From a virus, in the IMG/VR virus record IMGVR_UViG_3300044844_000506, positions 1 through 64,000 of that record: 64,000 nt of DNA; one strand, 5' to 3'. Both the position numbers and the translations under genes were made by a program. The notes under the pieces are model-generated. The model did no database searches, was not told the DNA's origin, and was given only the letters and a program-made list of their open reading frames with translations. Every line of letters begins with the position of its first letter. Within the stretch, counting starts at the first letter, position 1. Positions 1-64,000 of the stretch are shown piece after piece.

Positions 1-127
1 ACTAATAATCGAACTAATAATCGAACTAATAATCGAACTAATAATCGAACTAATAATCGAACTAATAATCGAACTAATAATCGAACTAATAATCGAACTA
101 ATAATCGAACTAATAATCGAACTAATA
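1..127. repeat. 12-bp tandem repeat array (ACTAATAATCGA)
   Basis: The unit ACTAATAATCGA runs head to tail from the first base: ten full identical copies plus seven bases of an eleventh, after which the pattern decays at ACTAATAGTTGG. The array touches the window edge, so its full length is unknown. No reading frame or spacer structure is present, so it is not a CRISPR. Such perfect AT-rich iteration next to a gene-free stretch could be an origin or terminus element; that function is inference. Confidence 0.95.
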
Positions 128-511
128 GTTGGCAAATAATAGTTGATTATTAGTTTGATTATTAGGGGAAATAGTTAGTCGATTGTGTGGGACTGATTAT
201 CTTATAGGGAATAAATTGTGAAAACCCCAGATTTAGCCCCCCCTATCAAAAATGAGATTAGAGTATTGGGTAATAAATTATAAAATCCCATTTTTATGCC
301 CCCCTATCAAAAAATAGAATAGTGGTAATAAATACAAACCACAACATATTGTGGTATGAGTAATAAAAAAAGTATTGATGCAGGGGTTTTTTGGCAATAC
401 TTTAGATTTGTACCACAATAGGTTGTGGTATGGTTATTACGAATTGATTGTTTTTAATTAAAAATTAGGTAATTTTAATTAAACAATAAAGTTAGAGCCA
501 TAAAAATGGGT
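128..511. other. Gene-free AT-rich region with palindromes and duplicated motifs
   Basis: I see no gene here. It holds two copies of a palindrome of the form ACCACAA-N-TTGTGGT (338-355 and 412-429), each followed by TATG and a TAATAA or TTATTA stretch, and a hairpin AGTATTG/CAATACT at 371-401 between them. Two imperfect direct repeats of about 45 bases (about 210-255 and 270-312) each contain a C-run followed by CTATCAAAAA. Duplicated palindromes beside a tandem array suggest a replication or regulatory region, but no initiator gene adjoins it. The function is unassigned. Confidence 0.6.
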
Positions 512-563
512 AAAAAAAATCCCCATGTATTGAGCCATAAATAATAGCCCAATACACGGGGAT
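512..563 (-). terminator. Rho-independent terminator
   Basis: On the minus strand a stem of about 16 bp (CCCCGTGTATTGGGC pairing with GCTCAATACATGGGG, two G-U pairs) with an AT-rich loop is followed by eight T residues. It lies downstream of the last leftward gene (ending at 708) and would end the long minus-strand transcript. Confidence 0.9.
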
Positions 564-707
564 GATTGATAACTATTCGTATTTAGTTTAGAGCATCATT
601 TTGAGATCTAAACTTACATGAATTAGATGAATTATTGTTTTTAGTTAAATTTATGTGCAGCAAAAAGCTGTTATGAACAAGTAAAAACTAGTATGAACAA
701 GTAAAAG

Positions 708-785
708 CTAAGAGGAAATACGACGAACAAGGTCCACCCATAGAATAACTAGTAATGTAATACTAGCTATCATTAGGATACTCAT
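708..785 (-). CDS. 25-residue single-span membrane peptide
   Basis: A tiny frame starts at ATG 785 inside an ATGA overlap with the stop of the upstream gene, with AGGAAAG just before it as ribosome site. The peptide is almost one hydrophobic helix (MSILMIASITLLVILWV) followed by Asp-Leu-Val-Arg-Arg. It is the last gene before the terminator at 512-563. Similar one-helix peptides in phages can be holin-like or membrane modulators, but nothing here decides that. The overlap and ribosome site are the main support. Confidence 0.55.
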   Translation of the reverse strand: MSILMIASITLLVILWVDLVRRISS

Positions 786-943
786 TCTTTCCTCTTATAG
801 GAGTATCCTTGGAAACTGATTGCCCAGCTAAAAGAATAGCCATGTTTATTATGGATGTATCTCATCATCTCAAACTCTGTACCCTCCATAATAAATTTAT
901 TATCGTGGTACAAGATAAAGATAGGCATTTTATTCTTACCCAT
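782..943 (-). CDS. Hypothetical small protein
   Basis: No family is recognised. I chose ATG 943 (MGKNKMPIFILYHDNK, 53 residues), which overlaps the upstream stop by eight bases. A longer frame from 997 would run 60 bases into the upstream gene and is less likely. The end overlaps the membrane peptide gene by ATGA, so the two are probably translated together. The sequence is a beta-rich mix of hydrophobic and charged residues with no membrane segment. Confidence 0.6.
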   Translation of the reverse strand: MGKNKMPIFILYHDNKFIMEGTEFEMMRYIHNKHGYSFSWAISFQGYSYKRKE

Positions 944-1130
944 TCTTGATAGGGTCTTTATCGGGGGGAAGATCAAGCCATAAGCGAAACTCATCAATTT
1001 TCGATTGGATTTTCATCCTATCCTTATCTAAGTCTACGCTTACTTCGTACATTAGAGAAAGTTTAGTATTTTTGAACTCGGCTAGTAGTTCCTCTAGAAC
1101 ATAAAGATCAACCTCGACATACTTACTCAT
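936..1130 (-). CDS. Hypothetical small acidic protein
   Basis: A 64-residue protein, rich in Asp, Glu and Lys, predicted mostly helical from its heptad-like leucines (VLEELLAEFKNTKLSLM). It overlaps both neighbours by eight bases in a leftward run of tiny genes. No domain, metal site or membrane segment is seen. Typical of phage early-region genes that act on host proteins, but no function can be assigned. Confidence 0.65.
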   Translation of the reverse strand: MSKYVEVDLYVLEELLAEFKNTKLSLMYEVSVDLDKDRMKIQSKIDEFRLWLDLPPDKDPIKNG

Positions 1131-1380
1131 TAGAAAAAGTCTCCTTTAGATTACCCTGAAACTTATCTTCTTCCCACTTACAATCTACTTCTACAAGTAC
1201 GACGTTTTGGTTTTGGAGTAGCTTTTCACTTACTCTGGTAGAAATACCACATTGAAGAATCTGAGATAAAGCGTTTGCCACAGATTCTGCCACTAAAACA
1301 GAATCTCCACGATAAACCCTCTCCAGTCTTTCTTGGTGGATTGTCTTGGCAAAAACACTATAGTTAATTTTAATGTTCAT
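1123..1380 (-). CDS. Hypothetical protein
   Basis: An 85-residue protein of unknown family. ATG 1380 (MNIKINYSVFAKTIHQE) is preferred over the longer frame to 1419 because AAGGAC lies a few bases upstream and because it avoids overlap with the preceding gene, which ends at 1386. The mix of a long central helix and terminal beta strands gives no function. The 3' end overlaps the next gene by eight bases. Confidence 0.65.
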   Translation of the reverse strand: MNIKINYSVFAKTIHQERLERVYRGDSVLVAESVANALSQILQCGISTRVSEKLLQNQNVVLVEVDCKWEEDKFQGNLKETFSNE

Positions 1381-1385
1381 GGTTA

Positions 1386-1610
1386 TTAGTCCTTGTACTT
1401 TCTCTTGTATTCTGTCCAAAGGCTTTCCCAGCCATTATCTTTTGCAGTATAATACAAACGCTGATCATTATAACTACCAGAACAATAAACACTATGATCG
1501 TCGCTGTAGTTATAATACCAATCGTGAGTCTTTAGCTCTTTTTCGTATTCCTCAATAGTCATACAGCCCTTGTAATCTTTTTGAAAGTTAGGTCCACGGT
1601 TTTCGCTCAT
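1386..1610 (-). CDS. Hypothetical small charged protein
   Basis: 74 residues, rich in Tyr, Asp, Lys and Trp (for example HDWYYNYSDDHSVYC), with no recognised domain. It begins two bases after the stop of the 47-residue gene upstream. Composition is hydrophilic, so it is likely cytosolic. No function inferred. Confidence 0.65.
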   Translation of the reverse strand: MSENRGPNFQKDYKGCMTIEEYEKELKTHDWYYNYSDDHSVYCSGSYNDQRLYYTAKDNGWESLWTEYKRKYKD

Positions 1611-1611
1611 T

Positions 1612-1755
1612 TTACTTTTGCTCCTTCAACATTTGGTAAATTTGTAAAGCAACCTTATAGTTATAAGCTGTGGCTTGAACCGTCCAACTCTCAAACGGGT
1701 CTAGAGTTTCAATAAACCATTCGAACGGTTCGATTTTCCTGATTCTTACTTTCAT
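1612..1755 (-). CDS. Hypothetical 47-residue protein
   Basis: A short frame from ATG 1755 (MKVRIRKIEPFEWFIETL) to TAA 1612, filling the gap between two larger genes almost exactly: five bases after the upstream stop and two before the downstream start. A central Trp/Phe-rich stretch (EWFIETLDPFESWTV) and a C-terminal helix suggest a small folded protein. No family is recognised. Support is positional plus a clean reading frame. Confidence 0.6.
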   Translation of the reverse strand: MKVRIRKIEPFEWFIETLDPFESWTVQATAYNYKVALQIYQMLKEQK

Positions 1756-1759
1756 ATTC

Positions 1760-2191
1760 CTAGGCACAATAAACAGAACTGATTCCAAACTCGCTAGAAC
1801 AGTCTAGCAAAACATACTTTGCTTTGGTCAGATTTTCTCCTGTTCTCCTATCTTGGAAATGATTAGAGTTGTAGGGATTGTAAGTAAAGCTCTTGAAACC
1901 CCTTTCGTAATCGTATTCATTCAAATAAATGGGGCAGTAATAAAACTGCTGCCCAAAATAATTTTTGGTTTCCGAAAGAGTGATGTCCCCCACAACGAAG
2001 GCGTGGACATTCTTTTTCTTCTCTTTCAAAACTCGGCTTCTTCCCGCCTCGTAGATTTTAAACTCTACGTTGGACAGAATCAATTCATCCAGATGACAAA
2101 ACACCCGCCAGCCTTTGTTGGTTTTCTTTTGGATTGAAAAGGTATTTTTGCGCAGATTACGATAAACGCGAGCTTTGAAAGTAATGAACAT
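1760..2191 (-). CDS. Hypothetical protein
   Basis: 143 residues with a very basic N-terminal half (KARVYRNLRKNTFSIQKKTNKGW) and a Tyr/Asn-rich C-terminal half. A strong AAGGAG ribosome site stands before ATG 2191. The pattern of a short beta strand, a basic loop and further strands recalls small phage proteins that contact nucleic acid, but I do not recognise the family. No transmembrane segment. Confidence 0.7.
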   Translation of the reverse strand: MFITFKARVYRNLRKNTFSIQKKTNKGWRVFCHLDELILSNVEFKIYEAGRSRVLKEKKKNVHAFVVGDITLSETKNYFGQQFYYCPIYLNEYDYERGFKSFTYNPYNSNHFQDRRTGENLTKAKYVLLDCSSEFGISSVYCA

Positions 2192-2200
2192 TTTATCTCC

Positions 2201-2257
2201 TTATTGCTCTGTGAGAATGGTAATAATAATTAGCACAAAAATCAAAATGACTCTCAT
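2201..2257 (-). CDS. Possible 18-residue hydrophobic peptide
   Basis: ATG 2257 shares its A with the TGA stop of the upstream gene (TGATG). The product MRVILIFVLIIITILTEQ is essentially one membrane-spanning stretch. It may be a real micro-peptide like the one at 708-785, or chance in AT-rich sequence. The overlap geometry is the only support. Confidence 0.3.
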   Translation of the reverse strand: MRVILIFVLIIITILTEQ

Positions 2258-2970
2258 CAGTGAGAAAGGAACTTTATTGCTTTGGTGAAATTACGATTGA
2301 AGCAAAGTCCGCAAGTTAGACATGATTCTGTTTGTCCTTTTTGCTCTGGACAAACGACGAAATCTGCGTCTGTAACATTTTCGTCAAGTGCCAAAACATC
2401 ATTAGGGAATAAGTTACGATCCAAAGTGCTAAGAACATTACGATCAACACTAAACCTAAGAACAACCTTCTCATGGTAGAGAAGTTTTGCTCTAAGAAAA
2501 TCATGTATTGGTCCGCTAATCCTCGCTGTATAACCATAGATGTATAGCGGATACTTCTCAAGTGCTTTCTCCCAAAAACAAACGTATTGCGGCGAATAAA
2601 AATCTCCCAAAATGTGTAGACGGACAACAAATCCGCCAGGATGTTTCACTGCCAAAACATTTAGTTCTGCTTCCAGACGAGGAATAAGAAACTCGTCATT
2701 CTGGAATCTTTGGGCACGAAAACTATTATTGCCATAACAATCTGCCCAATGATGGCAGGTAGAAGGGCAAGTTGCCCTCTCTTCTAGCGTTAAAGAGTAC
2801 ATTGAAAAATCTTTCCATGCACCCTTTTGGATGGTTTGTTTTCCCTTGCCAACTTTGCTATTAGAGGAAATAGGCTTGAGAAGATTACCAGAATAATCCC
2901 CAGGAGAGATTACCTTGGTGGAGAAAATTGTGCGATTTTCTGCAATCGCAAGTTCTGTTTTAGTTGCCAT
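2257..2970 (-). CDS. gp88-like cysteine-rich protein
   Basis: A 237-residue protein resembling the phage and plasmid 'gene product 88' family (from memory, Pfam GP88). Visible marks are an N-terminal cysteine cluster CPSTCHHWADCYG at about residues 68-80, a central segment with HILGDFYSP, and a C-terminal CPEQ...CLTCGLC cluster. Seven cysteines in two groups suggest a bound metal or iron-sulfur cluster and a fold like a degraded radical SAM barrel; that is inference. The biochemical role of the family is unknown to me. Start ATG 2970 follows the upstream gene by two bases. Confidence 0.7.
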   Translation of the reverse strand: MATKTELAIAENRTIFSTKVISPGDYSGNLLKPISSNSKVGKGKQTIQKGAWKDFSMYSLTLEERATCPSTCHHWADCYGNNSFRAQRFQNDEFLIPRLEAELNVLAVKHPGGFVVRLHILGDFYSPQYVCFWEKALEKYPLYIYGYTARISGPIHDFLRAKLLYHEKVVLRFSVDRNVLSTLDRNLFPNDVLALDENVTDADFVVCPEQKGQTESCLTCGLCFNRNFTKAIKFLSH

Positions 2971-2972
2971 GT

Positions 2973-3248
2973 TTAGATTTCAAACTTATGATCTGTGGGT
3001 CCGTACTTATGTACGAATCCGAAAAAGGATGATTTTGTATTCTCTGTGGTAGATTCTCCACAGATCTTGCAAACAACTTTATCCTTGCGAACTAGTTCGC
3101 AATAGATAATCCAACAAGAATCACATAAAACCGCACTTTCTCCTTTATTTGCGGAATGAACATCATGATCGAGACAGGAAATAGGATTTCTATTTTCGCG
3201 GGGAAGATCATCCCCGCAATGATCACAGAAAACTTCATTCAATCCCAT
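2973..3248 (-). CDS. Zinc-ribbon protein
   Basis: 91 residues with three Cys-pair motifs, CDHCGDD at residues 8-14, LCDSCW near 42-47 and VCKICGE near 59-65, plus further Cys and His between them. This fits a double zinc-ribbon fold. The start overlaps the stop of another cysteine-pair gene upstream. Role unknown; such small zinc proteins are common in phage early regions and may bind RNA polymerase or nucleic acid. Confidence 0.65.
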   Translation of the reverse strand: MGLNEVFCDHCGDDLPRENRNPISCLDHDVHSANKGESAVLCDSCWIIYCELVRKDKVVCKICGESTTENTKSSFFGFVHKYGPTDHKFEI

Positions 3249-3388
3249 ACAATCATCTCCAATTTGTAGTTTTGTTCTTCGATCAAAAAGAACTGTCCAG
3301 CCTTATCGGCTAAACAGTCTGCACAAAGTTCCGAATCTTTCAAGGCATCCTTGAAACATTCTTCACAAAGATGAACATCTAAATCCAT
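3239..3388 (-). CDS. Small Cys-pair (zinc) protein
   Basis: A 49-residue frame from ATG 3388 to TGA 3239, overlapping genes on both sides. It carries two CxxC motifs, CEEC at residues 8-11 and CADC at residues 22-25, which would form one four-cysteine zinc site. It looks like a minimal relative of the zinc-ribbon protein encoded directly downstream. Function unknown. Confidence 0.55.
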   Translation of the reverse strand: MDLDVHLCEECFKDALKDSELCADCLADKAGQFFLIEEQNYKLEMIVWD

Positions 3389-3612
3389 TCGATCCCCAAA
3401 CTCTGGAGAACACAGGAAGCAAGATTTAGATCTTCTTCCTTATCAGAAGAAGAAAGTTTTTCAACCAAGGAATACAATTCCTTGGAAGAATAATTCCCAT
3501 CTAAGTCAGACCTACAATTCCTGATTTCGTAAGCCTTCCATCCCACTTCCTTTTCGAAAGCAGAATCAAAGATTTGAAAAGAAGGAATTGTCCCGTAACT
3601 ATACTTGATCAT
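3379..3612 (-). CDS. Hypothetical protein, start uncertain
   Basis: From ATG 3612 the product is 77 residues (MIKYSYGTIPSFQIFDS), hydrophilic and acidic toward its end. The frame stays open back to a TTG at 3732, but that part lies inside the upstream membrane-protein gene and reads as low-complexity Leu/Pro. The ribosome site at 3612 is weak, so the start is not settled. No family recognised. Confidence 0.5.
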   Translation of the reverse strand: MIKYSYGTIPSFQIFDSAFEKEVGWKAYEIRNCRSDLDGNYSSKELYSLVEKLSSSDKEEDLNLASCVLQSLGIEWI

Positions 3613-3676
3613 ACGAAGAAAGTAATGCCAAAGAGGAAGAGGAAGAAGAAGAAAGTACCGCGATCCTTGAACTGCT

Positions 3677-3829
3677 TCATAGTAGAATGATGAACCAGAT
3701 AATAATGAAGCACAGAGAAACAATCCCAACAATGAACTTGAAGCCTTCGTCTTTTGTCATTTTTAAGACTCCAGAAAAGAGGAGACAAATCAGACCGGAA
3801 ATGAACAAAAACAACAGAAAGTTATCCAT
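3677..3829 (-). CDS. Two-span membrane protein
   Basis: ATG 3829 gives a 50-residue protein with two hydrophobic segments (FLLFLFISGLICLLFSG and FIVGIVSLCFIIIWFIILL) around a short charged turn KMTKDEG. It begins two bases before the upstream stop region and has no signal cleavage site. The hairpin topology resembles small class II holins or inner-membrane modulators; there is no lysis gene beside it, so this remains a guess. Confidence 0.6.
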   Translation of the reverse strand: MDNFLLFLFISGLICLLFSGVLKMTKDEGFKFIVGIVSLCFIIIWFIILL

Positions 3830-3830
3830 T

Positions 3831-4052
3831 TCAGTTTCCCTTGGTGTTTTCTTCTGGAAGATCCAAATAATACATGACTTCGGAATTAATGATTTCCATT
3901 TTGATTGCTCCGCATTCAATCATTCCGTGGAGCAAATACTTTGCACATTCACCGAGTTCAAAATCATTCATGGGGAGAAAATCTCCCCTAGACTCTGCCA
4001 TCTTGGCAAAAATCTTCATGGAATGAATCGCCTGATCGTAGTTCTTGTACAT
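3831..4052 (-). CDS. Hypothetical protein
   Basis: 73 residues, alpha-helical in the first half (YDQAIHSMKIFAKMAES) with two cysteines in GECAKYLLHGMIECG, and a short beta C-terminus. It starts exactly one base after the upstream stop. No domain recognised. Confidence 0.6.
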   Translation of the reverse strand: MYKNYDQAIHSMKIFAKMAESRGDFLPMNDFELGECAKYLLHGMIECGAIKMEIINSEVMYYLDLPEENTKGN

Positions 4053-4235
4053 TTAGTTTCCCATTTCAATTGTGTGAACAATGTAACGACGAGAATCATG
4101 TACCAAATCACGAATCTCCAAATCTCCGTTTTCGAGAAATTGGAATGCTTCCTTATTCAAAATCAAAATCTTGCATCCTTCAACTCCAGAATAAGTGCTG
4201 CCGTCATTGAGTACCATAATCGCAAAGGTTTCCAT
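4053..4235 (-). CDS. Hypothetical protein of the cassette series
   Basis: 60 residues, mixed beta and alpha, without known motifs. It is the first gene after terminator cassette copy A, and its ribosome site lies in the cassette sequence (GGGAGATTGAA before ATG). Thus it may be transcribed independently of the genes upstream. Function unknown. Confidence 0.6.
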   Translation of the reverse strand: METFAIMVLNDGSTYSGVEGCKILILNKEAFQFLENGDLEIRDLVHDSRRYIVHTIEMGN

Positions 4236-4360
4236 TTCAATCTCCCAAAAGAGGTAAACAAGTCTCTATCCAATAAAAAAAGCCACGCGGATTTTATCCG
4301 CATGGCTTTATTACGATTTTCAAATGGCGTGCCGAGGCCGATAAATAATGATGTTTTACA
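4236..4360 (-). repeat. Intergenic cassette, copy A (terminator plus leader)
   Basis: One of three near-identical intergenic segments (others at 4616-4737 and 5095-5222). On the minus strand each reads: short tail after a stop, a conserved TCGGCCTCGGCACGCCATTT box, AATCGTAATA, a hairpin with T-run, TTGGATAGAGACTTG, then a ribosome site. This copy differs most in its leader part (GGTAAACAAG in place of TGGTTTGGCAAG). Confidence 0.85.
4274..4309 (-). terminator. Rho-independent terminator in cassette A
   Basis: Minus-strand stem GCCATGCGGAT/ATCCGCGTGGC (11 bp, one G-U) with a short A loop, followed by seven T residues. Confidence 0.85.
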
Positions 4361-4615
4361 TCACATGGTCATTTCCTTGAACTCTTCTTCATTGATGATT
4401 TCACAAGAAATGGCTTTTGCGTTATCGAACTTTGTGACCTTGATAAAATCGTTCACATGATCAAAGATCCAGAATCTTCCGTCTAGAAAATCCATACTCT
4501 TCAACTTGTTCGAAGAAAGATTGTAAGTCCAAACTTGCAGCAGTTGATTATTTTCGTGAACATAAACTTCGAACTCGTTACGTTCTTCCAGAAAAATAAT
4601 GTCGTGCTTGATCAT
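4361..4615 (-). CDS. Hypothetical protein of the cassette series
   Basis: 84 residues with alternating hydrophobic strands (FEVYVHENNQLLQVWTYNL), suggesting a small beta-sheet fold. AGGAGATTGAA before ATG 4615 is a clear ribosome site within cassette B. The gene is flanked on both sides by cassette copies, so it is a self-contained transcription unit. No family recognised. Confidence 0.65.
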   Translation of the reverse strand: MIKHDIIFLEERNEFEVYVHENNQLLQVWTYNLSSNKLKSMDFLDGRFWIFDHVNDFIKVTKFDNAKAISCEIINEEEFKEMTM

Positions 4616-4737
4616 TTCAATCTCCTAAAATGGTTTGGCAAGTCTCTATCCAATAAAAAAAGCCACACGGATAAAATCCGCATGGCTTTATTACGATTTT
4701 CAAATGGCGTGCCGAGGCCGATAAAGGATGTTTTACA
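4616..4737 (-). repeat. Intergenic cassette, copy B (terminator plus leader)
   Basis: Second copy of the terminator cassette. The TCGGCCTCGGCACGCC box and TTGGATAGAGACTTGCCAAACCATTTTAGGAG leader match copy C closely. Its hairpin loop is inverted relative to the others and one stem pair has changed to G-U, so structure rather than exact sequence is kept. Confidence 0.85.
4654..4689 (-). terminator. Rho-independent terminator in cassette B
   Basis: Minus-strand stem GCCATGCGGAT/ATCCGTGTGGC with TTT loop and a following T-run. Confidence 0.85.
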
Positions 4738-5094
4738 TCACATCTTGTTATCCTCGTAATAATAAGTTCGGTTGTTCTTGTAGACGATTTTCAACTTCCC
4801 ACAGGAAATGTGGGAAATGAACACTTCTGCATCCTTTTCTGCGTTCCCTGAAGGAAACTTATCTTCAATGTTTTTCAAAACTTGGAGAATGTCCAAGAGA
4901 GAAACATTGGCAGGAATAAAGGTTGTGGAGGGGATCTTTTGGAGATTGATTTTGAACTGAGGCTTTCCATTATTATAGAAAGCACGAACCTTGCCATGCT
5001 GAAGCATGGAAATAAAAATGCTGGCGGAAAGAATGGGATCAGGATTTATGTCGGTTTTGATAAAATCGACAAGTTCTTCCGTTGAAAAGTTCAT
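4738..5094 (-). CDS. Hypothetical protein with internal duplication
   Basis: 118 residues that look like two related halves: residues ~1-48 contain LVDFIKTDINPDP...ISMLQHGKVRAFYNNGKPQF, and residues ~60-118 contain ILQVLKNIEDKFP...ISHISCGKLKIVYKNNRTYY. Both halves end in a helix, a Gly-Lys turn and a basic strand pair. This suggests a tandem copy of one small domain. It lies between cassette copies B and C. No known family. Confidence 0.65.
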   Translation of the reverse strand: MNFSTEELVDFIKTDINPDPILSASIFISMLQHGKVRAFYNNGKPQFKINLQKIPSTTFIPANVSLLDILQVLKNIEDKFPSGNAEKDAEVFISHISCGKLKIVYKNNRTYYYEDNKM

Positions 5095-5222
5095 TGTTAG
5101 TGCAATCTCCTAAAATGGTTTGGCAAGTCTCTATCCAATAAAAAAAGCCACGCGGATTTTATCCGCATGGCTTTTGTTACGATTTTTTAAATGGCGTGCC
5201 GAGGCCGATAAAGTGTTTTAGT
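5095..5222 (-). repeat. Intergenic cassette, copy C (terminator plus leader)
   Basis: Third copy of the cassette, first to be reached by leftward transcription. It shares the TCGGCCTCGGCACGCC box, the hairpin and the TTGGATAGAGACTTGCCAAACC leader with the other copies. Confidence 0.85.
5138..5174 (-). terminator. Rho-independent terminator in cassette C
   Basis: Minus-strand stem GCCATGCGGAT/ATCCGCGTGGC with an A-rich loop, followed by seven T residues. Confidence 0.85.
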
Positions 5223-5462
5223 TTACATTTGCACCCTCATTTCAGGGTAAATGATTACAGCCAAAACATCATCGAGATACTCCGTCTTTCGGACGGAAAT
5301 CTGAAGAAAAGGTCCGCAGAAGTCTTGAGGAAGAACTTGTCGAGCTTGGAAATACTCGACAGTACCTTTCCAAACATTCTTTCTGTTAGCAACCTTCCCA
5401 GTAATGATCCATTCGAAACCATCAATGGGAACAACTTCTTCGACAATGTTAGGTGCCATCAT
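5223..5462 (-). CDS. Hypothetical protein
   Basis: 79 residues from ATG 5462 (a second ATG follows at 5459); AGGAC stands 4-8 bases upstream. The sequence is beta-rich (EEVVPIDGFEWIITGKV...VWKGTVEYF) and has an arginine- and Asp-containing C-terminal half. It is the first gene after the GC-rich island at 5463-5637 and the last before cassette C. No family recognised. Confidence 0.6.
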   Translation of the reverse strand: MMAPNIVEEVVPIDGFEWIITGKVANRKNVWKGTVEYFQARQVLPQDFCGPFLQISVRKTEYLDDVLAVIIYPEMRVQM

Positions 5463-5515
5463 GTTGTCCTGTAAAAAAAAGGGAAATACTTTGGGAGTCT
5501 ACGCTCCCGCGTGGG

Positions 5516-5552
5516 GGGTCGTATTCCGCGCTCCAACGTGACAGGAAAGCGT
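5516..5552. repeat. 37-bp dispersed repeat, copy 1
   Basis: Begins GGGTCGTATTCCGCGC and ends GACAGGAAAGCGT; 36 of 37 bases are identical to the copy at 12683-12719, same orientation. Confidence 0.95.
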
Positions 5553-5557
5553 GGAAA

Positions 5558-5592
5558 GTGCGTAAGTACTTGCGTCGCAAGTACTTACGCAC
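5558..5592. repeat. Perfect 17-bp inverted repeat
   Basis: GTGCGTAAGTACTTGCG, one T, then its exact complement CGCAAGTACTTACGCAC. The near-zero spacer suggests a cruciform or an intermolecular pairing site rather than a normal terminator; no T-run follows on either strand. Confidence 0.95.
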
Positions 5593-5637
5593 GCGCGCGG
5601 CGCGCGCGCCTAACATCGGCCTAACGGGTGCGAAAAC

Positions 5638-6090
5638 TTAGAAAATTTTTTGCGAAATAAAGTATGCGTTTTCGTATTCAGACAAAGTGCTCATCTTGTA
5701 ATTTACTGCTCTCTGTGCCTTCGGTATACAAAGTCTGGTTTGAAAATCTTTTAGTTTTGGAATGGAGTCGAAGTATTGGATATTTTTATATAGATTTAAA
5801 TCCGGTAGATGAGCATCCACCCAAATTTTATTATTATTCAATAAGGGATCAAGGTAGGAAATGTTTATGTATAAATCTTCGCATTTATTTAATACATGAA
5901 AATTACCCCCCCTGTCAAAATTTGAGGCAAACAATAAAAATGAATTGTGATTGTAAGTATTTAAAAATTTATGTAAAATGCAAGCAGACTGAGAACTAAA
6001 TCCTTCCAATGTATTTGGATTTATATTGTTCTTTTCTGCTAACTTTTCAGCAGTGAAATGAGCGAGTGCCAATACACTTGTCAAATCCAT
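5638..6090 (-). CDS. Hypothetical protein
   Basis: 150 residues from ATG 6090 (MDLTSVLALAHFTAEKLAEK); a longer frame to 6141 would overlap the upstream gene by 47 bases. Helical N-terminus, then a Phe/Asn/Tyr-rich middle and a Leu-Pro-Asp segment. No motif recognised. The coding sequence includes one of the unusual AAATTTTGACAGGGGGG motifs (around 5906-5921), giving Asp-Arg-Gly-Gly. The stop lies at the edge of GC-rich island 1. Confidence 0.6.
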   Translation of the reverse strand: MDLTSVLALAHFTAEKLAEKNNINPNTLEGFSSQSACILHKFLNTYNHNSFLLFASNFDRGGNFHVLNKCEDLYINISYLDPLLNNNKIWVDAHLPDLNLYKNIQYFDSIPKLKDFQTRLCIPKAQRAVNYKMSTLSEYENAYFISQKIF

Positions 6091-6094
6091 AATG

Positions 6095-6544
6095 CTATTG
6101 TAGACCCCCCCTACAAAATTTTTGATCGGGGTTACGTTCACGGACTACAAACTTATCGTCCTCGAAAAACAGGTCATGGGTTGAGTTATACTTATATCTT
6201 AACTCAGCATTAGCCTTAGCCTGATTATAACTATCAGTAAATTCCTGTCTTGTGTACAGTTTATTTTTATCTAATGATGCTGCCCACATCCAATACAAAG
6301 AAGCATCAAAGTGCATAATGCCAAGCGAATCTGTTACATGAAAATCTCCTTCGCATTGGGTCAAATTGTAAGGTAAATCTTTGGATGTATTGATTACTTT
6401 ATGTAGCAAATCTTCATATGGTGTACTAAAAAGAGGATCATCTAGGTATAAATCATCATCATTCTCCTCTGAAGGTTCATAATCTATGTACGAATTAGGG
6501 TCGTGAGTTTGAAATAAGTTCGGTACTGTTAACTTTAGAGTCAT
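6095..6544 (-). CDS. Hypothetical acidic protein
   Basis: 149 residues with an acidic N-terminal third (DYEPSEENDDDLYLDDP) and an aromatic-rich middle (HFDASLYWMWAASLDKN). It ends in FCRGGLQ encoded by another poly-G motif (6105-6111). No domain recognised. It starts a run of leftward genes after a gap that holds a hairpin (6632-6666). Confidence 0.6.
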   Translation of the reverse strand: MTLKLTVPNLFQTHDPNSYIDYEPSEENDDDLYLDDPLFSTPYEDLLHKVINTSKDLPYNLTQCEGDFHVTDSLGIMHFDASLYWMWAASLDKNKLYTRQEFTDSYNQAKANAELRYKYNSTHDLFFEDDKFVVRERNPDQKFCRGGLQ

Positions 6545-6631
6545 AGTTTGATATTTGACTAGTGGTTGAAAATGCCCTGAAATTTATTAAGAATATTTTA
6601 TATTTGCCCCAAAATTGGGCATAAAGTACAT

Positions 6632-6666
6632 CACCTCGATTTAGTTTTTGAGACTAAATCGAGGTG
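6632..6666. terminator. Perfect 13-bp hairpin, possible terminator
   Basis: CACCTCGATTTAG and CTAAATCGAGGTG enclose a nine-base loop between two minus-strand genes. A proper T-run is missing on either strand, so it may be a terminator of the less classical kind or an RNA processing or stability element. Confidence 0.55.
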
Positions 6667-6678
6667 AAATTATGAATT

Positions 6679-6876
6679 CTAATCCTTCTTCACTTTGAAG
6701 GATTCGAGGCTTGGATTGGTAATATTTCTTAAACAGAAGAACATATTAACTGGATCGTACATGATCTGTTTACTGATGTCTTCGTTTACTTTTTCCCAAT
6801 GTAACTTAGTCTCATCCCATTGATTACTATCGAATTCCCATGAGTATGAGATGGTTACTTTTACTTTATCTTTCAT
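6679..6876 (-). CDS. Hypothetical small protein
   Basis: 65 residues with an N-terminal beta strand (KVKVTISYSWEFDS) and several Trp. The start overlaps the stop of a 35-residue membrane peptide gene by ATGA, indicating coupled translation. Function unknown. Confidence 0.65.
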   Translation of the reverse strand: MKDKVKVTISYSWEFDSNQWDETKLHWEKVNEDISKQIMYDPVNMFFCLRNITNPSLESFKVKKD

Positions 6877-6980
6877 TTAGGGAGTCGTTTACCTAACACA
6901 CAACAGTTAAAGAATAGTAATAAGCCACAAGCCAGCATTTGAAAGAATCCAGGCTCGTAATCCTTTGGTGGTAAGATCAT
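6873..6980 (-). CDS. 35-residue membrane peptide
   Basis: ATG 6980 overlaps the upstream stop by ATGA and TGA 6873 overlaps the next start by ATGA, so the gene sits exactly between two others. The peptide has one hydrophobic span (MLACGLLLFFNCCVL) with three cysteines and a basic tail. Probably an inner-membrane micro-protein of unknown role. Confidence 0.6.
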   Translation of the reverse strand: MILPPKDYEPGFFQMLACGLLLFFNCCVLGKRLPK

Positions 6981-7423
6981 ACTTTGATGAGTTGATCCTC
7001 AATGTTCTTGTAGGATTCAGAGTTGAAAACAGTTAACAAATTATGATCCATCAGATATACAATTTCAGCGTGCGGTTTATCAAAGCTAGAAGTCCTAGCT
7101 TGAATACCAACTACCATACCTTTACCACCATTTGTATAGGTCACATAATTAACTACAGAGTTATTCGAGATTAAGTCCCAAGCCAATCTCTGGATACAGT
7201 AAACGATACCTGTGCGCTTACAGAACTGATCTTCTGGCATACAGATTGCGTTATAAATTCTCGGCATTGGGGATTTATCAGATACTGCCGAAATGACAGT
7301 AATTCCTCCCCCCGTCGAAAATTTAGAACTGTTGCGGATATGCTTTACTTGAATAATGTAATTATAGACCTTAACTTTCCGCTCATCGGTAAGGTCATAA
7401 TGGTAATTAATTGTTAGGTTCAT
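6977..7423 (-). CDS. Hypothetical protein
   Basis: 148 residues from ATG 7423 (MNLTINYHYDLTDERK), overlapping the upstream gene by 17 bases; the frame continues to 7513 but inside that gene. Beta-rich with a Gly-rich turn FSTGGGITVISAV, whose GGG-GGA codons come from a poly-G motif at 7308-7313, and a second GGKGMVVGIQ turn. No known family. Confidence 0.6.
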   Translation of the reverse strand: MNLTINYHYDLTDERKVKVYNYIIQVKHIRNSSKFSTGGGITVISAVSDKSPMPRIYNAICMPEDQFCKRTGIVYCIQRLAWDLISNNSVVNYVTYTNGGKGMVVGIQARTSSFDKPHAEIVYLMDHNLLTVFNSESYKNIEDQLIKV

Positions 7424-7973
7424 AGTCGATATAGGTGTGAATGGAGGACTGAAGCTCCAATAAAATCTTACGCAACTTTGGGACTGAAATCTTAGTTCTA
7501 CGCTGTAGAGCAAGTAAATTTAACCTGCCCCCATCTGTGAACACATCATCATAAGTTAAAATAGCCTTGGCAACGATTCCTAAGTCTGTATTTGGAAATC
7601 TATCAACCAAGGATACAAACTCTAGGTTCTCTAAATCTGAGTAGCTATTATCTGGGACATCAAAGTCCCGATCCTCACTATCATTCAGAGAGCTAACTTG
7701 ATTAAGTCTTTTGGAATTGATGTTGGCTCCAGCCATGTTCTTATAAGTAAAGATCCACTGCTTGACCCAACCATCATACTTAGAAATAAACTCCTTGACT
7801 GTGGGAACATTCTCTTGAGTCATATACTTCGGAAGGAAATGAAGTACATAAGCCCAAATTGAATTGACATAATCTTCTGGGGACTGCGACTTGTCCCCAG
7901 AGATTCGCAACGCAGTATAGTAAACTAAATTACCATACTTATCTTGCAGGAGTTTAAAATCCTCTTCGGTCAT
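7407..7973 (-). CDS. Sigma-70-like / HTH protein (tentative)
   Basis: 188 residues starting in a TAATG overlap with the upstream stop (7973). The layout recalls a small sigma factor: an N-terminal helical part with YGNLVYYTALRISGD and EDYVNSIWAYVLHFLP (region 2-like, about residues 12-50), a WVKQWIFTYKNMAG helix near 75, an acidic linker, and a C-terminal helix-turn-helix-like LLALQRRTKISVPKLRKILLEL (about 152-173). I read this as a possible phage sigma or sigma-like regulator. The match is by pattern only and is weaker than for the factors at 39174 and 51827. Confidence 0.45.
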   Translation of the reverse strand: MTEEDFKLLQDKYGNLVYYTALRISGDKSQSPEDYVNSIWAYVLHFLPKYMTQENVPTVKEFISKYDGWVKQWIFTYKNMAGANINSKRLNQVSSLNDSEDRDFDVPDNSYSDLENLEFVSLVDRFPNTDLGIVAKAILTYDDVFTDGGRLNLLALQRRTKISVPKLRKILLELQSSIHTYIDYEPNN

Positions 7974-8761
7974 TAAACCTCTAGCATTTGTTCTGCGGCT
8001 TCCCAAACATAATCGTTAACCTTATTCGAAACATTCATGTTGGAAAGACTGCGGACGCGACGATTAGAACGATTCAGGACACCACCACGAATAAGGTTTT
8101 CCTGAATAACATTCATGTAAGTCCACACGGTATTACCAAGATCATCCTCACGACGATGCATAATCAGTTCGTTAGGATTAATCTTCTCGGTGGGATTATC
8201 ACCGAAACGAGCCTTGGCAACAAAAGAAGCCATATCAATAGCCTGTTGAGTGGAGATCTGCTTTTGTGAAAACAGATTAACACGCTCAACACCATAGTTC
8301 ACGAATTGTTGGAATCGACCCAACATCTCATTCAAGTTATCGAAATTGATGTTGACATGGGACTGGTAAAGAGAACCAAGATTATGACTCTTGATAGTCA
8401 AGCCATTGGAACAAACCAGAGTGAAAATACCCGCATCAAACTTAAGTGCAGAGCGACCATCGCTAGAATTAGTTGCAATGATCTCAAAGAACATAGGCTT
8501 GTTAGTATTCCGAGGATCAGGAACAGATACCCCAGTCTTATCACGGAAAATCATCATGTGCTTTCCGTGCTTCATGGAAGTTTCAGTACGCGACTTGGAA
8601 GTCTTAATACGATTAAGATCCCAACCCATAACACTCATCTTTTGAATGAGATCTTCGCTACTCACGAAAGAATAGCGATTGGAAAGTCCCTGCTTAGGAG
8701 CAGTAGCAAAAACAGCAGGGTACTTGTGACGGGTATCATCGTTGATAATAAGAGTGGTCAT
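7973..8761 (-). CDS. DUF932 (phage/plasmid-like) protein
   Basis: 262 residues of the DUF932 type, common on phages and plasmids. The clearest signature is the central FDAGIFTLVCSNGLTIKSH (about residues 108-126), followed by the helical region of the family with NYGVERVNLFSQKQIS. The family often lies near recombination or anti-restriction genes, but its role is not established to my knowledge. The gene precedes the sigma-like gene with a shared TAATG. Confidence 0.75.
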   Translation of the reverse strand: MTTLIINDDTRHKYPAVFATAPKQGLSNRYSFVSSEDLIQKMSVMGWDLNRIKTSKSRTETSMKHGKHMMIFRDKTGVSVPDPRNTNKPMFFEIIATNSSDGRSALKFDAGIFTLVCSNGLTIKSHNLGSLYQSHVNINFDNLNEMLGRFQQFVNYGVERVNLFSQKQISTQQAIDMASFVAKARFGDNPTEKINPNELIMHRREDDLGNTVWTYMNVIQENLIRGGVLNRSNRRVRSLSNMNVSNKVNDYVWEAAEQMLEV

Positions 8762-8785
8762 TGTGTATGTTTCCTAGTTTAGAAG

Positions 8786-9142
8786 TTAGTTAAAGTTAGC
8801 GCAGTCGAAAGTAAGTTTGTGATCTTGAACGGTTCCACGGTAAATGAAGAATGCAATCTTATCGTAGTTATAACGTCGGATTGCGTCCTTGGTCAAATGA
8901 ACAATTTGTTCACCTGCAAGTTCTTTGTCTTCATACATATAGTATGTTTCAAGAACTTTCTTCCTGACATCAGGATAAACATAGGAGAGATTGATACCCA
9001 TAAACCCTGCGTTCTTTTCTTCATGAAGAAGTTTAAGAACTAGGACCACGGGAGTGCTGTCTGTCGAACTATTATATGAAAATACGACAGGATTAGTTGG
9101 AATCTTGCGAAGGTATTGTGATTTTTCTAGTTTGTTCGTCAT
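8786..9142 (-). CDS. Hypothetical protein
   Basis: 118 residues, mixed alpha/beta, no recognised motif. Its start overlaps the end of the deaminase-like gene by ATGA, so it is co-translated with it. A conserved-looking Asn-Leu-Ser-Tyr-Val segment lies in the middle. Function unknown. Confidence 0.65.
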   Translation of the reverse strand: MTNKLEKSQYLRKIPTNPVVFSYNSSTDSTPVVLVLKLLHEEKNAGFMGINLSYVYPDVRKKVLETYYMYEDKELAGEQIVHLTKDAIRRYNYDKIAFFIYRGTVQDHKLTFDCANFN

Positions 9143-9540
9143 AGGGTTAGCTTCTCAAACTCATCGTTTTCGATGGTGTAGTAAACAGTGGAGATACTTT
9201 GCGATTTTAAGTATGCCTTGCATGACTTGCAGGGCGCACTCATTTTAGTTTGATTGAGTTTATTCAATCTGACATTAACAATAACTGATTCACTCAAATC
9301 TGCCCAGAACTTAGCTTTTCGTACAGCCTCATATTCAGCGTGTACTTTACTTCTTTCCAGATATCCAAATTTAATGTGAGAACAGCCATCACGTTTGTTT
9401 GTACCCCAAGTTAGGATTTTACCTCCCCATATCAAAAAACTGAAATGGTGATAGTTACCCCACTCAGGATGCAAATCTATGTTGTTTCTAGTTCTGCTGA
9501 AACGTAATGCTTCAGTCAGAATTTGCGGTTTTACTTTCAT
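9139..9540 (-). CDS. Cytidine/deoxycytidylate deaminase-like protein
   Basis: 133 residues with the two zinc signatures of the CDA fold: HAEYEAVRKA near residues 67-76 (His ligand and catalytic Glu) and APCKSCKAYL near 101-110 (the two Cys ligands). Shorter than T4 dCMP deaminase, so substrate (free nucleotide, nucleoside or nucleic acid) is unclear. It could feed dUMP to the ThyX encoded at 35008. It overlaps the genes on both sides. Confidence 0.75.
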   Translation of the reverse strand: MKVKPQILTEALRFSRTRNNIDLHPEWGNYHHFSFLIWGGKILTWGTNKRDGCSHIKFGYLERSKVHAEYEAVRKAKFWADLSESVIVNVRLNKLNQTKMSAPCKSCKAYLKSQSISTVYYTIENDEFEKLTL

Positions 9541-9733
9541 CTACAGGTTCAAGATATGCATCCATATATTCCATGTACTCCGAAACGATGTAATCAATTT
9601 CAATTTGAATGGTTGCCATATCAAAGTGATTCTGAATGTATGGAATAATATCTTCTGCCTGATTTTCATCCTCAAGACGCTTATAGTACGGCTGAGTCTT
9701 GATGTATTCTAAGACATTAAAGGAGATATTCAA
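9512..9733 (-). CDS. Hypothetical protein with TTG start
   Basis: 73 residues. The only start that fits is TTG 9733, overlapping the upstream TGA (TTGA), with GGAG about eight bases before it. The chain is acidic and helical (MATIQIEIDYIVSEYMEYMDA). It overlaps the deaminase-like gene by 29 bases. Function unknown. Confidence 0.5.
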   Translation of the reverse strand: MNISFNVLEYIKTQPYYKRLEDENQAEDIIPYIQNHFDMATIQIEIDYIVSEYMEYMDAYLEPVDESKTANSD

Positions 9734-10086
9734 TTGTAGAACTCCAATCCATACCCGTTATTGTTAAACAATTCAATCAATTGTCGTTCTCTTTCCTTAT
9801 CAGAAATACAACGATCATCGTTGATACTCATAGCATTGTCTGCTAAAACATTATCAGAAGATCCATTAAATGTTTTAATAGTCAAAATGCTGGCTTTACC
9901 ATAATAATGCATTGGACTTTTTAAGTTATTCAACTCATCCCAAGAACACTTGGTACTCTGGTGAATAACATGACCTAAACAACAACCTTTCTGTTGTCCA
10001 CTAGACCACAAATAGGTTCTATCTGGATCATTACCTCTTTGCCACTTCTTACGATCAATGTGGAAAGTTTTAGTAAAGTTAGTCAT
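9730..10086 (-). CDS. Paralogous protein 1 of a tandem pair
   Basis: 118 residues, clearly related to the gene directly upstream (10089-10460): both begin with FHIDRKKW/FRIDRKKW, share GCCLGHVIHQ-TKCSWD near residues 34-50, and end GYGLEFYN/GYNLEFYN. A double-Cys motif and a conserved His suggest a metal or active site. The family seems to be a small phage protein of unknown function. Tandem duplication and divergence are seen directly. Confidence 0.7.
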   Translation of the reverse strand: MTNFTKTFHIDRKKWQRGNDPDRTYLWSSGQQKGCCLGHVIHQSTKCSWDELNNLKSPMHYYGKASILTIKTFNGSSDNVLADNAMSINDDRCISDKERERQLIELFNNNGYGLEFYN

Positions 10087-10088
10087 GG

Positions 10089-10460
10089 TTAGTTGTAGAA
10101 CTCCAAGTTGTACCCGTGACGATTAAACAAGTCCTTGAGATCCTTCTCTCGATCTTCGTCGGAGCACATAACATCGTCATTGATCAGCATAGCTTCTTGG
10201 GCCAATCTATTGTTTTCGAGAGAAACATAATCATCAAACGAGAACTCAGTGTCAACTGAGATCTCAGTTAACATCGAGGACTTCTTGTAGAACTTCTTAG
10301 GTTCCCCCAAACTTTCGAGATCATCCCAAGAACATTTGGTAGTTTGATGAATAACGTGCCCCAAACAGCACCCAGCTTTTCGATCAGCACACCAGAGTAA
10401 ATTTTCAGTGGTAGATTCGCCTCGCAACCACTTCTTACGATCAATACGGAAAGTTTTCAT
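10089..10460 (-). CDS. Paralogous protein 2 of a tandem pair
   Basis: 123 residues; see the paralogue at 9730-10086. The core AGCCLGHVIHQTTKCSWDDL and the acidic-basic C-terminus (SDEDREKDLKDLFNRHGY) match it closely, while the middle (residues 55-85) differs by an insertion of about five residues. Three bases separate the two genes. Function unknown. Confidence 0.7.
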   Translation of the reverse strand: MKTFRIDRKKWLRGESTTENLLWCADRKAGCCLGHVIHQTTKCSWDDLESLGEPKKFYKKSSMLTEISVDTEFSFDDYVSLENNRLAQEAMLINDDVMCSDEDREKDLKDLFNRHGYNLEFYN

Positions 10461-10705
10461 TGGATCTCCATTTGATTGATGTGATTAATCATAGTTGAAG
10501 CGTAAGTGCTCATATCTTGCAAATACTTAAGAGCTTGATCCTTATCAAAAATCATGACTGAGTATTGTGGTCCAATGCACTTATCAGAATTATAATTGTG
10601 ATAAATTGCAATGTAAGAGAACTTACCATTGTCATCTTTGCCAACATTGTAAGAAATCTTACAATATTCATCACGACTTAAATCAACGTGAACTGAAGTT
10701 CTCAT
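10457..10705 (-). CDS. Hypothetical protein
   Basis: 82 residues, beta-rich first half (VHVDLSRDEYCKISYNVGKDD) and a helical second half (DKDQALKYLQDMSTYAS). It overlaps the next gene by ATGA. No known domain. Confidence 0.65.
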   Translation of the reverse strand: MRTSVHVDLSRDEYCKISYNVGKDDNGKFSYIAIYHNYNSDKCIGPQYSVMIFDKDQALKYLQDMSTYASTMINHINQMEIQ

Positions 10706-10707
10706 GT

Positions 10708-11169
10708 TTAGAAATTCCTCTTGAGGGTGTTTTGACTAATTGAGACAGGCCAAATATAAGGGATAGAAGGATCAGTAAATCCATCGAACAAAGGAAGATA
10801 AAAAGAATAATCTTTACGAAGAAGATTAGACTTGTGAGAATCGTGGAATTGTTGGTTGCCTAACCACCAAGGAAATTCCAGATAGTTATTGTTAATTTGA
10901 ATATGTTGCTTGGAAGTATTGATCTTAGCACGATTAATACTTTCAGTCAACATAATGTTACGATAGTGTGCAAGAGCTAATTCATAACCCTTCCACATGA
11001 TAACAGCAGGATGATTCTTCCATCCTGTTCTGGGCTTTCCAGTCTTTGTAGGACGATCTAAAAGAGCGTCCAAGATCTGATCAGCCTCAACTACTTGCTT
11101 CCAAAGTCTTTTCTTATCAAGAACTTTGGCAGACTGAGCAAAACTTGCATACGGAAGAAATGTTTGCAT
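10708..11169 (-). CDS. Pyrimidine-dimer glycosylase-like protein (MSMEG_6728 type)
   Basis: 153 residues resembling the bacterial MSMEG_6728 group, annotated as pyrimidine dimer DNA glycosylase/endonuclease V-like. Marks are the N-terminal MQTFLPYASFAQSAKVLDKKRL, the GWKNHPAVIMWKGYE segment (about residues 49-63), FPWWLGNQQFHDSHKSNLLRK (about 99-119) and a C-terminal PYIWPVS. The group is thought to act in repair of UV damage by base excision; that activity is assigned by family, not shown here. Its neighbours are unrelated small genes. Confidence 0.75.
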   Translation of the reverse strand: MQTFLPYASFAQSAKVLDKKRLWKQVVEADQILDALLDRPTKTGKPRTGWKNHPAVIMWKGYELALAHYRNIMLTESINRAKINTSKQHIQINNNYLEFPWWLGNQQFHDSHKSNLLRKDYSFYLPLFDGFTDPSIPYIWPVSISQNTLKRNF

Positions 11170-11171
11170 CG

Positions 11172-11396
11172 TTATTCTCCAGAAGGAGCATTATCCATAT
11201 CTTTGTAGCTCATGTATTTTTCCCAATCCTCATCCGTGGAACCAGAGATAATAAATTCTCTCTGAGAAGGAGTTAGATTAGGCCAAACATCTTGCGCCAA
11301 TTCTCCTCGACGCCATCTCTGTAGTTCTTCTTGAGTTACAGGAAGATCCATAGAGTTAGTTCTATTAGTAAAAGGTGACTTGCGAACGATGATCAT
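11172..11396 (-). CDS. Conserved small phage protein
   Basis: 74 residues of a type often met in large phages: an N-terminal strand pair with Met-Asp-Leu-Pro-Val-Thr, then EELQRWRRGELAQDVWPNLT and SQREFIISGSTDEDWEKY. The REFIISG signature is what I recognise; no biochemical role is known to me. It is the last protein gene before the first two tRNA genes. Confidence 0.7.
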   Translation of the reverse strand: MIIVRKSPFTNRTNSMDLPVTQEELQRWRRGELAQDVWPNLTPSQREFIISGSTDEDWEKYMSYKDMDNAPSGE

Positions 11397-11428
11397 AATG
11401 TTTGTTTAGTTGTAAAAGAAAGTTGTAT

Positions 11429-11504
11429 TGGTGAGACTGGAGGGGATCGAACCCTCGACCAAAAGATTAAAAGTCTTTTGCTCTACCAACTGAGCTACAG
11501 TCTC
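11429..11504 (-). tRNA. tRNA-Lys (UUU)
   Basis: Full cloverleaf on the minus strand: acceptor GAGACTG/CAGTCTC, D arm with GTAGCTCAGTTGGTAGAGC, anticodon loop CTTTTAA in stem AAAGA/TCTTT, T arm GAGGGTTCGATCCCCTC (with GGTTCGA), discriminator A and encoded CCA. 76 nt. Reads AAA/AAG, frequent codons in this AT-rich genome. Confidence 0.95.
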
Positions 11505-11513
11505 ATTTTGTAT

Positions 11514-11590
11514 TGGTATCCCCAACTGGACTTGAACCAGTAACCAACAGATTAGAAATCTGTTGCTCTATCCAATTGAGCTATGGGGAC
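11514..11590 (-). tRNA. tRNA-Arg (UCU)
   Basis: Acceptor GTCCCCA/TGGGGAT, D arm TAGCTCAATTGGATAGAGC, anticodon loop TTTCTAA in stem ACAGA/TCTGT, T loop GGTTCAAGTCC, CCA encoded. 77 nt. Reads AGA, an AT-rich arginine codon heavily used by the phage genes here. Confidence 0.95.
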
Positions 11591-11595
11591 TTGTT

Positions 11596-11745
11596 TCAGA
11601 TCCCTACGTTTAAAGGGATGATTTCCCAACGCACATTCTTAAATTCGTGCTTTTCTGCGAAAGACTCAGCACTCAACTCAGAATAAAATGGTCCATAAGC
11701 ACGATGACCAGTCTGAGGATCTCCGATAATAAGAATGTATTGCAT
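11596..11745 (-). CDS. Small conserved phage protein
   Basis: 49 residues from ATG 11745 (MQYILIIGDPQTGHRAYGPF), lying between two tRNA genes; a longer frame would run into the tRNA-Leu gene. It belongs to a type of small phage protein with a Gly-Asp-Pro turn, a YGPF strand and a C-terminal W-x-I-x-PL. Role unknown. Confidence 0.65.
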   Translation of the reverse strand: MQYILIIGDPQTGHRAYGPFYSELSAESFAEKHEFKNVRWEIIPLNVGI

Positions 11746-11754
11746 AGGATTGTT

Positions 11755-11840
11755 TGGTAGTCTTGGTGGGAATCGAACCCACACGAACAATGTTCTTCAG
11801 ATTTTAAGTCTGATGCGTCTGCCAATTCCGCCACAAGACC
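11755..11840 (-). tRNA. tRNA-Leu (UAA)
   Basis: 86 nt with a long variable arm: acceptor GGTCTTG/CAAGACT, D arm TGGCGGAATTGGCAGACGC, anticodon loop CTTAAAA in stem TCAGA/TCTGA, variable stem GAACATTGTTC, T arm GTGGGTTCGATTCCCAC, encoded CCA. Reads UUA. Confidence 0.95.
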
Positions 11841-12041
11841 AATTTAAATTAAGGGGGTAAGTGCCCCGACTGCACTTACCTATAATGCGCCCTTTGTCGG
11901 TCCCATTTACGTTTAATGGTTTAAAGGCTCCCGCTTTTCCCAGCGAGGTCGCTATCCCCAGAAACTCAATAATGTTTCATATTGAGTTTCTGGACGCACT
12001 GAGCTTAGTAGCCTATTTATACTCGCTCAGTCGAGTGCAAA
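11841..12041 (-). ncRNA. Candidate structured RNA region
   Basis: About 200 bases without a gene, lying between a protein gene and the tRNA cluster, with several hairpins: a perfect 14-bp stem CCAGAAACTCAATA/TATTGAGTTTCTGG (11958-11993), a perfect 9-bp stem GGTAAGTGC/GCACTTACC (11856-11880), and a CACTGAGC/GCTCAGT pairing around 11996-12031. A TATAAATA box (12014-12021) points leftward into it. More GC-rich than neighbouring spacers. I read it as a possible small RNA or long leader transcribed with the tRNAs; no known RNA family is recognised. Confidence 0.45.
12014..12021 (-). promoter_or_regulatory. T4-late-type box TATAAATA
   Basis: Exact TATAAATA on the minus strand, directed toward the structured region and tRNA genes. 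Matches the consensus read by T4 gp55; this window encodes a gp55-like factor at 39174. Function is inferred. Confidence 0.4.
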
Positions 12042-12548
12042 TCATTCTTCGTCGGAATCCTTGGAAGAACCAACACGTTCTGCACTAATTGACTTGTAAG
12101 CAGCGAGAGAATTCTCGTAAACATTCTTCAGACGGTGATATTCATCGTCTTCAATGTTGGTAGCAACAATGAGATCTTCATCAATAATAACATCTTCAAG
12201 AGCGAGAGATGCAATCCGATCATTGATCGAAGTGATCAGACCAGAATAGTTCTTGGAAGTGTAGTTGATAAAATCGTAACGAGCTTGAAGCATTGACAGC
12301 TTCGCACTGGTGCAACGAATCTTATAATTCAATCCAAGAGTCGAGTTACCGAGAAGAACAGAAGTCTTGTTCTTTTCAGTGATCAGCTTGTTCTTTGCTT
12401 CGAACAGAGGCTGAAGTTCTTCACGATTAACAGCATTGTTGAGCTTTTCCTTATCGGAGAGCTTCTTGATGCGTTCTTCCAGTTCAGCACGAATCTGTTC
12501 AGGGGAACGCTTGTTGTATTGACGCTTAGGTTCAGAAAAGGTTGTCAT
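12042..12548 (-). CDS. Coiled-coil hypothetical protein
   Basis: 168 residues, almost entirely helical with long charged heptad-like segments (PEQIRAELEERIKKLSDKEK, EAKNKLITEKNKTSVLLG) and an acidic C-terminus (GSSKDSDEE). Probably a soluble coiled-coil or DNA-associated protein. It is the first gene after GC-rich island 2 and the last before the structured RNA region. No family recognised. Confidence 0.65.
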   Translation of the reverse strand: MTTFSEPKRQYNKRSPEQIRAELEERIKKLSDKEKLNNAVNREELQPLFEAKNKLITEKNKTSVLLGNSTLGLNYKIRCTSAKLSMLQARYDFINYTSKNYSGLITSINDRIASLALEDVIIDEDLIVATNIEDDEYHRLKNVYENSLAAYKSISAERVGSSKDSDEE

Positions 12549-12796
12549 GGTTAGTTTTGGTTAGTTAAGACAGGTTAGAAACGTGAATCAGACACGCCAC
12601 ATCATATGCCCGAAACAACCGGATCGTACAAGATTTTGGGATAAATCTGCGAAGTGTTTTGGGCGTTGGATGCACTACGAGTGGGTCGTACTCCGCGCTC
12701 CAACGTGACAGGAAAGCGTAGGAGTTTTGCGAGCGCACGCAAGTGCATGATGCACAAGGACTTATGCACGCGCACGGCGCGCTCGTTAGCCCGTCG
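12549..12796. other. GC-rich palindromic intergenic island 2
   Basis: No gene. A GC-rich stretch (about 12590-12830) carrying the second copy of the 37-bp repeat (12683-12719), an inverted repeat CGTTGGA/TCCAACG (12664-12705), a palindrome GTGCATGATGCAC near 12748, outer arms CGAGCGC/GCGCTCG, and GTTAG motifs. It matches island 1 in order: repeat core, palindrome, GCGCG block, then TTAG motifs. Its end reaches into the coding end of the AAA+ gene. Possibly a transposed palindromic element. Confidence 0.8.
12683..12719. repeat. 37-bp dispersed repeat, copy 2
   Basis: GGGTCGTACTCCGCGC to GACAGGAAAGCGT; one mismatch to 5516-5552. Same orientation and same position relative to a following palindrome. 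Confidence 0.95.
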
Positions 12797-14197
12797 TTAG
12801 GTCGCGGACCTGCCTAGCTTTTTTTCACTATTAACTACTGAGAAAGAAAGTTTGTTGTTGACTACTGTAAAACGAACAAAGTCTTTCGCAGAGATAGTCT
12901 TTTCTAAGATTGCAGAAGCAAGTGGGACACCAACATTGTTCTGAATAAATCTTCTAATGTTTCTTGCACCAAACTTAGAACAGTCTGCGTTATCTAAAAT
13001 ATAATCAATTAGATCTGGAGTGGGAATTACATTGTATTTTGGATTTAGTTCCAGCTTAGTAATCTTTTCCAAATCTTTTCTAGTCAAATCATTGACTACA
13101 AAGATGGCATCTAGACGATTTAGAAACTCCATTCTAAACCTGTTTTCTAGCCCCCCTATAATTTCTGATTCGGTCTGGGTAGTAACTTTAATATCTTTTA
13201 CTAGACCGATGATGTCATCTGCTTTTTTATAATGAATAGATTCATTTGAAGTAAAGATGAACAATGATTCTTTGAAATCAAGGTCTTTACCGGAAGCATC
13301 TTTAATTACACCCTTGTCTAACAAATTAAGTAAGGCATCGAACAACTTATCATCTGCCTTTTCAATTTCATCAAAAATAAAGACATGAGCATTAGATTCC
13401 TCAGCCTTTTGGGCTAGAAGACTAGGTTCATTAGATCCCACATAACCTGGAGGAGAACCTAATAGGGTTGATTTCTCATGCTTATCAGACATTGCACCAC
13501 AAGGGATTTTTACAACTCTTCCATTGTAGTACTTTTCTGCAATACATTCAGCAAGATAAGTCTTTCCTCGTCCAGTCTTGCCGACAAAGAAGAAAGAGAG
13601 ATAATCTGCAAATCCTGCCTCCTTCAGCTTAAGGTGATCAATAACTTTATTGATAGTATTGTCTTGTCCAATAACCTTTAAGTGGAGGTAATTCTTTAAT
13701 TCGTTGATTCGTCTGATGGAGGGATTTCGTTTTTTTGACTTTTTGACCCCACCCAAATTTTTTTCATCGTCTCCGAATTCGATGACGTTGAGAGTATTTC
13801 CATTTTGATCCATTTTAACGCTAATACTCTTCATCTCAGGATTCACCAATTGATGAATCTTGAAATTCATAATACCACAGATCTGTTCTAAACTAAACTG
13901 AGGATAAACTTTTGTGATCTCACGGTACAGGACACCGTAAATCTTACTTTCTTCCTTCTTGGAAAGTTCACTACCCTCAGGCAAAGATGCTTCAATATCT
14001 GAAATAATCTCGTCCAAGTTCTCTAGTAAGTCTTTTACTAGCCACTTCTTGTAAATGTCTACATCAAGGTTCTTACCCATTGAGATGATCATTTCTGTGA
14101 TCTTCTTCTGGATTTCACCTTGATGTATTAACTTGATAACTTTAATTACTAATACTGATTTTAATTCTTTGCAGACAATTCTGTAGTTGTTATTCAT
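12797..14197 (-). CDS. Clp/HSP100-type AAA+ ATPase
   Basis: 466 residues from ATG 14197 (MNNNYRIVCKELK). The N-terminal ~170 residues are helical and unrelated to known adaptors; the rest is one AAA+ module of the ClpA/ClpB D2 class. Visible: Walker A GKTGRGKT, pore loop SPPGYVGSNEPSLL, Walker B FIFDEIEKAD, sensor 1 FTSNES, Arg finger FLNRLDAIF, sensor 2 FGARNIRRFIQ. It likely unfolds or remodels proteins, perhaps with the host ClpP. No ClpP-docking loop was identified. The last codons read into GC-rich island 2, which may have altered the original C-terminus. Confidence 0.9.
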   Translation of the reverse strand: MNNNYRIVCKELKSVLVIKVIKLIHQGEIQKKITEMIISMGKNLDVDIYKKWLVKDLLENLDEIISDIEASLPEGSELSKKEESKIYGVLYREITKVYPQFSLEQICGIMNFKIHQLVNPEMKSISVKMDQNGNTLNVIEFGDDEKNLGGVKKSKKRNPSIRRINELKNYLHLKVIGQDNTINKVIDHLKLKEAGFADYLSFFFVGKTGRGKTYLAECIAEKYYNGRVVKIPCGAMSDKHEKSTLLGSPPGYVGSNEPSLLAQKAEESNAHVFIFDEIEKADDKLFDALLNLLDKGVIKDASGKDLDFKESLFIFTSNESIHYKKADDIIGLVKDIKVTTQTESEIIGGLENRFRMEFLNRLDAIFVVNDLTRKDLEKITKLELNPKYNVIPTPDLIDYILDNADCSKFGARNIRRFIQNNVGVPLASAILEKTISAKDFVRFTVVNNKLSFSVVNSEKKLGRSAT

Positions 14198-14564
14198 CTG
14201 AGTCGAAGTCTTCGAAGTTAAATGATGTTGTGTCATCTTGTTCTTGTTCTGTTTCTTCTGAATTCTTTCGGTCTTTTATCGCAAGTTTAGTTTCAGCCTT
14301 GATTGCCATTTCGATACCTCTAATGGCTTTCTCTCTAGACTGCGCTGCTAGTTTCAAACAGTCTACCATGCACTGTTCGGCTTTTGATACAACTTCACGC
14401 ATCTCTCTATCAGCATGAAATGTATCTACTTTATCTTTAAAGTAGCGAAAAGCCTCTAAAGCGCACTTACGATCTTCAAAAGATTCTTCAATTAAATTCT
14501 TGGCAATCTTATGAATTCTGTTCTTAGTAAGTGGTGACTTTTTTAGATTGTAATTTGAAACCAT
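14190..14564 (-). CDS. Hypothetical helical protein
   Basis: 124 residues from ATG 14564, after GAGGAGGAG. Highly helical and charged, with an acidic C-terminal tail (EETEQEQDDTTSFNFEDFDSDE, seen in part). It overlaps the AAA+ gene by eight bases, so it may be its partner or adaptor; that is a guess from position. Size and composition also resemble small terminase subunits, but no large terminase lies nearby. Confidence 0.6.
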   Translation of the reverse strand: MVSNYNLKKSPLTKNRIHKIAKNLIEESFEDRKCALEAFRYFKDKVDTFHADREMREVVSKAEQCMVDCLKLAAQSREKAIRGIEMAIKAETKLAIKDRKNSEETEQEQDDTTSFNFEDFDSDE

Positions 14565-14781
14565 CAATAAACTCCTCCTCTGATAGCAGAGGGTACTTGT
14601 TGTAAAGCCAGAAATAATAATAATCTTCTGACTTCTTATCCAATCCTTGATTATATTTTAACATGAAGTATTGGAATGTCTCACAATAGTCTGCCATAGT
14701 AGGCTCAAAGCCTAATGATGGACTATTAGAGGGAAAGAATGTTGTAGTAAAATTTAACTTACAGTCAAGATATGTCTTCAT
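14524..14781 (-). CDS. Hypothetical protein
   Basis: 85 residues, rich in aromatic residues (DYYYFWLYNKYPLLSEEEF) and in Ser/Pro. Overlaps both neighbours (41 and 17 bases). No domain recognised. Confidence 0.6.
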   Translation of the reverse strand: MKTYLDCKLNFTTTFFPSNSPSLGFEPTMADYCETFQYFMLKYNQGLDKKSEDYYYFWLYNKYPLLSEEEFIDGFKLQSKKVTTY

Positions 14782-14947
14782 CTGTATCTTCTTGTTCGTT
14801 TTTATTTCCCCAAGAGAAGTCTACATCTCCGTCTCTCTCTTTGGGTTTATTCTTTTTGCCAGCAAACTTGGCTGGTCGAGATCTCTTTTTGGAGCCTCTA
14901 TGCTCCCATCCCTTTGAACCATCACTATCTTTAAATGACTTACTCAT
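14765..14947 (-). CDS. Small basic protein
   Basis: 60 residues from ATG 14947, with a Lys/Arg/Gly-rich first half (HRGSKKRSRPAKFAGKKNKPK) and an acidic tail (DTDEDIS). Disordered and nucleic-acid-binding in character. Overlaps its upstream neighbour by eight bases. Function unknown. Confidence 0.55.
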   Translation of the reverse strand: MSKSFKDSDGSKGWEHRGSKKRSRPAKFAGKKNKPKERDGDVDFSWGNKNEQEDTDEDIS

Positions 14948-15185
14948 CTTGCATATCACTAAATTTTAATTTTTTAACCGCATTTATTGAATCATTATGC
15001 ATTTTAAGTTTATTATCCACAGCGGATTGATATTCTTCCACTATGCGTTTAAACTCAGTTTGTAAAATATACCACTCAGATAGTCGCACAAACTTTGTGG
15101 ACCCAAATATAGATAGTATAAAATTGAGTGGAGATTCAATTAAAGTTAAAAAATGAAAGATTAAATTAAACTTATAAGTCTTCAT
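14940..15185 (-). CDS. Hypothetical protein with hydrophobic N-terminus
   Basis: 81 residues. Residues 5-28 (KFNLIFHFLTLIESPLNFIL) are hydrophobic and could be a membrane anchor; the rest is a charged helix. The start overlaps the stop of a possible 34-residue gene. A GGGGGG tract lies just upstream (15197-15202). Function unknown. Confidence 0.6.
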   Translation of the reverse strand: MKTYKFNLIFHFLTLIESPLNFILSIFGSTKFVRLSEWYILQTEFKRIVEEYQSAVDNKLKMHNDSINAVKKLKFSDMQDE

Positions 15186-15286
15186 AGGGAAAGTGTCCCC
15201 CCGTCTAAAAATAATTCACGGTTTGGTAGCATCGTAGCTTTAACCCGAATGATTTGTATGATATCCTCAGACATCACCTTTGTCAT
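15182..15286 (-). CDS. Possible 34-residue peptide
   Basis: ATG 15286 (MTKVMSEDIIQIIRVKATML) to TGA 15182, overlapping the next start by ATGA; an ATG four codons later has AAAGGTG before it. It would fill the space between two genes and contains Asp-Gly-Gly from a poly-G motif. Short and unsupported by homology. Confidence 0.4.
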   Translation of the reverse strand: MTKVMSEDIIQIIRVKATMLPNRELFLDGGTLSL

Positions 15287-15299
15287 TCCTATTAGGATC

Positions 15300-15539
15300 T
15301 CACATTTCTAGTGTGCCAGCTTGCATACGAGCCTCAAAAGCTCTCTGGCGACCTTCCGAAGTATCTCCGAACTCTGACTTCTCATTCTTAGTCATTCGGA
15401 ATCTCTTACCAGTGGACTTTCGGTATTCCTCTGGATCAGCAAAAGATGCTGTGGAAGGCTTGGGTTGAGTCTTTTGGACTGGCTTGGTAGCATTGTCAAA
15501 TGCTTGGTCGATTGCGTTCATAATTTGATTGTTATCCAT
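15300..15539 (-). CDS. Hypothetical basic protein
   Basis: 79 residues preceded by AAAGGAGACAC, a strong ribosome site. Helical start (MNAIDQAFDNATKP), Pro/Lys linker, then Arg/Lys-rich segments (STGKRFRMTKNEKSEFG). Likely a small nucleic-acid-associated protein. It follows the recombinase gene in the same direction. Function unknown. Confidence 0.65.
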   Translation of the reverse strand: MDNNQIMNAIDQAFDNATKPVQKTQPKPSTASFADPEEYRKSTGKRFRMTKNEKSEFGDTSEGRQRAFEARMQAGTLEM

Positions 15540-15567
15540 TGTAGTGTCTCCTTTGAGGACATTTTAA

Positions 15568-16542
15568 TTATATGCCACCTATGCCTAAATTAGTTAACTC
15601 AGGGATAATAAATTTACCTTCGTTAAAATCTGATTCTTGGAACTTCTTTCCTGAAGATATGTGAGTGTACCAAGCTGCTGATTTAGTAAGAATACCTTCT
15701 GAAACAAGAGCGGGTAAGATACCATATAGTGGATCTAAACCTGTGTTGTAAATCAACTTAAAGTCACATTCCTTAAATGGGATAGCTAACTTGTTCTTGG
15801 TATTACGGATAGTACCCTTGATACCAATAGGATCATCACCTTCCTTAATAAGGTCAGATGTCTTGTTGGATACAACTTTGTATGTACCAGCACAGTAGTA
15901 TTCTAGACTCTTACCACCACCAGATCTAGTCTCAGGATTACCATACATAACTCCTGGCTTTAATCTTACTTGGTTGATTAGTACTAGCCCTACTCTGTTC
16001 TTCTTTAGAATAGGATTGATGTGACGTAAGCATTGACCGATCTCTTTAGCTCTTACTGCACCATCCATGTTATCAAATTCATTGATATCCTTAGATGCCT
16101 CTTTGTCTGACTGACCTGCCATAGAGTCAAGTCCGATAAAGATAGGAGTATCTTTGTCTTTCTCACGAATCTCTAGGATGATCTCCTCCATCTTGGCGAA
16201 GCACTTGGGGACAGTATCAGGATCGTCGTAGATCAGCTTGCTGGAGTCAACCCCGAAGATCTTGGCGAACTCTGCGTTGTACGCGAACTCGTTATCAAGG
16301 AGGACTGTGTACCAACCTTTCTTCTGAGCCTCTGCAAATGCATGAGTTAAAAATACTGTCTTGCCTGTTGAGCTATCTCCCATAATCTCAGAGATATAAC
16401 CGATGGGCCAACCACCGTTTAATCTTCCTGATACAATACGGTTTAATGCATAACTTCCTGTATGCACAAACTCTACCACTTGATCCTTCTCAGCTAGTGT
16501 TCTAGCACTAGTTAAGCGTTTAATTAGTTCTTCATTAATCAT
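15568..16542 (-). CDS. uvsX: RecA/UvsX-like recombinase
   Basis: 324 residues with the RecA core: Walker A GDSSTGKT near residues 54-61, Walker B-like IFIGLDSMAGQ near 134-144, a loop-rich segment, LVLINQVRLKPGVMYGNPE near 184-203 (L2-type region), and GGGKSLEYYCAGTYKV. This is the strand-exchange ATPase of a T4-like recombination system and would work with the gp32-like, UvsY-like, gp46/47-like and gp41-like proteins encoded at 26.7-34.6 kb. The start overlaps the MazG-like gene by four bases. Confidence 0.93.
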   Translation of the reverse strand: MINEELIKRLTSARTLAEKDQVVEFVHTGSYALNRIVSGRLNGGWPIGYISEIMGDSSTGKTVFLTHAFAEAQKKGWYTVLLDNEFAYNAEFAKIFGVDSSKLIYDDPDTVPKCFAKMEEIILEIREKDKDTPIFIGLDSMAGQSDKEASKDINEFDNMDGAVRAKEIGQCLRHINPILKKNRVGLVLINQVRLKPGVMYGNPETRSGGGKSLEYYCAGTYKVVSNKTSDLIKEGDDPIGIKGTIRNTKNKLAIPFKECDFKLIYNTGLDPLYGILPALVSEGILTKSAAWYTHISSGKKFQESDFNEGKFIIPELTNLGIGGI

Positions 16543-16868
16543 CTATTATCTCCACTTCCCTTCAGTTTATTTTCATCCATCCGCTTTTGTAACTTTGCTA
16601 GGTTATCCTGAGCAATTACATCTAAATTTAAATCTAGCTCTGATGCTAGTTGACTGATGTACCATAAACAGTCCCCTAATTCTTTTCCAATAGCCAAGTC
16701 ATCCTCGGTAGTTCGAATATTGTTTTTATCTCGTTCAATCTTCTTGAACTTATCAGCTACTTCTCCTACTTCAGAGAATAGCCCTTTTAAAGGATATTCA
16801 TAATTAGTTCCGATATTAGGATAAATAGCGTACTGCTTTGCTAAAAATTGGTATCTAAGAAAGTCCAT
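16539..16868 (-). CDS. mazG: MazG-like NTP pyrophosphohydrolase
   Basis: 109 residues of the all-alpha NTP-PPase superfamily. The metal-binding pattern is visible: SEVGEVADKFKK (E-x2-E type, near residues 32-43) and KELGDCLWYISQLASEL (E-x2-D type, near 65-81), then NLAKLQKRM. Phage MazG-like enzymes hydrolyse non-canonical or excess nucleotides. It lies between recombinase and a small zinc protein and overlaps both. Confidence 0.88.
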   Translation of the reverse strand: MDFLRYQFLAKQYAIYPNIGTNYEYPLKGLFSEVGEVADKFKKIERDKNNIRTTEDDLAIGKELGDCLWYISQLASELDLNLDVIAQDNLAKLQKRMDENKLKGSGDNR

Positions 16869-17055
16869 TGTTTTGTCTTGCGTTGTCTATTACTTCTTGT
16901 ACACGATTATAACAAGATAGCGAACATACATAAGCCTTGGTATAAGGATCAAACATCTGTGTAGATGTATGGCAATATGTACATGGTCTTACGGATATCG
17001 CCTTAACGACGATACCCTCCTCCAAGTGTTCTGGGAGAAAGGGTAACTTTGTCAT
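16855..17055 (-). CDS. Small zinc-binding protein
   Basis: 66 residues with CTYCHTSTQMFD near residues 25-36 and VCSLSCYNRVQE near 43-54, a four-cysteine zinc site of the treble-clef or ribbon kind. It overlaps mazG by 14 bases. Role unknown. Confidence 0.6.
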   Translation of the reverse strand: MTKLPFLPEHLEEGIVVKAISVRPCTYCHTSTQMFDPYTKAYVCSLSCYNRVQEVIDNARQNNGLS

Positions 17056-17135
17056 AAAATATTATATCCAACTGTCAGTATTATTTTGCTTAATTAGAAA
17101 ATTTAGTACTTATTTCTGTATCAAATCTATGTATA

Positions 17136-17873
17136 TTAATTCATGTTCCTTGTTTTGTTAAAATAAATATTCTCATTTTTCTCATAAAGTTTTCTAACAT
17201 TTTCTGAGATTTTATCCCCAAAATAATGAAATTGGTGTAAAACAGATACATCATCAATTAACTTTAAATTTAACTTAGCTTTAGTTAATTTGTAGACAAG
17301 ATCATCATCATCATACGCAATGCCATATGCGTATTCTCTAGAAAAATTTTTTATTTTTTGTAAATTAACTCTATTCGTTGCGGCACAAAAATGATAAAAA
17401 GCTGGCCTATGTTTAGAGTGAGCATACCAACCATCATCACCTGCAAAACGATGCGTCCTTTGATAAAAATCATTTTTTGTTCTTATTTTATCCACCGAAT
17501 TATCTTTTGATAGAGAATAACAGGAATACGCAAAATAATCATTATCTTGTAAATTTAATAGTGTATGTGTTATAACATCATCAAAATGATAACATTCAGG
17601 ATTTTGAATTATGATTATATCATTTTCTGAGTATTCTATTCCTACATTGTAAGGAATACATGGGTTAACATACCATTTATTTTGAGGCAACTGCACATAG
17701 GTTATGGGGAACTCAAATATTTTTTCCTTACCCTCTAATAATGTAGACCCATCATCAACTATAACTGTCTGAATGTCGTTGTGCCCATGTTTTTTGTATA
17801 TACTATATAATGTATTGTACAATAAATGAAATCTATTGTAATGAGCCATGACTATTGAAATTTGTTTTTTCAT
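17136..17873 (-). CDS. Family 2 (GT-A) glycosyltransferase
   Basis: 245 residues from ATG 17873 (MKKQISIVMAHYNR); a TTG at 17888 overlaps the upstream stop but is less likely. GT-A marks: the N-terminal strand SIVMAHYNRFHLL, QTVIVDDGST (nucleotide-binding Asp-Asp), and later YDDDDLVYKL. The EYSENDIIIIQNPE strand replaces the usual acceptor motif. Would transfer a sugar in the glycan cluster at 17.1-24.5 kb; acceptor unknown. Last gene of that cluster. Confidence 0.85.
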   Translation of the reverse strand: MKKQISIVMAHYNRFHLLYNTLYSIYKKHGHNDIQTVIVDDGSTLLEGKEKIFEFPITYVQLPQNKWYVNPCIPYNVGIEYSENDIIIIQNPECYHFDDVITHTLLNLQDNDYFAYSCYSLSKDNSVDKIRTKNDFYQRTHRFAGDDGWYAHSKHRPAFYHFCAATNRVNLQKIKNFSREYAYGIAYDDDDLVYKLTKAKLNLKLIDDVSVLHQFHYFGDKISENVRKLYEKNENIYFNKTRNMN

Positions 17874-17884
17874 ATGTAAAAAAA

Positions 17885-18538
17885 TCAAGTATTTATTGTA
17901 ATTTTTGTACCATAAATTCCGTGCTTGTGTTCAAAATTTTGAATAAAGGAAGCAGAATTGTTTAATCCATCCTCCAAAAAACTAGATTTTTTTATAAATG
18001 CAGTTGTCCAACTTATACTAGTTTCGTAATTTACTTTAACATAATTATTTATTAAATTATTGTCAAAATAATAAGAATACCAAGAGTAAGCAGCAGGTTC
18101 AGTATCGTGTAAAATTACTATGTCAAAAAGATCATAAAGATTGTTAATTGCAAAAGTTCTAGCACAAGTATAATTGTCTACAAATAACAATTTCCGTTCA
18201 TAATTTTCTGAAATGATCTTACTTCTTAGTTTTTGATAATAATCAACTATACTAGCTTTTTGGTATTCTTGTAACTCATAAACTTTTGTACCTATTACAG
18301 TATTCTGTATTTCGTGAAATATAAAATCACTGTTTGGATATTTTTCCTTGAACATAGAAAACCATTCAAAGTCGTTATCAATTCCAAGATATTTTTTTGA
18401 AGAATACTCTTCAATAAATAAAGGTGTTGAAAACAAACCTATTCCTATTTCTAAAATGTATTCAGGCTTGTAGTTGCTTAAAATAGTCCTAATTAAAGGT
18501 TGATGAGTCTGCCAGCTCCAATGTAAATCTTGATTCAT
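17885..18538 (-). CDS. Methyltransferase-like protein of glycan cluster
   Basis: 217 residues. ILEIGIGLFSTPLFIEE (about residues 28-44) resembles SAM-binding motif I, followed by YLGIDNDFEWF (motif II-like acidic residue) and DIVILHDTEPAAYSW. I read it as a class I methyltransferase fold, perhaps acting on a sugar. The aromatic-rich C-terminus is typical of glycan-cluster proteins. Catalytic residues cannot be confirmed by eye. Confidence 0.6.
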   Translation of the reverse strand: MNQDLHWSWQTHQPLIRTILSNYKPEYILEIGIGLFSTPLFIEEYSSKKYLGIDNDFEWFSMFKEKYPNSDFIFHEIQNTVIGTKVYELQEYQKASIVDYYQKLRSKIISENYERKLLFVDNYTCARTFAINNLYDLFDIVILHDTEPAAYSWYSYYFDNNLINNYVKVNYETSISWTTAFIKKSSFLEDGLNNSASFIQNFEHKHGIYGTKITINT

Positions 18539-18586
18539 ATTACTTTTAAACTTCTTTCATTAAATAATGCCGATAAGCATTCTATA

Positions 18587-19411
18587 TCACAGGTTATTTT
18601 GTTCCATAATTTTTGAAATTGTACACAATTGATTTGAATTATTTAAATATTTTTTAGCTAAATCCGATCCATTAAACCAATGAATACCTATACAATCTTT
18701 ATTAATCTGAAAACTTTTATCTTCTAAAAATATTTTTTCAGTTTCATTCCACGCAAATGGGTAAATTAAATCATTATTTAAATTAACTATTTCCATGTTA
18801 GGGAAAAACTCTTTTACATTTTCCAAAGTAGGATATAATTTTAAAACTAGTTTTGTACCATATGCTTGATAATCGTTTATATCAGGCTGTTCTGCACAGG
18901 CGGAATATATTTTTTTATAAAATGCATTTCCTTTATTTGCACCAATAAATGCTATGTTGAAATAATCAGTATTAAATGTGATAAGTAATTTATCTTGTTT
19001 AACTGATTCAAATTTTTCTAAAATATTATTCAATGACCGTAAATAAAGAATATCAAAATCAGAGTATACTCCTCCCATATGATACAATATAAAATATCTA
19101 AAAATGTCAGATTTTTTAACTTCAGGCAAATCTGTTGAAAATTTAATACCAACACTAGAAATATCTTGAACTGATACACTTTTTAGATTAAATAGATTAG
19201 GGAAGTAATTTTCTCCGGTATAGTTAATTTTTTGTTCAGGGGTGGCCCATGTTTTTTTATTAGAATAATTAGAATCGAACCAAATTATAACTTCCCAATC
19301 AGGGTTATGTTTTAGAAATGATGTAACTGTTTTATAGTGTAATTTTGATAAATTATCATTTTTACCCCAGTATAAATGCAATTTTTTAGGTATATCATAT
19401 GAAGTTAACAT
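18587..19411 (-). CDS. DXD-type sugar transferase (GT32/capsule type)
   Basis: 274 residues. IPKKLHLYWG at residues 7-16 and KSDIFRYFILYHMGGVYSDFDILYL near 99-123 are the signatures of the Gly_transf_sug (OCH1/GT32-like) family; the DFD is the metal-binding acidic motif. IGIHWFNGSDL near the end matches the family's C-terminal histidine segment. Overlaps the radical SAM gene by 17 bases. Sugar and acceptor unknown. Confidence 0.85.
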   Translation of the reverse strand: MLTSYDIPKKLHLYWGKNDNLSKLHYKTVTSFLKHNPDWEVIIWFDSNYSNKKTWATPEQKINYTGENYFPNLFNLKSVSVQDISSVGIKFSTDLPEVKKSDIFRYFILYHMGGVYSDFDILYLRSLNNILEKFESVKQDKLLITFNTDYFNIAFIGANKGNAFYKKIYSACAEQPDINDYQAYGTKLVLKLYPTLENVKEFFPNMEIVNLNNDLIYPFAWNETEKIFLEDKSFQINKDCIGIHWFNGSDLAKKYLNNSNQLCTISKIMEQNNL

Positions 19412-20501
19412 GAAGAGGATCCTTTTCTAACATATAATTTATGAATCTATTTTTATTATTAAACATACATCTTTCACACGAAGATGCTTTAAACTTTAAG
19501 TAATTCTTGACTTTCTCATCAGAAAACCAAAAATCTTTGAACGATTGATTTTTGATGGACCCCATCAATCCTAATTTATTATAAGCATTGTTACAGCAAG
19601 TATATACATTTTGATCTCCACCAATGTAAGTGTTTAGATGCATATACCCACAATACTCGTATTCAGGTCGTTCATCAATTAGATCTTGAACACGATCACC
19701 AAACAAATTAAAGACAGTAAACTTGCTAGTACTAAAATCTTGTTTTGCTTTAACAGCAAGCTCTCTTGCCACTGGATAAATTTGTTTGTGATATTCAAAA
19801 TCATCTGGTGTAAAAACTGCGCTTATTCTTATGTTATCTACTCCTAAGGTAGAAAATAATTTTGTGGCATCATAAATTTCTTTATAATTTTCTTTTGTGA
19901 CTACAAAACCTACCCCAACAATTAACTTACTTCTTGGACTAGATTTTTTAGCCGCAACAACTTTTTTTATGTTTTCTATAGCTCTATCAAAATAAGTTAT
20001 TGGAACTTCTCTCATTGAAGAGTATGTTTCTTTATTAGCCGCATCCATAGAAAATCTTACCCAAGAGCCTTGAGCTAGTATTTCTGGTACACCGTCTAAC
20101 ATTCTAGTACCATTAGTGACTAATGCTAAATCTAATCCAAGATCTAATGTTTTTTGAAATAGTTCCTTATGTTTAGTATGTACTGTTGGCTCACCTCCTC
20201 CAGTATACTGTATAGCTTTGACTCCCATCTCTTTACAATCGTTTAAAATTTCTAAACATTTTTCATAAGGTATCATTCTATTTGGATTATTGTTTACTAG
20301 CCCTGTAATAGGGTCTTTGGTTCCAAATAGCTGATTTGATGTATAATTTTCCATTCTGTATGCACAGAATGAACAGTTGTGATTACACAAATCAGATATG
20401 ATTAGTTGAACCTGAAGTGGAACTGGCTGACCACCAGAACGCATCTCATTTATCTTATCTTGGTGATGAACTATTTTATGCGGATTATAAGGATTACTCA
20501 T
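19395..20501 (-). CDS. Radical SAM/SPASM enzyme
   Basis: 368 residues. CNHNCSFC near residues 38-45 is the CX3CX2C cluster motif; YTGGGEPTVH near 96-105 is the SAM-binding GGEP motif. The C-terminal third has further cysteines (EYCGYMHLN, VYTCCNNAYNKLG, SSCERCMF) as expected for SPASM auxiliary Fe-S clusters. Such enzymes modify peptides or sugars by radical chemistry. Among glycosyltransferases it may act in sugar epimerisation or protein maturation; the substrate is not readable. Confidence 0.9.
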   Translation of the reverse strand: MSNPYNPHKIVHHQDKINEMRSGGQPVPLQVQLIISDLCNHNCSFCAYRMENYTSNQLFGTKDPITGLVNNNPNRMIPYEKCLEILNDCKEMGVKAIQYTGGGEPTVHTKHKELFQKTLDLGLDLALVTNGTRMLDGVPEILAQGSWVRFSMDAANKETYSSMREVPITYFDRAIENIKKVVAAKKSSPRSKLIVGVGFVVTKENYKEIYDATKLFSTLGVDNIRISAVFTPDDFEYHKQIYPVARELAVKAKQDFSTSKFTVFNLFGDRVQDLIDERPEYEYCGYMHLNTYIGGDQNVYTCCNNAYNKLGLMGSIKNQSFKDFWFSDEKVKNYLKFKASSCERCMFNNKNRFINYMLEKDPLHVNFI

Positions 20502-20507
20502 ATTTGT

Positions 20508-20691
20508 TTACTTTATTAAAATGTTTTTAATTTTATTAAAATAATGATTTACGTTATCATATAGTAAGTGTTTAAATTTATCAAAACTTTCCATTTTTTT
20601 TATGTTTATACTCGTAATGTAGATTTTCTATACCTAAATACCCACTTATCCACTTAAATGAATTATAATTTGAACACATTAAAGTTATCAC
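20508..20691 (-). pseudogene. Remnant of a family 2 glycosyltransferase
   Basis: GTG 20691 overlaps the upstream stop (GTGA) after an AGGGG ribosome site and opens a 36-residue frame starting MITLMCSNYNSFKWISGYL, the typical GT2 N-terminal strand. It then reads HYEYKHKKNGKF and stops at 20581. In the next frame, beginning within the AAAAAAAA tract, MESFDKFKHLLYDNVNHYF continues to a TAA at 20508. The two pieces look like the two ends of a transferase joined by a large internal deletion and shifted by one base. Confidence 0.6.
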
Positions 20692-21287
20692 TTACCCCTA
20701 CCGTTCCTGCCGTCTAATTTTGGTCTAACAGAATACAATAATTTTTCATACCACTTTATTTTATAGCCCATTTTCCCTAACAATTCCACATGATGAAAAT
20801 CTATGTAGTCAGAATTATTCCCTGATAATGCCTTAAAAAAAGGCAATACAAATAGTAAATGTGTTTTGTATGTAGGAACAGCTATATTTCCTAATGTTAT
20901 TCCTCTATTAGAATTTAAACATAATTCCAAACCATCATTATATTTTATTCCAGGTATCCAAACATCTATATCTGGTTCAGAAGAAATTTTTTTAATCATG
21001 TAATCTCCTGCTCCTTGGATAAACTCATCATCATCATCCAATAAACAAAAATACTCAGTATCGCAAGCGTATGCACCCATATTTATGGCAGCACTACCAT
21101 ATTTATCAAATTTTTGTCCTGTTTTCAACAATAGAACGTCTGATGGTATATCTCTTTTATCTAAATCTATAGCATCAGCAACTACTATTACTTTATTGAA
21201 TTCTTTTTTAGAAGATTCAATTGCATTCTTTAAAGTATTTCGTCCTATGGTTCTAATAATAACAGTTATTAGATTATTTTTTAACAT
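20688..21287 (-). CDS. Family 2 (GT-A) glycosyltransferase
   Basis: 199 residues, short for the family. N-terminal LITVIIRTIGRNTLKNAI, KVIVVADA, and CLLDDDDEF near residues 80-88 (DXD-type acidic motif). YGSAAINMGAYACDTEYF precedes it, as in GT2 proteins. The upstream GT4 gene overlaps its start by seven bases. Acts in the glycan cluster; acceptor unknown. Confidence 0.8.
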   Translation of the reverse strand: MLKNNLITVIIRTIGRNTLKNAIESSKKEFNKVIVVADAIDLDKRDIPSDVLLLKTGQKFDKYGSAAINMGAYACDTEYFCLLDDDDEFIQGAGDYMIKKISSEPDIDVWIPGIKYNDGLELCLNSNRGITLGNIAVPTYKTHLLFVLPFFKALSGNNSDYIDFHHVELLGKMGYKIKWYEKLLYSVRPKLDGRNGRGK

Positions 21288-22507
21288 TTGTTTAATATGT
21301 ACTTATATAAGTTCAATCTATTATATACAACTTTATTTATATTAAACTTCTCTTCCGTAATTTTGTGCAGATTCTCACCCATCTCTCTCAAGAGATCAGG
21401 CTTCTTAATGCACTTCGTAAGAGTCTCAATCCATACGCTAGGCTTGGCAGACTTCGGTATAAGAAATCCCGTCTTACCATTGACGATGGTGTCCTCATAG
21501 CAGCCTACGTCAGAACAGATTAATGGTACTTTATATCTTCCAGCTTCAGCAACTTTGATATCGCTCTTACTGTCATTAAACGCATTCATTTGAAGCGGAG
21601 CAATTGCTGCATCCATATTAGCAAACATAACACCATATCTATCGGCAGGTAGAGCAGAGTTAATAGTATAATTCTTACCACCTCTAAACCCGCTACAAAT
21701 GATTCTTTCATAGTTCTTCCATACATCATGCTGCCATTTATCCTTCTCATCTTGAATTGGGGGTTTACCGTAGAAGTCCCATCTTACGTTATGGATTCCA
21801 ACCTTCTGATTAACTAGCCAAGGAATACCTGCAAACTCTTTAACATCTTCCTCATGGTGTATTCCTCCTGCCCAGCCTATCCTCACAAACTTATTCTTTG
21901 CTACTTGAGTTCTTGGTTGATTCCAAGCCTCTAGATTATAGTCAATAGAGTTTTTAACTACGGCTAAGGTGGTAGAGGTACTACAGAAACTAGCTATTCT
22001 TTCAGCGAACTTTCTTTGTGTAACAGTAACTAAATCAGAGTTATGATATACCCACTTAGTTACTTCAGATAGTCCACCTTCCTTATAGACTTTCTCTAGT
22101 CTATGACCTGCATACAATTCTGTGAGAAGGTCATCAGTATCAAAATGGAATAACTTCTTATGTTCTTTAGTTATTCCACAAACCCTTGCAAGGTAATTAA
22201 CTCCATAGTTAGTTATGTTATTTGTCCAGACAATATCAGCCCAGTCAAATAACTCTCTATTTATGTTTTCCTTGAATGGGTTACCATCCTTAGGTAATTC
22301 CCATCCAAGAGGATTATAGTCGTACTTGACTTCTACTACATTAGGGTATAATTCAAGTAACTTACGGGAAGGCATGATAATTCTATAATAACTGCACCCC
22401 CCATCATTCGGTATAAATGCAAGAATCCTAAGTTTTCTTCCCAACTTAGGAAACTCCGTTAATTTAGACCACTCTTCAGGACTTAATTCAGGTGATACAT
22501 TAGACAT
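21281..22507 (-). CDS. Family 4-like (GT-B) glycosyltransferase
   Basis: 408 residues. N-terminal LRILAFIPNDGGCSYYRIIMP is a GT-B first strand and Gly-rich loop; IRWAGG-like FVRIGWAGGIHHEED near residues 207-221 and APLQMNAFNDSKSDIKVAEAG near 302-322 match the GT4 donor-binding half (E-x7-E region). A TATAAATA box lies 34 bases upstream of the start. Its DGG codons include a G6 run. Retaining transferase for an unknown nucleotide sugar. Confidence 0.85.
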   Translation of the reverse strand: MSNVSPELSPEEWSKLTEFPKLGRKLRILAFIPNDGGCSYYRIIMPSRKLLELYPNVVEVKYDYNPLGWELPKDGNPFKENINRELFDWADIVWTNNITNYGVNYLARVCGITKEHKKLFHFDTDDLLTELYAGHRLEKVYKEGGLSEVTKWVYHNSDLVTVTQRKFAERIASFCSTSTTLAVVKNSIDYNLEAWNQPRTQVAKNKFVRIGWAGGIHHEEDVKEFAGIPWLVNQKVGIHNVRWDFYGKPPIQDEKDKWQHDVWKNYERIICSGFRGGKNYTINSALPADRYGVMFANMDAAIAPLQMNAFNDSKSDIKVAEAGRYKVPLICSDVGCYEDTIVNGKTGFLIPKSAKPSVWIETLTKCIKKPDLLREMGENLHKITEEKFNINKVVYNRLNLYKYILNKC

Positions 22508-22540
22508 TTCATATCATATGTCGTATCACTTAAATCTGTA

Positions 22541-22548
22541 TATTTATA
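22541..22548 (-). promoter_or_regulatory. T4-late-type box TATAAATA
   Basis: Exact TATAAATA on the minus strand, in the spacer and 34 bases before the GT-B gene start. Spacing suits a T4-like late promoter. Confidence 0.5.
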
Positions 22549-22794
22549 TTAAAGATTATTATCTAGTTTCAGAACTTGCAACCAGTTATGCTTGGTCTTA
22601 AAATAAATTTCCATAGTGGTTGCACCACCCTTATCGTTCATCAAGTAAATATCTAATCCATAAAGATCTGTGTCATCCTTATAAGCGTAATAGCCTTTAA
22701 AATCAAGTTGATTAAATGTAAAAGCAACATACCCATCTATGTAAACCTTTACCCTTCCATTATACAACTTAAAAGAATACTTGTGGTTTTTCAT
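22549..22794 (-). CDS. Hypothetical protein
   Basis: 81 residues, beta-rich with many Tyr and Asp (DFKGYYAYKDDTDLYGLDIYL). It overlaps the RmlD-like gene by four bases and ends just before the TATAAATA box. No family recognised; soluble. Confidence 0.6.
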   Translation of the reverse strand: MKNHKYSFKLYNGRVKVYIDGYVAFTFNQLDFKGYYAYKDDTDLYGLDIYLMNDKGGATTMEIYFKTKHNWLQVLKLDNNL

Positions 22795-23528
22795 ATAGAT
22801 TCAATCATGGAACAATCTGTTGGATACCTATAAGGTAATTTTACATCGTAAACATTAGATATTTCTACTTCTGGATATTCCTGTTTTGCTAAATCTAATA
22901 GTAGTTTACGTTCCGTGCCTACATTTATGATGCCTCTCATATCACGTTCAATGGCTTCCACAATCTTTTGAGCAATTACATCCATCCAGTCAGCACTTGT
23001 GTATACTGGATGATAAACTTTTTTATAAGCATTTGGACCCCATGTTCCACGGGGTTTCATAGCTGCTCGTATAATTAGATCTTTATTTTTATCGCAGAAC
23101 CACTCTCCCATGTACTTAGTTATACCATAAATAGATCTTGGTCCTGCCTGATCAACATTACTACCTACTGCATACCAACCTTTTGTTCCTGGATAAACAT
23201 AATCGCTGGAGATATAAACTACTTTAGCACCAATAAACTTAGAGGCTTCACAAACCATTTGATTACCTCTAGTATTTATTTTATATGCTTGGATTCTTCC
23301 AATAGAACTTTCTGCTCCAGCGACATCAGTATATGCTGCTAAGTTTATTACTAAGTCTGGTGCTACGTCACAAATCAATCTCCACACTTGACCAGTTGAG
23401 ATATCTACTTCTTCATGAGTTGGAGTAATAACATTAGCACCAGCTTTTTTTAAAAGAGGTACAAGTTCTTTTCCTAACCTACCAGACGCTCCAAATACAA
23501 CGACTTTCTTTTCCTTAAGATAACTCAT
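22791..23528 (-). CDS. rmlD: dTDP-4-dehydrorhamnose reductase-like protein
   Basis: 245 residues of the extended short-chain dehydrogenase type, shorter than usual RmlD (about 290). Visible: VVVFGASGRLGKEL (NAD(P) loop), DVAPDLVINLAAYTDV, VYISSDYVYPG and SIYGITKYMGE (catalytic Tyr-x3-Lys), RAAMKPRGTWG. Likely reduces a 4-keto sugar nucleotide made by the RmlB-like enzyme upstream. No RmlA or RmlC is present here. Confidence 0.8.
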   Translation of the reverse strand: MSYLKEKKVVVFGASGRLGKELVPLLKKAGANVITPTHEEVDISTGQVWRLICDVAPDLVINLAAYTDVAGAESSIGRIQAYKINTRGNQMVCEASKFIGAKVVYISSDYVYPGTKGWYAVGSNVDQAGPRSIYGITKYMGEWFCDKNKDLIIRAAMKPRGTWGPNAYKKVYHPVYTSADWMDVIAQKIVEAIERDMRGIINVGTERKLLLDLAKQEYPEVEISNVYDVKLPYRYPTDCSMIESI

Positions 23529-23535
23529 TACTACC

Positions 23536-24543
23536 TTAATTTAATTCATCATGCAAAGTTTGCAATTGACTATGCAAGAACTCAAATAACTTTAACGTCC
23601 AATAAGCGTTTTTGCCTTCCAAGACTCCAAGTTTAGTGGAATCCATCGTGTACAATTTATCATGTCCTAGACGATCTTTCACACGCTTTATCTTAATTTT
23701 ATTCCCAAGCAGTTCCCAAACAGAACTGACATAATTAACAATATCACAATTTCCAATAGGGTCTTGCGTTGATCCTATGTTTACAATGTGATTTTTTGCT
23801 TCACTATTCTTCATCAAAGAAAATATCATGCGAGCATTATCATCAACATAAATCCATTCACGACATTGAGTGCCATCACCGTAAACAGGTATGGGTTGAT
23901 CCTCTTTAATGCACTTAAGAATCTTGGGAATGAACTTCTCTGGATATTGGTGTGGACCAAAGTTATTACAGCTTCTTGTAATCAAATACTTCAGACCGTA
24001 AGTTCTTCCACACGCTATGACTAGATTGTCTGCTGATGCTTTTGATGCAGCATAATAAGAACTAGGCTTTTGCAGCGTCTGCTCATCAGCCATCTGAATA
24101 CCCTCTTCATAGCGATCTCCATAAACTTCATCGGTGGAGATTTGGACAAATCGCTTCAACTCCTTAGATTGACGAACAATCTCAAGAAGGTTAAACACAC
24201 CCATTACATTAGCTCGCATAAAAGGAGAACCATCTGTAATGGAATTATCAACATGGGTTTCAGCGGCAAAGTTTACGACATACTCAGACTTCAAAAGACA
24301 GTTATTTGTCTTAGAGTTAATATTGGTGTCAGCAATATCAACACCATCGTAGAACTTAACTCGCTTCTTCATAGAAGAATCGAGCCAATCAAATCTCTGC
24401 TTTATTAGATTACTAGAAACATAAGTAAGAATGTCTATTACAGCCACATCATACTTAGTATTCTCAAGTATGTATTTTACGAATCTAGATCCAATAAATC
24501 CTCGACCACCAGTTACAGTAATTAGTTTAGTTTTTTTAATCAT
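23536..24543 (-). CDS. rmlB: dTDP-glucose 4,6-dehydratase-like protein
   Basis: 335 residues. ITVTGGRGFIGSRFVKYI (NAD loop), VVNFAAETHVDNSITDG, ISTDEVYGDRYEEG (catalytic TDE) and YYAASKASADNLV (Tyr-x3-Lys) are the hallmarks of RmlB; SCNNFGPHQYPEKFIPK and GDGTQCREWIYVDD also match. It would make a 4-keto-6-deoxy sugar nucleotide for the cluster's transferases. First gene of the glycan operon, after tRNA-Asn. Confidence 0.9.
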   Translation of the reverse strand: MIKKTKLITVTGGRGFIGSRFVKYILENTKYDVAVIDILTYVSSNLIKQRFDWLDSSMKKRVKFYDGVDIADTNINSKTNNCLLKSEYVVNFAAETHVDNSITDGSPFMRANVMGVFNLLEIVRQSKELKRFVQISTDEVYGDRYEEGIQMADEQTLQKPSSYYAASKASADNLVIACGRTYGLKYLITRSCNNFGPHQYPEKFIPKILKCIKEDQPIPVYGDGTQCREWIYVDDNARMIFSLMKNSEAKNHIVNIGSTQDPIGNCDIVNYVSSVWELLGNKIKIKRVKDRLGHDKLYTMDSTKLGVLEGKNAYWTLKLFEFLHSQLQTLHDELN

Positions 24544-24573
24544 TATTATTAAATGTATGATTTTTTTAAAAGT

Positions 24574-24648
24574 TGGCTCCTCGGGTAGGACTCGAACCTA
24601 CAACCAATCGGTTAACAGCCGATTGCTCTACCATTGAGCTACCGAGGA
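24574..24648 (-). tRNA. tRNA-Asn (GUU)
   Basis: Acceptor TCCTCGG/CCGAGGA, D arm TAGCTCAATGGTAGAGC, anticodon loop CTGTTAA in stem ATCGG/CCGAT, T arm GTAGGTTCGAGTCCTAC, discriminator G, encoded CCA. 75 nt. Confidence 0.95.
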
Positions 24649-24654
24649 CCATTA

Positions 24655-24777
24655 TTAACTCATAGCTAGGACTATAGCTATTAATGCATAAATTACTACT
24701 ACACCAAGGACAGCAATAAGGCATCCGAACTCTTCCTCGGACTTATCTTCATCATCGTAATCAGAAGGGCAACTCAT
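24655..24777 (-). CDS. 40-residue membrane protein
   Basis: ATG 24777 to TAA 24655. Acidic N-terminus (SDYDDEDKSEEEFG) then one hydrophobic span (LIAVLGVVVIYALIAIVLA). Overlaps the upstream gene by 17 bases. Single-pass inner-membrane peptide of unknown role. Confidence 0.6.
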   Translation of the reverse strand: MSCPSDYDDEDKSEEEFGCLIAVLGVVVIYALIAIVLAMS

Positions 24778-25009
24778 TACTAGTATCCTCGTCTGCTTCG
24801 ATTTGTCTTTCGATTTGGGATAGGACGAATTGGAGTCTATCTATTACGTCAATTGTCTTTACTGCTCTCTCTGCTAGCTGGATATTGAATCCTCCATCAT
24901 ACCATTCATCCTTGGTAGTCTTGGTAGAGGTTTCTGCCAGTAAGGCTCTTGCGAACTCCTTGGCTTGCTGCAAATAATCTTTACCTTCTTTATACGTTCT
25001 CTTGTGCAT
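24761..25009 (-). CDS. Hypothetical helical protein
   Basis: 82 residues, mostly helix (YLQQAKEFARALLAE, AERAVKTIDVIDRLQFVLSQ) with a short acidic tail. No known domain. Sits between two small genes in an accessory patch. Confidence 0.6.
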   Translation of the reverse strand: MHKRTYKEGKDYLQQAKEFARALLAETSTKTTKDEWYDGGFNIQLAERAVKTIDVIDRLQFVLSQIERQIEADEDTSNELPF

Positions 25010-25033
25010 ATTACTAGTTTGACTTTCTGGCTA

Positions 25034-25225
25034 TTAATACCACTCCATAATAGACTTCTGAAGGCTAATTATATCGGAATCCATCACTTTTATTATTTGT
25101 TCTAGCTTGTTTATTTCGGCTAGGTGGTCCTCATATTTAACCCACTTTCCAGTATCGCTTTCTTGTTCTTCCACTTGGCAGTCATTACAGAATCTATCTA
25201 ATTCGTGATTGTATCTTTTAATCAT
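25034..25225 (-). CDS. Hypothetical protein with CxxC
   Basis: 63 residues: N-terminal DRFCNDCQVEEQES with one CxxC, then a leucine/isoleucine heptad helix (LAEINKLEQIIKVMDSDIIS) likely to dimerise. Its start overlaps the stop of the second Gly-rich repeat gene by ATGA. Confidence 0.55.
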   Translation of the reverse strand: MIKRYNHELDRFCNDCQVEEQESDTGKWVKYEDHLAEINKLEQIIKVMDSDIISLQKSIMEWY

Positions 25226-25356
25226 GTTTTCTCCTGCACTATGTCCTCTTCACCATAGCCATCGCCATAGCCAGAGCCAGAGCCAGAGCCATAGCCAGAG
25301 CCAGAGCCATAGCCATAGCCAGAGCCATAGCCAGAGCCAGAGCCATCACGGCTCAT
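25222..25356 (-). CDS. Gly-Tyr-Ser repeat protein 2
   Basis: 44 residues: MSRDG, then alternating Gly with Ser, Tyr or Asp (GSGSGYGSGYGYGSGSG pattern), then a conserved tail EEDIVQEK. GAGGAC before ATG 25356 is the ribosome site. The repeat uses only GGC for Gly and TCT, TAT or GAT for the other residue, so it is a GGCTMT-type DNA repeat prone to slippage. Twin of 25368-25547. Low-complexity, probably disordered; could be sticky or phase-separating. Function unknown. Confidence 0.65.
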   Translation of the reverse strand: MSRDGSGSGYGSGYGYGSGSGYGSGSGSGYGDGYGEEDIVQEKT

Positions 25357-25367
25357 TTGTCCTCTAA

Positions 25368-25547
25368 TCAATTGCTCTTGCATTGCACTATGTCCTCTTT
25401 ACCATCGCCATAGCCATAGCCATCGCCATAGCCATAGCCATAGCCATCGCCATCGCCATAGCCAGAGCCATAGCTAGAGCCATAGCCATAGCCATAACCA
25501 TAGCCATAGCCAGAGCCAGAGCCAGAGCCAGAGCCTTTACGGCTCAT
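25368..25547 (-). CDS. Gly-Tyr-Ser repeat protein 1
   Basis: 59 residues from ATG 25547, after CGAGGCC. Same design as its twin downstream: MSRKG, a 40-residue alternating Gly-X block with X being Ser, Tyr or Asp, and a tail KEDIVQCKSN. The two share start context, repeat and tail, so they arose by duplication, with different repeat lengths. The longer frame to 25583 would overlap the DUF6948 gene. Confidence 0.65.
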   Translation of the reverse strand: MSRKGSGSGSGSGYGYGYGYGYGSSYGSGYGDGDGYGYGYGDGYGYGDGKEDIVQCKSN

Positions 25548-25558
25548 TTGGCCTCGGA

Positions 25559-25864
25559 TTAGCTCCACGGTGCCTTCTCCCAAGCAGCAACAGCATCATC
25601 GCTGCACAGAGCGACTGCGGTCACGTTGCGAACTTGGATGTCCGCCTTCGGCCCAACTTTGCATCCGCTCGAAGGGCCAGTCGCCGCGAGGCCAAAACAG
25701 CCCTTGACATCCGCGCTCCAGTAGATGCACATCCGCGCATCCTTGAGCGTTATGGTGTCGCCATCGTAGTTGTTGGTGTATCCGAAAAACACACCACGAT
25801 GCGAGGTCGTAACGAGAACGGGAACCATCTTCTTAGCAGACTTCTTAACGATCTTCTTAGCCAT
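25559..25864 (-). CDS. DUF6948-like protein, GC-rich
   Basis: 101 residues. Lys-rich start, then VLVTTSHRGVFFGYTNNYDG and RMCIYWSADVKGCFGLAATG, which I recognise as the DUF6948 type (from memory). Base composition is plainly more GC-rich than the surrounding genes and favours C/G at third positions, suggesting recent transfer. Function unknown; small, soluble, beta-rich. Confidence 0.75.
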   Translation of the reverse strand: MAKKIVKKSAKKMVPVLVTTSHRGVFFGYTNNYDGDTITLKDARMCIYWSADVKGCFGLAATGPSSGCKVGPKADIQVRNVTAVALCSDDAVAAWEKAPWS

Positions 25865-25965
25865 GTTTAATTCCTTTCAAAAGTTTGTTTGCTTGACGTT
25901 TACCTAAATTACTTTTAACACTTTTCTTATTCTTTCATTGATTAGTATACAACAAAAGATTGTAT

Positions 25966-26042
25966 TGGTCCGCCTATTAGGATTTGAACCTACATCTGAG
26001 GCTTATAAGACCCCTGCTCTAACCAGATTGAGCTATAAGCGG
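25966..26042 (-). tRNA. tRNA-Ile (UAU)
   Basis: Acceptor CCGCTTA/TAGGCGG, D arm TAGCTCAATCTGGTTAGAGC, anticodon loop CTTATAA in stem GGGGT/GCCTC (two G-U), T arm GTAGGTTCAAATCCTA, encoded CCA. 77 nt. UAU reads AUA directly, unusual in bacteria, which mostly use a modified CAU anticodon. Suits an AT-rich phage. Confidence 0.9.
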
Positions 26043-26106
26043 ATAGTTTTTGAGGAGAAGGATCACTCCCCCTCCTCAGTATCATATCTAACTTACTGCA
26101 AAAATT

Positions 26107-26688
26107 TTAGCAAGAGACAGATGCTTCTGTGCTTTCAATCTTTTTGTTATCTGTGTGCATGGCACCAAGTGCTTTAGTTGCTGCAATAAGAGCTTCCTTA
26201 GGCTGCAACTTAATCAAAGACTTAGCTGCCTGACCATAGTGCTGTCTCTTACGGGCACTGAACATGGCAAGAATAGCTTCGATTCCTAGTAACCAAGGTG
26301 CCGCACCTTCTACACCAACCAGTAGGGTCTTGATAACCCCAAGAACCCCAGGATCTGTAAAAAAATCTTCCCAACCTTCTTTCTCTCTTAAATTAACACC
26401 TTCAAGAGGAACATAAAGTGTAGATTCTTCCTTTACATTCTTACGAGCAGTGATAATCACTTCATTTTCTGGAGTTACCTGAAGAGCCATCTCTACTTCA
26501 TCAGGAACAATTTCAAGTGGTACATAACCAATTTGATCTTGTGGAACATCCTGAGTTAGTTGACTCTCTGTGGTAACAACAACTTGATATCCTTCTTGAG
26601 GTGGTTCCCAGAAGAAAAGACTCTTACAAGCTGAGATAGGTAGAATAACTACCAGAAGTAAAACAATAATACCTAAAAATCTATTCAT
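26107..26688 (-). CDS. Putative lipoprotein
   Basis: 193 residues with an N-terminal signal: basic Asn-Arg, hydrophobic FLGIIVLLLVVILP, and lipobox ISAC at residues 18-21, so lipid attachment at Cys21 is likely. The middle is beta-rich and acidic; a weakly hydrophobic segment (VEGAAPWLLGIEAILAMFS) near residue 130-148 precedes a basic helix. Phage lipoproteins include outer spanins and superinfection proteins; no spanin partner is visible. First gene upstream of tRNA-Ile. Confidence 0.65.
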   Translation of the reverse strand: MNRFLGIIVLLLVVILPISACKSLFFWEPPQEGYQVVVTTESQLTQDVPQDQIGYVPLEIVPDEVEMALQVTPENEVIITARKNVKEESTLYVPLEGVNLREKEGWEDFFTDPGVLGVIKTLLVGVEGAAPWLLGIEAILAMFSARKRQHYGQAAKSLIKLQPKEALIAATKALGAMHTDNKKIESTEASVSC

Positions 26689-26691
26689 AAA

Positions 26692-27483
26692 TTAAGCCTC
26701 TAAACGCTTTTTAAACTCTTCCTCACTAGCTACTTCACTAGTGACTTTTGATTCTCCTTCTTCCTTAGATGGAATAGAACCAGTAGCCATTAATGTTTGA
26801 GCTAGGTTCTTAACTTCCTCATAGTTCTCCTTCTTAATAAGAGCCTTGAGGTCGTGTAGAGAATCCATATACTTAGCAATAGCTGACTTACTAGATCCAG
26901 CAGGAGTTGAATTCATCTTAGGACGGGATTGTTCGTAATTACGATACTCACCCTTCATTGTCACGATAAAGTTGAAGTCATGTCCCTTATCTAGGCTTGT
27001 AATGTCTCCAAGACCTTCAATACCTAGATCATCATCACCAAGCATATAAGACATAATTGTCTTAAATTGATCTTTACCAACGGAAAGAATCTTTACAGTA
27101 TCAGTCTTTCGATCTACTACATTCATGTAGATTCTTTCCTTTGCACGAATTGAAAGAGATCCCTTGCCATACTTATCTGCTAGTGTAGTATCACCTAGCT
27201 TGTGACGCTTCCACATTTCGTAATAAGCATCACACAGGGGGCAGGGTTCTCCATGCATCTTAAGGCAGTGAATGTTTCTTGCCTTACCATTCTGGTCATG
27301 GATCTTATGTACCTTGTTCTCTACATAAAACCATTTTCCCTCCTCCTTGGCAGGGAGAATTCTAACGACGTTAGAACCCATCTCCATACTCATAAAGTTC
27401 TTTAGGAAGTCCTCAGAGTTGGCTGCGGGCTTTTCCTTTGTAAGTTCAGTATATTTCTTCTTAAGTTCGTCTAAGTTTACCAT
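26692..27483 (-). CDS. 32: gp32-like single-stranded DNA-binding protein
   Basis: 263 residues in the T4 gp32 layout: basic N-terminal arm (LDELKKKYTELTKEK), core with a zinc site HCLKMHGEPCPLC (His and three Cys, near residues 73-85), GSLSIRAKERIYMNVVDR strand, and a charged C-terminal tail. It coats single-stranded DNA in replication and recombination and would organise UvsX, helicase and polymerase. Followed by the UvsY-like and helicase genes upstream on the same strand. Confidence 0.88.
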   Translation of the reverse strand: MVNLDELKKKYTELTKEKPAANSEDFLKNFMSMEMGSNVVRILPAKEEGKWFYVENKVHKIHDQNGKARNIHCLKMHGEPCPLCDAYYEMWKRHKLGDTTLADKYGKGSLSIRAKERIYMNVVDRKTDTVKILSVGKDQFKTIMSYMLGDDDLGIEGLGDITSLDKGHDFNFIVTMKGEYRNYEQSRPKMNSTPAGSSKSAIAKYMDSLHDLKALIKKENYEEVKNLAQTLMATGSIPSKEEGESKVTSEVASEEEFKKRLEA

Positions 27484-27499
27484 AGTTTAATCCTTGTTG

Positions 27500-27949
27500 T
27501 TAGCCGTAAATACCCATCTCTTTTCGTGAGTTACTTGATATCTGAATGAGACAGTCTTTACGGTGTTCGAGACTTGAAATTAACCCCTTTAATAGATTGA
27601 ATCTATGATCTAAGGTTAACTTCTGTTGCTTGAGGCTGTTATACTCCTCATCAGATAATACCTTAGATTCCAGATATTTATCTGTAGGCTTCGATTTATT
27701 TTCTAGTCTGTACTTAGCATCCTCCCTTGAACGTATGTCAGCCTCTAACTTGTCCAAGTAGTGCTGTGTTAGTTCAGACTTTGCTTTGGCTTCATTTAGA
27801 AGCCCTGAATAGTATGCGAATACTGAAGCATGATGACCTAACTCGAAGTCTAGATAAGTTTTATCTATTCTAGCTAAGTTATCCGCTAATTCAACATACT
27901 TCTTCCAATCTAAATCATCATCTTTACTCAAAAATATATACTCCCTCAT
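27500..27949 (-). CDS. UvsY-like recombination mediator (tentative)
   Basis: 149 residues from ATG 27949, with GAGGAG before it. A mostly helical protein with the general plan of UvsY: Tyr-x-Asp start, HHASVFAYYSGLLNEAKAK, DKLEADIRSREDAKYRLEN, and a C-terminal LDHRFNLLKGLISSLEHRKDCL. UvsY loads UvsX on gp32-coated DNA; the gene sits directly beside gp32, as expected for such a role. Assignment rests on pattern and place. Confidence 0.55.
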   Translation of the reverse strand: MREYIFLSKDDDLDWKKYVELADNLARIDKTYLDFELGHHASVFAYYSGLLNEAKAKSELTQHYLDKLEADIRSREDAKYRLENKSKPTDKYLESKVLSDEEYNSLKQQKLTLDHRFNLLKGLISSLEHRKDCLIQISSNSRKEMGIYG

Positions 27950-28215
27950 GACCACTCCTCGTCATCTTCTTCATCCTCTTCTTCATCCTCAACGACTTCA
28001 ACAGTCTTTTGAACATGAATAGTTACTACATTATAGAAGTCATTCTCTGATGTATACTTATCTGCATTAATATAGGAATGTTCGTAAACATCCTTTACAT
28101 ACGCAGATTGTACAATATCATATTCAGAGAATATCATTACAGGCATTGTTGGATCAAATTTCTGTAGTAGATTTATTAATTCCCTTACATTTAATGTAGG
28201 TAACTTTTGTTGCAT
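27946..28215 (-). CDS. Hypothetical protein with acidic tail
   Basis: 89 residues: N-terminal helix and strand (VRELINLLQKFDPTMPVMIF) then an acidic C-terminus (EEDEEDDEEW). The N-terminal Leu-Leu-x-Lys-Phe-Asp-Pro-x-x-Pro-Val pattern is met in small phage proteins of unknown role. It lies between the UvsY-like and helicase genes, overlapping the former by ATGA. Confidence 0.65.
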   Translation of the reverse strand: MQQKLPTLNVRELINLLQKFDPTMPVMIFSEYDIVQSAYVKDVYEHSYINADKYTSENDFYNVVTIHVQKTVEVVEDEEEDEEDDEEWS

Positions 28216-29517
28216 TTATTCCTCTGAGATTAGTTCACCCTCGTAATCCTTCATTTCGAGAGTTCCGTAATTAATACCAATTGGGAAAGTAAATCGAGTC
28301 TTGCTGTTTCTAGACTTCATTACATAGACCCTCATTACTCCCTGATCATATTCCTGTTCAGTTTGGTTTAATGAGATAGCTAAGTCACAGGTACGAATCT
28401 TACCATATGAATCGGCTAATTCTGTATCAGTGATTAGAGTAGACTTAGCACCTTCTCTATTTGGTTGACTAGCAGTCCAAATGATACAATTATACTCTAC
28501 ACCAAGACCTCTAAGTTCTTGAGCGATTCTCTCTTGAGCCTGATACTCTGCTAGACCTTCTGTAGTTGGGCGAAGGAGTTCTAGATAGTCAATTATGATA
28601 ATATCTGGAGTAAACTCTTCGTAATTATGAATCTGATTAATTAAAGCCCTAATAGTATTTGCGTTGGCTCTTCCTGTTGGGAACTCTTTAATAACCAGTC
28701 TACTCTCAGGAAATGCTTCCTTGAAAGTAGCAAGTCTCTTCTTCAAAAGATCCTGATTGTCCTTCAGCTTCTCTTGTGGAATTAAACTCATTACTGAGTC
28801 AAATCTTTGAGCGATTCTATCTTCACTCATCTCTAGAGAGATATAAAGAACCTTACGATTTTCCGTAAGTGCCTTTACTGCCTGATTGACTAGGTAAATA
28901 GACTTTCCTCTACCCGATCCAGCAACAACCATGCACAACTCTTTTCTTGCTGGACCACCCTCCATAGTCTTGTTCAGTTCATTAAAGACTGTGGAAAAAC
29001 GATTGGTGCTGTTAGTATCAGTTAATCTTACCCAACGCTCTGTAACATCGGTAAAGTAGTTTTGACCTAGGTTAAGATCTCTACTGATAGTTAGAGCCTT
29101 CTTTACTTCTAACTCAACATCACCAAATCTATCATCCTTGATTAACTGAATGCTCTTTGAGATAGCTAACTTAATAGCCTCCTTCTTAGCAAAGCGTTCA
29201 ATTAGGTCTAGATAGTAGGTTCTATTCTCTAGAGATGTCTTGTCTAGATTATTAATCCATTCAAGTTCATCCTCATAATCACTAATCTTAGTCTTGTCTG
29301 TAAGGTGAGTCTTTATCTGCTCAACAATTACATGATCATTGGGTAGTACCTTATACTTATCGTAGTGAGATACAACAACATCAAAAATTAAACGATGTGA
29401 GTCAAACTCAAAATATTCAGACTTTACAAGATTAATAATCTGTAGATAGAAATCCTTATCAGACTTGAGTAGATAAATGATTCCTCTCTGAATAGAGTCA
29501 ACGAATTTATATGCCAT
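28216..29517 (-). CDS. 41: DnaB-type replicative helicase (gp41-like)
   Basis: 433 residues: N-terminal helical domain, then a RecA-like motor with Walker A VVAGSGRGKS near residues 197-206, LYISLEMSEDRIAQRFDS (H1a/DnaB motif), DIIIIDYLELLRP (Walker B) near 301-313, and WTASQPNREG (sensor). Hexameric 5'-3' helicase of the replisome. A primase gene is not in this window. Adjacent to the recombination genes. Confidence 0.92.
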   Translation of the reverse strand: MAYKFVDSIQRGIIYLLKSDKDFYLQIINLVKSEYFEFDSHRLIFDVVVSHYDKYKVLPNDHVIVEQIKTHLTDKTKISDYEDELEWINNLDKTSLENRTYYLDLIERFAKKEAIKLAISKSIQLIKDDRFGDVELEVKKALTISRDLNLGQNYFTDVTERWVRLTDTNSTNRFSTVFNELNKTMEGGPARKELCMVVAGSGRGKSIYLVNQAVKALTENRKVLYISLEMSEDRIAQRFDSVMSLIPQEKLKDNQDLLKKRLATFKEAFPESRLVIKEFPTGRANANTIRALINQIHNYEEFTPDIIIIDYLELLRPTTEGLAEYQAQERIAQELRGLGVEYNCIIWTASQPNREGAKSTLITDTELADSYGKIRTCDLAISLNQTEQEYDQGVMRVYVMKSRNSKTRFTFPIGINYGTLEMKDYEGELISEE

Positions 29518-29519
29518 AT

Positions 29520-29720
29520 TTATTTGCTTTGGTTTAAACAGTCAGCGTGCCAATAAAACATTTCTTTGGGACCGAAGTGCTGCTCACTATCATAATAGTG
29601 TCTTGCACTTAGTTTTTGTTTAGGATCTTCAAGGTCAATGTCGTTGTGACAAAAACAACACTTGACGATTTTACTTTTTACGGTTTTTGCTTTTGTAATT
29701 ATTTTCAGCAGCTTCAGCAT
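29520..29720 (-). CDS. Small zinc-finger protein
   Basis: 66 residues. Basic N-terminus (LKIITKAKTVKSKIVK), then CCFCHNDIDL and a C-terminal YWHADCLNQ, giving a Cys/His zinc site. Starts 50 bases inside the upstream gene; no internal ATG fits better. Function unknown. Confidence 0.55.
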   Translation of the reverse strand: MLKLLKIITKAKTVKSKIVKCCFCHNDIDLEDPKQKLSARHYYDSEQHFGPKEMFYWHADCLNQSK

Positions 29721-30075
29721 GACGCTTTCTAATGGGATCCACTCTGCGATGATCGTCTTCAGTCATTAACTTTCCACCCATACGCTCCGCATGATCACGT
29801 TTTATAGTGTATGTTGCATAAGGTGAACTCTTTGACTGATTATCAAGAATCTGTTTAGTATCCTCGATAGACTCTCTAAGAAGATTATTATAGTCTGATT
29901 GTTTAAACTTAGGCTTAGATGTAGGATTGGCTACTCTAAAGTTAGGAGCCATTATAGATCTTTTACCTTGTTTTCCACATTCAGGACACTTCTTACGTTG
30001 GGGAGGATTTTTCATATCTCCCTCCCCTTCGTAATGAATCTCACATTTAGCACATTCGAAAATGTACGTTGCCAT
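29671..30075 (-). CDS. FmdB-like zinc-ribbon protein
   Basis: 134 residues from ATG 30075, overlapping the reductase stop. MATYIFECAKCEIHYE and KCPECGKQGKRSIMAPNFRVA form a FmdB-type putative regulatory zinc ribbon (two Cys pairs). The rest is a charged helical tail ending in a Lys/Arg-rich stretch. Often paired with replication genes in phages; role unknown. Confidence 0.75.
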   Translation of the reverse strand: MATYIFECAKCEIHYEGEGDMKNPPQRKKCPECGKQGKRSIMAPNFRVANPTSKPKFKQSDYNNLLRESIEDTKQILDNQSKSSPYATYTIKRDHAERMGGKLMTEDDHRRVDPIRKRHAEAAENNYKSKNRKK

Positions 30076-31973
30076 TAACTGCCACACTCTCCACCGTTTA
30101 GACCACAAGCAGCACTATCAGTTACTTCAGCAAGAACCTCTTCGTGCTTCATATACTTCTTAATGTTCTCTTCTGTAAGAGGAATTGCACTAAGAGGCTC
30201 ATTACCCTTACTTCCAGCACGATAGATAGTCATACCCTTTAGATATTGCATATACTGAAGTGCTACTGGGCTAAGGTCTTCCCACTTAGTTTCTTTGGGA
30301 AGGTTAATTGTCTTGCTGATGCTGTTGTCAATATACTTCTGGATTTCAGCTTGTACTCTTAGATGCTCATCAGGTGTTACATCATAAGCACCAACGAATA
30401 CACTTAAATCCTTACCTTGATTATAGAACTCTTGGAATAAAGGCTCAACAATTACTTGCTCCTTCCAAACATTAGCATGACGATAACGTCTCATGTATGC
30501 CCATGAGAAGATAGGTTCAATACCTGTTGATGTTTCCATCAACATTCCAATTGTGCCTGTTGGAGCACAAGTAAGTAGTACGGAGTTACGAATACCATGC
30601 TGCTTAATTAACATTCTAATTCTTGGAGGAAGAGTCTTAGCATACTCTTGTTCAAGATACTTCTTTGCATCAAACGCAGAGAAAGCACTCTTGTCTCTTG
30701 AGATATAAACTGAAGTTAAGTAAGCCTCATCACGAATAGTAGTAAATAGTCTACCTAGGAATTCAATGCACTTATCACTACCATATCGGATTCCTAACTT
30801 AATGAGCATATAGTGCAAGCCCATTACCCCTAAACCAATTCTGCGAACCTTAAAGCTCTCAGCCTTGCATTCCTCTAAAGGATAATGGTTTAAAGTAAGG
30901 ACGTTATCTAGGAATCTAACCCCTGTCCTTACGGCATTCGCCAGACGCTTCCAGTCTACGTCAGAGCCGTCTGGAAGCACCATCTGAGGTAGGTTGATAT
31001 GCCCTAGGCAGCAGTTGTTATACGGCCCCATAGGGATTTCTCCACAAGGATTGGTGCAGTCTAATTCCTGAGCATAACCGATTGAGCTATGCTTTTGAGC
31101 GAGGTCAATATTGAAGAAACCAGGATCTCCACATTCTACGCTGGACTTAAAGATTCTTTCCCATAAATCCTTGGCACGAATATCTACCTGACCCTCTACT
31201 TCGAATACGTCTGTCCAACTAGCTCTATGATGCTGTTCTGCCCTCTTAATTGCCTCTTGAGCATTCATACCAATTACTTCAATGTAATCAGTTTTTTCAG
31301 CATTTGATCTCTTTAGACGATAGACATTATAACGTCTATTGTTAAATGTAAAATGCCAAGGTTCATCATTCTCTACTGCTTCAATAAATCTGTCTGTAAT
31401 ACCTACAGAGATATTGAAGTTGTTTAATTCGTGCTTGTTTAACTTTACATCTAAGAACTCTAGAATGTCTGGGTGAGTAATATTAAGAATTGCAATGAGT
31501 GCTGTTCTTCTGTTCTTACCAGCACGAACTTGATCACCTACTGAGTTGATCATTCTCATTACTGAGATAGATCCTGGTGCTGAGTTCTTAATATTGTTAA
31601 TATCGTCTCCCTTTGGGCGAATCTTGGAGAAATTAAATCCAATACCTCCACCACCACAGGAAATCTTATAAACGTCAGAAAGTAACTTAGCGATAGAACC
31701 TACGTTATCTTCTACTCCAAGAACGTAGCAGTTAAGAAGGTTTTGACGATCTCTTCCAGCACCGAAGATAATTCTTCCACCAGGAACAAAATCACCAGAA
31801 CCTAGTACTTCATAGAACTTCTGAAATACTGATTCCTTATCTTCATCCTTTTCACAAGAAGCCATAGTCTTAGCCATGACTTTAGCTCTCTCACCCCAAG
31901 ATTCTTCTCCTGGATAAGCATAACGAGCCTTAAATATTTCTTGACCTACAGTACCTAATTGTTTTAATGCCAT
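30075..31973 (-). CDS. nrdJ: Class II (B12-dependent) ribonucleotide reductase
   Basis: 632 residues in one chain. Visible: N-terminal FVPGGRIIFGAG, NCYVLG (active-site Cys), ISCGGGGIGFNFSKIRP, NPCGEIPM (the Asn-x-Cys-x-Glu catalytic loop), CAPTGTIGMLMETSTGIEP, and the C-terminal redox pair CGLNGGEC. Lack of a separate NrdB and the single-chain build fit the adenosylcobalamin class. It makes deoxynucleotides during infection and depends on host cobalamin. It lies between gp46-like and FmdB-like genes. Confidence 0.92.
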   Translation of the reverse strand: MALKQLGTVGQEIFKARYAYPGEESWGERAKVMAKTMASCEKDEDKESVFQKFYEVLGSGDFVPGGRIIFGAGRDRQNLLNCYVLGVEDNVGSIAKLLSDVYKISCGGGGIGFNFSKIRPKGDDINNIKNSAPGSISVMRMINSVGDQVRAGKNRRTALIAILNITHPDILEFLDVKLNKHELNNFNISVGITDRFIEAVENDEPWHFTFNNRRYNVYRLKRSNAEKTDYIEVIGMNAQEAIKRAEQHHRASWTDVFEVEGQVDIRAKDLWERIFKSSVECGDPGFFNIDLAQKHSSIGYAQELDCTNPCGEIPMGPYNNCCLGHINLPQMVLPDGSDVDWKRLANAVRTGVRFLDNVLTLNHYPLEECKAESFKVRRIGLGVMGLHYMLIKLGIRYGSDKCIEFLGRLFTTIRDEAYLTSVYISRDKSAFSAFDAKKYLEQEYAKTLPPRIRMLIKQHGIRNSVLLTCAPTGTIGMLMETSTGIEPIFSWAYMRRYRHANVWKEQVIVEPLFQEFYNQGKDLSVFVGAYDVTPDEHLRVQAEIQKYIDNSISKTINLPKETKWEDLSPVALQYMQYLKGMTIYRAGSKGNEPLSAIPLTEENIKKYMKHEEVLAEVTDSAACGLNGGECGS

Positions 31974-32032
31974 ATATCCTCTTAAAATATGTAATAATAT
32001 GTATGAGCAATCTCAATACATTGTAACTTTTT

Positions 32033-33625
32033 CTAATTTTTTAGTCTTGTAATACCGTTCTTTTTTACAAGAGAAATTTTAGAATGTTCAGCTAATAAAT
32101 CCTTCAAGGTTGAATTATGAGTAATAACAAGGATTAGTTTATCCTTGGAAAGTTCTTGAAGTAGATTGTATATTCCTTGTATCGACTCATCATCTATAGA
32201 TTCAACTACTTCATCAAGTAATAAGAGATTAAACTTATTCTTGTTAGTAAACCCAAGAAGACCTTGCAAAGCCAATAATACAGCAAAGTTAATTTTCTTT
32301 CTTTCACCACCAGATAAAGATGCAAAAATTATTTCCTCTCCATTGACAAATACCTTCTCTTGTAGAGAATCATCAAACATTACCATAAACTTACCATTAG
32401 TAGTATATGAAAGGTAATGATTGCATCTGTCGTTGAAGTAATTTAAAACATTGCGAATAATATACTTAACAAAACCCTGTTCAGAGAAAACAATCTCCCA
32501 GAACTTAAGTATATCTATATCTTTTGTTACAGTTCCCTTATCGGTATAAACACCAGACAGATTAGAGTTGTACTGCTCTTTTAAGTTATTTAACGTCTGT
32601 ATTGAAACTTGTAACGAATGTAATTCATCTAGCTTCTTAAAATCACTAGAGGAGATAGGGATGTTTATATTGTTTAACTGAGACTTATAAAAATTACAGT
32701 CTCCTGTTAATTTCTGTAGCTGATCTTCAAGTCTGAGAAGATCTTGATTACAAGCATCTTTCCAGTTATCAGGCTTTTTATTTAAGATTGAGTTACACTG
32801 GTAGCAGACTTCGTGATCCTTGTTATTCTTAATTTCCTTCTGGATAACTTTGATTTCAGTTTCCACAGAGGATTTCGAATTACTAAGGTCTGAGTACTCT
32901 TTTTCGAGATTACGCTTCTTTGCTTCGAGTTGTTCGATTGATTCAAGGGTGATATTTCCAATAAGATTGTTATTACGTTTGATTGTATCAATCTTTTCGT
33001 TAGCTGCCTTTACTTTGGATTCAATGTCCTTGATATTTTTATTGTATTCATTAATCAATGCATCCTTAGATTTTAATACTGAAGACTGAGTAGACTTGTA
33101 ATCCTTGATCTTGTCTCTCATCTTAAAGACTTCATCTAAGTTAAGGAAGTTCTTTAAGATAATTCTCTTGTCTTCTAAAGACGCTGAAATGAAGTCGAAA
33201 TCATTCTGTTGACCCCATACCGTTGAAGCTACAAATGTCTTGTAGTTTAGGTTGAAGTATTTTTCTACTTCTGCCTGAGTCGCGGTAATGGATTCTTGAG
33301 TTCTATCGTCACCATTTACAATGAATCTCAAGAAATTGGGTCTACGGGTACGTTCAATAACTACTCTTCCGTTGTCTAGTTTAATCCTGACTAGACATTC
33401 CTTCTTATGTTTGTTATTTACTAATGCCTCTTCCGTAGACTTGCGAATCGTCTTTCCATAAAGACCCCAAACTATAGCCTCAAAAATAGACGATTTACCA
33501 CTACCGTTACTGCCACCGATATCCTTATTCTTGCCTTCTACAAATACAATTCCGCTGTCATTAAACTCTAAACTAATATCTCCGATAGAGTAAAAGTTCT
33601 TAATCTCAATATTACTTAGGTTCAT
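32033..33625 (-). CDS. 46: gp46/SbcC/Rad50-like recombination ATPase
   Basis: 530 residues. Walker A GSNGSGKSSIFEAIVWGLYG near residues 38-57, Q-loop WGQQNDFDF, long coiled coils with a zinc hook CYQC near residue 275, ABC signature LSGGERKKINFAVLLALQ, Walker B NLLLLDEVVESID, and a final His motif. Works with the gp47-like nuclease to resect DNA ends for UvsX. Overlaps that gene by 14 bases. Confidence 0.92.
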   Translation of the reverse strand: MNLSNIEIKNFYSIGDISLEFNDSGIVFVEGKNKDIGGSNGSGKSSIFEAIVWGLYGKTIRKSTEEALVNNKHKKECLVRIKLDNGRVVIERTRRPNFLRFIVNGDDRTQESITATQAEVEKYFNLNYKTFVASTVWGQQNDFDFISASLEDKRIILKNFLNLDEVFKMRDKIKDYKSTQSSVLKSKDALINEYNKNIKDIESKVKAANEKIDTIKRNNNLIGNITLESIEQLEAKKRNLEKEYSDLSNSKSSVETEIKVIQKEIKNNKDHEVCYQCNSILNKKPDNWKDACNQDLLRLEDQLQKLTGDCNFYKSQLNNINIPISSSDFKKLDELHSLQVSIQTLNNLKEQYNSNLSGVYTDKGTVTKDIDILKFWEIVFSEQGFVKYIIRNVLNYFNDRCNHYLSYTTNGKFMVMFDDSLQEKVFVNGEEIIFASLSGGERKKINFAVLLALQGLLGFTNKNKFNLLLLDEVVESIDDESIQGIYNLLQELSKDKLILVITHNSTLKDLLAEHSKISLVKKNGITRLKN

Positions 33626-34631
33626 TTAATTCTTTAACTTTATTAAGAATCCCCATAACTTCTTCCTTAGAGTACGGGAAATCTAGTTTACTTAGATACT
33701 CTTCAAACGTAGCATCATTAAATTCACCAGGAGATACTAAATAAGGATTTTGGTTAGCTACTAATTCTAGGTCTGGATTGATATATTTAATATCAACGTA
33801 GTTAACCTTATACTCTTCTATTAGTTTCTTAATTAGATCAGGGATGTATACTTTATCTGAGGGATTTAGTAACACCCTGACAATGTTATAATACTTAACT
33901 GTGTCTAATTTTTTTGGTAGATCCTGAAGTTCTTGCAGGGTACAGTTAATGTATCTAGGTCCGCCTACGAACGGAACTTTTTCAAATACCGTTTTATTTG
34001 AATAGACTTTTAGAAGCCCAAGATTTCCTTTATGTTCAGCTTCGAAAAACGACGTTGGATATGGGGTTCCAAGTATCTCAATGTTGTGGTGAACGGTAGG
34101 ACGATGGATATGCCCAAGAAAAGTACGAGCGCAAAGCTGGCTAGGGTCAATACTAAAATCGTAATCACCGATAGAATTAATGCAGCCTCGATAGCCGAAA
34201 TGACCAAAAACATAATCGTCGCTGGTAACTTTGTTATCGTAGAGATAGTTATAAATTTTTTGCTCATCTTCATAGTGCGGAATAAGGTGTGCCGTTCTAC
34301 CACCTATTTCAATTATATAGGGCTTATTACATATTTTTACGTTATCGCTATTAAATAGACTTAAATAAGTTAAACCGTCATCTGATTTATTTGATGCATC
34401 ATGATTGCCCATTAAAACATAGCAATCCATGTCAATGTAATCAAATAATTCTTTGATCTTAAGTAATACCTCTGGAGTAGGTTTTCTCTTATCTGAGATA
34501 TCTCCTAAAAAGATAACCTGTTGGGGTTTATGCTTGTTGATATTATCTTTAATAGCTTGTATTTGGTGATCTAAATATCCAGGATACTTGTTATCAAAAT
34601 GAGTATCACCAATAATAAGATATTTAATCAT
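33612..34631 (-). CDS. 47: gp47/SbcD/Mre11-like nuclease
   Basis: 339 residues. Phosphoesterase motifs: GDTHFD near residues 8-13, FLGDISDKR near 41-49, MGNHDAS near 74-80, FGHFGY, and FLGHIHRP. These are the metal ligands of the Mre11 family. Together with the gp46-like ATPase it trims and resects double-strand ends. Standard length for T4-like gp47. Confidence 0.93.
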   Translation of the reverse strand: MIKYLIIGDTHFDNKYPGYLDHQIQAIKDNINKHKPQQVIFLGDISDKRKPTPEVLLKIKELFDYIDMDCYVLMGNHDASNKSDDGLTYLSLFNSDNVKICNKPYIIEIGGRTAHLIPHYEDEQKIYNYLYDNKVTSDDYVFGHFGYRGCINSIGDYDFSIDPSQLCARTFLGHIHRPTVHHNIEILGTPYPTSFFEAEHKGNLGLLKVYSNKTVFEKVPFVGGPRYINCTLQELQDLPKKLDTVKYYNIVRVLLNPSDKVYIPDLIKKLIEEYKVNYVDIKYINPDLELVANQNPYLVSPGEFNDATFEEYLSKLDFPYSKEEVMGILNKVKELNEPK

Positions 34632-35011
34632 ACAGGTGTTTCCTCTTTTTCACATTCATCACATAGAGTTTTTTCCCATCCCCATACAGTCATGGTTTTT
34701 CCAGCCTGTCCACAATATTCGCAAACTTTAGCTGATTTTATCTCTGCTTCATCTACAAAATCATAAAACAAATCTATGCCTAAATTTCCCTGCAATCTAA
34801 GTGTTCCATATTTTTCTTTAACGACTACTATACCCTGAAATTGTTTTTCAGGAATATTCTCTGGAAATTTTTCCATGTAGTCCATCATCTTAGAACAAGT
34901 TTCATCTACTATAGTGTTCCAACCTCTGCCACATTCAAATCTCTCTTTACCACTTCGCAAGTTACGAAACAGCATAGGATACTTTTCAATGATTTCTTTT
35001 TGGGTAATCAT
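34628..35011 (-). CDS. Conserved phage zinc-finger protein
   Basis: 127 residues with an N-terminal helix, the segment VVVKEKYGTLRLQGN, and a C-terminal zinc site CEYCGQAGKTM and LCDECEK. The Glu-Lys-Tyr-Gly-Thr-Leu-Arg segment followed by Cys pairs is a pattern I recognise in many phage genomes, without known function. Overlaps ThyX and gp47 genes by four bases each. Confidence 0.7.
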   Translation of the reverse strand: MITQKEIIEKYPMLFRNLRSGKERFECGRGWNTIVDETCSKMMDYMEKFPENIPEKQFQGIVVVKEKYGTLRLQGNLGIDLFYDFVDEAEIKSAKVCEYCGQAGKTMTVWGWEKTLCDECEKEETPV

Positions 35012-35709
35012 AGTTCTATACCTAATCTATCTAGGTCTGTATTAATTTGATCTTTAATTAGCTTCGCATACATCTGAATCTCTTTCTGTGCATCTGGCTT
35101 AAGTCTCTGATTAAGGAAATGCAGAACTGCCTGTAGAGATACAGTCCAATAAGATTCAGAGTAGATATTTTGTGGAAGAACCAATCGGGCTTGTTCTCTA
35201 GCTACACCAGAGTCAATGAATGCTTTATATGTTCTATATGCCTCATCGCACGCTAATTTAATTCTATACTGTAAAACAACCTGATCTAATTCTGGATTAG
35301 AATCTGAAGATTGTTTATTGTGTTTGGTATTAGATCTAAATTCGTTAGGATAGAAAAACTCTGGTTCCAATTCTGTGTATCTACCAGACACTTCATTCCA
35401 TGAGCAACCTTTATCTGAATCATAAAGTTCGTTACTCATCCATGTAGAACCTATTTGATATTTCTTCCACTGATTAAATACAAAAATAGGTGCCTTGATA
35501 TGGAAGGTATAGTAGGTATGCCTGAATGGGCTGGTATGCTCATTATCCCATAAAAACTTTACTAACTTCTCATCCTTTTCATCAAATGCTTCTTTACGTT
35601 TGCCATGAGAGATTCTAGCTGCATTGACTACCTTTAATGCAGTATCGTGCTGCATTTTATCAACTAGATCAACAAAGCCAACATAATCATGAATAAATAA
35701 ACGAGTCAC
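35008..35709 (-). CDS. thyX: Flavin-dependent thymidylate synthase (ThyX)
   Basis: 233 residues. GTG 35709 is the start, overlapping the previous stop (GTGA), with AAGGA upstream. HTSPFRHTYYTFHIKAPIFVFNQW and SWNEVSGRYTE are ThyX marks; EQARLVLPQNIYSESYW and FLNQRLKPDAQKEIQ follow. The usual RHR substrate motif reads Lys-Lys-Tyr-Gln, and about 14 residues (TWMSNELYDSDKGC) are inserted before SWNEVSGRY. It makes dTMP from dUMP with FAD. See findings. Confidence 0.85.
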   Translation of the reverse strand: MTRLFIHDYVGFVDLVDKMQHDTALKVVNAARISHGKRKEAFDEKDEKLVKFLWDNEHTSPFRHTYYTFHIKAPIFVFNQWKKYQIGSTWMSNELYDSDKGCSWNEVSGRYTELEPEFFYPNEFRSNTKHNKQSSDSNPELDQVVLQYRIKLACDEAYRTYKAFIDSGVAREQARLVLPQNIYSESYWTVSLQAVLHFLNQRLKPDAQKEIQMYAKLIKDQINTDLDRLGIEL

Positions 35710-35978
35710 TCTGAAATTCCTTTATTACAGTCGCATTTGTTTGGGATGTATCCATAATTACTTATTGCATTACTGTCATATCCACAAGTAAAGCAATTCA
35801 TATGAAGTACAACACCAACTACTCTAATTTTATTAGTATTCTTAACTAATCTTGAAACAGATTCAGCTACTAGTAGTAGTGGTGAATCAGTATTATCATC
35901 CCAATATGTTGTTGTAGCTGGGATGCCCTCATTATCTATCCAATCAATTTCTACTTTCCATCTTTTACCGCTTGGCAT
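35706..35978 (-). CDS. Hypothetical protein with Cys pair
   Basis: 90 residues from ATG 35978, with AGGTG five bases before it; a GTG at 35984 overlapping the polymerase stop is the alternative. Beta-rich first half (KVEIDWIDNEGIPATTTYW), then CFTCGYDSN and a final CDC, suggesting a zinc site. Between polymerase and ThyX genes. Function unknown. Confidence 0.6.
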   Translation of the reverse strand: MPSGKRWKVEIDWIDNEGIPATTTYWDDNTDSPLLLVAESVSRLVKNTNKIRVVGVVLHMNCFTCGYDSNAISNYGYIPNKCDCNKGISE

Positions 35979-35980
35979 AA

Positions 35981-37105
35981 TCACCTGTTAAGTACTTCCT
36001 CTCTGTTAATAATAGAGCCTGAGTTGCTAAATTTTACTTCTGTCTTAGCAGCAAAGTTGTTTCCAATACAAACTTCAATCTCAAGTGGAACCTTAAAGTT
36101 AAATCCTAAGGACTTTAGGAGTGGGTAGTTCCTGAGTTTATTGTACATGATTTGTAGTGTCTCTTCAGTATCATTCTTGTTTGAGATAACTTCAATAGAG
36201 TCATGTACAGTACCACAAACGTAAGAATCCAATCCACGATATTTTAACTCCCTATCTAGGTCAATTAGTCCGTAACAAACAATATCTGATGCTGAACTTT
36301 GAATGCCAAAGTTAATACCTTGACGATAACATCCATCTCTAACTTGCTGAACTGGTGAATCTACGTCTGGTAGATTTCTACGTCTTCCGAATAGAGATGT
36401 ACAGTACTTATTTTCTGTGATGGTGTTTTTTACCTCATCCATCCACTCGAAGACTCTGGGATATACTTCTTGGAACTTAGCGATTGTTCTTTCAGCTACT
36501 TCCATAGATACGTTAGCTGTTTTACTAAGTTTCCATGCACCACCACCGTATACTACAAGGAAGGATACTGACTTCGCAATCTGTCTCTCGTCATCTGTAA
36601 CTTTGCTTATTTCTTTCTCGTAGATAAGTGATGCTGTATATCTGTGAAGGTCTGCTCCTGAGTTAAAGGCTTTGATCATGTTAGTCTCATTAGCAATATG
36701 AGCTAACACTCTAAGTTCCATAGCTTTGAAGTCAGCAGTGATGAAATCATAGCCGACAGGAGAGATACAGCACTCTCGGATACTATCTACTTTTTCTCTG
36801 GGTAAGGTATGAAAGGATAATCCGAGGGGGAAATCCTTACCGTTCTTGATAGCCTTGTAGGCACCACAAGACAATCTTCCAGTAATTGTGCCTTCAGGAC
36901 GATAGTCAAAGTAAATACGGTCATTACCTGTATTGCTAAGAGCCTTCTTGGCTCCTGTAACATAGGTAGAATAAAGTTTCTCCTTTGCGCGATAAGTTTT
37001 GAGAGATGTGAAGAACTCAAGAGCTTGCTCCAACTTAGCTGTTGGTAAAGTCTCGATGTGCATCTTTGCAATATCTTCATCAGTTAACTTTTTCTTGTAG
37101 GCCAT
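35981..37105 (-). CDS. polA: Family A DNA polymerase, catalytic fragment (palm/fingers)
   Basis: 374 residues from ATG 37105 (MAYKKKLTDEDIAKM). Contains TYRAKEKLYSTYV, RLSC (as RPEGTITGRLSC), motif A ADFKAMELRVLAH, motif B RQIAKSVSFLVVYGGG (O-helix Arg, Lys, Phe, Tyr), GRRRNLPDV, and motif C TVHDSIEV, where the family usually has HDE. Only the polymerase part is present; thumb and exonuclease are on two other genes, with a kinase gene between. The catalytic Asp residues are intact, so it is likely active as part of a multi-subunit enzyme. Confidence 0.93.
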   Translation of the reverse strand: MAYKKKLTDEDIAKMHIETLPTAKLEQALEFFTSLKTYRAKEKLYSTYVTGAKKALSNTGNDRIYFDYRPEGTITGRLSCGAYKAIKNGKDFPLGLSFHTLPREKVDSIRECCISPVGYDFITADFKAMELRVLAHIANETNMIKAFNSGADLHRYTASLIYEKEISKVTDDERQIAKSVSFLVVYGGGAWKLSKTANVSMEVAERTIAKFQEVYPRVFEWMDEVKNTITENKYCTSLFGRRRNLPDVDSPVQQVRDGCYRQGINFGIQSSASDIVCYGLIDLDRELKYRGLDSYVCGTVHDSIEVISNKNDTEETLQIMYNKLRNYPLLKSLGFNFKVPLEIEVCIGNNFAAKTEVKFSNSGSIINREEVLNR

Positions 37106-37658
37106 TAAAAATCTCAGCAATTAGAGAGCGTACCGTAACTTCAAATTCCTTCTCTGTCCCATTATTATAGATATGAATGGCCCCTTCTTTCCATAAATCC
37201 GCATTTTGGAATGCTGTTTCACTAGGGCTATCCCATATCTTGCGATTATAGCCTCTCTTTAGTAATTCTTTTTCCTGAACATCAATTTCAATTATGTATA
37301 CAGGTCTATCCTTGTAGTGATTCTTTACAACTCTAAGTTCATTGGGGAATCTACAATCACTAAAGATAATAACTTCATCATTCTCTGTATAGTAATTCTT
37401 GCTAATAGCCATGTCAACCCATACATCAGGGTTTAAGGATCTAGCAAGCATACCACCAAAAATAATAAACTCTCGATACTTTTCTTTATCTCTTTCTAAC
37501 TCTTCTAATGTTAGACCTAAATTAATAGCTGCCATCTTTTTAAGTTCATCAGCAAAAGCTATACGACGAATCTTAGAGTATTCTTTTCTGGCATACTTTA
37601 TAAAGGTGTCTTTACCAGACTTACTTCTTCCAATTAATAAAATTACTGGCATCTTCAT
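37080..37658 (-). CDS. Deoxynucleoside monophosphate kinase (T4 gp1-like)
   Basis: 192 residues. P-loop LIGRSKSGKDTFIKYARKE near residues 6-24, FADELKKMA, DVWVDMAI, IIFSDCRFPNEL, and IEIDVQEKELLKRG give the T4 gene 1 kinase pattern. It phosphorylates dNMPs to dNDPs. The gene sits between two parts of the split polymerase: its start overlaps the thumb fragment by ATGA and its end overlaps the catalytic fragment by 26 bases. Confidence 0.85.
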   Translation of the reverse strand: MKMPVILLIGRSKSGKDTFIKYARKEYSKIRRIAFADELKKMAAINLGLTLEELERDKEKYREFIIFGGMLARSLNPDVWVDMAISKNYYTENDEVIIFSDCRFPNELRVVKNHYKDRPVYIIEIDVQEKELLKRGYNRKIWDSPSETAFQNADLWKEGAIHIYNNGTEKEFEVTVRSLIAEIFNGLQEKVN

Positions 37659-38140
37659 TTGCTTGATCTCTTTTCTAGTTCTGCTTCAATTAAGTTTTCT
37701 AAAGTCTCCATAGCATTCTTATCAACACTAGGAGATCCCTTGTCGGTTTTAGTAGGAGGGTACAATCCTAAACCTTCAGAATCATGATAGAATATCTTAA
37801 TAAGATCCTTATTAGATGCAATATTATATTCTTCTTTTACAAAAGGGAACGATAGAACCTTGGACTTAGCCTCATCAACTTTACTCTTAACTCTTGAATC
37901 TAGATTGCCTAAGGTTCCATTATCAATCAGCATACCTCTATTTTCAATATCAGCTAATACTGGGATTAAAGGTGATAAAAGATTCTTGTAATGATCTGTT
38001 AGGTCCAACTTCTGAAGCTCAGAATACATCTTATGAAATAGCATTAAAGTATAATAGCTATCCATAGCATTACCTTTAGCCATCTCAGAAAGGGGCATTG
38101 ACTCCCAATCCTGCTTCTTTCCATCTTTTACTGTTAACAT
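37655..38140 (-). CDS. Family A DNA polymerase, exo III and thumb fragment
   Basis: 161 residues. AKGNAMDSYYTLMLFHKMY (Exo III type, Tyr-x3-Asp region) lies near residues 21-39, then the thumb of a PolA protein: LIPVLADIENRGMLIDN, YNIASNKDLIKIFYH, and TKTDKGSPSVDKNAMETL. It has neither polymerase nor exo I/II motifs. The ATG shares its A with the stop of the UDG/exo gene (TAATG), so the two are translationally coupled. Must assemble with the other pieces to act. Confidence 0.85.
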   Translation of the reverse strand: MLTVKDGKKQDWESMPLSEMAKGNAMDSYYTLMLFHKMYSELQKLDLTDHYKNLLSPLIPVLADIENRGMLIDNGTLGNLDSRVKSKVDEAKSKVLSFPFVKEEYNIASNKDLIKIFYHDSEGLGLYPPTKTDKGSPSVDKNAMETLENLIEAELEKRSSK

Positions 38141-39159
38141 TATAAAACCTCAAGGTTTTCTGGGAAGTATCTCTTAACTAAGTTAATTAACTTAGTATTC
38201 TGGTTCTCATCAATTAGGTGAGCCATGCCAGCGGTGTCCCAGATATTCTCCAATAATATGCCCTCACGGTCTAAAAATTTGTAATCGAACTTGGCATTCT
38301 GTAGAACTTTAATGTTATTTGGGTTGCCAGTCACAGAGTTAATTAAAGCATATAGATCTGTCTTGTCTTTGTTCAAGAAAGGAGACTCTCTATGATAGAT
38401 AGGAATAACAACACTAGCTACCCCTTCCGCATCCTTGTAAGAGATTGAGATAGTAAGAATCTTATCTGTTAAGAAGTTTAATCCATTAGTCTCAATGTCA
38501 ACAGAGACTGCTTCATCGGTTGAGTCCAGAGAGTTAGTAGAAATAATCTGTTTAAATTCTTGGAGATCTTTTACAACCGAGTATCTTAACTTTAGTGGAG
38601 TAATACTCTTATGAATAATCTTATTCAGAGCTAAAGATACATCGCTGATAATAACATCTCTGTACTTAGGCTCAATAAATAAGATTGATAGGCTATAAGT
38701 TGGAATTACAGGAATCTCATTATAATTAAATTCTGAGCCGTGATTCTTCTCAATACCAGACTTCTTCATTAGCATCTTAAATGCTAAGTTTCCCATAGGA
38801 ATGATCAGCTTGGGCTTTACAGCCTCTACAGTCTCTTCCAAGTACTTTCTACATACTTTCATGCTCTCAGCATCCATGTGCTTATCCTGCACTTGTGGAC
38901 ACTTTACGGAGGCAGAGATTGTATACTTTATATTTCCTAGTAGAGGCCCGATCACATCATTAAATAATGCCTCTGTTTGCTCAGATAAAACTAAACCCTC
39001 AAACCCATTAAATTGAAATGAGTCTACAAGAAATAGTATATCCGACTGACTTAGGTCTACATAATCCTTATAGCAGTGAAACGGTTTATTAATAGAAAGA
39101 ATCTTGCAACCTTGACATTCAGGGTTCTCGTTTTTCTTGTATAAATCTAAAAGACTCAT
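38140..39159 (-). CDS. UDG-like domain fused to PolA 3'-5' exonuclease
   Basis: 339 residues. Residues 1-175 match the Fe-S uracil-DNA glycosylase fold: CQGC (Cys15, Cys18), SVKCPQ (Cys87), KVCRKYL (Cys103, 15 residues after Cys87), and PKLIIPMGNLAFKML. The catalytic GE-P-G and HPS motifs are not recognisable (VDSFQFNG and TYSLS instead), so it may be a structural Fe-S domain. Residues 200-339 hold the exonuclease: SVDIETNGLNF (Exo I) and LQNAKFDYKF (Exo II). First piece of the split polymerase; ends exactly where Exo III should follow. Confidence 0.85.
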   Translation of the reverse strand: MSLLDLYKKNENPECQGCKILSINKPFHCYKDYVDLSQSDILFLVDSFQFNGFEGLVLSEQTEALFNDVIGPLLGNIKYTISASVKCPQVQDKHMDAESMKVCRKYLEETVEAVKPKLIIPMGNLAFKMLMKKSGIEKNHGSEFNYNEIPVIPTYSLSILFIEPKYRDVIISDVSLALNKIIHKSITPLKLRYSVVKDLQEFKQIISTNSLDSTDEAVSVDIETNGLNFLTDKILTISISYKDAEGVASVVIPIYHRESPFLNKDKTDLYALINSVTGNPNNIKVLQNAKFDYKFLDREGILLENIWDTAGMAHLIDENQNTKLINLVKRYFPENLEVL

Positions 39160-39173
39160 AAATATAATAAAGT

Positions 39174-39527
39174 ATGGCGCAGTATATAGACAATAAAAGG
39201 TTTGAGTTTTTAGTTAGTTCTTACATATATGAAAGAACTGACAAAATCGAGGCAGAGCTTATAGAAAATCTGGACAAGCTGATAGATAATATCTTCTTGT
39301 CCTTTAATTTTAAGATAGACCACGAAGATGCGAAGCAAGATTGTTATTTGTTAATCTTCCGCGTAATGCGGAACTTTAAACCAGAAAACGGTAGTGCGTT
39401 TAATTACTTCACTACCGTTATCGTAAACAATCTAAGGTTACTGTACACTAAGAATAAAATCTATGCACAGAAACTAGAAAACTACATGAATATAAAATCC
39501 AACGATAAAGATTTACTTACAAGTTGA
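39174..39527 (+). CDS. 55: gp55-like late sigma factor
   Basis: 117 residues, one of only two plus-strand genes here. DHEDAKQDCYLLIFRVMRNFKPENG, in part, and FNYFTTVIVNNLRLLYTKNK match the region 2 segment of T4 gp55 (aromatic-Pro-Glu-x3, then Phe-x-Tyr-Phe-Thr-x-Ile-Ile). The rest is helical and short, lacking regions 1, 3 and 4, as in gp55. It directs RNA polymerase to TATAAATA late promoters, of which several are present. It converges on a thioredoxin-like gene by 15 bases and diverges from the UDG/exo gene across a 14-base spacer. Confidence 0.8.
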   Translation: MAQYIDNKRFEFLVSSYIYERTDKIEAELIENLDKLIDNIFLSFNFKIDHEDAKQDCYLLIFRVMRNFKPENGSAFNYFTTVIVNNLRLLYTKNKIYAQKLENYMNIKSNDKDLLTS

Positions 39528-39845
39528 ATTCTTAATCTTAGGACTTACGAAGCTGCGCCTAATCAAATGAGGAATATCGTAAGTTCTATATTGTCTGCTG
39601 TCGCCCCAATAAGTCACTAAGGAAGGCGACCTATTGATTTTAAATCTATTGCTAAGTTCTGGCAGATCAAATAGATTAACCTCGTAAATCTGATCGTTGG
39701 TAGGACTTGAATTTAACTGCTCAAGAAGAGCGGCGCAATTATTGTCCTGCCAAGGGCTGAAGAAATAGAAGGTCTTTGAATCCGAAGTTTCTTCTGCTTC
39801 CTTGAGAAGAGAATAAAATTCAGATACAGTTGTAATTTTCTTCAT
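39513..39845 (-). CDS. Thioredoxin-fold protein without CxxC (tentative)
   Basis: 110 residues. FYFFSPWQDNNCAALLEQL resembles the thioredoxin strand and active-site helix but keeps one Cys only; IYEVNLFDLPELSNRFKINRSPSLVTYWG matches the central part with the cis-Pro. Probably not a redox enzyme; phages use thioredoxin-like folds as binding factors (for example polymerase processivity). Overlaps gp55-like and upstream genes. Confidence 0.55.
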   Translation of the reverse strand: MKKITTVSEFYSLLKEAEETSDSKTFYFFSPWQDNNCAALLEQLNSSPTNDQIYEVNLFDLPELSNRFKINRSPSLVTYWGDSRQYRTYDIPHLIRRSFVSPKIKNSTCK

Positions 39846-40213
39846 AGAACTTCAATCTTACTTGATGTTGGAGAACCAGAAGCATTTAACATTTCAGGAT
39901 GTTCAGAGAAATACTTCTTTGCTTCCTCTGTAATCTGAGTATTAACTGCTTCTACACCCTTAAGGAAGATTGTCTTAATAAAGTCTTGCTCTGAAAGACT
40001 TTCAGGCTTAATCATTTCCATAAATGACTTATAGCCTTCTGCTTCTTCTTTGGATAAATCAATATAAATCTTCATTTTTCTAACTATTCCTTTGTTGGAA
40101 ACTTTTTCACGAATACGAACACCACTATTTCTTAATGATAAATGTAAAACATCTTTACCTTTAACGGTAATATTTACATCATGATCATTAAGTGTACTTA
40201 AACTATTAGACAT
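39842..40213 (-). CDS. Hypothetical protein near late sigma factor
   Basis: 123 residues, beta-rich basic N-terminal half (GKDVLHLSLRNSGVRIREKV) and a helical second half. Transcribed leftward from the divergent promoter region at 40214-40289, overlapping the thioredoxin-like gene by ATGA. A co-factor role in late transcription is possible from place alone. No family recognised. Confidence 0.6.
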   Translation of the reverse strand: MSNSLSTLNDHDVNITVKGKDVLHLSLRNSGVRIREKVSNKGIVRKMKIYIDLSKEEAEGYKSFMEMIKPESLSEQDFIKTIFLKGVEAVNTQITEEAKKYFSEHPEMLNASGSPTSSKIEVL

Positions 40214-40289
40214 TTTTTTAAGCTCTGGATTCTATAATATACTCAGATAGATAATTCTATCTATTATAGAGAGGACGAGTTTAAAAAAT
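40214..40289. promoter_or_regulatory. Divergent promoter region
   Basis: Spacer between a minus-strand and a plus-strand gene. TATAAT boxes lie on both strands: plus at 40233-40238 and minus at 40263-40268, with an inverted repeat GATAG/CTATC between. GAGAGGACGAG is the ribosome site for the plus gene. Clearly placed to drive both directions. Confidence 0.65.
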
Positions 40290-40814
40290 ATGGAAGATCG
40301 AGTATCAGCAGAGGATTTGTTGAAGTTGAAGAAAAAGAAACGGGTCAATAGCCGTACAAAAGGTAATGCGTTTGAACGAAAGGTTGCATCAATACTAAAT
40401 GAGTACCATGAGACTTCAGACTTTTGCAGAACTCCAGGTTCAGGTGCATTCGCTACAACACACAAACTACCGAAGCATCTTCAAGTTAAAGGAGATTTAA
40501 TTACTCCAACAAACTATCCTTTTGTAATAGAGTGTAAGAAAGGTTATAAGTTCTCTATATCTGATTGTTTAAATCTTAAATCAGATTTTAGAGAAATTAT
40601 AAACAAGATAGAAAAAGAAGCTAAAGACAGTAATAAACTTCCATTACTAATCTTTCAACAAGATAGACAATCTGTATACTGTTTAACTACATTAAATAAC
40701 TACAGTATAAAGATAGACCTATCTACTGTAGATTCTTATCTTTTACTAGATAATAAATATCTAGTAATTCCGTTATCATACCTTCTAAAAACTCTTCCGA
40801 AATACTTTCATTAG
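40290..40814 (+). CDS. PD-(D/E)XK resolvase-like nuclease
   Basis: 174 residues. KGNAFERKVASILNEY (Glu of the helix), RTPGSGAFATTHK, KGDLITP and PFVIECKK form the PD-(D/E)XK pattern as in phage Holliday-junction resolvase-like proteins: Asp in KGDL, Glu-x-Lys in ECKK. Likely cuts branched DNA before packaging, in place of T4 gp49. Plus strand; its last 92 bases overlap the end of a large virion gene in the opposite direction. Confidence 0.8.
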   Translation: MEDRVSAEDLLKLKKKKRVNSRTKGNAFERKVASILNEYHETSDFCRTPGSGAFATTHKLPKHLQVKGDLITPTNYPFVIECKKGYKFSISDCLNLKSDFREIINKIEKEAKDSNKLPLLIFQQDRQSVYCLTTLNNYSIKIDLSTVDSYLLLDNKYLVIPLSYLLKTLPKYFH

Positions 40815-43251
40815 TAGGAGCTACTGGATTTAGTCTGTGTCTTCTAATTGCATCTCTTCTTAGATAAATAGTATTTAATAAAGAAGATGAATCGTATTTA
40901 CGAGTTGTAACTGTAAACCAACAATTAATAACATTACCATATTGTTTTCCTGTACTAATGTGAATACCTTTTTTATCTGATGATATCTTGTATTCACCAT
41001 TTATAAATTTAGACAGTTCTTCTCGTAGAGCTTTGTTGTTGTTTATAATGTAATTATTACCAGTATTAAAGTATCTACACTCGGTAAGCATTTCTTTTTC
41101 ACTGGCAGCTTGACTATAGATCATTGTAGATACATACTTTCTCCAGTTAATAGCATCTTCTGTTAGCTTACCTTTTTTGTCTACTTTATTGCACTCAGTT
41201 TTAAGTTTCGACAATATAATTGCTCTCTTGATTCTGTTTGAGATAGCCCTCTTTACTGTAGCATTACTCAAGTCATCTGGTTTTATACCTTCAATTTTTG
41301 CTAGATCATCATAATTGCTATTCAACTTAAGTTTTTCCAAGAATCCATTTATAGTATTTATATTAACTTCTTCTCTACTATAACCAGGAACTATCTTATT
41401 TGTAAATAAATTTTCAACTCCTAACATTATAGTATCTACTTCTCTAACTTTAGATACAGCTATATTATGATCAAGTTGAAATGTTTCTAATGCCTTTATA
41501 GTATGCGGGTGATTTTCTTGTAATTTTCTGTGGAATGTTCCCATACCTCTTTCAGCTAATTTTGCTTTACCTTCTATAGTATAAGTCTTTAAACCTATAG
41601 GTAAAGCAGCTTTAAAATCACCATCACCGACATCTATTAGATTTCCTCTAAATGATTGAGCTTCTACTGGATTCATACCATACTTCTCTGTTAATAGAGA
41701 TTGTACATCGTCTTCTGATGAATAGAATTCAATCATGTCTGCATTAAAACCAAAGTCTTCTTTGTTACCTGTATGTTGAATTGCTTCAGGTTTTCGCAAG
41801 AATAATGAATCTTTCTCAAATCTAATTAATTTAGGTAAGATCTTATCTACAGTTGGAATATCTACTTCTTTTAAAATATTCTTACTTAGGTTTTTCTTTG
41901 GAGATTTCTCAGATCTAATGGCTCTGATATTATCAACTAATTGTTTTTTATCTATTACAAATCTATCAGCAGCAGCTTCACCTCTTTCAAAAGGTATTGC
42001 AATTTTGTATGCATCAATTAGTCCTTGTTCAAATTTGTCAGAAGCATCCTTTAGAGTAACTGCGGCAGATTTATAATCATTCTTGTACGCATGATCAATT
42101 ACTATTCTATAGTTCTCTGCTGAATTTCCTCTAACACTATTAAACTCTGCTGTCTCTCTTTCAGATATATTTTTAATTCTACTAATTCTAATTCCCTTAC
42201 TACCTCTAGTCATCTTCTGTTGTAGATCCCACTGATTTATTAGTCTATTTGTTTTACTAATAACGTGCTCTAAGAAAGGGAACAAATGTACATCTTGTCT
42301 ATAAGATCCTTCAACATTTGGTGGTGTAGTTCTTCCAACTAAACAAACTCCATCTTCTAATGCTGTATCTAAAATCCAGATACCATCCCCATCAACCTTC
42401 ATAGAGTTTTCTAAAAATTTCAAATCATCAGCAGTAAACTTACTGTTGTATAGTTTAGTTACGCAATCAGTAAATCTTTCAAACTTCTCTGCAACAATTT
42501 CTTTTTGTCTAGTGCTAAGTTGTTTTTGAACAGTTACCTTAGTCCCATCTTCTTTTCCTAAAATTTGAACAGAGATTGAATTTGCCATTTTATTTTTAAG
42601 ACTTAATGGATGATCCCCGTCAATATGATCCCTCAACATACTATAGTCTTCTTTACCACCAGGACCAATTGTTGAAATTGTTTTTTTGTATATTGATGGA
42701 TAAGTTAACATCAATGAATAGTTTTGAGCTAAATTGTATAGATTAGTTGAAGACTTAGATATTTTTTCGTGGAATAAATAAGATACAGGATTAACAGGCA
42801 AATTAAATAATGGATCTATTTGTTGACCCATCATTTCTTCTTCTGGTTGTTCTTCTGTTACTGACTGTTTTAGATCTTTACGAGTCTTGTCTAGACTTGC
42901 AGAAAACACTTTATAAGCAGGATGACTCCTAAGAGGAGTAAAGTTAAGATCCGTTACAGGCAAAGCAGCAGAGCCTCCTTGCTTTACTACGACTTGACCT
43001 GATCTCTTACCTTCTCTTGCAACGAATACTTGAGTTCCAGGATCTTTACTTTCTGGAACATCTACAACATAGTTATCTTGGTCTTTTAAAGATACCGCTC
43101 TGTTTATGTATTGTAAAGCAAGCTCATGTGCAGCATCACTTACAGTACTCTTTTTAGGTGCTGAAGTTCCGTCTTTAGCTTCATTTAATGGATTAAATGA
43201 TCTTTTTTTAATCTTACTGTATGATTGTAATAAATTGGTGTAATAATCCAT
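40723..43251 (-). CDS. Large virion-associated protein of unknown function
   Basis: 842 residues, hydrophilic and mostly helical. N-terminus MDYYTNLLQSYSKIKKRSF followed by FNPLNEAKDG, which could be a prohead-protease-type site (LNE). Contains a Gly/Gln-rich acidic linker (EEQPEEEMMGQQ) near 135-147 and no motif I recognise. It follows the tail tube gene, where T4 has the portal, but does not resemble gp20. Candidate internal head protein or ejected protein. Overlaps the nuclease gene tail to tail by 92 bases. Confidence 0.65.
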   Translation of the reverse strand: MDYYTNLLQSYSKIKKRSFNPLNEAKDGTSAPKKSTVSDAAHELALQYINRAVSLKDQDNYVVDVPESKDPGTQVFVAREGKRSGQVVVKQGGSAALPVTDLNFTPLRSHPAYKVFSASLDKTRKDLKQSVTEEQPEEEMMGQQIDPLFNLPVNPVSYLFHEKISKSSTNLYNLAQNYSLMLTYPSIYKKTISTIGPGGKEDYSMLRDHIDGDHPLSLKNKMANSISVQILGKEDGTKVTVQKQLSTRQKEIVAEKFERFTDCVTKLYNSKFTADDLKFLENSMKVDGDGIWILDTALEDGVCLVGRTTPPNVEGSYRQDVHLFPFLEHVISKTNRLINQWDLQQKMTRGSKGIRISRIKNISERETAEFNSVRGNSAENYRIVIDHAYKNDYKSAAVTLKDASDKFEQGLIDAYKIAIPFERGEAAADRFVIDKKQLVDNIRAIRSEKSPKKNLSKNILKEVDIPTVDKILPKLIRFEKDSLFLRKPEAIQHTGNKEDFGFNADMIEFYSSEDDVQSLLTEKYGMNPVEAQSFRGNLIDVGDGDFKAALPIGLKTYTIEGKAKLAERGMGTFHRKLQENHPHTIKALETFQLDHNIAVSKVREVDTIMLGVENLFTNKIVPGYSREEVNINTINGFLEKLKLNSNYDDLAKIEGIKPDDLSNATVKRAISNRIKRAIILSKLKTECNKVDKKGKLTEDAINWRKYVSTMIYSQAASEKEMLTECRYFNTGNNYIINNNKALREELSKFINGEYKISSDKKGIHISTGKQYGNVINCWFTVTTRKYDSSSLLNTIYLRRDAIRRHRLNPVAPTNESISEEFLEGMITELLDIYYLVKDKNLQ

Positions 43252-43260
43252 AAATTAATT

Positions 43261-43294
43261 AAGCCCACCCATACACTATTATATGGATGGGCTT
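43261..43294 (-). terminator. Terminator after tail tube gene
   Basis: Minus-strand stem GCCCATCCAT/ATGGGTGGGC (10 bp, one G-U) and loop, followed by a TTAATTAATTT stretch. Located between the tube gene and the 842-residue virion gene. Confidence 0.65.
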
Positions 43295-43314
43295 TCCTAA
43301 ATCAATTACTTAAA

Positions 43315-43905
43315 TTAAGTGTTAGCTGTTGGATTCTTAACAACGAAGTCGTATCTACAAGTTAATGTGATTGTATGGAAATCAGAAGCTGCGTAATCTC
43401 TTGTAGCCTCAGTCCAAGACTTGGGCCAAAGACCAACTAATCTTGTATGAGCCACTGGTTGACCTTGGTTATTTAATTCAATTACGTCAACGTGAATTTT
43501 AAAAGAGCCAGATCCTCTCTCATTTAAACCTGGAGTAAATTGACCAGTTGTTGGATTATAAATTGTCTTAATCCACTCGTACAAGTGAGTGCTTGTCTTT
43601 GTAGCAAAGATATTATCAAAGGTAAATGTAACATCCTTAGGACTTGACTTACCAGGATAGTAGAACTTATCGTTTACTCTATCTGCTACGATTTCTTCAA
43701 TATCAAAACCGATTTCAGATACGTTCTTGCAAGCCAATGTAAGTGGTTTATTTTCAGTTCCACCTACACCATCAAAGTTAGGAAGATAAAAAGTTACTTC
43801 CCACTGATAAGTTCTAACTGAATCTAATGCATGAGATAACTGAGGCATTTTCTTGCCTTCAATTGTTCTCTTTTCTGATGTTATAAAATAAGGTGTTGCA
43901 GCCAT
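43315..43905 (-). CDS. 19: Tail tube protein (gp19-like)
   Basis: 196 residues. ALDSVRTYQWEVTFYLP, LACKNVSEIGFDIEEIVADR, FYYPGKSSPKDVTFTFDN and LYEWIKTIYNP are the T4 gp19 signatures. Forms the inner tube through which DNA passes. Directly downstream of the sheath gene, as in T4. AGGATAAAAAATG and a TATAAATC box precede it. Confidence 0.92.
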   Translation of the reverse strand: MAATPYFITSEKRTIEGKKMPQLSHALDSVRTYQWEVTFYLPNFDGVGGTENKPLTLACKNVSEIGFDIEEIVADRVNDKFYYPGKSSPKDVTFTFDNIFATKTSTHLYEWIKTIYNPTTGQFTPGLNERGSGSFKIHVDVIELNNQGQPVAHTRLVGLWPKSWTEATRDYAASDFHTITLTCRYDFVVKNPTANT

Positions 43906-43919
43906 TTTTTATCCTCTAA

Positions 43920-43927
43920 GATTTATA
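43920..43927 (-). promoter_or_regulatory. T4-late-type box TATAAATC
   Basis: Seven of eight bases match TATAAATA, minus strand, 15 bases before the tail tube ATG. Would allow separate strong late expression of the tube gene. Confidence 0.45.
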
Positions 43928-43931
43928 TATA

Positions 43932-46004
43932 CTAGCTACCAAGTTTGGCACTATTTGAAGTTACGTTGATTTCGAATACAATTGCTTCGGCAGCTTTTGT
44001 AGGAATTAAGATTATCTTACACCAAACTTCGCTACGATCAATTCTAGCTGGAGTGTTGGTGGTTTCATCACAAACTACCTTGAAGTCTGTGATGCCTCTA
44101 CGACGGCGAATATCATCAAGAATTGTTTCAGCCGCAGTTTTAATATTCTGCCAAGTAATTACATCGTTTGGTTCGAATGTGAATCTCTGGGTAGAAGCTA
44201 GTAAGGTCTTTCTTAGTAGAATTAAGAGTCTACGGACGTTAACTCTATCAAGAGCACTTGGGTTTCTTTGAGCAGTTCTCTGACCAAAGATTGTGATGCC
44301 CTGTTGTGGGAATTCTACTATTGGGTTTATAGCGTTACCACCTGAGTATAGAGAATCACGATCACCTTGGTTTAGAACAATCTCAACATCATTTGGTTTA
44401 GTTAGTCTACCGCGAGTAAATCCAGCAGGAGCAAACCATGTTTCTGCTACGCTATCAGTATAGCACATTTGTCTTGCGGCATAGATTGCTGGATCCATCC
44501 ACTTATCTACACCATCGAATACCGAGAATACACGGACCCAAGGGAAGTAAATAGCAGCGTAAGATGAATTGATAGCAGCAGTTCTAGTCTCTGATTGACC
44601 ATTGTGCCAATCGAGTGCTTCTTGTACAGTATCAATTGAACCATATGGAGGTGATACAATTGCAATAAAGTTCTGACTCTGTTCAGCTAGAGTTACTAAA
44701 GCATTTTGTAAGTTCTGGTTGCTAAATCCAGGAACTAAAGCTATTGAGATATTGAGTGTATCATTATCTAAAGCGTAGATACCTTCCTTTGGACTAACTG
44801 TAGGATCACCAATTAATGCAGAAGCATTAGTGTCATTGTCCGTGGAAGTTCCATTAGTACCTGCTCCTAAGTTATAAGTACCATCAATTAATTTAAGGAA
44901 TCTTGGGTTAGCAGCACCAACAGCAGATGATCCTCTCTTGCCCTGAATATTAGTTAATCCAAGGTCTGATAATCTACCAATGAAGGATGTCAACTTAGTT
45001 GGAGTAAAGTCATTGAGTGATGATACAAGGTAAGCCTTGATTACATCTGACTTAGCATTATCAGTACCAACATTAATTAGATCTTCAATGAAAGCACCAG
45101 AAGCTAAGAAGTTAGGCTTAAAGTATTCTACGGCTGCACCATCCTCATTTACTTCTAATGAGAAACTAGCGAAGCCTAGGTTAGTAATTTCAACTGAGTT
45201 ACCACTTACAGAACCATCACCTGTTGTTCCACCATTATAACCAGCACCTGGGTATAAGGACTTGACTAAGTAAGAAACACCAGAAGTTGAGTCAGAATTA
45301 AGTGTTACACCAGAAGCTGTTACGGAAGATGCTACTGATCCTGTTGGAGAACCGTTCTCGTCCAAGGCAAAAAGTGCGCTTACTCCAGTTGTTCTAGTAG
45401 AGTTAGAATATGCGGTAACAGTTATTGTTGCACCAGAACCAGCATAGGAACCGAATACATAACCTGATGCTTGGCTGGCAGTATCAAATATAGATCCGAA
45501 GTGAGATTGATCTAAGCCGTTACCTATTGCTTTTACAAGAGCAGTACCCTGATTAGAAGTTGCAGCTACTGTTCCTGAAGGAATATTAACTTGTTTAGCT
45601 GATATTAACTTAGAAACCCCATTATTGTCAGTTACCTGTATATCTAGGTATAAGTTTTGAGTTACACCGAAGGAGTTACCAGATACTATTACAGCAGGAC
45701 AAGCACCCATTGGTACTGCTGCTGATGCTTCTAGTGCTGTGCTGGTAGTTCCTCTTACAAAGTAAACGGCATTAGTTGCTTCTAGAATCTCAACTGCACC
45801 TTCAAGACCCTGACCAGGAATTGCATTTGAAGGCTTACCGAAGATATTAATTAGGTTTTGAGGTGATGTAACTAAAGTAGCCTTGTTTACTGGTCCTTTA
45901 GAAGCATAACCTACAATACCGACGATACTAGAATCAATAGCAACTCCGTAGTCGCTAACATCTTTCTCGATAACATATACACCTGGGCTACTAAGTTTTA
46001 CCAT
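43932..46004 (-). CDS. 18: Tail sheath protein (gp18-like)
   Basis: 690 residues. N-terminal SSPGVYVIEKDVSDYGVAID and VGYASKGPVNKATLVTSPQN, and C-terminal QGITIFGQRTAQRNPSALDRVNVRRLL and FEPND-VITW-x-K are typical of phage contractile sheath proteins. The large variable middle (about 150-380) is the outward-facing domain. Length and order match T4 gp18. Confidence 0.95.
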   Translation of the reverse strand: MVKLSSPGVYVIEKDVSDYGVAIDSSIVGIVGYASKGPVNKATLVTSPQNLINIFGKPSNAIPGQGLEGAVEILEATNAVYFVRGTTSTALEASAAVPMGACPAVIVSGNSFGVTQNLYLDIQVTDNNGVSKLISAKQVNIPSGTVAATSNQGTALVKAIGNGLDQSHFGSIFDTASQASGYVFGSYAGSGATITVTAYSNSTRTTGVSALFALDENGSPTGSVASSVTASGVTLNSDSTSGVSYLVKSLYPGAGYNGGTTGDGSVSGNSVEITNLGFASFSLEVNEDGAAVEYFKPNFLASGAFIEDLINVGTDNAKSDVIKAYLVSSLNDFTPTKLTSFIGRLSDLGLTNIQGKRGSSAVGAANPRFLKLIDGTYNLGAGTNGTSTDNDTNASALIGDPTVSPKEGIYALDNDTLNISIALVPGFSNQNLQNALVTLAEQSQNFIAIVSPPYGSIDTVQEALDWHNGQSETRTAAINSSYAAIYFPWVRVFSVFDGVDKWMDPAIYAARQMCYTDSVAETWFAPAGFTRGRLTKPNDVEIVLNQGDRDSLYSGGNAINPIVEFPQQGITIFGQRTAQRNPSALDRVNVRRLLILLRKTLLASTQRFTFEPNDVITWQNIKTAAETILDDIRRRRGITDFKVVCDETTNTPARIDRSEVWCKIILIPTKAAEAIVFEINVTSNSAKLGS

Positions 46005-46016
46005 ATTATAATCCTA

Positions 46017-46199
46017 TTAATTATTTGATATAGTTATCAATCTTCTTTTCTGAAGTTTTTTAACGTGTTCTGTTATAAATGATGCTGGAACAATCTTAGC
46101 ATCATGTGGTTGAAATAGATAACTCTTGAGTCCTTTTGGGGTTAGAAGATAAACTTCAAGAGTTTGTAATGAATCGTTTCTAATTACTTTTGTTTCCAT
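46017..46199 (-). CDS. Hypothetical small virion-region protein
   Basis: 60 residues, beta-rich then basic (EHVKKLQKRRLITISNN). Lies between an internal-head-type gene and the sheath gene and resembles short conserved proteins of T4-like tail regions. No function known. Confidence 0.6.
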   Translation of the reverse strand: METKVIRNDSLQTLEVYLLTPKGLKSYLFQPHDAKIVPASFITEHVKKLQKRRLITISNN

Positions 46200-46204
46200 A
46201 ATGC

Positions 46205-46594
46205 TTACTTTACGCCTTTACGAGCTTTTTTTCCAGCTTTTCTACCTGCTCGAAGAGCAAATCTATGTTGATGCATATCTTTATTACGAGTTTTTCTAAG
46301 TAATTCTTGTTCAGAGGTATCTATATCTGGAGAAGCTCTTAATCTTGCAACAAACTCTTCTGGAGCACCAGGAAATTCAGGATACCTAGGCGATAATGGT
46401 CTTGTACCTGAACCAGTTGTTTTCTTACCTCTACTAGAACGATGTACTGATTGTCTACCTGGCTCACTTAGAGCTAATCTGTTTTGTCTAATTAGTTTTT
46501 TTGCTCTTGTACTTAGACCTTTATCTACTTTAGCCTCTAATAGATTACCTAAATCAAGCGATTCGTAGAGTAATATTTTACCTGCTGTTATCAT
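46205..46594 (-). CDS. Basic protein with capsid-targeting-like N-terminus
   Basis: 129 residues. N-terminus MITAGKILLYESLDLGNLLE contains two Leu-x-Glu-type sites (LYE, LLE); the rest is very basic with Arg/Lys/Gly-rich blocks (RAGRKAGKKARKGVK). This build, short acidic-hydrophobic leader plus basic body, is that of T4 internal head proteins. Probably packaged with DNA. Inference from pattern and place. Confidence 0.55.
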   Translation of the reverse strand: MITAGKILLYESLDLGNLLEAKVDKGLSTRAKKLIRQNRLALSEPGRQSVHRSSRGKKTTGSGTRPLSPRYPEFPGAPEEFVARLRASPDIDTSEQELLRKTRNKDMHQHRFALRAGRKAGKKARKGVK

Positions 46595-46637
46595 AATTTA
46601 ATCTTCCTATATTATATACTTTATATATATTTGTAAA

Positions 46638-46949
46638 TTAACTATTTTTTAGCGATAACGAATTATTTATTGCCTTATTATACCAGTTAATTTTAAGCTG
46701 TTTGTATTTCTCGGTCTTCCTAAATTGATCCCTATCTGGTTTAGTAGGAATTAAATTTCTAATTTTATAAAGTTTATTTTGTAAGTTACGTCTTATTAAG
46801 ACTATTTCTGGATCAATAAAACCGTCTTGAGAATTAAGTGAATGCTCAACCGTCAAGTTTATTATTTTTCTATAAAGTCTTTTATATGCTAAGGTAGCAC
46901 TTGAAGGCTGGGTGTAAGGACTGCTAATAATATAATCTACATAATCCAT
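46638..46949 (-). CDS. Hypothetical helical protein at the gp16 position
   Basis: 103 residues, helical and basic (LAYKRLYRKIINLTVEH, VLIRRNLQNKLYKIRNLI). In T4 the gene after 15 is 16, the small terminase; this protein could be its counterpart, but no homology is visible and no gp17 follows. Overlaps gp15-like gene by one base. Confidence 0.55.
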   Translation of the reverse strand: MDYVDYIISSPYTQPSSATLAYKRLYRKIINLTVEHSLNSQDGFIDPEIVLIRRNLQNKLYKIRNLIPTKPDRDQFRKTEKYKQLKINWYNKAINNSLSLKNS

Positions 46950-47695
46950 TAGCTAGTACGAGGTTTTGTATAGATACCTCCTTCTAAGTATATACGTTCG
47001 ATCTTTCCCGTACTAGTCATTAAAAATTTTGGATATGGTATATGTGTTTCTACTTTTAACCCAAATAATTTATTTAAAAGTCTATCTTCTCCATCTCCAG
47101 CCTCTAAACTTGACATATTCTGTTCTGAAGCTAAGAATATCTTACCATATTTAGTAAATGGAGTATTAACGTCCATAGAAGGATGGAACATTCTTTGAAT
47201 TTGTTCAGTAATTTGATCCATATCTTCTTTAAATTTAGTCCACACAGAAATATCGTATTCGATTGATACGGCTTTAGGAACTAAACTAACTACTCTAATA
47301 GCTCTTTGTTTGTCATTATCCCAGTATTTCTCACTGGTTATTAATGGTGTATATCTTCTTTGTTCTGCTTCCTCAGTTGTCTGCGTTTGATCAACAGCTA
47401 TTATTGGTAATACCACCAGAGTATCTTTATTTAATTTAGCGATAGTTCTTTCTGGTGATCCTGGAACACACTTAACATTTTTAATACTTTTATCTGGAAG
47501 CTGAATAACAATATTATTAAATAGCGATAATATGTTCCTAAGTTGCTCTTGATAAAACGAAGTAATTAAAGATTCTTTTCTAACGCTTTCAAGAATTAAT
47601 TGACGAACATAGTATTCTGGAGAATAATCGCTTCCAATGTCAAATGATGAAGTATTATATTCAGACAGACTTAATGTGTTAGATGATGTAGTCAT
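46949..47695 (-). CDS. 15: Tail sheath stabiliser (gp15-like)
   Basis: 248 residues. PKAVSIEYDISVWTKFKED and MDQITEQIQRMFHPSMDVNT match the T4 gp15 segment with YDLYMDLSIYVS...ILEQIMPIFDPSLQI. The N-terminal part (YVRQLILESVRKESLITSFY) has the expected helix. Caps the tail tube and sheath at the neck. In order after gp14-like, as in T4. Confidence 0.8.
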   Translation of the reverse strand: MTTSSNTLSLSEYNTSSFDIGSDYSPEYYVRQLILESVRKESLITSFYQEQLRNILSLFNNIVIQLPDKSIKNVKCVPGSPERTIAKLNKDTLVVLPIIAVDQTQTTEEAEQRRYTPLITSEKYWDNDKQRAIRVVSLVPKAVSIEYDISVWTKFKEDMDQITEQIQRMFHPSMDVNTPFTKYGKIFLASEQNMSSLEAGDGEDRLLNKLFGLKVETHIPYPKFLMTSTGKIERIYLEGGIYTKPRTS

Positions 47696-48210
47696 TGTCC
47701 TATATCTATGTTGCCTACGGAATCAGGAGTTATCAAGTTTGGTTTATCTACTATTTCTTCGTGACCTCTTAAGAACTTAGCAGTGCAAACATAATGATAA
47801 ATTCCATAGTTCTCGAATCCATCTTCTTGAACTTCATAAATCTCAAATTTTACTTTTTGAAACTTAGGCTCAATTACATCTCCAGGAATTGGAGGTCTAT
47901 TTAAGGTCTTAATGATATATGCTTTATTAAAAGTAAATACCTGTTCAGATTCTAATTCCAAACCAAACTTACTAAGTTTTTCTTCAATTGCTTTAGGGTC
48001 ATAGTGACCATGAACTAATATAGGAACTTTAGAGATACTTTTTATTCTCTCTTCTAAGTAGACATCACTATAAGTTTTATCCTGATAGTATTTGTAGTAT
48101 AACATTTCAGATCCAGATAATTTGATTAACTCATCGTCTACAGAGTTAAACATTTCTATATCAGGATTTTTTAAATCAAATAGATTTAACTTATAAGATC
48201 TCTCGGTCAT
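47692..48210 (-). CDS. 14: Neck protein (gp14-like)
   Basis: 172 residues. Beginning LNLFDLKNPDIEMFN and the middle NRPPIPGDVIEPKFQKVKFEI followed by EIYEVQEDGFENYG resemble T4 gp14 (P-x-EGDLIYFP...LFEINWVEP...YQLGQ). Joins the head to the tail. Order 13-14-15 supports it. Confidence 0.75.
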   Translation of the reverse strand: MTERSYKLNLFDLKNPDIEMFNSVDDELIKLSGSEMLYYKYYQDKTYSDVYLEERIKSISKVPILVHGHYDPKAIEEKLSKFGLELESEQVFTFNKAYIIKTLNRPPIPGDVIEPKFQKVKFEIYEVQEDGFENYGIYHYVCTAKFLRGHEEIVDKPNLITPDSVGNIDIGQ

Positions 48211-48213
48211 TTA

Positions 48214-49083
48214 TTAACCCCAAGAAATATACGGAGGCTCTTCAATCTCATCTACCAGTTCTCTCTCCAGCTTTTCCATTTCTGCTTGAGCTTGTTGAAC
48301 TAATTCACCACCGTTCAATTGTGCTCCACCAGCGGGAGAAGGTACTGTTTTATACTTACCTCTGATCTGTCCTAAAGTTTCTCTAGATACTGCCAAGGCA
48401 TATCTATCAATCCAATTAAGATAAGCAGGGTGAATAGTCTCTGTATTTAATCCTCTGAATATTACAATAACTTCTTCTCCACCATACTGAGGAGAAGGAT
48501 ATAACTGTAGATATTTTCCATCTATAACATCCCAAGAGCCATCGTTACCTAATATTCTTCTAGTCATCTCTAAGTGGGATTGAAGCAAGTAAAAGTCTCC
48601 CATGCTAAAGTCTGAGAATAAAAAGTTTTCTTGGAAGTATTTAATGAAGAAATCGAACTCTAGTGTACCAGCTTGAGATTGAACACTAAGAAAGTTCTTT
48701 TTATAACCAACATATTCTAGGTTATCTAGTATGTACTTAGGTAGTTCGTATAGATTTACCCCATAGACAGATTTAAATGCCATCATCTGGGTATTCCATC
48801 TAGGAGCATGATAGCTTAATTTAGTAATAGCAGAATGGATAGCTTGTTTAATATTAAAATCAGCTAACTCAACTTTAATTACTGGATGACCTAATCTGCC
48901 TAACACATAGTTCTTAATTCCATTTTCAAAATCTGTAAACTCTGTTGATTCAGCAGCATCTACTTTACCTAACTTATCTCTATCAATTTGAGTGTTAGGT
49001 ATAGTATCTGTAACTAGATTTCCAGGAGATTTGCCGAAGCTATTTCCATATCCAGTTAATTCAGGTCTAATTGCTTCTGTCAT
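48214..49083 (-). CDS. 13: Neck protein (gp13-like)
   Basis: 289 residues. FENGIKNYVLGRLGHPVIKVELADFNIKQAIHSA (in parts), the Tyr/Leu-rich strand region and QYGGEEVIVIFRGLN with a C-terminal helical tail match the gp13 head-completion protein family. Lies right after the capsid region and before gp14-like. T4 gp13 is of similar length. Confidence 0.8.
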   Translation of the reverse strand: MTEAIRPELTGYGNSFGKSPGNLVTDTIPNTQIDRDKLGKVDAAESTEFTDFENGIKNYVLGRLGHPVIKVELADFNIKQAIHSAITKLSYHAPRWNTQMMAFKSVYGVNLYELPKYILDNLEYVGYKKNFLSVQSQAGTLEFDFFIKYFQENFLFSDFSMGDFYLLQSHLEMTRRILGNDGSWDVIDGKYLQLYPSPQYGGEEVIVIFRGLNTETIHPAYLNWIDRYALAVSRETLGQIRGKYKTVPSPAGGAQLNGGELVQQAQAEMEKLERELVDEIEEPPYISWG

Positions 49084-49086
49084 ACT

Positions 49087-49212
49087 TTACCCTTTACTAG
49101 CTAAATAAGCTCTCAATGCCTTCTTAAATTTTTTACCAGCAACTATATTCCTAGGTCTTTCCTCAAGAAGAAGTCGTTCGATTAATAATTTTAATCTAAC
49201 TTTATAATTCAT
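49087..49212 (-). CDS. 41-residue protein with LLLEE leader
   Basis: ATG 49212 overlaps the upstream stop by ATGA. The product begins MNYKVRLKLLIERLLLEERP and ends in a basic helix (GKKFKKALRAYLASKG). The leader resembles the capsid-targeting-like N-termini of neighbouring genes, with cut sites LIE or LLE; the rest would be a small basic internal peptide. Confidence 0.6.
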   Translation of the reverse strand: MNYKVRLKLLIERLLLEERPRNIVAGKKFKKALRAYLASKG

Positions 49213-49370
49213 TTCTTTTTAGTCTTTTTAATTTCTGCTTTAACTTCTTCTACTACAGGTTCTGGCTGTACTTTTGGCTCTTCTTTAGCAGCTATTTGAG
49301 CAGCCTTTTGAGCAGCTTTAATTCTGTTTCTTTCTTGTAGTCGTAGGTGCATCATGTTTCTCGGGTTCAT
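49209..49370 (-). CDS. 53-residue Lys/Ala-rich protein
   Basis: ATG 49370 has GGAGGACAAC before it, one of the strongest ribosome sites in the window, although it lies inside the end of the preceding gene (53-base overlap). MNPRNMMHLRLQERNRIKAA, Ala/Lys/Gln repeats, a Pro/Glu linker and a Lys-rich end. Histone- or scaffold-like composition. Unknown function; probably an internal head peptide. Confidence 0.6.
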   Translation of the reverse strand: MNPRNMMHLRLQERNRIKAAQKAAQIAAKEEPKVQPEPVVEEVKAEIKKTKKK

Positions 49371-49509
49371 TGTTGTCCTCCATTAAAATTAAATTAGGAA
49401 AATTTAATAATTCATTTGACTCAAGTACTTGATTAGGGAAAACCTCAATTACTTGATTATTAACTGCGATTAAAAAAGGAAATCGGCATTTTGATTTGTA
49501 CAAAAACAT
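49318..49509 (-). CDS. Hypothetical protein, start uncertain
   Basis: 63 residues (FLIAVNNQVIEVFPNQVLES, then acidic and Lys/Thr-rich tail). ATG 49509 has no ribosome site and lies two bases after a TATAAATA box, so the mRNA would be nearly leaderless or the true start is internal. Follows the capsid gene and its terminator. Confidence 0.5.
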   Translation of the reverse strand: MFLYKSKCRFPFLIAVNNQVIEVFPNQVLESNELLNFPNLILMEDNNEPEKHDAPTTTRKKQN

Positions 49510-49510
49510 C

Positions 49511-49518
49511 TATTTATA
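49511..49518 (-). promoter_or_regulatory. T4-late-type box TATAAATA
   Basis: Exact TATAAATA on the minus strand just after the capsid terminator. Well placed to start a late transcript for the neck and tail genes 49.5-43 kb. Confidence 0.5.
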
Positions 49519-49534
49519 TATAGCCTATAAAATA

Positions 49535-49574
49535 AGGATGGGCAGCTTTTTTTATTTAGCTGCCCATCCTTTTA
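49535..49574 (-). terminator. Terminator after major capsid gene
   Basis: Perfect 14-bp stem AAGGATGGGCAGCT/AGCTGCCCATCCTT with an A/T loop; T residues follow on the minus strand (TTATTTTAT). Ends the abundant capsid mRNA; the late box at 49511-49518 follows. Confidence 0.8.
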
Positions 49575-49592
49575 AGTTACCCTACTTAGTTA

Positions 49593-51128
49593 TTAGACTA
49601 AGTTACCAATTGTCTTTCTGAAAGGCTGGTAGAGGTAGTTGCTGCTGGGACCGATGATTCTAAGAATTCTATAGAACTTAGCTTCGGGAGCGATTGCTAA
49701 CATACCGTAACGAGTCATGATACCCTTACGAGGTTGGAATGTAGCAGGATCAACTACTGTGGGGAGGTTCTCAATTGGGATGTAAGGAGCGTAAACGAAT
49801 CCTGTATCCATTGGACCAGAACCCTTATAACCCATGAGGATTTCGTCTTCGGGCCAGAGTGGGTCGATGTAAAGATCGAACTTACCACCGAGCTTGCCCT
49901 TGAACTGAATCTGAGTACCCATGTTTGATGGACCTTCAACCTTGGAACCACCATTACCACCCATACCACCACCGAGTTGAGCGGCAGTTTCGAGCATTGC
50001 ACCAATGAGTGGTGAGGTAACAATCCAAGTACCAGGACCACGATGAGTGGTCTTGAAGATGTCCTGTGACATGAGATTTAATGTTGCCCACATATTCGAC
50101 CAAACATGACCGATGTGTTGTGGGCTAAAAGGTATTGCTGAAGATGTGAAGTCAATTACCCATACGTTCGTACCTGCACCTGAGGGGTTAGTTACACCAG
50201 TGATACCACCAGTGGTATTGTTGTAATCCCACATGAACTTAGCAGGATTGAAGGTATCTGCACCACCAGTGTTGCCGATTGACTGGCTATTAGCTAAGTC
50301 TAGTGCATTTCTGTACCAACCACCTAAGCCGTTAGCAATGTTGCTATCGTAAGCAATACCACGGAGGTTTTCGAGAAGCTCACGGTCGATTTCGAGACGG
50401 AGTTCGTTACCCATGAGTTCAGTGAGTTCCTGTTCAAGATCAAGGTTGTGATAAGCCTTGAGATCCTGTGAAGCCTCAATTGTCCAGAGGGTACGCATCT
50501 TACGGGTACGAGCAACAACTGGCTGCTGTTCGATTGTAAGGTTTACTTCTGGAATAGCTGAACCTGAGAGGAATTCACCTGCTGAAATGCTGAAACCATG
50601 AGTTCTATCTGTTAGAGGCCAAGCAGCAATCTTACCACCGAATGTGGTCGAGGCTGAACCTCTTGTAGCACCATAAATAGTGCTCAATTGAACGTCATCA
50701 TCACCATCGGCACTATTAGCACCTACTGGGTTAGTTGTTAAACCACCGTAGGTTAACTGGTACTTGCTATAGACACCTTCTCTTGCTACACCGTATTGAC
50801 GGCCAGAGCCAAGGTAGAATACCTGACCAACTGGACCCTGCATGGGCTGCTGAGAAACTATTGCGTTTGCAATTAGCTGAGGGTAAACTCTACGGATTAG
50901 AGGGAATGCAAACTTCTGGAAGGTTCCAATTGAACCTGTTGAAGTTGCACCTTCAAAACCTGCTACGTTAGTTTCATCAATTCTCTTTGACTTCTCAAGA
51001 AGAATTGCCTTTGCTTGGTTCTCATAAAGAGTAGCTACGACTTTGCGAGTGTAAGAGTCATCAATGCCTTTTAATGCGGCACCCCACTTACCTACAAGGT
51101 CTTCGCCATTTTCAATTAATTCGCTCAT
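49593..51128 (-). CDS. 23: Major capsid protein (gp23-like)
   Basis: 511 residues. IGTFQKFAFPLIRRVYPQLIAN, QPMQGPVGQVFYLG, MGNELRLEIDRELLENLR, RGPGTWIVTSP and MTRYGMLAIAPEAKFYRILRI are T4 gp23 hallmarks. The N-terminal ~60 residues (with AILLEKS near 37-43) are the likely segment removed by the prohead protease; cut sites LLE or IDE. AGGATAAAAAATT precedes ATG. Followed by a terminator. Confidence 0.95.
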   Translation of the reverse strand: MSELIENGEDLVGKWGAALKGIDDSYTRKVVATLYENQAKAILLEKSKRIDETNVAGFEGATSTGSIGTFQKFAFPLIRRVYPQLIANAIVSQQPMQGPVGQVFYLGSGRQYGVAREGVYSKYQLTYGGLTTNPVGANSADGDDDVQLSTIYGATRGSASTTFGGKIAAWPLTDRTHGFSISAGEFLSGSAIPEVNLTIEQQPVVARTRKMRTLWTIEASQDLKAYHNLDLEQELTELMGNELRLEIDRELLENLRGIAYDSNIANGLGGWYRNALDLANSQSIGNTGGADTFNPAKFMWDYNNTTGGITGVTNPSGAGTNVWVIDFTSSAIPFSPQHIGHVWSNMWATLNLMSQDIFKTTHRGPGTWIVTSPLIGAMLETAAQLGGGMGGNGGSKVEGPSNMGTQIQFKGKLGGKFDLYIDPLWPEDEILMGYKGSGPMDTGFVYAPYIPIENLPTVVDPATFQPRKGIMTRYGMLAIAPEAKFYRILRIIGPSSNYLYQPFRKTIGNLV

Positions 51129-51139
51129 AATTTTTTATC

Positions 51140-51766
51140 CTATTTATTAGGCATCAATGCCATTACATTCTCGTTGAGGAATGGATTAGAACGATCTAAT
51201 CCGAATTGTTCATCCTTAATTTGTTCCTCTGCAAGAATTAAGGCTTTTTCACTGGACTTAAACGGTCTTCGTGTATCGAGAAGTTCCTCAACTTGCTCAG
51301 TTAAAGGAACTAATTGTTCTTCTAAAGTTGAGGCAGTCTTCTTGTACTTACCTGCTAACTTTCTGTACTTTTCTAATTCTGGAACTAAATTATTTAATTG
51401 TTCAATTAAAATCTGATTTTCTTCAATGAGAGAATCTATCTGCTCATTTACTTCAGCTTCAGCTTCTAACTCTTGGTCATCTAATTCAATAGAATCTTCT
51501 AATCCTAATAAAGACTTAAGTTTACGGAATTGAGCAGCATCTCTGTGGAGATCACTTTCGTCCTCTAATTCCTTCTCAGCTTGTTCTTTTAATAGGTCTA
51601 TGTTGCCTCTAATAAAAGCTACTGTTTTAGCTTCTAATAGTTTTACTCTTTGTGTTACTTCCTCATTAATAAAACCTGAAATGAGGGTAGCTATTTCGTC
51701 TAAGCTATCCTCACTTAAATTATCGGGAAGAAGATCACTTAATTTATCTAATTTATTTGCGTTCAT
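51140..51766 (-). CDS. 22: Prohead scaffold protein (gp22-like)
   Basis: 208 residues, acidic, helical and coiled-coil (LIEENQILIEQLNNLVPELEKY, in part, and TLEEQLVPLTEQVEELLD). The C-terminal SNPFLNENVMALMPNK and the N-terminal DLLPDNLSEDSLDEIATLI fit T4-like core proteins that the prohead protease degrades. Placed between protease region and capsid gene, as in T4. Confidence 0.82.
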   Translation of the reverse strand: MNANKLDKLSDLLPDNLSEDSLDEIATLISGFINEEVTQRVKLLEAKTVAFIRGNIDLLKEQAEKELEDESDLHRDAAQFRKLKSLLGLEDSIELDDQELEAEAEVNEQIDSLIEENQILIEQLNNLVPELEKYRKLAGKYKKTASTLEEQLVPLTEQVEELLDTRRPFKSSEKALILAEEQIKDEQFGLDRSNPFLNENVMALMPNK

Positions 51767-51780
51767 AGTTTACCTATCTG

Positions 51781-51788
51781 TATTTATT
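51781..51788 (-). promoter_or_regulatory. Late-type box AATAAATA
   Basis: Seven of eight bases match TATAAATA, minus strand, about 14 bases before the scaffold ATG at 51766. Would serve scaffold and capsid. Confidence 0.35.
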
Positions 51789-51826
51789 CTAGCTAACTTT
51801 ATTTAAAGATTTTTTTTATTTTTTGT

Positions 51827-52849
51827 TTAAGAGTCTTCAAATTCACTAAGATGACCTCTTAACTGTTGTAAACTTCGATGTAACGATTGCCTAACTGTAT
51901 CAGGATTACTATTTAAAACTTTTGCTATTTGTATTGTATCATACCCTTTTAAATAATATAATTTAACTATGTTTTGTTGTGTTGGATTTAGTCTTGAGAT
52001 AGCTTTACCCAATTTAGCTCTAACTTCTGATCCAGCTATTCCAGAAGATGGATCTTCATATTCTTTAGGTCCAGAAATAGTAGATCCAAATTCTTTTTCA
52101 GTACCTGCTATAGGAGCATTTAATGAGCCTCCCTCTTTAGATCTAGCTCTTTTTTCTTGTGTATGATATCGTAAAGCATCTCCTACTCTAGCGTTTATAA
52201 TTTTAGATAAAAATCTAGGAAAAGATTCAACATTAAAATCTAGTTTTTCTAAATTTTGAAACCCTTCTTCAAATGCTTGTTGAACTATATCTTCAGCAGA
52301 TACCTTTGATTGAAGACTACCTAACCTACTTCTAGCAAATGCAATTAACTTTTTACTATGTTTATTAAATAGTTTATTAGTTGAATCTTCATCGCCTAAG
52401 CTGTGAGCCTGAAGTAATTCATGATCTTCTTTGTCATGAGGAACATTTCTTTGTGCCGCTTTAGCAGCTTCTTTATCAGCTATTGCTTTTTTAACTACCT
52501 TTTCTGGAATGTCTTCAGATGGTGTTTCTGATTTAGGTTTTACTTTTTTAGGTGGAAGTTCTAATGGTACTTTCCAGTAGTCATCACTTTTATCTTTTTG
52601 ATCTTCTGATTTCGGCTCTTTTTGTTCTGGCTTCTTAATTACTGGGGTAGCTGTAGGTTTTTCAACTTTAGGAGTAACTTTAGGTTCTTTAGTCTTTGGA
52701 GTAGGTTTTTTAGAAACAATCTTAGGTTTTTCTTTTTTAGGTAGAGGTTCTATTGGTTCTTCAATATCTTCTCCCTCATCTTCTTCAAGAAGAAACTCTT
52801 GAATTAAATGAATTGAATTTTCGTCTAAGATATTTTTAAAACTAATCAT
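51827..52849 (-). CDS. Sigma-70-like factor with capsid-targeting-like leader
   Basis: 340 residues in three parts. Residues 1-22 (MISFKNILDENSIHLIQEFL then LE) look like a capsid-targeting sequence ending at Leu-Leu-Glu. Residues 23-140 are a disordered Pro/Lys/Glu linker. Residues 142-232 are sigma region 2 (AEDIVQQAFEEGFQNLEK, PRFLSKIINARVGDALRYH) and 275-335 region 4 (LNPTQQNIVKLYYLKGYDTI, then QIAKVLNSNPDTVRQSLHRSL). The gene lies between protease and scaffold, one base from the protease gene. It could be packaged and ejected to reprogramme host RNA polymerase, or have a role late in infection. The sigma fold is clear; the packaging is inference. Confidence 0.85.
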   Translation of the reverse strand: MISFKNILDENSIHLIQEFLLEEDEGEDIEEPIEPLPKKEKPKIVSKKPTPKTKEPKVTPKVEKPTATPVIKKPEQKEPKSEDQKDKSDDYWKVPLELPPKKVKPKSETPSEDIPEKVVKKAIADKEAAKAAQRNVPHDKEDHELLQAHSLGDEDSTNKLFNKHSKKLIAFARSRLGSLQSKVSAEDIVQQAFEEGFQNLEKLDFNVESFPRFLSKIINARVGDALRYHTQEKRARSKEGGSLNAPIAGTEKEFGSTISGPKEYEDPSSGIAGSEVRAKLGKAISRLNPTQQNIVKLYYLKGYDTIQIAKVLNSNPDTVRQSLHRSLQQLRGHLSEFEDS

Positions 52850-52850
52850 A

Positions 52851-54017
52851 CTAACAATTCCACTTTCTTAAAGCCTTGTTAATTCTGCTGTTAGGATCAT
52901 TGGCTGTTTTTGATGAGGTACGACTTCTTTTCATTCCACCCATACGAGCGCAGAATGATTTACGTCTCTTAGCAGATTTGCTGCCCTTTTTTAATTTAGA
53001 TGGATCTGTAGTTACAGCAGTCTTTAATTTAGAACCAGGATTAGCTCTGCGGTATGCTTCAACTCCTTTTTGAGTTAAACCACCAGCTCTGCTTTTATGT
53101 ACACCCATTTTCATTTTGGGCATTACACCTTTACCTTCTACTAAAATGTTTTTTATGAGTTTGGTATAGGCTTCTACTAAATCTGCTTTAGATTTAACAT
53201 CCATTACACATCTTTCAAATTTTTTAGGATCTCTTCCTTTACCAAGAGAAGCATTACACACTGCCCAAGGGTTTACTTTAGATGTGCGTTTAGCTTCATT
53301 AACAGGTTTACTAGGAACACAATTAGGTACTTTTCTCTTACCCTTCATCTTCATACCTACTTGCTGATATCCTTTCCAGCAAGGATCTTTCTTTTCAAAG
53401 ATTTTAGAGATTCTATCATCCTTAACTGTATTTAATCTGGATTCAAGTAAGTTTAGTAATACCTTATTATTTAATGCAGCCTTTTTTGTTTTTTCTAGTA
53501 ACACAGACTCATTTACTTGAGATGGATGAGCACCTCTTGTTGAAGGATCCGCAACTAAATCAAATGTTACCGCACGGAAATCTTCATTAACTTCAAATTT
53601 GCCTGGAGAATCTTGACATGGCTTTAATGATCCAAGACCTCTACTGGAAACACCAATTCGTACTCCGTCCTTAATTAACTGTTGAGCTACTTTACCAGCA
53701 GGAGTATTTAATAGTTGAGATTCCCCTATTAAAACATCTCCTTGCCAGTATAGCTTAGTTACCATGTGTGATGCGTTAGTTAATTTAACTGTTGGACTAT
53801 CTGGGTGATCTAATTCACCTAAAAGTCTATTTTCAGTTACTAATGGCATTAATCTGGTAACTTCTCTTTCTAAAATTGGTTTTGGGTAGCGTCTGTTATT
53901 CTTATTGAATTCTCCAGCACGACCAAAGATACCTCTAATCTTAATAGTACCAGACTCTGTAGACTCTGATATTACTTGAACTGGATCTAATCTAAAGTAA
54001 TCAATAAGTAATTCCAT
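52851..54017 (-). CDS. 21: Prohead protease (gp21-like) with C-terminal basic modules
   Basis: 388 residues. Residues 1-190 are the T4 gp21 serine protease: NRRYPKPILEREV, LLGELDHPDSPT (His71), IGVSSRGLGS (Ser124/125) and VTFDLVADPSTRGAHPSQV. The rest is unusual: DPCWKGYQQVGMKMKGKRKVPNC, a WAVCNASLGKGRDPKKFERCV module, LIKNILVEGKG (an LVE cut site) and a DUF6321-like end (GGLTQKGVEAYRRANPGSKL ... FCARMGGM ... INKALRKWNC). Elsewhere these basic modules occur as separate phage proteins. They may be released by self-cleavage and stay in the head. Confidence 0.88.
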   Translation of the reverse strand: MELLIDYFRLDPVQVISESTESGTIKIRGIFGRAGEFNKNNRRYPKPILEREVTRLMPLVTENRLLGELDHPDSPTVKLTNASHMVTKLYWQGDVLIGESQLLNTPAGKVAQQLIKDGVRIGVSSRGLGSLKPCQDSPGKFEVNEDFRAVTFDLVADPSTRGAHPSQVNESVLLEKTKKAALNNKVLLNLLESRLNTVKDDRISKIFEKKDPCWKGYQQVGMKMKGKRKVPNCVPSKPVNEAKRTSKVNPWAVCNASLGKGRDPKKFERCVMDVKSKADLVEAYTKLIKNILVEGKGVMPKMKMGVHKSRAGGLTQKGVEAYRRANPGSKLKTAVTTDPSKLKKGSKSAKRRKSFCARMGGMKRSRTSSKTANDPNSRINKALRKWNC

Positions 54018-54045
54018 TTTTTATCCTTTATATTTCTTATTAAAA

Positions 54046-54288
54046 TTATGCACCATAAAATGGTCTGCGTCTAATTGTAGCTCCAGTCGGACCTTTTTTT
54101 GGATTTCCTTCTATAAATTTCTGAAATGCAGAAGGCTTTGGAGATTGTGGTTTTTTAGGTTTATCTCCTTTTTTATGATGTGGTAATGATGCAAATTCTC
54201 CTTTACCAGATCTAGGATCGTCTGAAGGATAATTAGCTTCAGCTAAAAGTAAATCATAAATATAGTCAAAATAATTTATTTTATTCAT
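54046..54288 (-). CDS. Small basic protein with capsid-targeting-like leader
   Basis: 80 residues: MNKINYFDYIYDLLLAEANY leader (site LAE), then Pro/Lys/Gly-rich, disordered sequence (HKKGDKPKKPQSPKPS) ending in basic Arg-Arg-Arg. Fits an internal head protein of the set around the protease gene. Inference from pattern. Confidence 0.6.
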   Translation of the reverse strand: MNKINYFDYIYDLLLAEANYPSDDPRSGKGEFASLPHHKKGDKPKKPQSPKPSAFQKFIEGNPKKGPTGATIRRRPFYGA

Positions 54289-54317
54289 AGGTTAACTTTC
54301 CCAAAGTAATTCTATAA

Positions 54318-55349
54318 TTATTCCTCCCAAGATTCTTCTTTATCTTTCTTGGCTCTCTCTCTTTCCATTTCTGATTGATAAGCCGCAGTAAGTTCAGCAG
54401 ATTTCCCACCTTTAGCCTTAGCAGCAGCCGCTATTTCTTTAGATCGTAAATCTTGTAAAGCACGCTTTTTACGATCTCTTTCTGCTTGTTTTATAGCAGC
54501 GACGCCAGTTTTCTTGGGTTTTACTTTAGAAGAAACTACTTTACCATGTTTGTCTATTTCAATTGGAGTCATTCCACCTGATGCACTTAGTTTATGACCT
54601 AACTGCTTTTCAGCAGACGATAGTCTCTTTCTTCTTGATTCCAATGCCTTCTTTCGTCTACTTAATCTTGTTTCAGCCTCTTTTTCCATTTTAGGAAACT
54701 CTGAGGGACTGGCTTCTCTATAAGCCTGTCTAGCTTTTTTAAGTTCTTGTGCTTTTGCAGCTAAATCACCTTTAGCTCTAGCTGTTCCAGCACCTTTTTC
54801 TCCAGGTTTTAATAACTTATCTTCTGTAGCTTCCTTATGTGCTTTTAATGCATCTCTTAATCTTTGTCTTGTTTTTTCAGATGCAGAAGAATATGCGTCT
54901 ATTCTAGCTTTTCTACCTGCTGCTACTGCCTCTCGTCTCTTACGTCTTAATGATCCCTTCTTAGCTTTAGGATCAGAAGCTAATTTTGTTTTAGCTTCTT
55001 CTGCCTTAGATTTTTTAGACTGGTATTCCTCTCGTTTTTTTCTAATTGCTCTTAATTTAGCTTGCTCTCTTGATAGTTTTCTTTCGTGACCAGATACTCT
55101 TCTAGTAGATAGTCTAAGACCTTTTTCTACTTCTGACTCATAGGTATCCTCTGTTTGTCTTGGTTTTTTATATGATTGTTCACTTTCTTTTTGAGATAGA
55201 GGTTTATCTTTTTTTAAAGCCTCTGCTGCTTTTATATTATGTTTACGTCTTTCTGATCTTACTCCAAACTGTTTTTCTTTAATTGCATCTATCTCTTTTT
55301 GACTAAGTTCTAAAAGTAAAGAAGCAATGCTATTATATGTATTGTTCAT
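54318..55349 (-). CDS. Lys/Arg/Ala-rich internal-head-type protein
   Basis: 343 residues. Leader MNNTYNSIASLLLELSQKE with site LLE, then an extremely charged helical body (SREQAKLRAIRKKREEYQSK, KAKEAKTKL-type repeats). Very basic, histone-like composition, suited to neutralising packaged DNA. Leader matches residues 199-216 of the protein encoded upstream at 55747-56625. No enzymatic motif. Confidence 0.65.
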   Translation of the reverse strand: MNNTYNSIASLLLELSQKEIDAIKEKQFGVRSERRKHNIKAAEALKKDKPLSQKESEQSYKKPRQTEDTYESEVEKGLRLSTRRVSGHERKLSREQAKLRAIRKKREEYQSKKSKAEEAKTKLASDPKAKKGSLRRKRREAVAAGRKARIDAYSSASEKTRQRLRDALKAHKEATEDKLLKPGEKGAGTARAKGDLAAKAQELKKARQAYREASPSEFPKMEKEAETRLSRRKKALESRRKRLSSAEKQLGHKLSASGGMTPIEIDKHGKVVSSKVKPKKTGVAAIKQAERDRKKRALQDLRSKEIAAAAKAKGGKSAELTAAYQSEMERERAKKDKEESWEE

Positions 55350-55351
55350 GT

Positions 55352-55741
55352 TTAATAACCTTTTCTAGTTATTTTTTTCTTTTTAGCTTTAACTTTAGGA
55401 GTTCCTCCCATATTAGTTCCGATACTCCCGCAAGTGGTCATTTCATCAATAAGGTTTTTAGCTTCTTGAATTAAATGCATTAACTTTTTAACGTATACTT
55501 CAGGATTAACTGTCTGATTGGATTCTCTTACGACAGGAGAAACTTTTTTAGTTGTCTTCTCACCAAATGAATGTTCTAATATAGTATTAGTATACGAATG
55601 AGGAACTGTTACCTTAGATATATCAGGAGCATTAGGTCTTATAATACCTTGGGGAGTCGAAACAAGTTTTCCTTGTTTCGACTCACTTTTAAGTATTGAT
55701 TCTGCTATATTAGCTATATCAAAATCTTTTTGCTTAGGCAT
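55352..55741 (-). CDS. Head-region protein of unknown function
   Basis: 129 residues: MPKQKDFDIANIAESILKSE leader, a middle with ISKVTVPHSYTNTILEHSFG that resembles a conserved segment of T4-like head-core genes, a helix (VKKLMHLIQEAKNLIDEM), and a Lys-rich end (VKAKKKKITRKGY). Probably a prohead core component. Assignment by place and composition. Confidence 0.6.
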   Translation of the reverse strand: MPKQKDFDIANIAESILKSESKQGKLVSTPQGIIRPNAPDISKVTVPHSYTNTILEHSFGEKTTKKVSPVVRESNQTVNPEVYVKKLMHLIQEAKNLIDEMTTCGSIGTNMGGTPKVKAKKKKITRKGY

Positions 55742-55746
55742 AAAAA

Positions 55747-56625
55747 TTATCTTCGTGTAACTGGAGAAGCTCCAGTCATTAGATTTTTAAGAGTTCCGTG
55801 TAATCCACCTAAGTTAACCTTTGCTAATGCTTTAGATCTTTGTGGATTACTATGTTGACCAAATTCACTTACACCTTTTTTAAATTTAGGAGAAATGGCT
55901 CCACCTATTTTAGCTGCAACACCAGCGAGTTTACTTCCGCCATGACGAGCAGCGCCGACTCTTCTACCAGCTTTTTCCATAGCACTAACTTCAACTAGTA
56001 AATGAGCAATTTGTACATATGTCTCGTTCATTGGTTCGCCTTCTATTTCATTGTGTGTAAATCTCATGCCAACTCTCTTATATCTTTCTTCGGTTGCTTT
56101 ACGTTTTTCTGGATCAATAAAAGTTTGTGCTTTTTGTCCTGGAGCCGTCTGCTTTTTAAAATAACCTAAAGCTGTATTTTGCTTCTTACCCTTACTTTTT
56201 GTGATTTGAGCCTGTGTTGGTTGTGAACTCAATGTACCTGCTCTACCATGCATTAATCTATTTGTTTGGCGAGCTTTTAATAGGTCAGCATATGCTTTAT
56301 TTCTGCCTTTCTCATCTTTACCTCTTACAGCTTTACCATAAGCCTTAACAGCTTCACCGTGCTTCATTTTTGCACCTTTTTGTAACTGCGCTTGTTTCCA
56401 TTGGCCTCCCTTAGATCTTAAGGCAGAACCAATCTTCTTCATTCCCCCACCAACCATACCCTTTAATGCGGTTAAAAACTCTTGTAATAATTCCTCGTCT
56501 TCTAAGAGAATAGGAATGAGTTCTTGCTGGTGATCAAGAGGAACACCTTCTTCTGTGAGAAGAGCACTTAAATTTCTTTTCTCTTCTTCTAATAGAAGAG
56601 ATTCTTTAATTATGGAATAATACAT
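55747..56625 (-). CDS. Internal-head-type protein with two leader-like segments
   Basis: 292 residues. MYYSIIKESLLLEEEKRN at the start and a second leader-like segment MNETYVQIAHLLVEVSAMEK at residues 199-218. The body between is Lys/Gln/Gly-rich and disordered; the end is basic and Gly/Ala-rich. Looks like two internal-head proteins fused, or one gene with an internal start at 56031 (AAGG eight bases before it) giving a 94-residue second product. LLE and LVE cut sites would allow protease processing. Confidence 0.65.
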   Translation of the reverse strand: MYYSIIKESLLLEEEKRNLSALLTEEGVPLDHQQELIPILLEDEELLQEFLTALKGMVGGGMKKIGSALRSKGGQWKQAQLQKGAKMKHGEAVKAYGKAVRGKDEKGRNKAYADLLKARQTNRLMHGRAGTLSSQPTQAQITKSKGKKQNTALGYFKKQTAPGQKAQTFIDPEKRKATEERYKRVGMRFTHNEIEGEPMNETYVQIAHLLVEVSAMEKAGRRVGAARHGGSKLAGVAAKIGGAISPKFKKGVSEFGQHSNPQRSKALAKVNLGGLHGTLKNLMTGASPVTRR

Positions 56626-56631
56626 GGGGTA

Positions 56632-56985
56632 TTACTCCTCGTCTTCGTCTTCAGATTCTTCGTCGTACTCTTCTTCGTCGTACTCTTCACCATCGTCTTC
56701 TGATTCTTCTTCTGATTCTTCATCTGAATCGTCTTCTTCAGACTCTTCTAATGATTCATTTAGAGTATCTTCAACAGCAGTGAATACTTCTAACATAGCT
56801 GCGCTGTGCTCTAATAAAGCCTCTTCGCTGATTGGTTCAGCGAGATTTGATTGGCATAGAGGACAAACATGAGCTTCTGTTACGGGAGCCTGATCTGAGC
56901 ATTCAGTTAATGCGTCTTTTTCAGTGGGTAGCCAGCTTGCACCCTCAGTAATAGCCTTTACATAATTTTTAGAAACGTGTGACAT
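56632..56985 (-). CDS. Acidic prohead core protein (gp67-like, tentative)
   Basis: 117 residues. N-terminal KNYVKAITEGASWLP with an ITE site, a CPLC pair (near residues 41-44), then a strongly acidic tail of Glu/Asp/Ser repeats (about residues 80-117). T4 gp67 is also a small, highly acidic core protein near gp20-gp21. AAGGAG is the ribosome site and a TCTAAATA box lies upstream. First gene of the head block. Confidence 0.55.
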   Translation of the reverse strand: MSHVSKNYVKAITEGASWLPTEKDALTECSDQAPVTEAHVCPLCQSNLAEPISEEALLEHSAAMLEVFTAVEDTLNESLEESEEDDSDEESEEESEDDGEEYDEEEYDEESEDEDEE

Positions 56986-57013
56986 AAATTCTCCTTAAGA
57001 GTAATCCTATCAT

Positions 57014-57021
57014 TATTTAGA
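57014..57021 (-). promoter_or_regulatory. Late-type box TCTAAATA
   Basis: Seven of eight bases match TATAAATA, minus strand, 28 bases before the acidic core-protein gene and after the baseplate gene block. Confidence 0.4.
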
Positions 57022-57066
57022 ATCCAATAAGATAAAATGAAAGAATATTTTATTTTTTGAATTATT

Positions 57067-57864
57067 TTAAGTACAGTCAAATGATCGTATAGTACCACCT
57101 TGGTTGCCAAAATAAATAGGTCTTGATGCTGTACTTAAATAAAATGTTACTATTGTAGGACGTTCAAAGTATTCAGAAACGTAATTATTAACTGTAATAA
57201 CATGAACACTACTTAAATAAAAGTTAGTTACATCCCCAGTTAAAGTTATAACTCCAGTATTTAAATCTATTTTATATGGATAGGGGAAAGGGGGATCAAC
57301 ACTCATTATTTTAGGTATAGTTTCATCTTTAATGTCTTTTCCAGTATCTTCCTCTTTAATTGGAGTATAGTATTCTGGAACTACTGCTAATCTTCCAACA
57401 GAAGATAGCCATGATTCGACATAAATTTTATTACAAGTTTGATATGTAATTAAATCAAGACTGTTAAGTTTATAATCTAAAACAGGAAGTCCAACGGTAT
57501 AACCGATAGTGTTTTCAGGATCTTGTATATCTGTATATGCGTTAGCAGATTGACTCTGAGATACGGATACACCTTCATCTATCAATACATCTGTAGATCC
57601 ATTATCACCTACATCTCCACATGAGATTTTATCTCCGTCTCTATGAATCCCTTTTCCATTAGCAAAAACTGTAGTAGATCCACCTAACACTGGACCCATT
57701 TGATGACAAGCTGGACCACAACAATGAGTTTGACCATAATTATCATCTATTCTAACAACAGGCTTATCATTAACAAAAACGTCTGGGGAACCATTTACTG
57801 AGAATGTTGGAGAGTAGCAGTGTCCCTGAGACACATCAGTTAAAGCTCTTATTGGTCTTGGCAT
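57067..57864 (-). CDS. PAAR-type baseplate spike-tip protein
   Basis: 265 residues. N-terminal ~100 are a PAAR repeat domain: SQGHCYSPTFSVNGSPDVFVND, HCCGPACHQMGPVLGGSTTVFANGK and GDKISCGDVGDNGSTDVLID show the Cys/His positions that hold a metal at the spike tip (T4 gp5.4 role). The remaining ~165 residues are a beta-rich extension with a Ca-binding-like VITLTGDVTN segment and end in Asp-Cys-Thr. Sharpens the puncturing tip at the tail base. Overlaps the next gene by one base. Confidence 0.82.
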   Translation of the reverse strand: MPRPIRALTDVSQGHCYSPTFSVNGSPDVFVNDKPVVRIDDNYGQTHCCGPACHQMGPVLGGSTTVFANGKGIHRDGDKISCGDVGDNGSTDVLIDEGVSVSQSQSANAYTDIQDPENTIGYTVGLPVLDYKLNSLDLITYQTCNKIYVESWLSSVGRLAVVPEYYTPIKEEDTGKDIKDETIPKIMSVDPPFPYPYKIDLNTGVITLTGDVTNFYLSSVHVITVNNYVSEYFERPTIVTFYLSTASRPIYFGNQGGTIRSFDCT

Positions 57865-60800
57865 TATAGTAAGGATTCTTCTTCAGGTGGTACAGGAGGT
57901 CTTACAGGAACTTCTATAGCGTATGATAACTGGATATCTTGAAGCCCCTTACTAGATACAATTCTAGTCGGGTTTCTTCTGGATGAAGCGTCTTTATTTT
58001 TAGGGGATTTAACATGATAAATTTTGGTGTTAGTTTTTTCACCATTTTTAAGTTTATTAATAACTTTAACATCCGCTCTTTTATTTAAAGTATACATATG
58101 CTTTCTGTCTAATCTAGCTAATAAGTCATACCATGTAATCCCATTATCAATTTCATAATTCTCTTTAATTTCTTCAACTTTAATAACTGCGGCTCGGACT
58201 GGATCCAACTCTCTTTCTGGTATTTCTTCTGGATTCTTATATGTTTTAGTATAGTTTGTCGTATCTCCGTACCTGCAAATATAAGATTGAGTGCTATAAT
58301 CTCCTGACTTACTTTCACCTTCAGAATGTATGTAAGAGTTAAGAACCTCAAATGGGTGCTGTAACAGTCCGATATCGTTTAGCTTTTTATCTGGAGACAT
58401 CTCCCATCTTAGTTCTCTAACATTCCAATCTTTTAACAATGAGTTAGCATTATAGAAGTTGTAGAAAGTTCTATTCGTTGGAGTTATTACTATAAATCTA
58501 GGAATTTTTCTTACTAAGAAAGGATCAGTCTCATCATCTTTAAATCCAAACCCATCATAAGTTACATCTCTAAATGTAAATTTAAATGTCGTTCCACTAA
58601 CAGAAGAATTACTGTAATCAAAATAGTCCCATATAGGATCATCGTGGTTAATAGTTAACACTAACCAAGGGTATGCTCTATAAATGATATCATCATTTAA
58701 ATCTTGAATATCTTGCTGGCTACTAGTTACGATATTATAATACGCATCTGTTTCTTTTATAAATGGGGAAAGCTCTGAATTATCATCAATTATTGTAGAC
58801 GTATTTAATTGTAATATATAGTGGCTTAGTGGTGGATTAACACTGCTAGTTATTTCTACGTTTACATCTGGGCATGAAGCGGTTAAAAGAACCTGTTTAT
58901 CAAACCCCAAATGATACATAATTAAATGTTCATCATCATTTCTTAATACGTTAGCATTAGCTATATTTGATTCAGTTGGTATATTTATTTCTTCAGACGA
59001 GGTAATGTAACACTGCAAAGTATCGTTGATAGTTAATTCTAATAGTACCTTGTTTCCAGATGAATCTAAAGCCTCAATAGAATCAGTGTTTTGAACATAA
59101 AAGTTTTCTTCCCCACTAGATGTAATAAAAACACATCTCTTGTTTATATCGGTAGGTAATGTATACCATAGATCTAATAAGTTTTTTGAATCATCTGTGT
59201 ATTTATTTGGATCTATAGAAAGCATTTTTTTGGGTATTAAAGACTCTCCATAGTTTCTATTCCTACTAACTGTTGTATCTATATCTGCTGATCGTGTAGA
59301 GATAGTTCTATTTGTAGCTAATGAAGATTTACTAATTCCATATCTAGATTTTTCTACTGAAGTAATATTAGGTCTAACAGTATTTACTAAAGGGATTTCT
59401 TTAGTTAATTCTTGAATATAGTCTGAATCTAGTTTATCTACCGAATCAGTTTCTATTGATCTACGAATAATATTAGAGATTTTAGTAGCATCTACAGGGA
59501 CGCCATTAGTATATTTTAAATTATAGAGTCTTCTAAATGAACTATTTAAGCTATTTTTTATGTGGTCATCAGATATGTTAGTAGCATCTATTACTGCTTC
59601 TTCAAATGTTCCTGATTCTTTATTGATAATACGATTTATACTATAGTGGCGGATCTTACCAAATATGTTTGAGTTTTTTTCACCGTAAGTGGGTAAAAAC
59701 TGAGATGGACTTAAAGAATATTTAGTATATTTTAGATCGTACTCACTTTCTGCGGTGTAACTTGATCTTGTAATTTGATCATAGTATTTTTTACCATCGC
59801 TAGTATTCAAGTTCCCAACAGGAGAATTTTCATCATAGTAAAGATTAGATATTATATTAGTGTCTATGTTTTCAGTATTAGAAATTGCTGTGAGGGTAAT
59901 GGTATAAACAGTATTAACTAATAAATTATTAAACACACAAGTATGAACATCATCAGGAACACTTAAATTAATTGTTTGAGAATTATTATTTTGATCTGTT
60001 AAAATAACTTGAGCAGTGGTATTTAATGGATTTTGTGTTGTTTGTTCTACAGTTTCAAAACCTACGTTTAATGATAGAGAGTTATTTGAAAAACTAAATA
60101 ATGCTTCTTCATTTAAAATTACAGGTATTTCTTCTTGTGGTTGTCCGTAATTAGGACATTGTACATCTACAGATAATTGATCAGATTGACCACCAAGTCC
60201 AAAAGACTGTATATTAACTCTATAATTTCTTAGAGGTATTAAACTAGGGTAATTTATACTTTGAGAAAAAGGAGAAACTGTTCCTATTAAATCAAAAGCA
60301 TCTATAGTTTGATTATTAAATAAATCAGTTATGATAACCGTAGAATCTGCTTGAATGTGCTGGTTAGTTGCTAAGTTAATTACTTCCCAATAAATGTTTA
60401 ATACAGGAGAATTATTTTGAATAATAATTTGTATGTCAGAATTAACAATCTCTAAATCATCTACTGGAGGTGTAGAATTAGTTGTGATTGTTCTTGTAAT
60501 TGTTGCAGGATTATACTGTACATATTGATTCCAATTTAAGTTTTTAGTAACAGTGATAGAGTAAGTATATTGTTCTCCAGGAGTTAAGCCATTAAAGTTT
60601 ATAACGTGAGTTTTAGATAAATTATTATTGGTAACTTGAGCTAATATAACAGATGGGTTAGATGTTAAAAATATAAAAGCTGTAAGTCGAACTGTAAAAT
60701 TTGATTGAGTAATACAAGTTAAACTATTTTCTGATACTTGTTCTTGTGTTACAACTACAGTCAAATCTTCTTCATACGGTGGTAAATCAGGAGGAATAGG

Positions 60801-60947
60801 TCCACTAGGCTCAATAGGTTGTGGACCATCAGGAGGAGCGGGAGGAATAACAATACCGCCATCTATCCCACCAGGAAGTGGTGGGGGCAATTCCCCTGGA
60901 GGACCAAATCCACAGGGAACTCGAAAAACAATATCTAAATCATTCAT
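57864..60947 (-). CDS. Large baseplate/tail protein with fibronectin III-like repeats
   Basis: 1027 residues. Residues ~10-60 are Pro/Gly-rich (PPGELPPPLPGGIDGGIVIP, in part); residues ~60-375 hold three beta repeats of fibronectin III type (FNGLTPGEQYTYSITVTKN, SLIPLRNYRVNIQSFG, LLVNTVYTITLTAIS). The rest is Asn/Ser/Asp-rich and beta-structured, ending basic. Encoded between the PAAR tip and a 759-residue structural gene, so probably baseplate or attached fibre. No enzyme motif. Confidence 0.6.
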   Translation of the reverse strand: MNDLDIVFRVPCGFGPPGELPPPLPGGIDGGIVIPPAPPDGPQPIEPSGPIPPDLPPYEEDLTVVVTQEQVSENSLTCITQSNFTVRLTAFIFLTSNPSVILAQVTNNNLSKTHVINFNGLTPGEQYTYSITVTKNLNWNQYVQYNPATITRTITTNSTPPVDDLEIVNSDIQIIIQNNSPVLNIYWEVINLATNQHIQADSTVIITDLFNNQTIDAFDLIGTVSPFSQSINYPSLIPLRNYRVNIQSFGLGGQSDQLSVDVQCPNYGQPQEEIPVILNEEALFSFSNNSLSLNVGFETVEQTTQNPLNTTAQVILTDQNNNSQTINLSVPDDVHTCVFNNLLVNTVYTITLTAISNTENIDTNIISNLYYDENSPVGNLNTSDGKKYYDQITRSSYTAESEYDLKYTKYSLSPSQFLPTYGEKNSNIFGKIRHYSINRIINKESGTFEEAVIDATNISDDHIKNSLNSSFRRLYNLKYTNGVPVDATKISNIIRRSIETDSVDKLDSDYIQELTKEIPLVNTVRPNITSVEKSRYGISKSSLATNRTISTRSADIDTTVSRNRNYGESLIPKKMLSIDPNKYTDDSKNLLDLWYTLPTDINKRCVFITSSGEENFYVQNTDSIEALDSSGNKVLLELTINDTLQCYITSSEEINIPTESNIANANVLRNDDEHLIMYHLGFDKQVLLTASCPDVNVEITSSVNPPLSHYILQLNTSTIIDDNSELSPFIKETDAYYNIVTSSQQDIQDLNDDIIYRAYPWLVLTINHDDPIWDYFDYSNSSVSGTTFKFTFRDVTYDGFGFKDDETDPFLVRKIPRFIVITPTNRTFYNFYNANSLLKDWNVRELRWEMSPDKKLNDIGLLQHPFEVLNSYIHSEGESKSGDYSTQSYICRYGDTTNYTKTYKNPEEIPERELDPVRAAVIKVEEIKENYEIDNGITWYDLLARLDRKHMYTLNKRADVKVINKLKNGEKTNTKIYHVKSPKNKDASSRRNPTRIVSSKGLQDIQLSYAIEVPVRPPVPPEEESLL

Positions 60948-60950
60948 CGT

Positions 60951-63230
60951 TTACTTTAAAGTAATTACGGATTGAGATGTGCCTTGAGCTAGTGTCTTAA
61001 AGAAATAAGTTGTTGGATATGCAGTAACTTTAAAAGATACTGTAGGATAGGTGCATACTCCCATGTAAGGAGCTTTAGTTGTAGCAGCACCTCCTAAGAA
61101 GTTAGATATAGACATATTATTAGTTGATCCTGTAGGTAATCCCATATCTGAGTTTCTAACTACAAAACCAGAATACCCATAAGAATCTCTATTTAGCCTA
61201 GGTTCAAATCCTTGGCCTATTGCAATTACAGCATTGTTAGTTCTTGGGGTTACAGCACTCCATGCAACATAAATAATAAATCTATCAGATTTCTTTTCCA
61301 CCCAAATTCCAGCGGAAGAGCCATCATCTAAGTTATATTGATTTCCTGATTCACTGCTTTTTTTAGTTTGAGGAATACAATTTTCAAATTGACACTCAAC
61401 TGTATAATCATTCATCCAAGGAACAGCAGCTTTATCAATTATAATTTCCTTCTTACACCAATGCATACCCCAAGTTAATGTACTACCATTAACATAAACT
61501 CCAGTTCCTAATCTTTTTTCTGCTGAAGATATACTATTTCCATTAGTACCAGAATCAAATTGACGATTTTGATTTAATAAATAAGTATTTATGTAGTCAT
61601 TTCTTCTTTGACCTTTATCAGTAGTTGATCCTGTTGGGGGGTTCATAGTCCAATATTCAGCATAATCCCAATCAGGTAAAACAGGAGCTTCAGAAAAAGG
61701 TAAGGCAGAATCTCCAATACCATTTAATTCTTTTGCTGCTAATCTGATAGCACCCTCAGGACCAAACTTTCTGCCTCCCCAAATTGTTCCACCAGCAACT
61801 ACTCTAGGCTTTAAATCCTGAGATCCCCCTGATCCAGTATTAACAGTTTGAATAACTTTATCGTATAAGTCTCGTAATTCTCTATCTAATTGTGCTGTTC
61901 CTACTACGCTATTAGCTGGAGAAATAGGAGGAGTTGCCATTAAAATACCAGCACGTTCGTTGTATGTTAATTCAGCAGTTCTAAAGAATGGTCTAATATC
62001 AATAACATCTGATGGTGCTATGACTGGTTGACCACCTACATTTATAGTTGCATTCTTTCTTACTACTACATAGCAAACTGGAAATACAGATTGACCAACT
62101 AATTGAATATTATCTGATTCTAGATTCTCAACAATATTTGGAGCCATATTCATCAGATCTTCTGGTGAAGGGAAAGATCCATGAATACCTAAACTCTTAA
62201 AACCATTATTAGTATTTTGTTGGTCTGCTACGCTTGCTAATATCTCAAATGGCTCAGATGGAGCACTTTCACTAATTACATAGTGAGTAGGGTTTCCTGG
62301 AGTATTAGATTCCTTGATGGTAAATAATCCAGCACCTTTAACTAAACCTAAAATAGGTTTGTTAATAGTTTGTGGTTCGTAAGTTGCACCAGGATATTTA
62401 GCAATTGTTGTAGACGATGCATCTATTGGATGTGAATAAATGAAAACTAAATCTATTCGGTAGTCAGCATCAATTAATTCATCTTCACCAGTATCACTAT
62501 TTCTAACTTTAAAATCATTGGGATCGTATGCAGGTACTTCTAATGTTAGTTCTTCATCTACACTTACTACAGCTAATCTGCCTACACCTCTGTACATTCT
62601 GACTAATTCTGTAGATAATTTTTGAAGAACAGAAGGCTCTAGTAGTTGATTAATTATTAATGGAGTATAGTTTACCTTAGCATACAAAGGTAAATCGTAA
62701 CTTCCTGGACCAGTTGAGATATTAGTATTAGCATTTGCATTATATGCTGTCTCTAATGTGCTTCCTTCAGGATAATCAGGTTGCCAAAAAGAAGTTTGTT
62801 CTGTTAAACCGTTCAAGAATAAAGCATCTCCAGCAACATTACTTCTAATTCTGCGAATGATTTCTTTTAAACTAGCGTAAGGAAAATCTGTAGTATTGTC
62901 ATAATACTTTCCTACACCTGGAATCCAGTTTAACAATTTAAGACTCTGCATACGAGTCTTACCGTAAGCGTCATTTATACGAGCATGGTACTGACCAGGA
63001 TTAACGTGAATTACATTATCCGATCCATTTGCATAGGGTTTTAGTTCCTGGAATCCTGCTCTAGTTCCACTTTCATCTGTAATCCCTGAGTCAATTTGAT
63101 CTTTTAACCATCTATCATTTTCCATTAGCTGCTGTAGAGGTAAATTATCTACAACATAATGATAAGGATCATTTGCTTTAAATACTCGGATAGGGTCTGT
63201 AAATTTGTGTGAGCTACTCTTAAATGTCAT
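60951..63230 (-). CDS. Large virion structural protein (baseplate or fibre)
   Basis: 759 residues. N-terminal FKANDPYHYVVDNLPLQQLMEND followed by RWLKDQID is a linking helix like those of baseplate proteins; the centre has VGRLAVVSVDEELTLEVPAYDP, FIYSHPIDAS and VIDIRPFFRTAELTYNERAG, and the C-terminal half is beta-rich and aromatic. Related wedge or fibre-hinge proteins occur in marine T4-like phages; I cannot name the T4 homologue. GAGGTG is the ribosome site. Confidence 0.6.
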   Translation of the reverse strand: MTFKSSSHKFTDPIRVFKANDPYHYVVDNLPLQQLMENDRWLKDQIDSGITDESGTRAGFQELKPYANGSDNVIHVNPGQYHARINDAYGKTRMQSLKLLNWIPGVGKYYDNTTDFPYASLKEIIRRIRSNVAGDALFLNGLTEQTSFWQPDYPEGSTLETAYNANANTNISTGPGSYDLPLYAKVNYTPLIINQLLEPSVLQKLSTELVRMYRGVGRLAVVSVDEELTLEVPAYDPNDFKVRNSDTGEDELIDADYRIDLVFIYSHPIDASSTTIAKYPGATYEPQTINKPILGLVKGAGLFTIKESNTPGNPTHYVISESAPSEPFEILASVADQQNTNNGFKSLGIHGSFPSPEDLMNMAPNIVENLESDNIQLVGQSVFPVCYVVVRKNATINVGGQPVIAPSDVIDIRPFFRTAELTYNERAGILMATPPISPANSVVGTAQLDRELRDLYDKVIQTVNTGSGGSQDLKPRVVAGGTIWGGRKFGPEGAIRLAAKELNGIGDSALPFSEAPVLPDWDYAEYWTMNPPTGSTTDKGQRRNDYINTYLLNQNRQFDSGTNGNSISSAEKRLGTGVYVNGSTLTWGMHWCKKEIIIDKAAVPWMNDYTVECQFENCIPQTKKSSESGNQYNLDDGSSAGIWVEKKSDRFIIYVAWSAVTPRTNNAVIAIGQGFEPRLNRDSYGYSGFVVRNSDMGLPTGSTNNMSISNFLGGAATTKAPYMGVCTYPTVSFKVTAYPTTYFFKTLAQGTSQSVITLK

Positions 63231-63309
63231 AGTTTAACACCTCACGGGCATTATTTTGGTTTGGGGCATCAGCCACCTGGTTTTTTTGTTTTTATTCTGA
63301 TTGTGCCCA

Positions 63310-64000
63310 TTAATTTTTCCTTGACAAATCAAAGATATTTACTGACAACAATCCAAATCCATGTCCAATAGCTGAAGTAGAGAAAGACTCAGAGCCTTCA
63401 GTATTTCTACTTCTATAAATAGTGCAGAATGGTACTCTTCCTGATCTAGCGGTAGCTCCGTTCTTTGCATTAGCAAAAGTATCTGCTGCGGATTCATCAA
63501 GTCTAATTCTAGTTCTATAGGAAGAATCAATCATAGCAGAAGTTGTTAAGAAAGCTGAAGCAGATCCTAACGTCTTATAGATCGAGGATACTTCAGGTGC
63601 AGCACTTACTGATCCAGAAGGATTGTATCCTTGTGCCCAAGTTTGATACGCAGAGTTATAAATTAAACCTGTGGTGTAGTAGTTTAAGAACTTAGCTGCA
63701 CCATCAACTGCAACCATGAGCCTGAATGGTCCGTAGTTTGTTCCTGCTGTAGCTCCTGAAGCTCCATAGAAGTCTAGAACACTTAGCCTACCTGTATCAG
63801 GGACCGTAGTTGGAGCAGCAGAGGCTGGAACTCCACCAGATAAGTATACAGCAGAAGGACCATAGTAACCTGCTAAACTTGGATATAAACCACTTACTGA
63901 ACAGTAAGAAGCATTTAAGAATGAGTCAGGGCCAATGTTCCATATTCTTAATAAATCACAATTACCACCAGAACTGACATCATACAAGATTCCTGAGGTA
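63310..64000 (-). CDS. Tail/fibre structural protein, 5' end outside window
   Basis: The frame is open to the last base of the window, so the start lies beyond; 230 residues of the C-terminal part are seen. Ser/Gly/Ala/Tyr-rich beta sequence (YYGPSAVYLSGGVPASAAPT; LVMAVDGAAKF-like segment), as in phage fibre or collar proteins. Codon 63985-63987 read as TTG is internal, not a start. No motif assigns a function. Confidence 0.6.
   Translation of the reverse strand, partial: TSGILYDVSSGGNCDLLRIWNIGPDSFLNASYCSVSGLYPSLAGYYGPSAVYLSGGVPASAAPTTVPDTGRLSVLDFYGASGATAGTNYGPFRLMVAVDGAAKFLNYYTTGLIYNSAYQTWAQGYNPSGSVSAAPEVSSIYKTLGSASAFLTTSAMIDSSYRTRIRLDESAADTFANAKNGATARSGRVPFCTIYRSRNTEGSESFSTSAIGHGFGLLSVNIFDLSRKN

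Follow-up and report, generated by a model that had tools for sequence, protein, structure and literature searches.

An ECF-like sigma factor gene within a T4-type head operon: candidate cargo of a phage head

To bring transcription under their control, phages are known to deliver into the cell either complete RNA polymerases or enzymes that modify the host polymerase. The Alt ADP-ribosyltransferase of T4 is a described example of a packaged host polymerase modifier (PMC5780444). According to the T4 annotation, Alt is packaged and enters the cell together with the DNA, and its leader, MELITELFDE, has hydrophobic residues at positions 4, 7 and 8 and a glutamate at position 10; the corresponding leaders in the T4 record are MKTYQEFIAE in IPII and IPIII and MAKINELLRE in gp24. 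In the case of the internal protein IPIII, the first 10 residues suffice for targeting; residues 4 and 7 matter for targeting and residues 8 and 10 in processing. Cleavage by the T4 protease takes place after L/I-x-E (PMC9026906). The T-even internal proteins vary widely around the conserved capsid-targeting sequence (PMC3012670); IPI, IPII and IPIII have diverse bodies, and their mature forms lack [L/I]xE motifs. Virion RNA polymerases such as the N4 vRNAP and the phiKZ-type enzymes are carried in the particle and start the early genes (PMC4496689, PMC7824862).

Sigma factors are also encoded by phages. T4 possesses the late sigma factor gp55, whose type consists of region 2 only, and a family of proteins annotated as 'sigma-W' (PHROG 1740) is found in crAss-like phages. 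The earlier note on this locus stated that no phage-packaged sigma factor is known to have been described. This holds in so far as no proposal of a head-targeted sigma factor was found in the literature, a search that covered subscription journals thinly and is weak evidence. It has to be qualified for the sigma factor RS_157, which LC-MS/MS revealed in particles purified from the Twort-like phage fRuSau02; the authors judge that it was co-isolated with the polymerase and is not structural, and neither a leader nor prohead cleavage was proposed (PMC5618024).

The window analysed here, 64 kb long, is the start of an IMG/VR virus record of 111,612 bases and contains a T4-like head module on the minus strand, in which a series of small proteins (56985 to 54046) is followed by a protease, a sigma factor, a gp22-like protein and gp23. 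The protease (52851..54017) is a gp21-type prohead serine protease of the Peptidase_S77 family with a C-terminal DUF6321 domain (Pfam 9.6e-25 and 4.4e-17, respectively), and its stop is separated by 1 base from the start of the downstream sigma gene (51827..52849). The sigma gene precedes the gp22-like scaffold gene (51140..51766) by 60 bases, which is followed by the gene for the major capsid protein gp23 (49593..51128; Pfam Gp23, 5.3e-72). Coordinates and Pfam matches thus agree with the arrangement reported earlier, in which the sigma gene lies one base from the protease and before scaffold and capsid. The gp22 name is assigned by position since the product has no family match; its sequence is coiled-coil-like and contains 10 [L/I]xE sites in residues 31-208. 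In our reading, the sigma factor is probably a packaged, protease-trimmed head cargo, which would be ejected with the DNA to steer the host polymerase.

The sigma gene encodes a protein of 340 amino acids. The assignment as a sigma-70-like protein with regions 2 and 4 was borne out, as both Pfam models score above their curated cut-offs: Sigma70_r2 (PF04542; 1.4e-8, 34.8 bits, cut-off 24) covers residues 160-229 and Sigma70_r4_2 (PF08281; 3.5e-10, 39.8 bits, cut-off 25.7) residues 279-330. Region 3 is absent; a linker joins regions 2 and 4, and the AlphaFold model contains two domains only, which are helical and span residues about 137-239 (region 2) and about 273-335 (region 4). Residues 1-115 are disordered in the model, in good agreement with the roughly 120 disordered residues claimed before, and the stretch from the leader to about residue 115 is rich in P, K and E. 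The protein matches PHROG 1740 'RNA polymerase sigma factor' (2.6e-19) and, by sequence, solved ECF sigma factors. The best Foldseek matches in the PDB are the ECF sigma factors SigW, AlgU and E. coli sigma-E; their TM-scores are low because the placement of the domains is loose in the model, of which 115 residues are disordered. Judged by sequence and model, the product is an ECF-like sigma factor, for which polymerase binding and promoter choice are predicted. A chance open reading frame or misread frame is ruled out by the strong domain matches across the whole core. Another open reading frame, 7407-7973, looked sigma-like by eye, but Pfam gave nothing convincing.

The first 32 residues, MISFKNILDENSIHLIQEFLLEEDEGEDIEEP (52754..52849, minus strand), form a putative capsid-targeting leader. 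The start MISFKNILDE fits the T4 IPIII register with F4, I7, L8 and E10, and no other of the 129 predicted phage proteins shows this exact register. [L/I]xE motifs end at Glu10, 18, 22, 23 and 31; these five motifs in residues 1-32 are the highest count among the 129 predicted proteins, followed by the head-module gene at 55747 with four, while the 119 non-head proteins have three or fewer. The count exceeds that of whole-protein shuffles (p = 5e-5) and of shuffles of residues 2-32 (p = 0.02). Furthermore, the pattern hydrophobic-x-x-hydrophobic-[IL]-x-E occurs twice within the first 26 residues (ending at E10 and E22), which is the case for none of the 119 non-head proteins; it occurs once in four of these and in 3 of 6 neighbouring cargos, an enrichment that was calculated with the sigma factor left out (Fisher p 0.002). 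The leader quoted in the earlier note is thus present, and its T4 register and motif content lie above chance; the p-values are optimistic because several of the tests were chosen after the sequence had been seen, whereas the T4 register derives from independent published mutational work. A cut after Leu21-Glu22 had been suggested. A motif does end at Glu22, but this is one of five candidate positions, and a cut at Glu10 would be no less likely. The residues following the candidate cuts are Asn or acidic instead of the usual Ala, Gly or Ser, which counts against the head-cargo reading.

Leader profiles trained by EM on 142 non-redundant head ORFs of relatives, a set that mixes families and from which the sigma factor was left out, did not single out the sigma leader beyond its composition (shuffle p 0.1-0.4, and 0.63 for the start-anchored profile). 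With the 14-residue profile from the mixed-family training, the sigma factor ranked 20th of 129 (shuffle p 0.37), with the start-anchored one 44th (p 0.63), and with core-only profiles 6th to 9th, where composition shuffles gave p 0.1-0.2.

If the sigma factor has to withstand the prohead protease, its folded part should be devoid of cleavage sites. Beyond the leader, it has sites only at Glu116, where the disordered linker ends, and at Glu336, five residues from the end; no [L/I]xE site is present in the folded core (residues 117-335). Taken alone, this depletion of the body is not significant (1 observed vs 2.6 expected, p 0.22). A homologue in a related contig, L172, has sites at residues 12 and 23 and none thereafter (expected 3.2, p 0.026), and four leader-less homologues from crAss phages have 2-4 sites each in the core. 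In T4, the internal proteins possess no site after residue 20, and 14 sites are present in the scaffold gp22, which the protease destroys. The sparing of sites would fit survival of the sigma body in the prohead and is taken as supportive only.

The homologue comes from the relative with the most similar capsid, contig 3300017766_003430 (L085 = L172 = L231), whose gp23 and gp22 are 91% and 81% identical to those of the window. Its sigma factor occupies the same slot between protease and scaffold, but is only 28-30% identical, has 258 amino acids and contains a different, acidic linker. Such fast divergence next to conserved head proteins fits T-even-type internal proteins (PMC3012670). The L172 protein begins with a hydrophobic leader, MNYLAYVKELSEVEAHLNSLLIE, the start of which resembles the common cargo leader of other relatives, MNYIQRIYDLLVEA; the L172 leader alone is not significant, nor is the ungapped likeness of the two sigma leaders from the initiator methionine (p 0.07-0.16). 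Since this independent contig has the same slot and operon, contamination or an assembly chimera is ruled out. In the next relative (L165 = L086, gp23 81%), the slot holds a basic, leader-bearing protein, MTNSFGQILVYESLGLSHLLE, with the start MTNSFGQILVYESLGLSHLLEAKK, and no sigma factor was found in the 44-kb contig. Among the ORFs that occupy the slot in relatives and their other large head-module ORFs, Pfam recognised no enzyme.

Among 117 loci covering protease and capsid, some of which come from the same contig, no further sigma factor was found; that only two such genes are known counts against the head-cargo reading. When viral contigs were scanned with either sigma factor or with the alignment of both, a single contig came up; a scan of bacterial and archaeal genomes returned no relatives, and a tblastn search of phage records with the window protein produced no match at 1e-3. 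With the sigma domain alone, distant sigma factors of 22-27% identity were retrieved from phage records. Among cultured or assembled phages, the crAss-like 'sigma-W' proteins are closest in sequence (22-25% identical), and they are the nearest family of the sigma domains. These differ from the window protein in that they start directly at region 2, have no leader, carry sites in the core and, in those annotated neighbourhoods that were viewed, do not lie next to a prohead protease.

The neighbours of the sigma factor carry the same kind of leader, as had been noted before. All are encoded on the minus strand: a small head protein with a T4-register motif (54046..54288; MNKINYFDYIYDLLLAE followed by Ala), a basic head protein (54318..55349; MNNTYNSIASLLLE followed by Leu) with no [L/I]xE site in residues 31-343 (3.6 expected), a protein of a family conserved across relatives (55352..55741; FDIANIAE followed by Ser), a head protein (55747..56625) that has MYYSIIKESLLLE as its leader and another one, MNETYVQIAHLLVE, inside the chain, and an acidic head-module protein (56632..56985; NYVKAITE followed by Gly). 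In the window (54046-56985) as in loci L165, L167, L171 and L098, the head module as a whole is a row of small proteins whose leaders precede fast-changing bodies. Two leaders are present in some chains, such as 55747-56625 with MNETYVQIAHLLVE in its interior, as though cargos were fusing and splitting.

According to the mechanism that we propose, the ECF-like sigma factor would be made late, together with the capsid proteins. Its N-terminal leader would draw it into the prohead core, where the scaffold core would capture it, and the adjacent gp21-type protease would trim it after at least one L/I-x-E site (Glu10, or Glu18, 22, 23 or 31). The trimmed protein would then leave the head with the DNA and, in the new host, join the core RNA polymerase at once, thereby directing it to phage promoters. 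From the sequence we infer packaging, cleavage and ejection of the sigma factor, promoter choice and polymerase takeover. Transport into the next cell, as with Alt and the N4 vRNAP, would make sense of a factor that is made together with the late capsid proteins although its use lies early. It counts against the proposal that no target promoter was found: the T4 late promoter TATAAATA showed no excess, and upstream of operon-first genes no new bipartite or short motifs exceeded shuffles. The removable leader may in addition hold the sigma factor inactive in the producing cell. In Bacillus, pro-sigma-E and pro-sigma-K are activated by the loss of N-terminal pro-sequences of about 20-30 residues. 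By analogy, the phage protein might be a packaged pro-sigma factor, which is silenced by its leader, armed by the prohead protease and, once injected, seizes the polymerase before any phage gene is expressed; this extension is possible but doubtful.

The sigma factor could instead be an ordinary phage sigma factor in a late operon that acts late or very late in the producing cell, its extension being regulatory or functionless and no packaging tag. Sigma factors at work in the course of infection are common among phages, with T4 gp55 and the factors of group 2 jumbo phages (PMC7824862) as examples, the ECF-like sigma factors of the crAss group show no sign of packaging, and the leader profiles rank the window protein 6th to 44th of 129 (shuffle p 0.1-0.63). 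However, the phage already possesses a conserved late sigma factor. A gp55-like gene at 39174..39527 (plus strand) encodes a protein of 117 amino acids with region 2 only; the assignment is made at the family level, with 8 of 9 members matching PHROG 234 'late sigma transcription factor' and all 9 matching PF04542, while the window's own copy alone matches weakly (E 0.012, below cut-off). The gene is 48-59% identical to genes in the partial records of 8 of 12 relatives, and it is kept in relatives that lack the head sigma factor. The head sigma factor itself is not gp55, as it has region 4, matches PHROG 1740 and is encoded separately from the gp55-like gene. Because the gp55-like protein exists separately, the head sigma factor is not needed for the late-sigma role; it is also dispensable for late transcription in the relatives that lack it, as these retain the same head module. 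Action in the producing cell further leaves unexplained the leader statistics and the exchange of the slot with other leader-bearing proteins, and we consider it unlikely.

Two further readings were considered. The protein may be an internal one that is packaged and uses its sigma fold to bind or condense DNA, with no role in transcription. The module's further cargos with a leader are basic, of low complexity and probably DNA-associated, and region 4 is a helix-turn-helix domain; yet both region 4 and region 2, the part that binds core polymerase, are intact and match curated models, and condensation would not require region 2, which makes this quite improbable. The leader might also be chiefly a pro-sequence, such that the prohead protease activates the sigma factor and reports head maturation within the producing cell, no delivery being involved. 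The pro-sigma factors of Bacillus offer a parallel and the protease gene is only 1 base away, but prohead proteases act inside proheads, so that access to the protease already implies capture by the head. We know of no precedent for activation of a sigma factor by a prohead protease in the producing cell, and this reading is very unlikely.

If the sigma factor is indeed delivered with the DNA, the injected protein would represent a third and more economical route to polymerase takeover, in which one small protein redirects the host enzyme from the start. Like Alt, it would act in taking over the polymerase; however, Alt is a polymerase-modifying enzyme of unrelated sequence, whereas the window protein would replace the specificity subunit and its packaging is predicted. 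The N4 and phiKZ-type virion polymerases follow the same strategy but bring the whole enzyme, whereas the sigma factor would bring only a specificity factor for the host enzyme. The T4 internal proteins share the leader register of the sigma factor; their genes lie outside the capsid operon and none has a sigma fold. It would further follow that a T4-type head-targeting leader can sit on regulators, and that the capsid operon has a cargo slot, which is filled with different proteins in relatives.

Several other features were observed in the record. Outside the head module, a protein of 423 amino acids at G000 109261-110532 (plus strand; L084:7261-8532) has a start that resembles a capsid-targeting sequence, MFYNLKYLLIE followed by Gly, and continues with a very basic stretch; no Pfam family was found for it, and it is a second candidate for a packaged protein. 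The DUF6321 domain is joined to the C-terminus of the protease (52851-54017) behind a leader-like stretch, LVEAYTKLIKNILVEG, and is a separate protein in the relatives L172, L165 and L104. It has hundreds of matches in viral contigs and, in some cyanophages, is part of a protein with a structural annotation; it could be a basic domain that binds DNA and is packaged. A gene for a PAAR-repeat spike protein (57067-57864, minus strand) lies immediately upstream of the head module, and its place is kept in relatives; the gp55-like protein (39174-39527), conserved in the clade, is minimal and very short for a sigma factor. The record opens with a perfect 12-bp tandem repeat, ACTAATAATCGA, in 10.6 copies (window 1-127), and at 25253-25535 a 6-bp unit is repeated about 45 times in an array. 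Five tRNA genes for Lys, Arg, Leu, Asn and Ile(tat) are found at 11429-11840, 24574-24648 and 25966-26042 (-).
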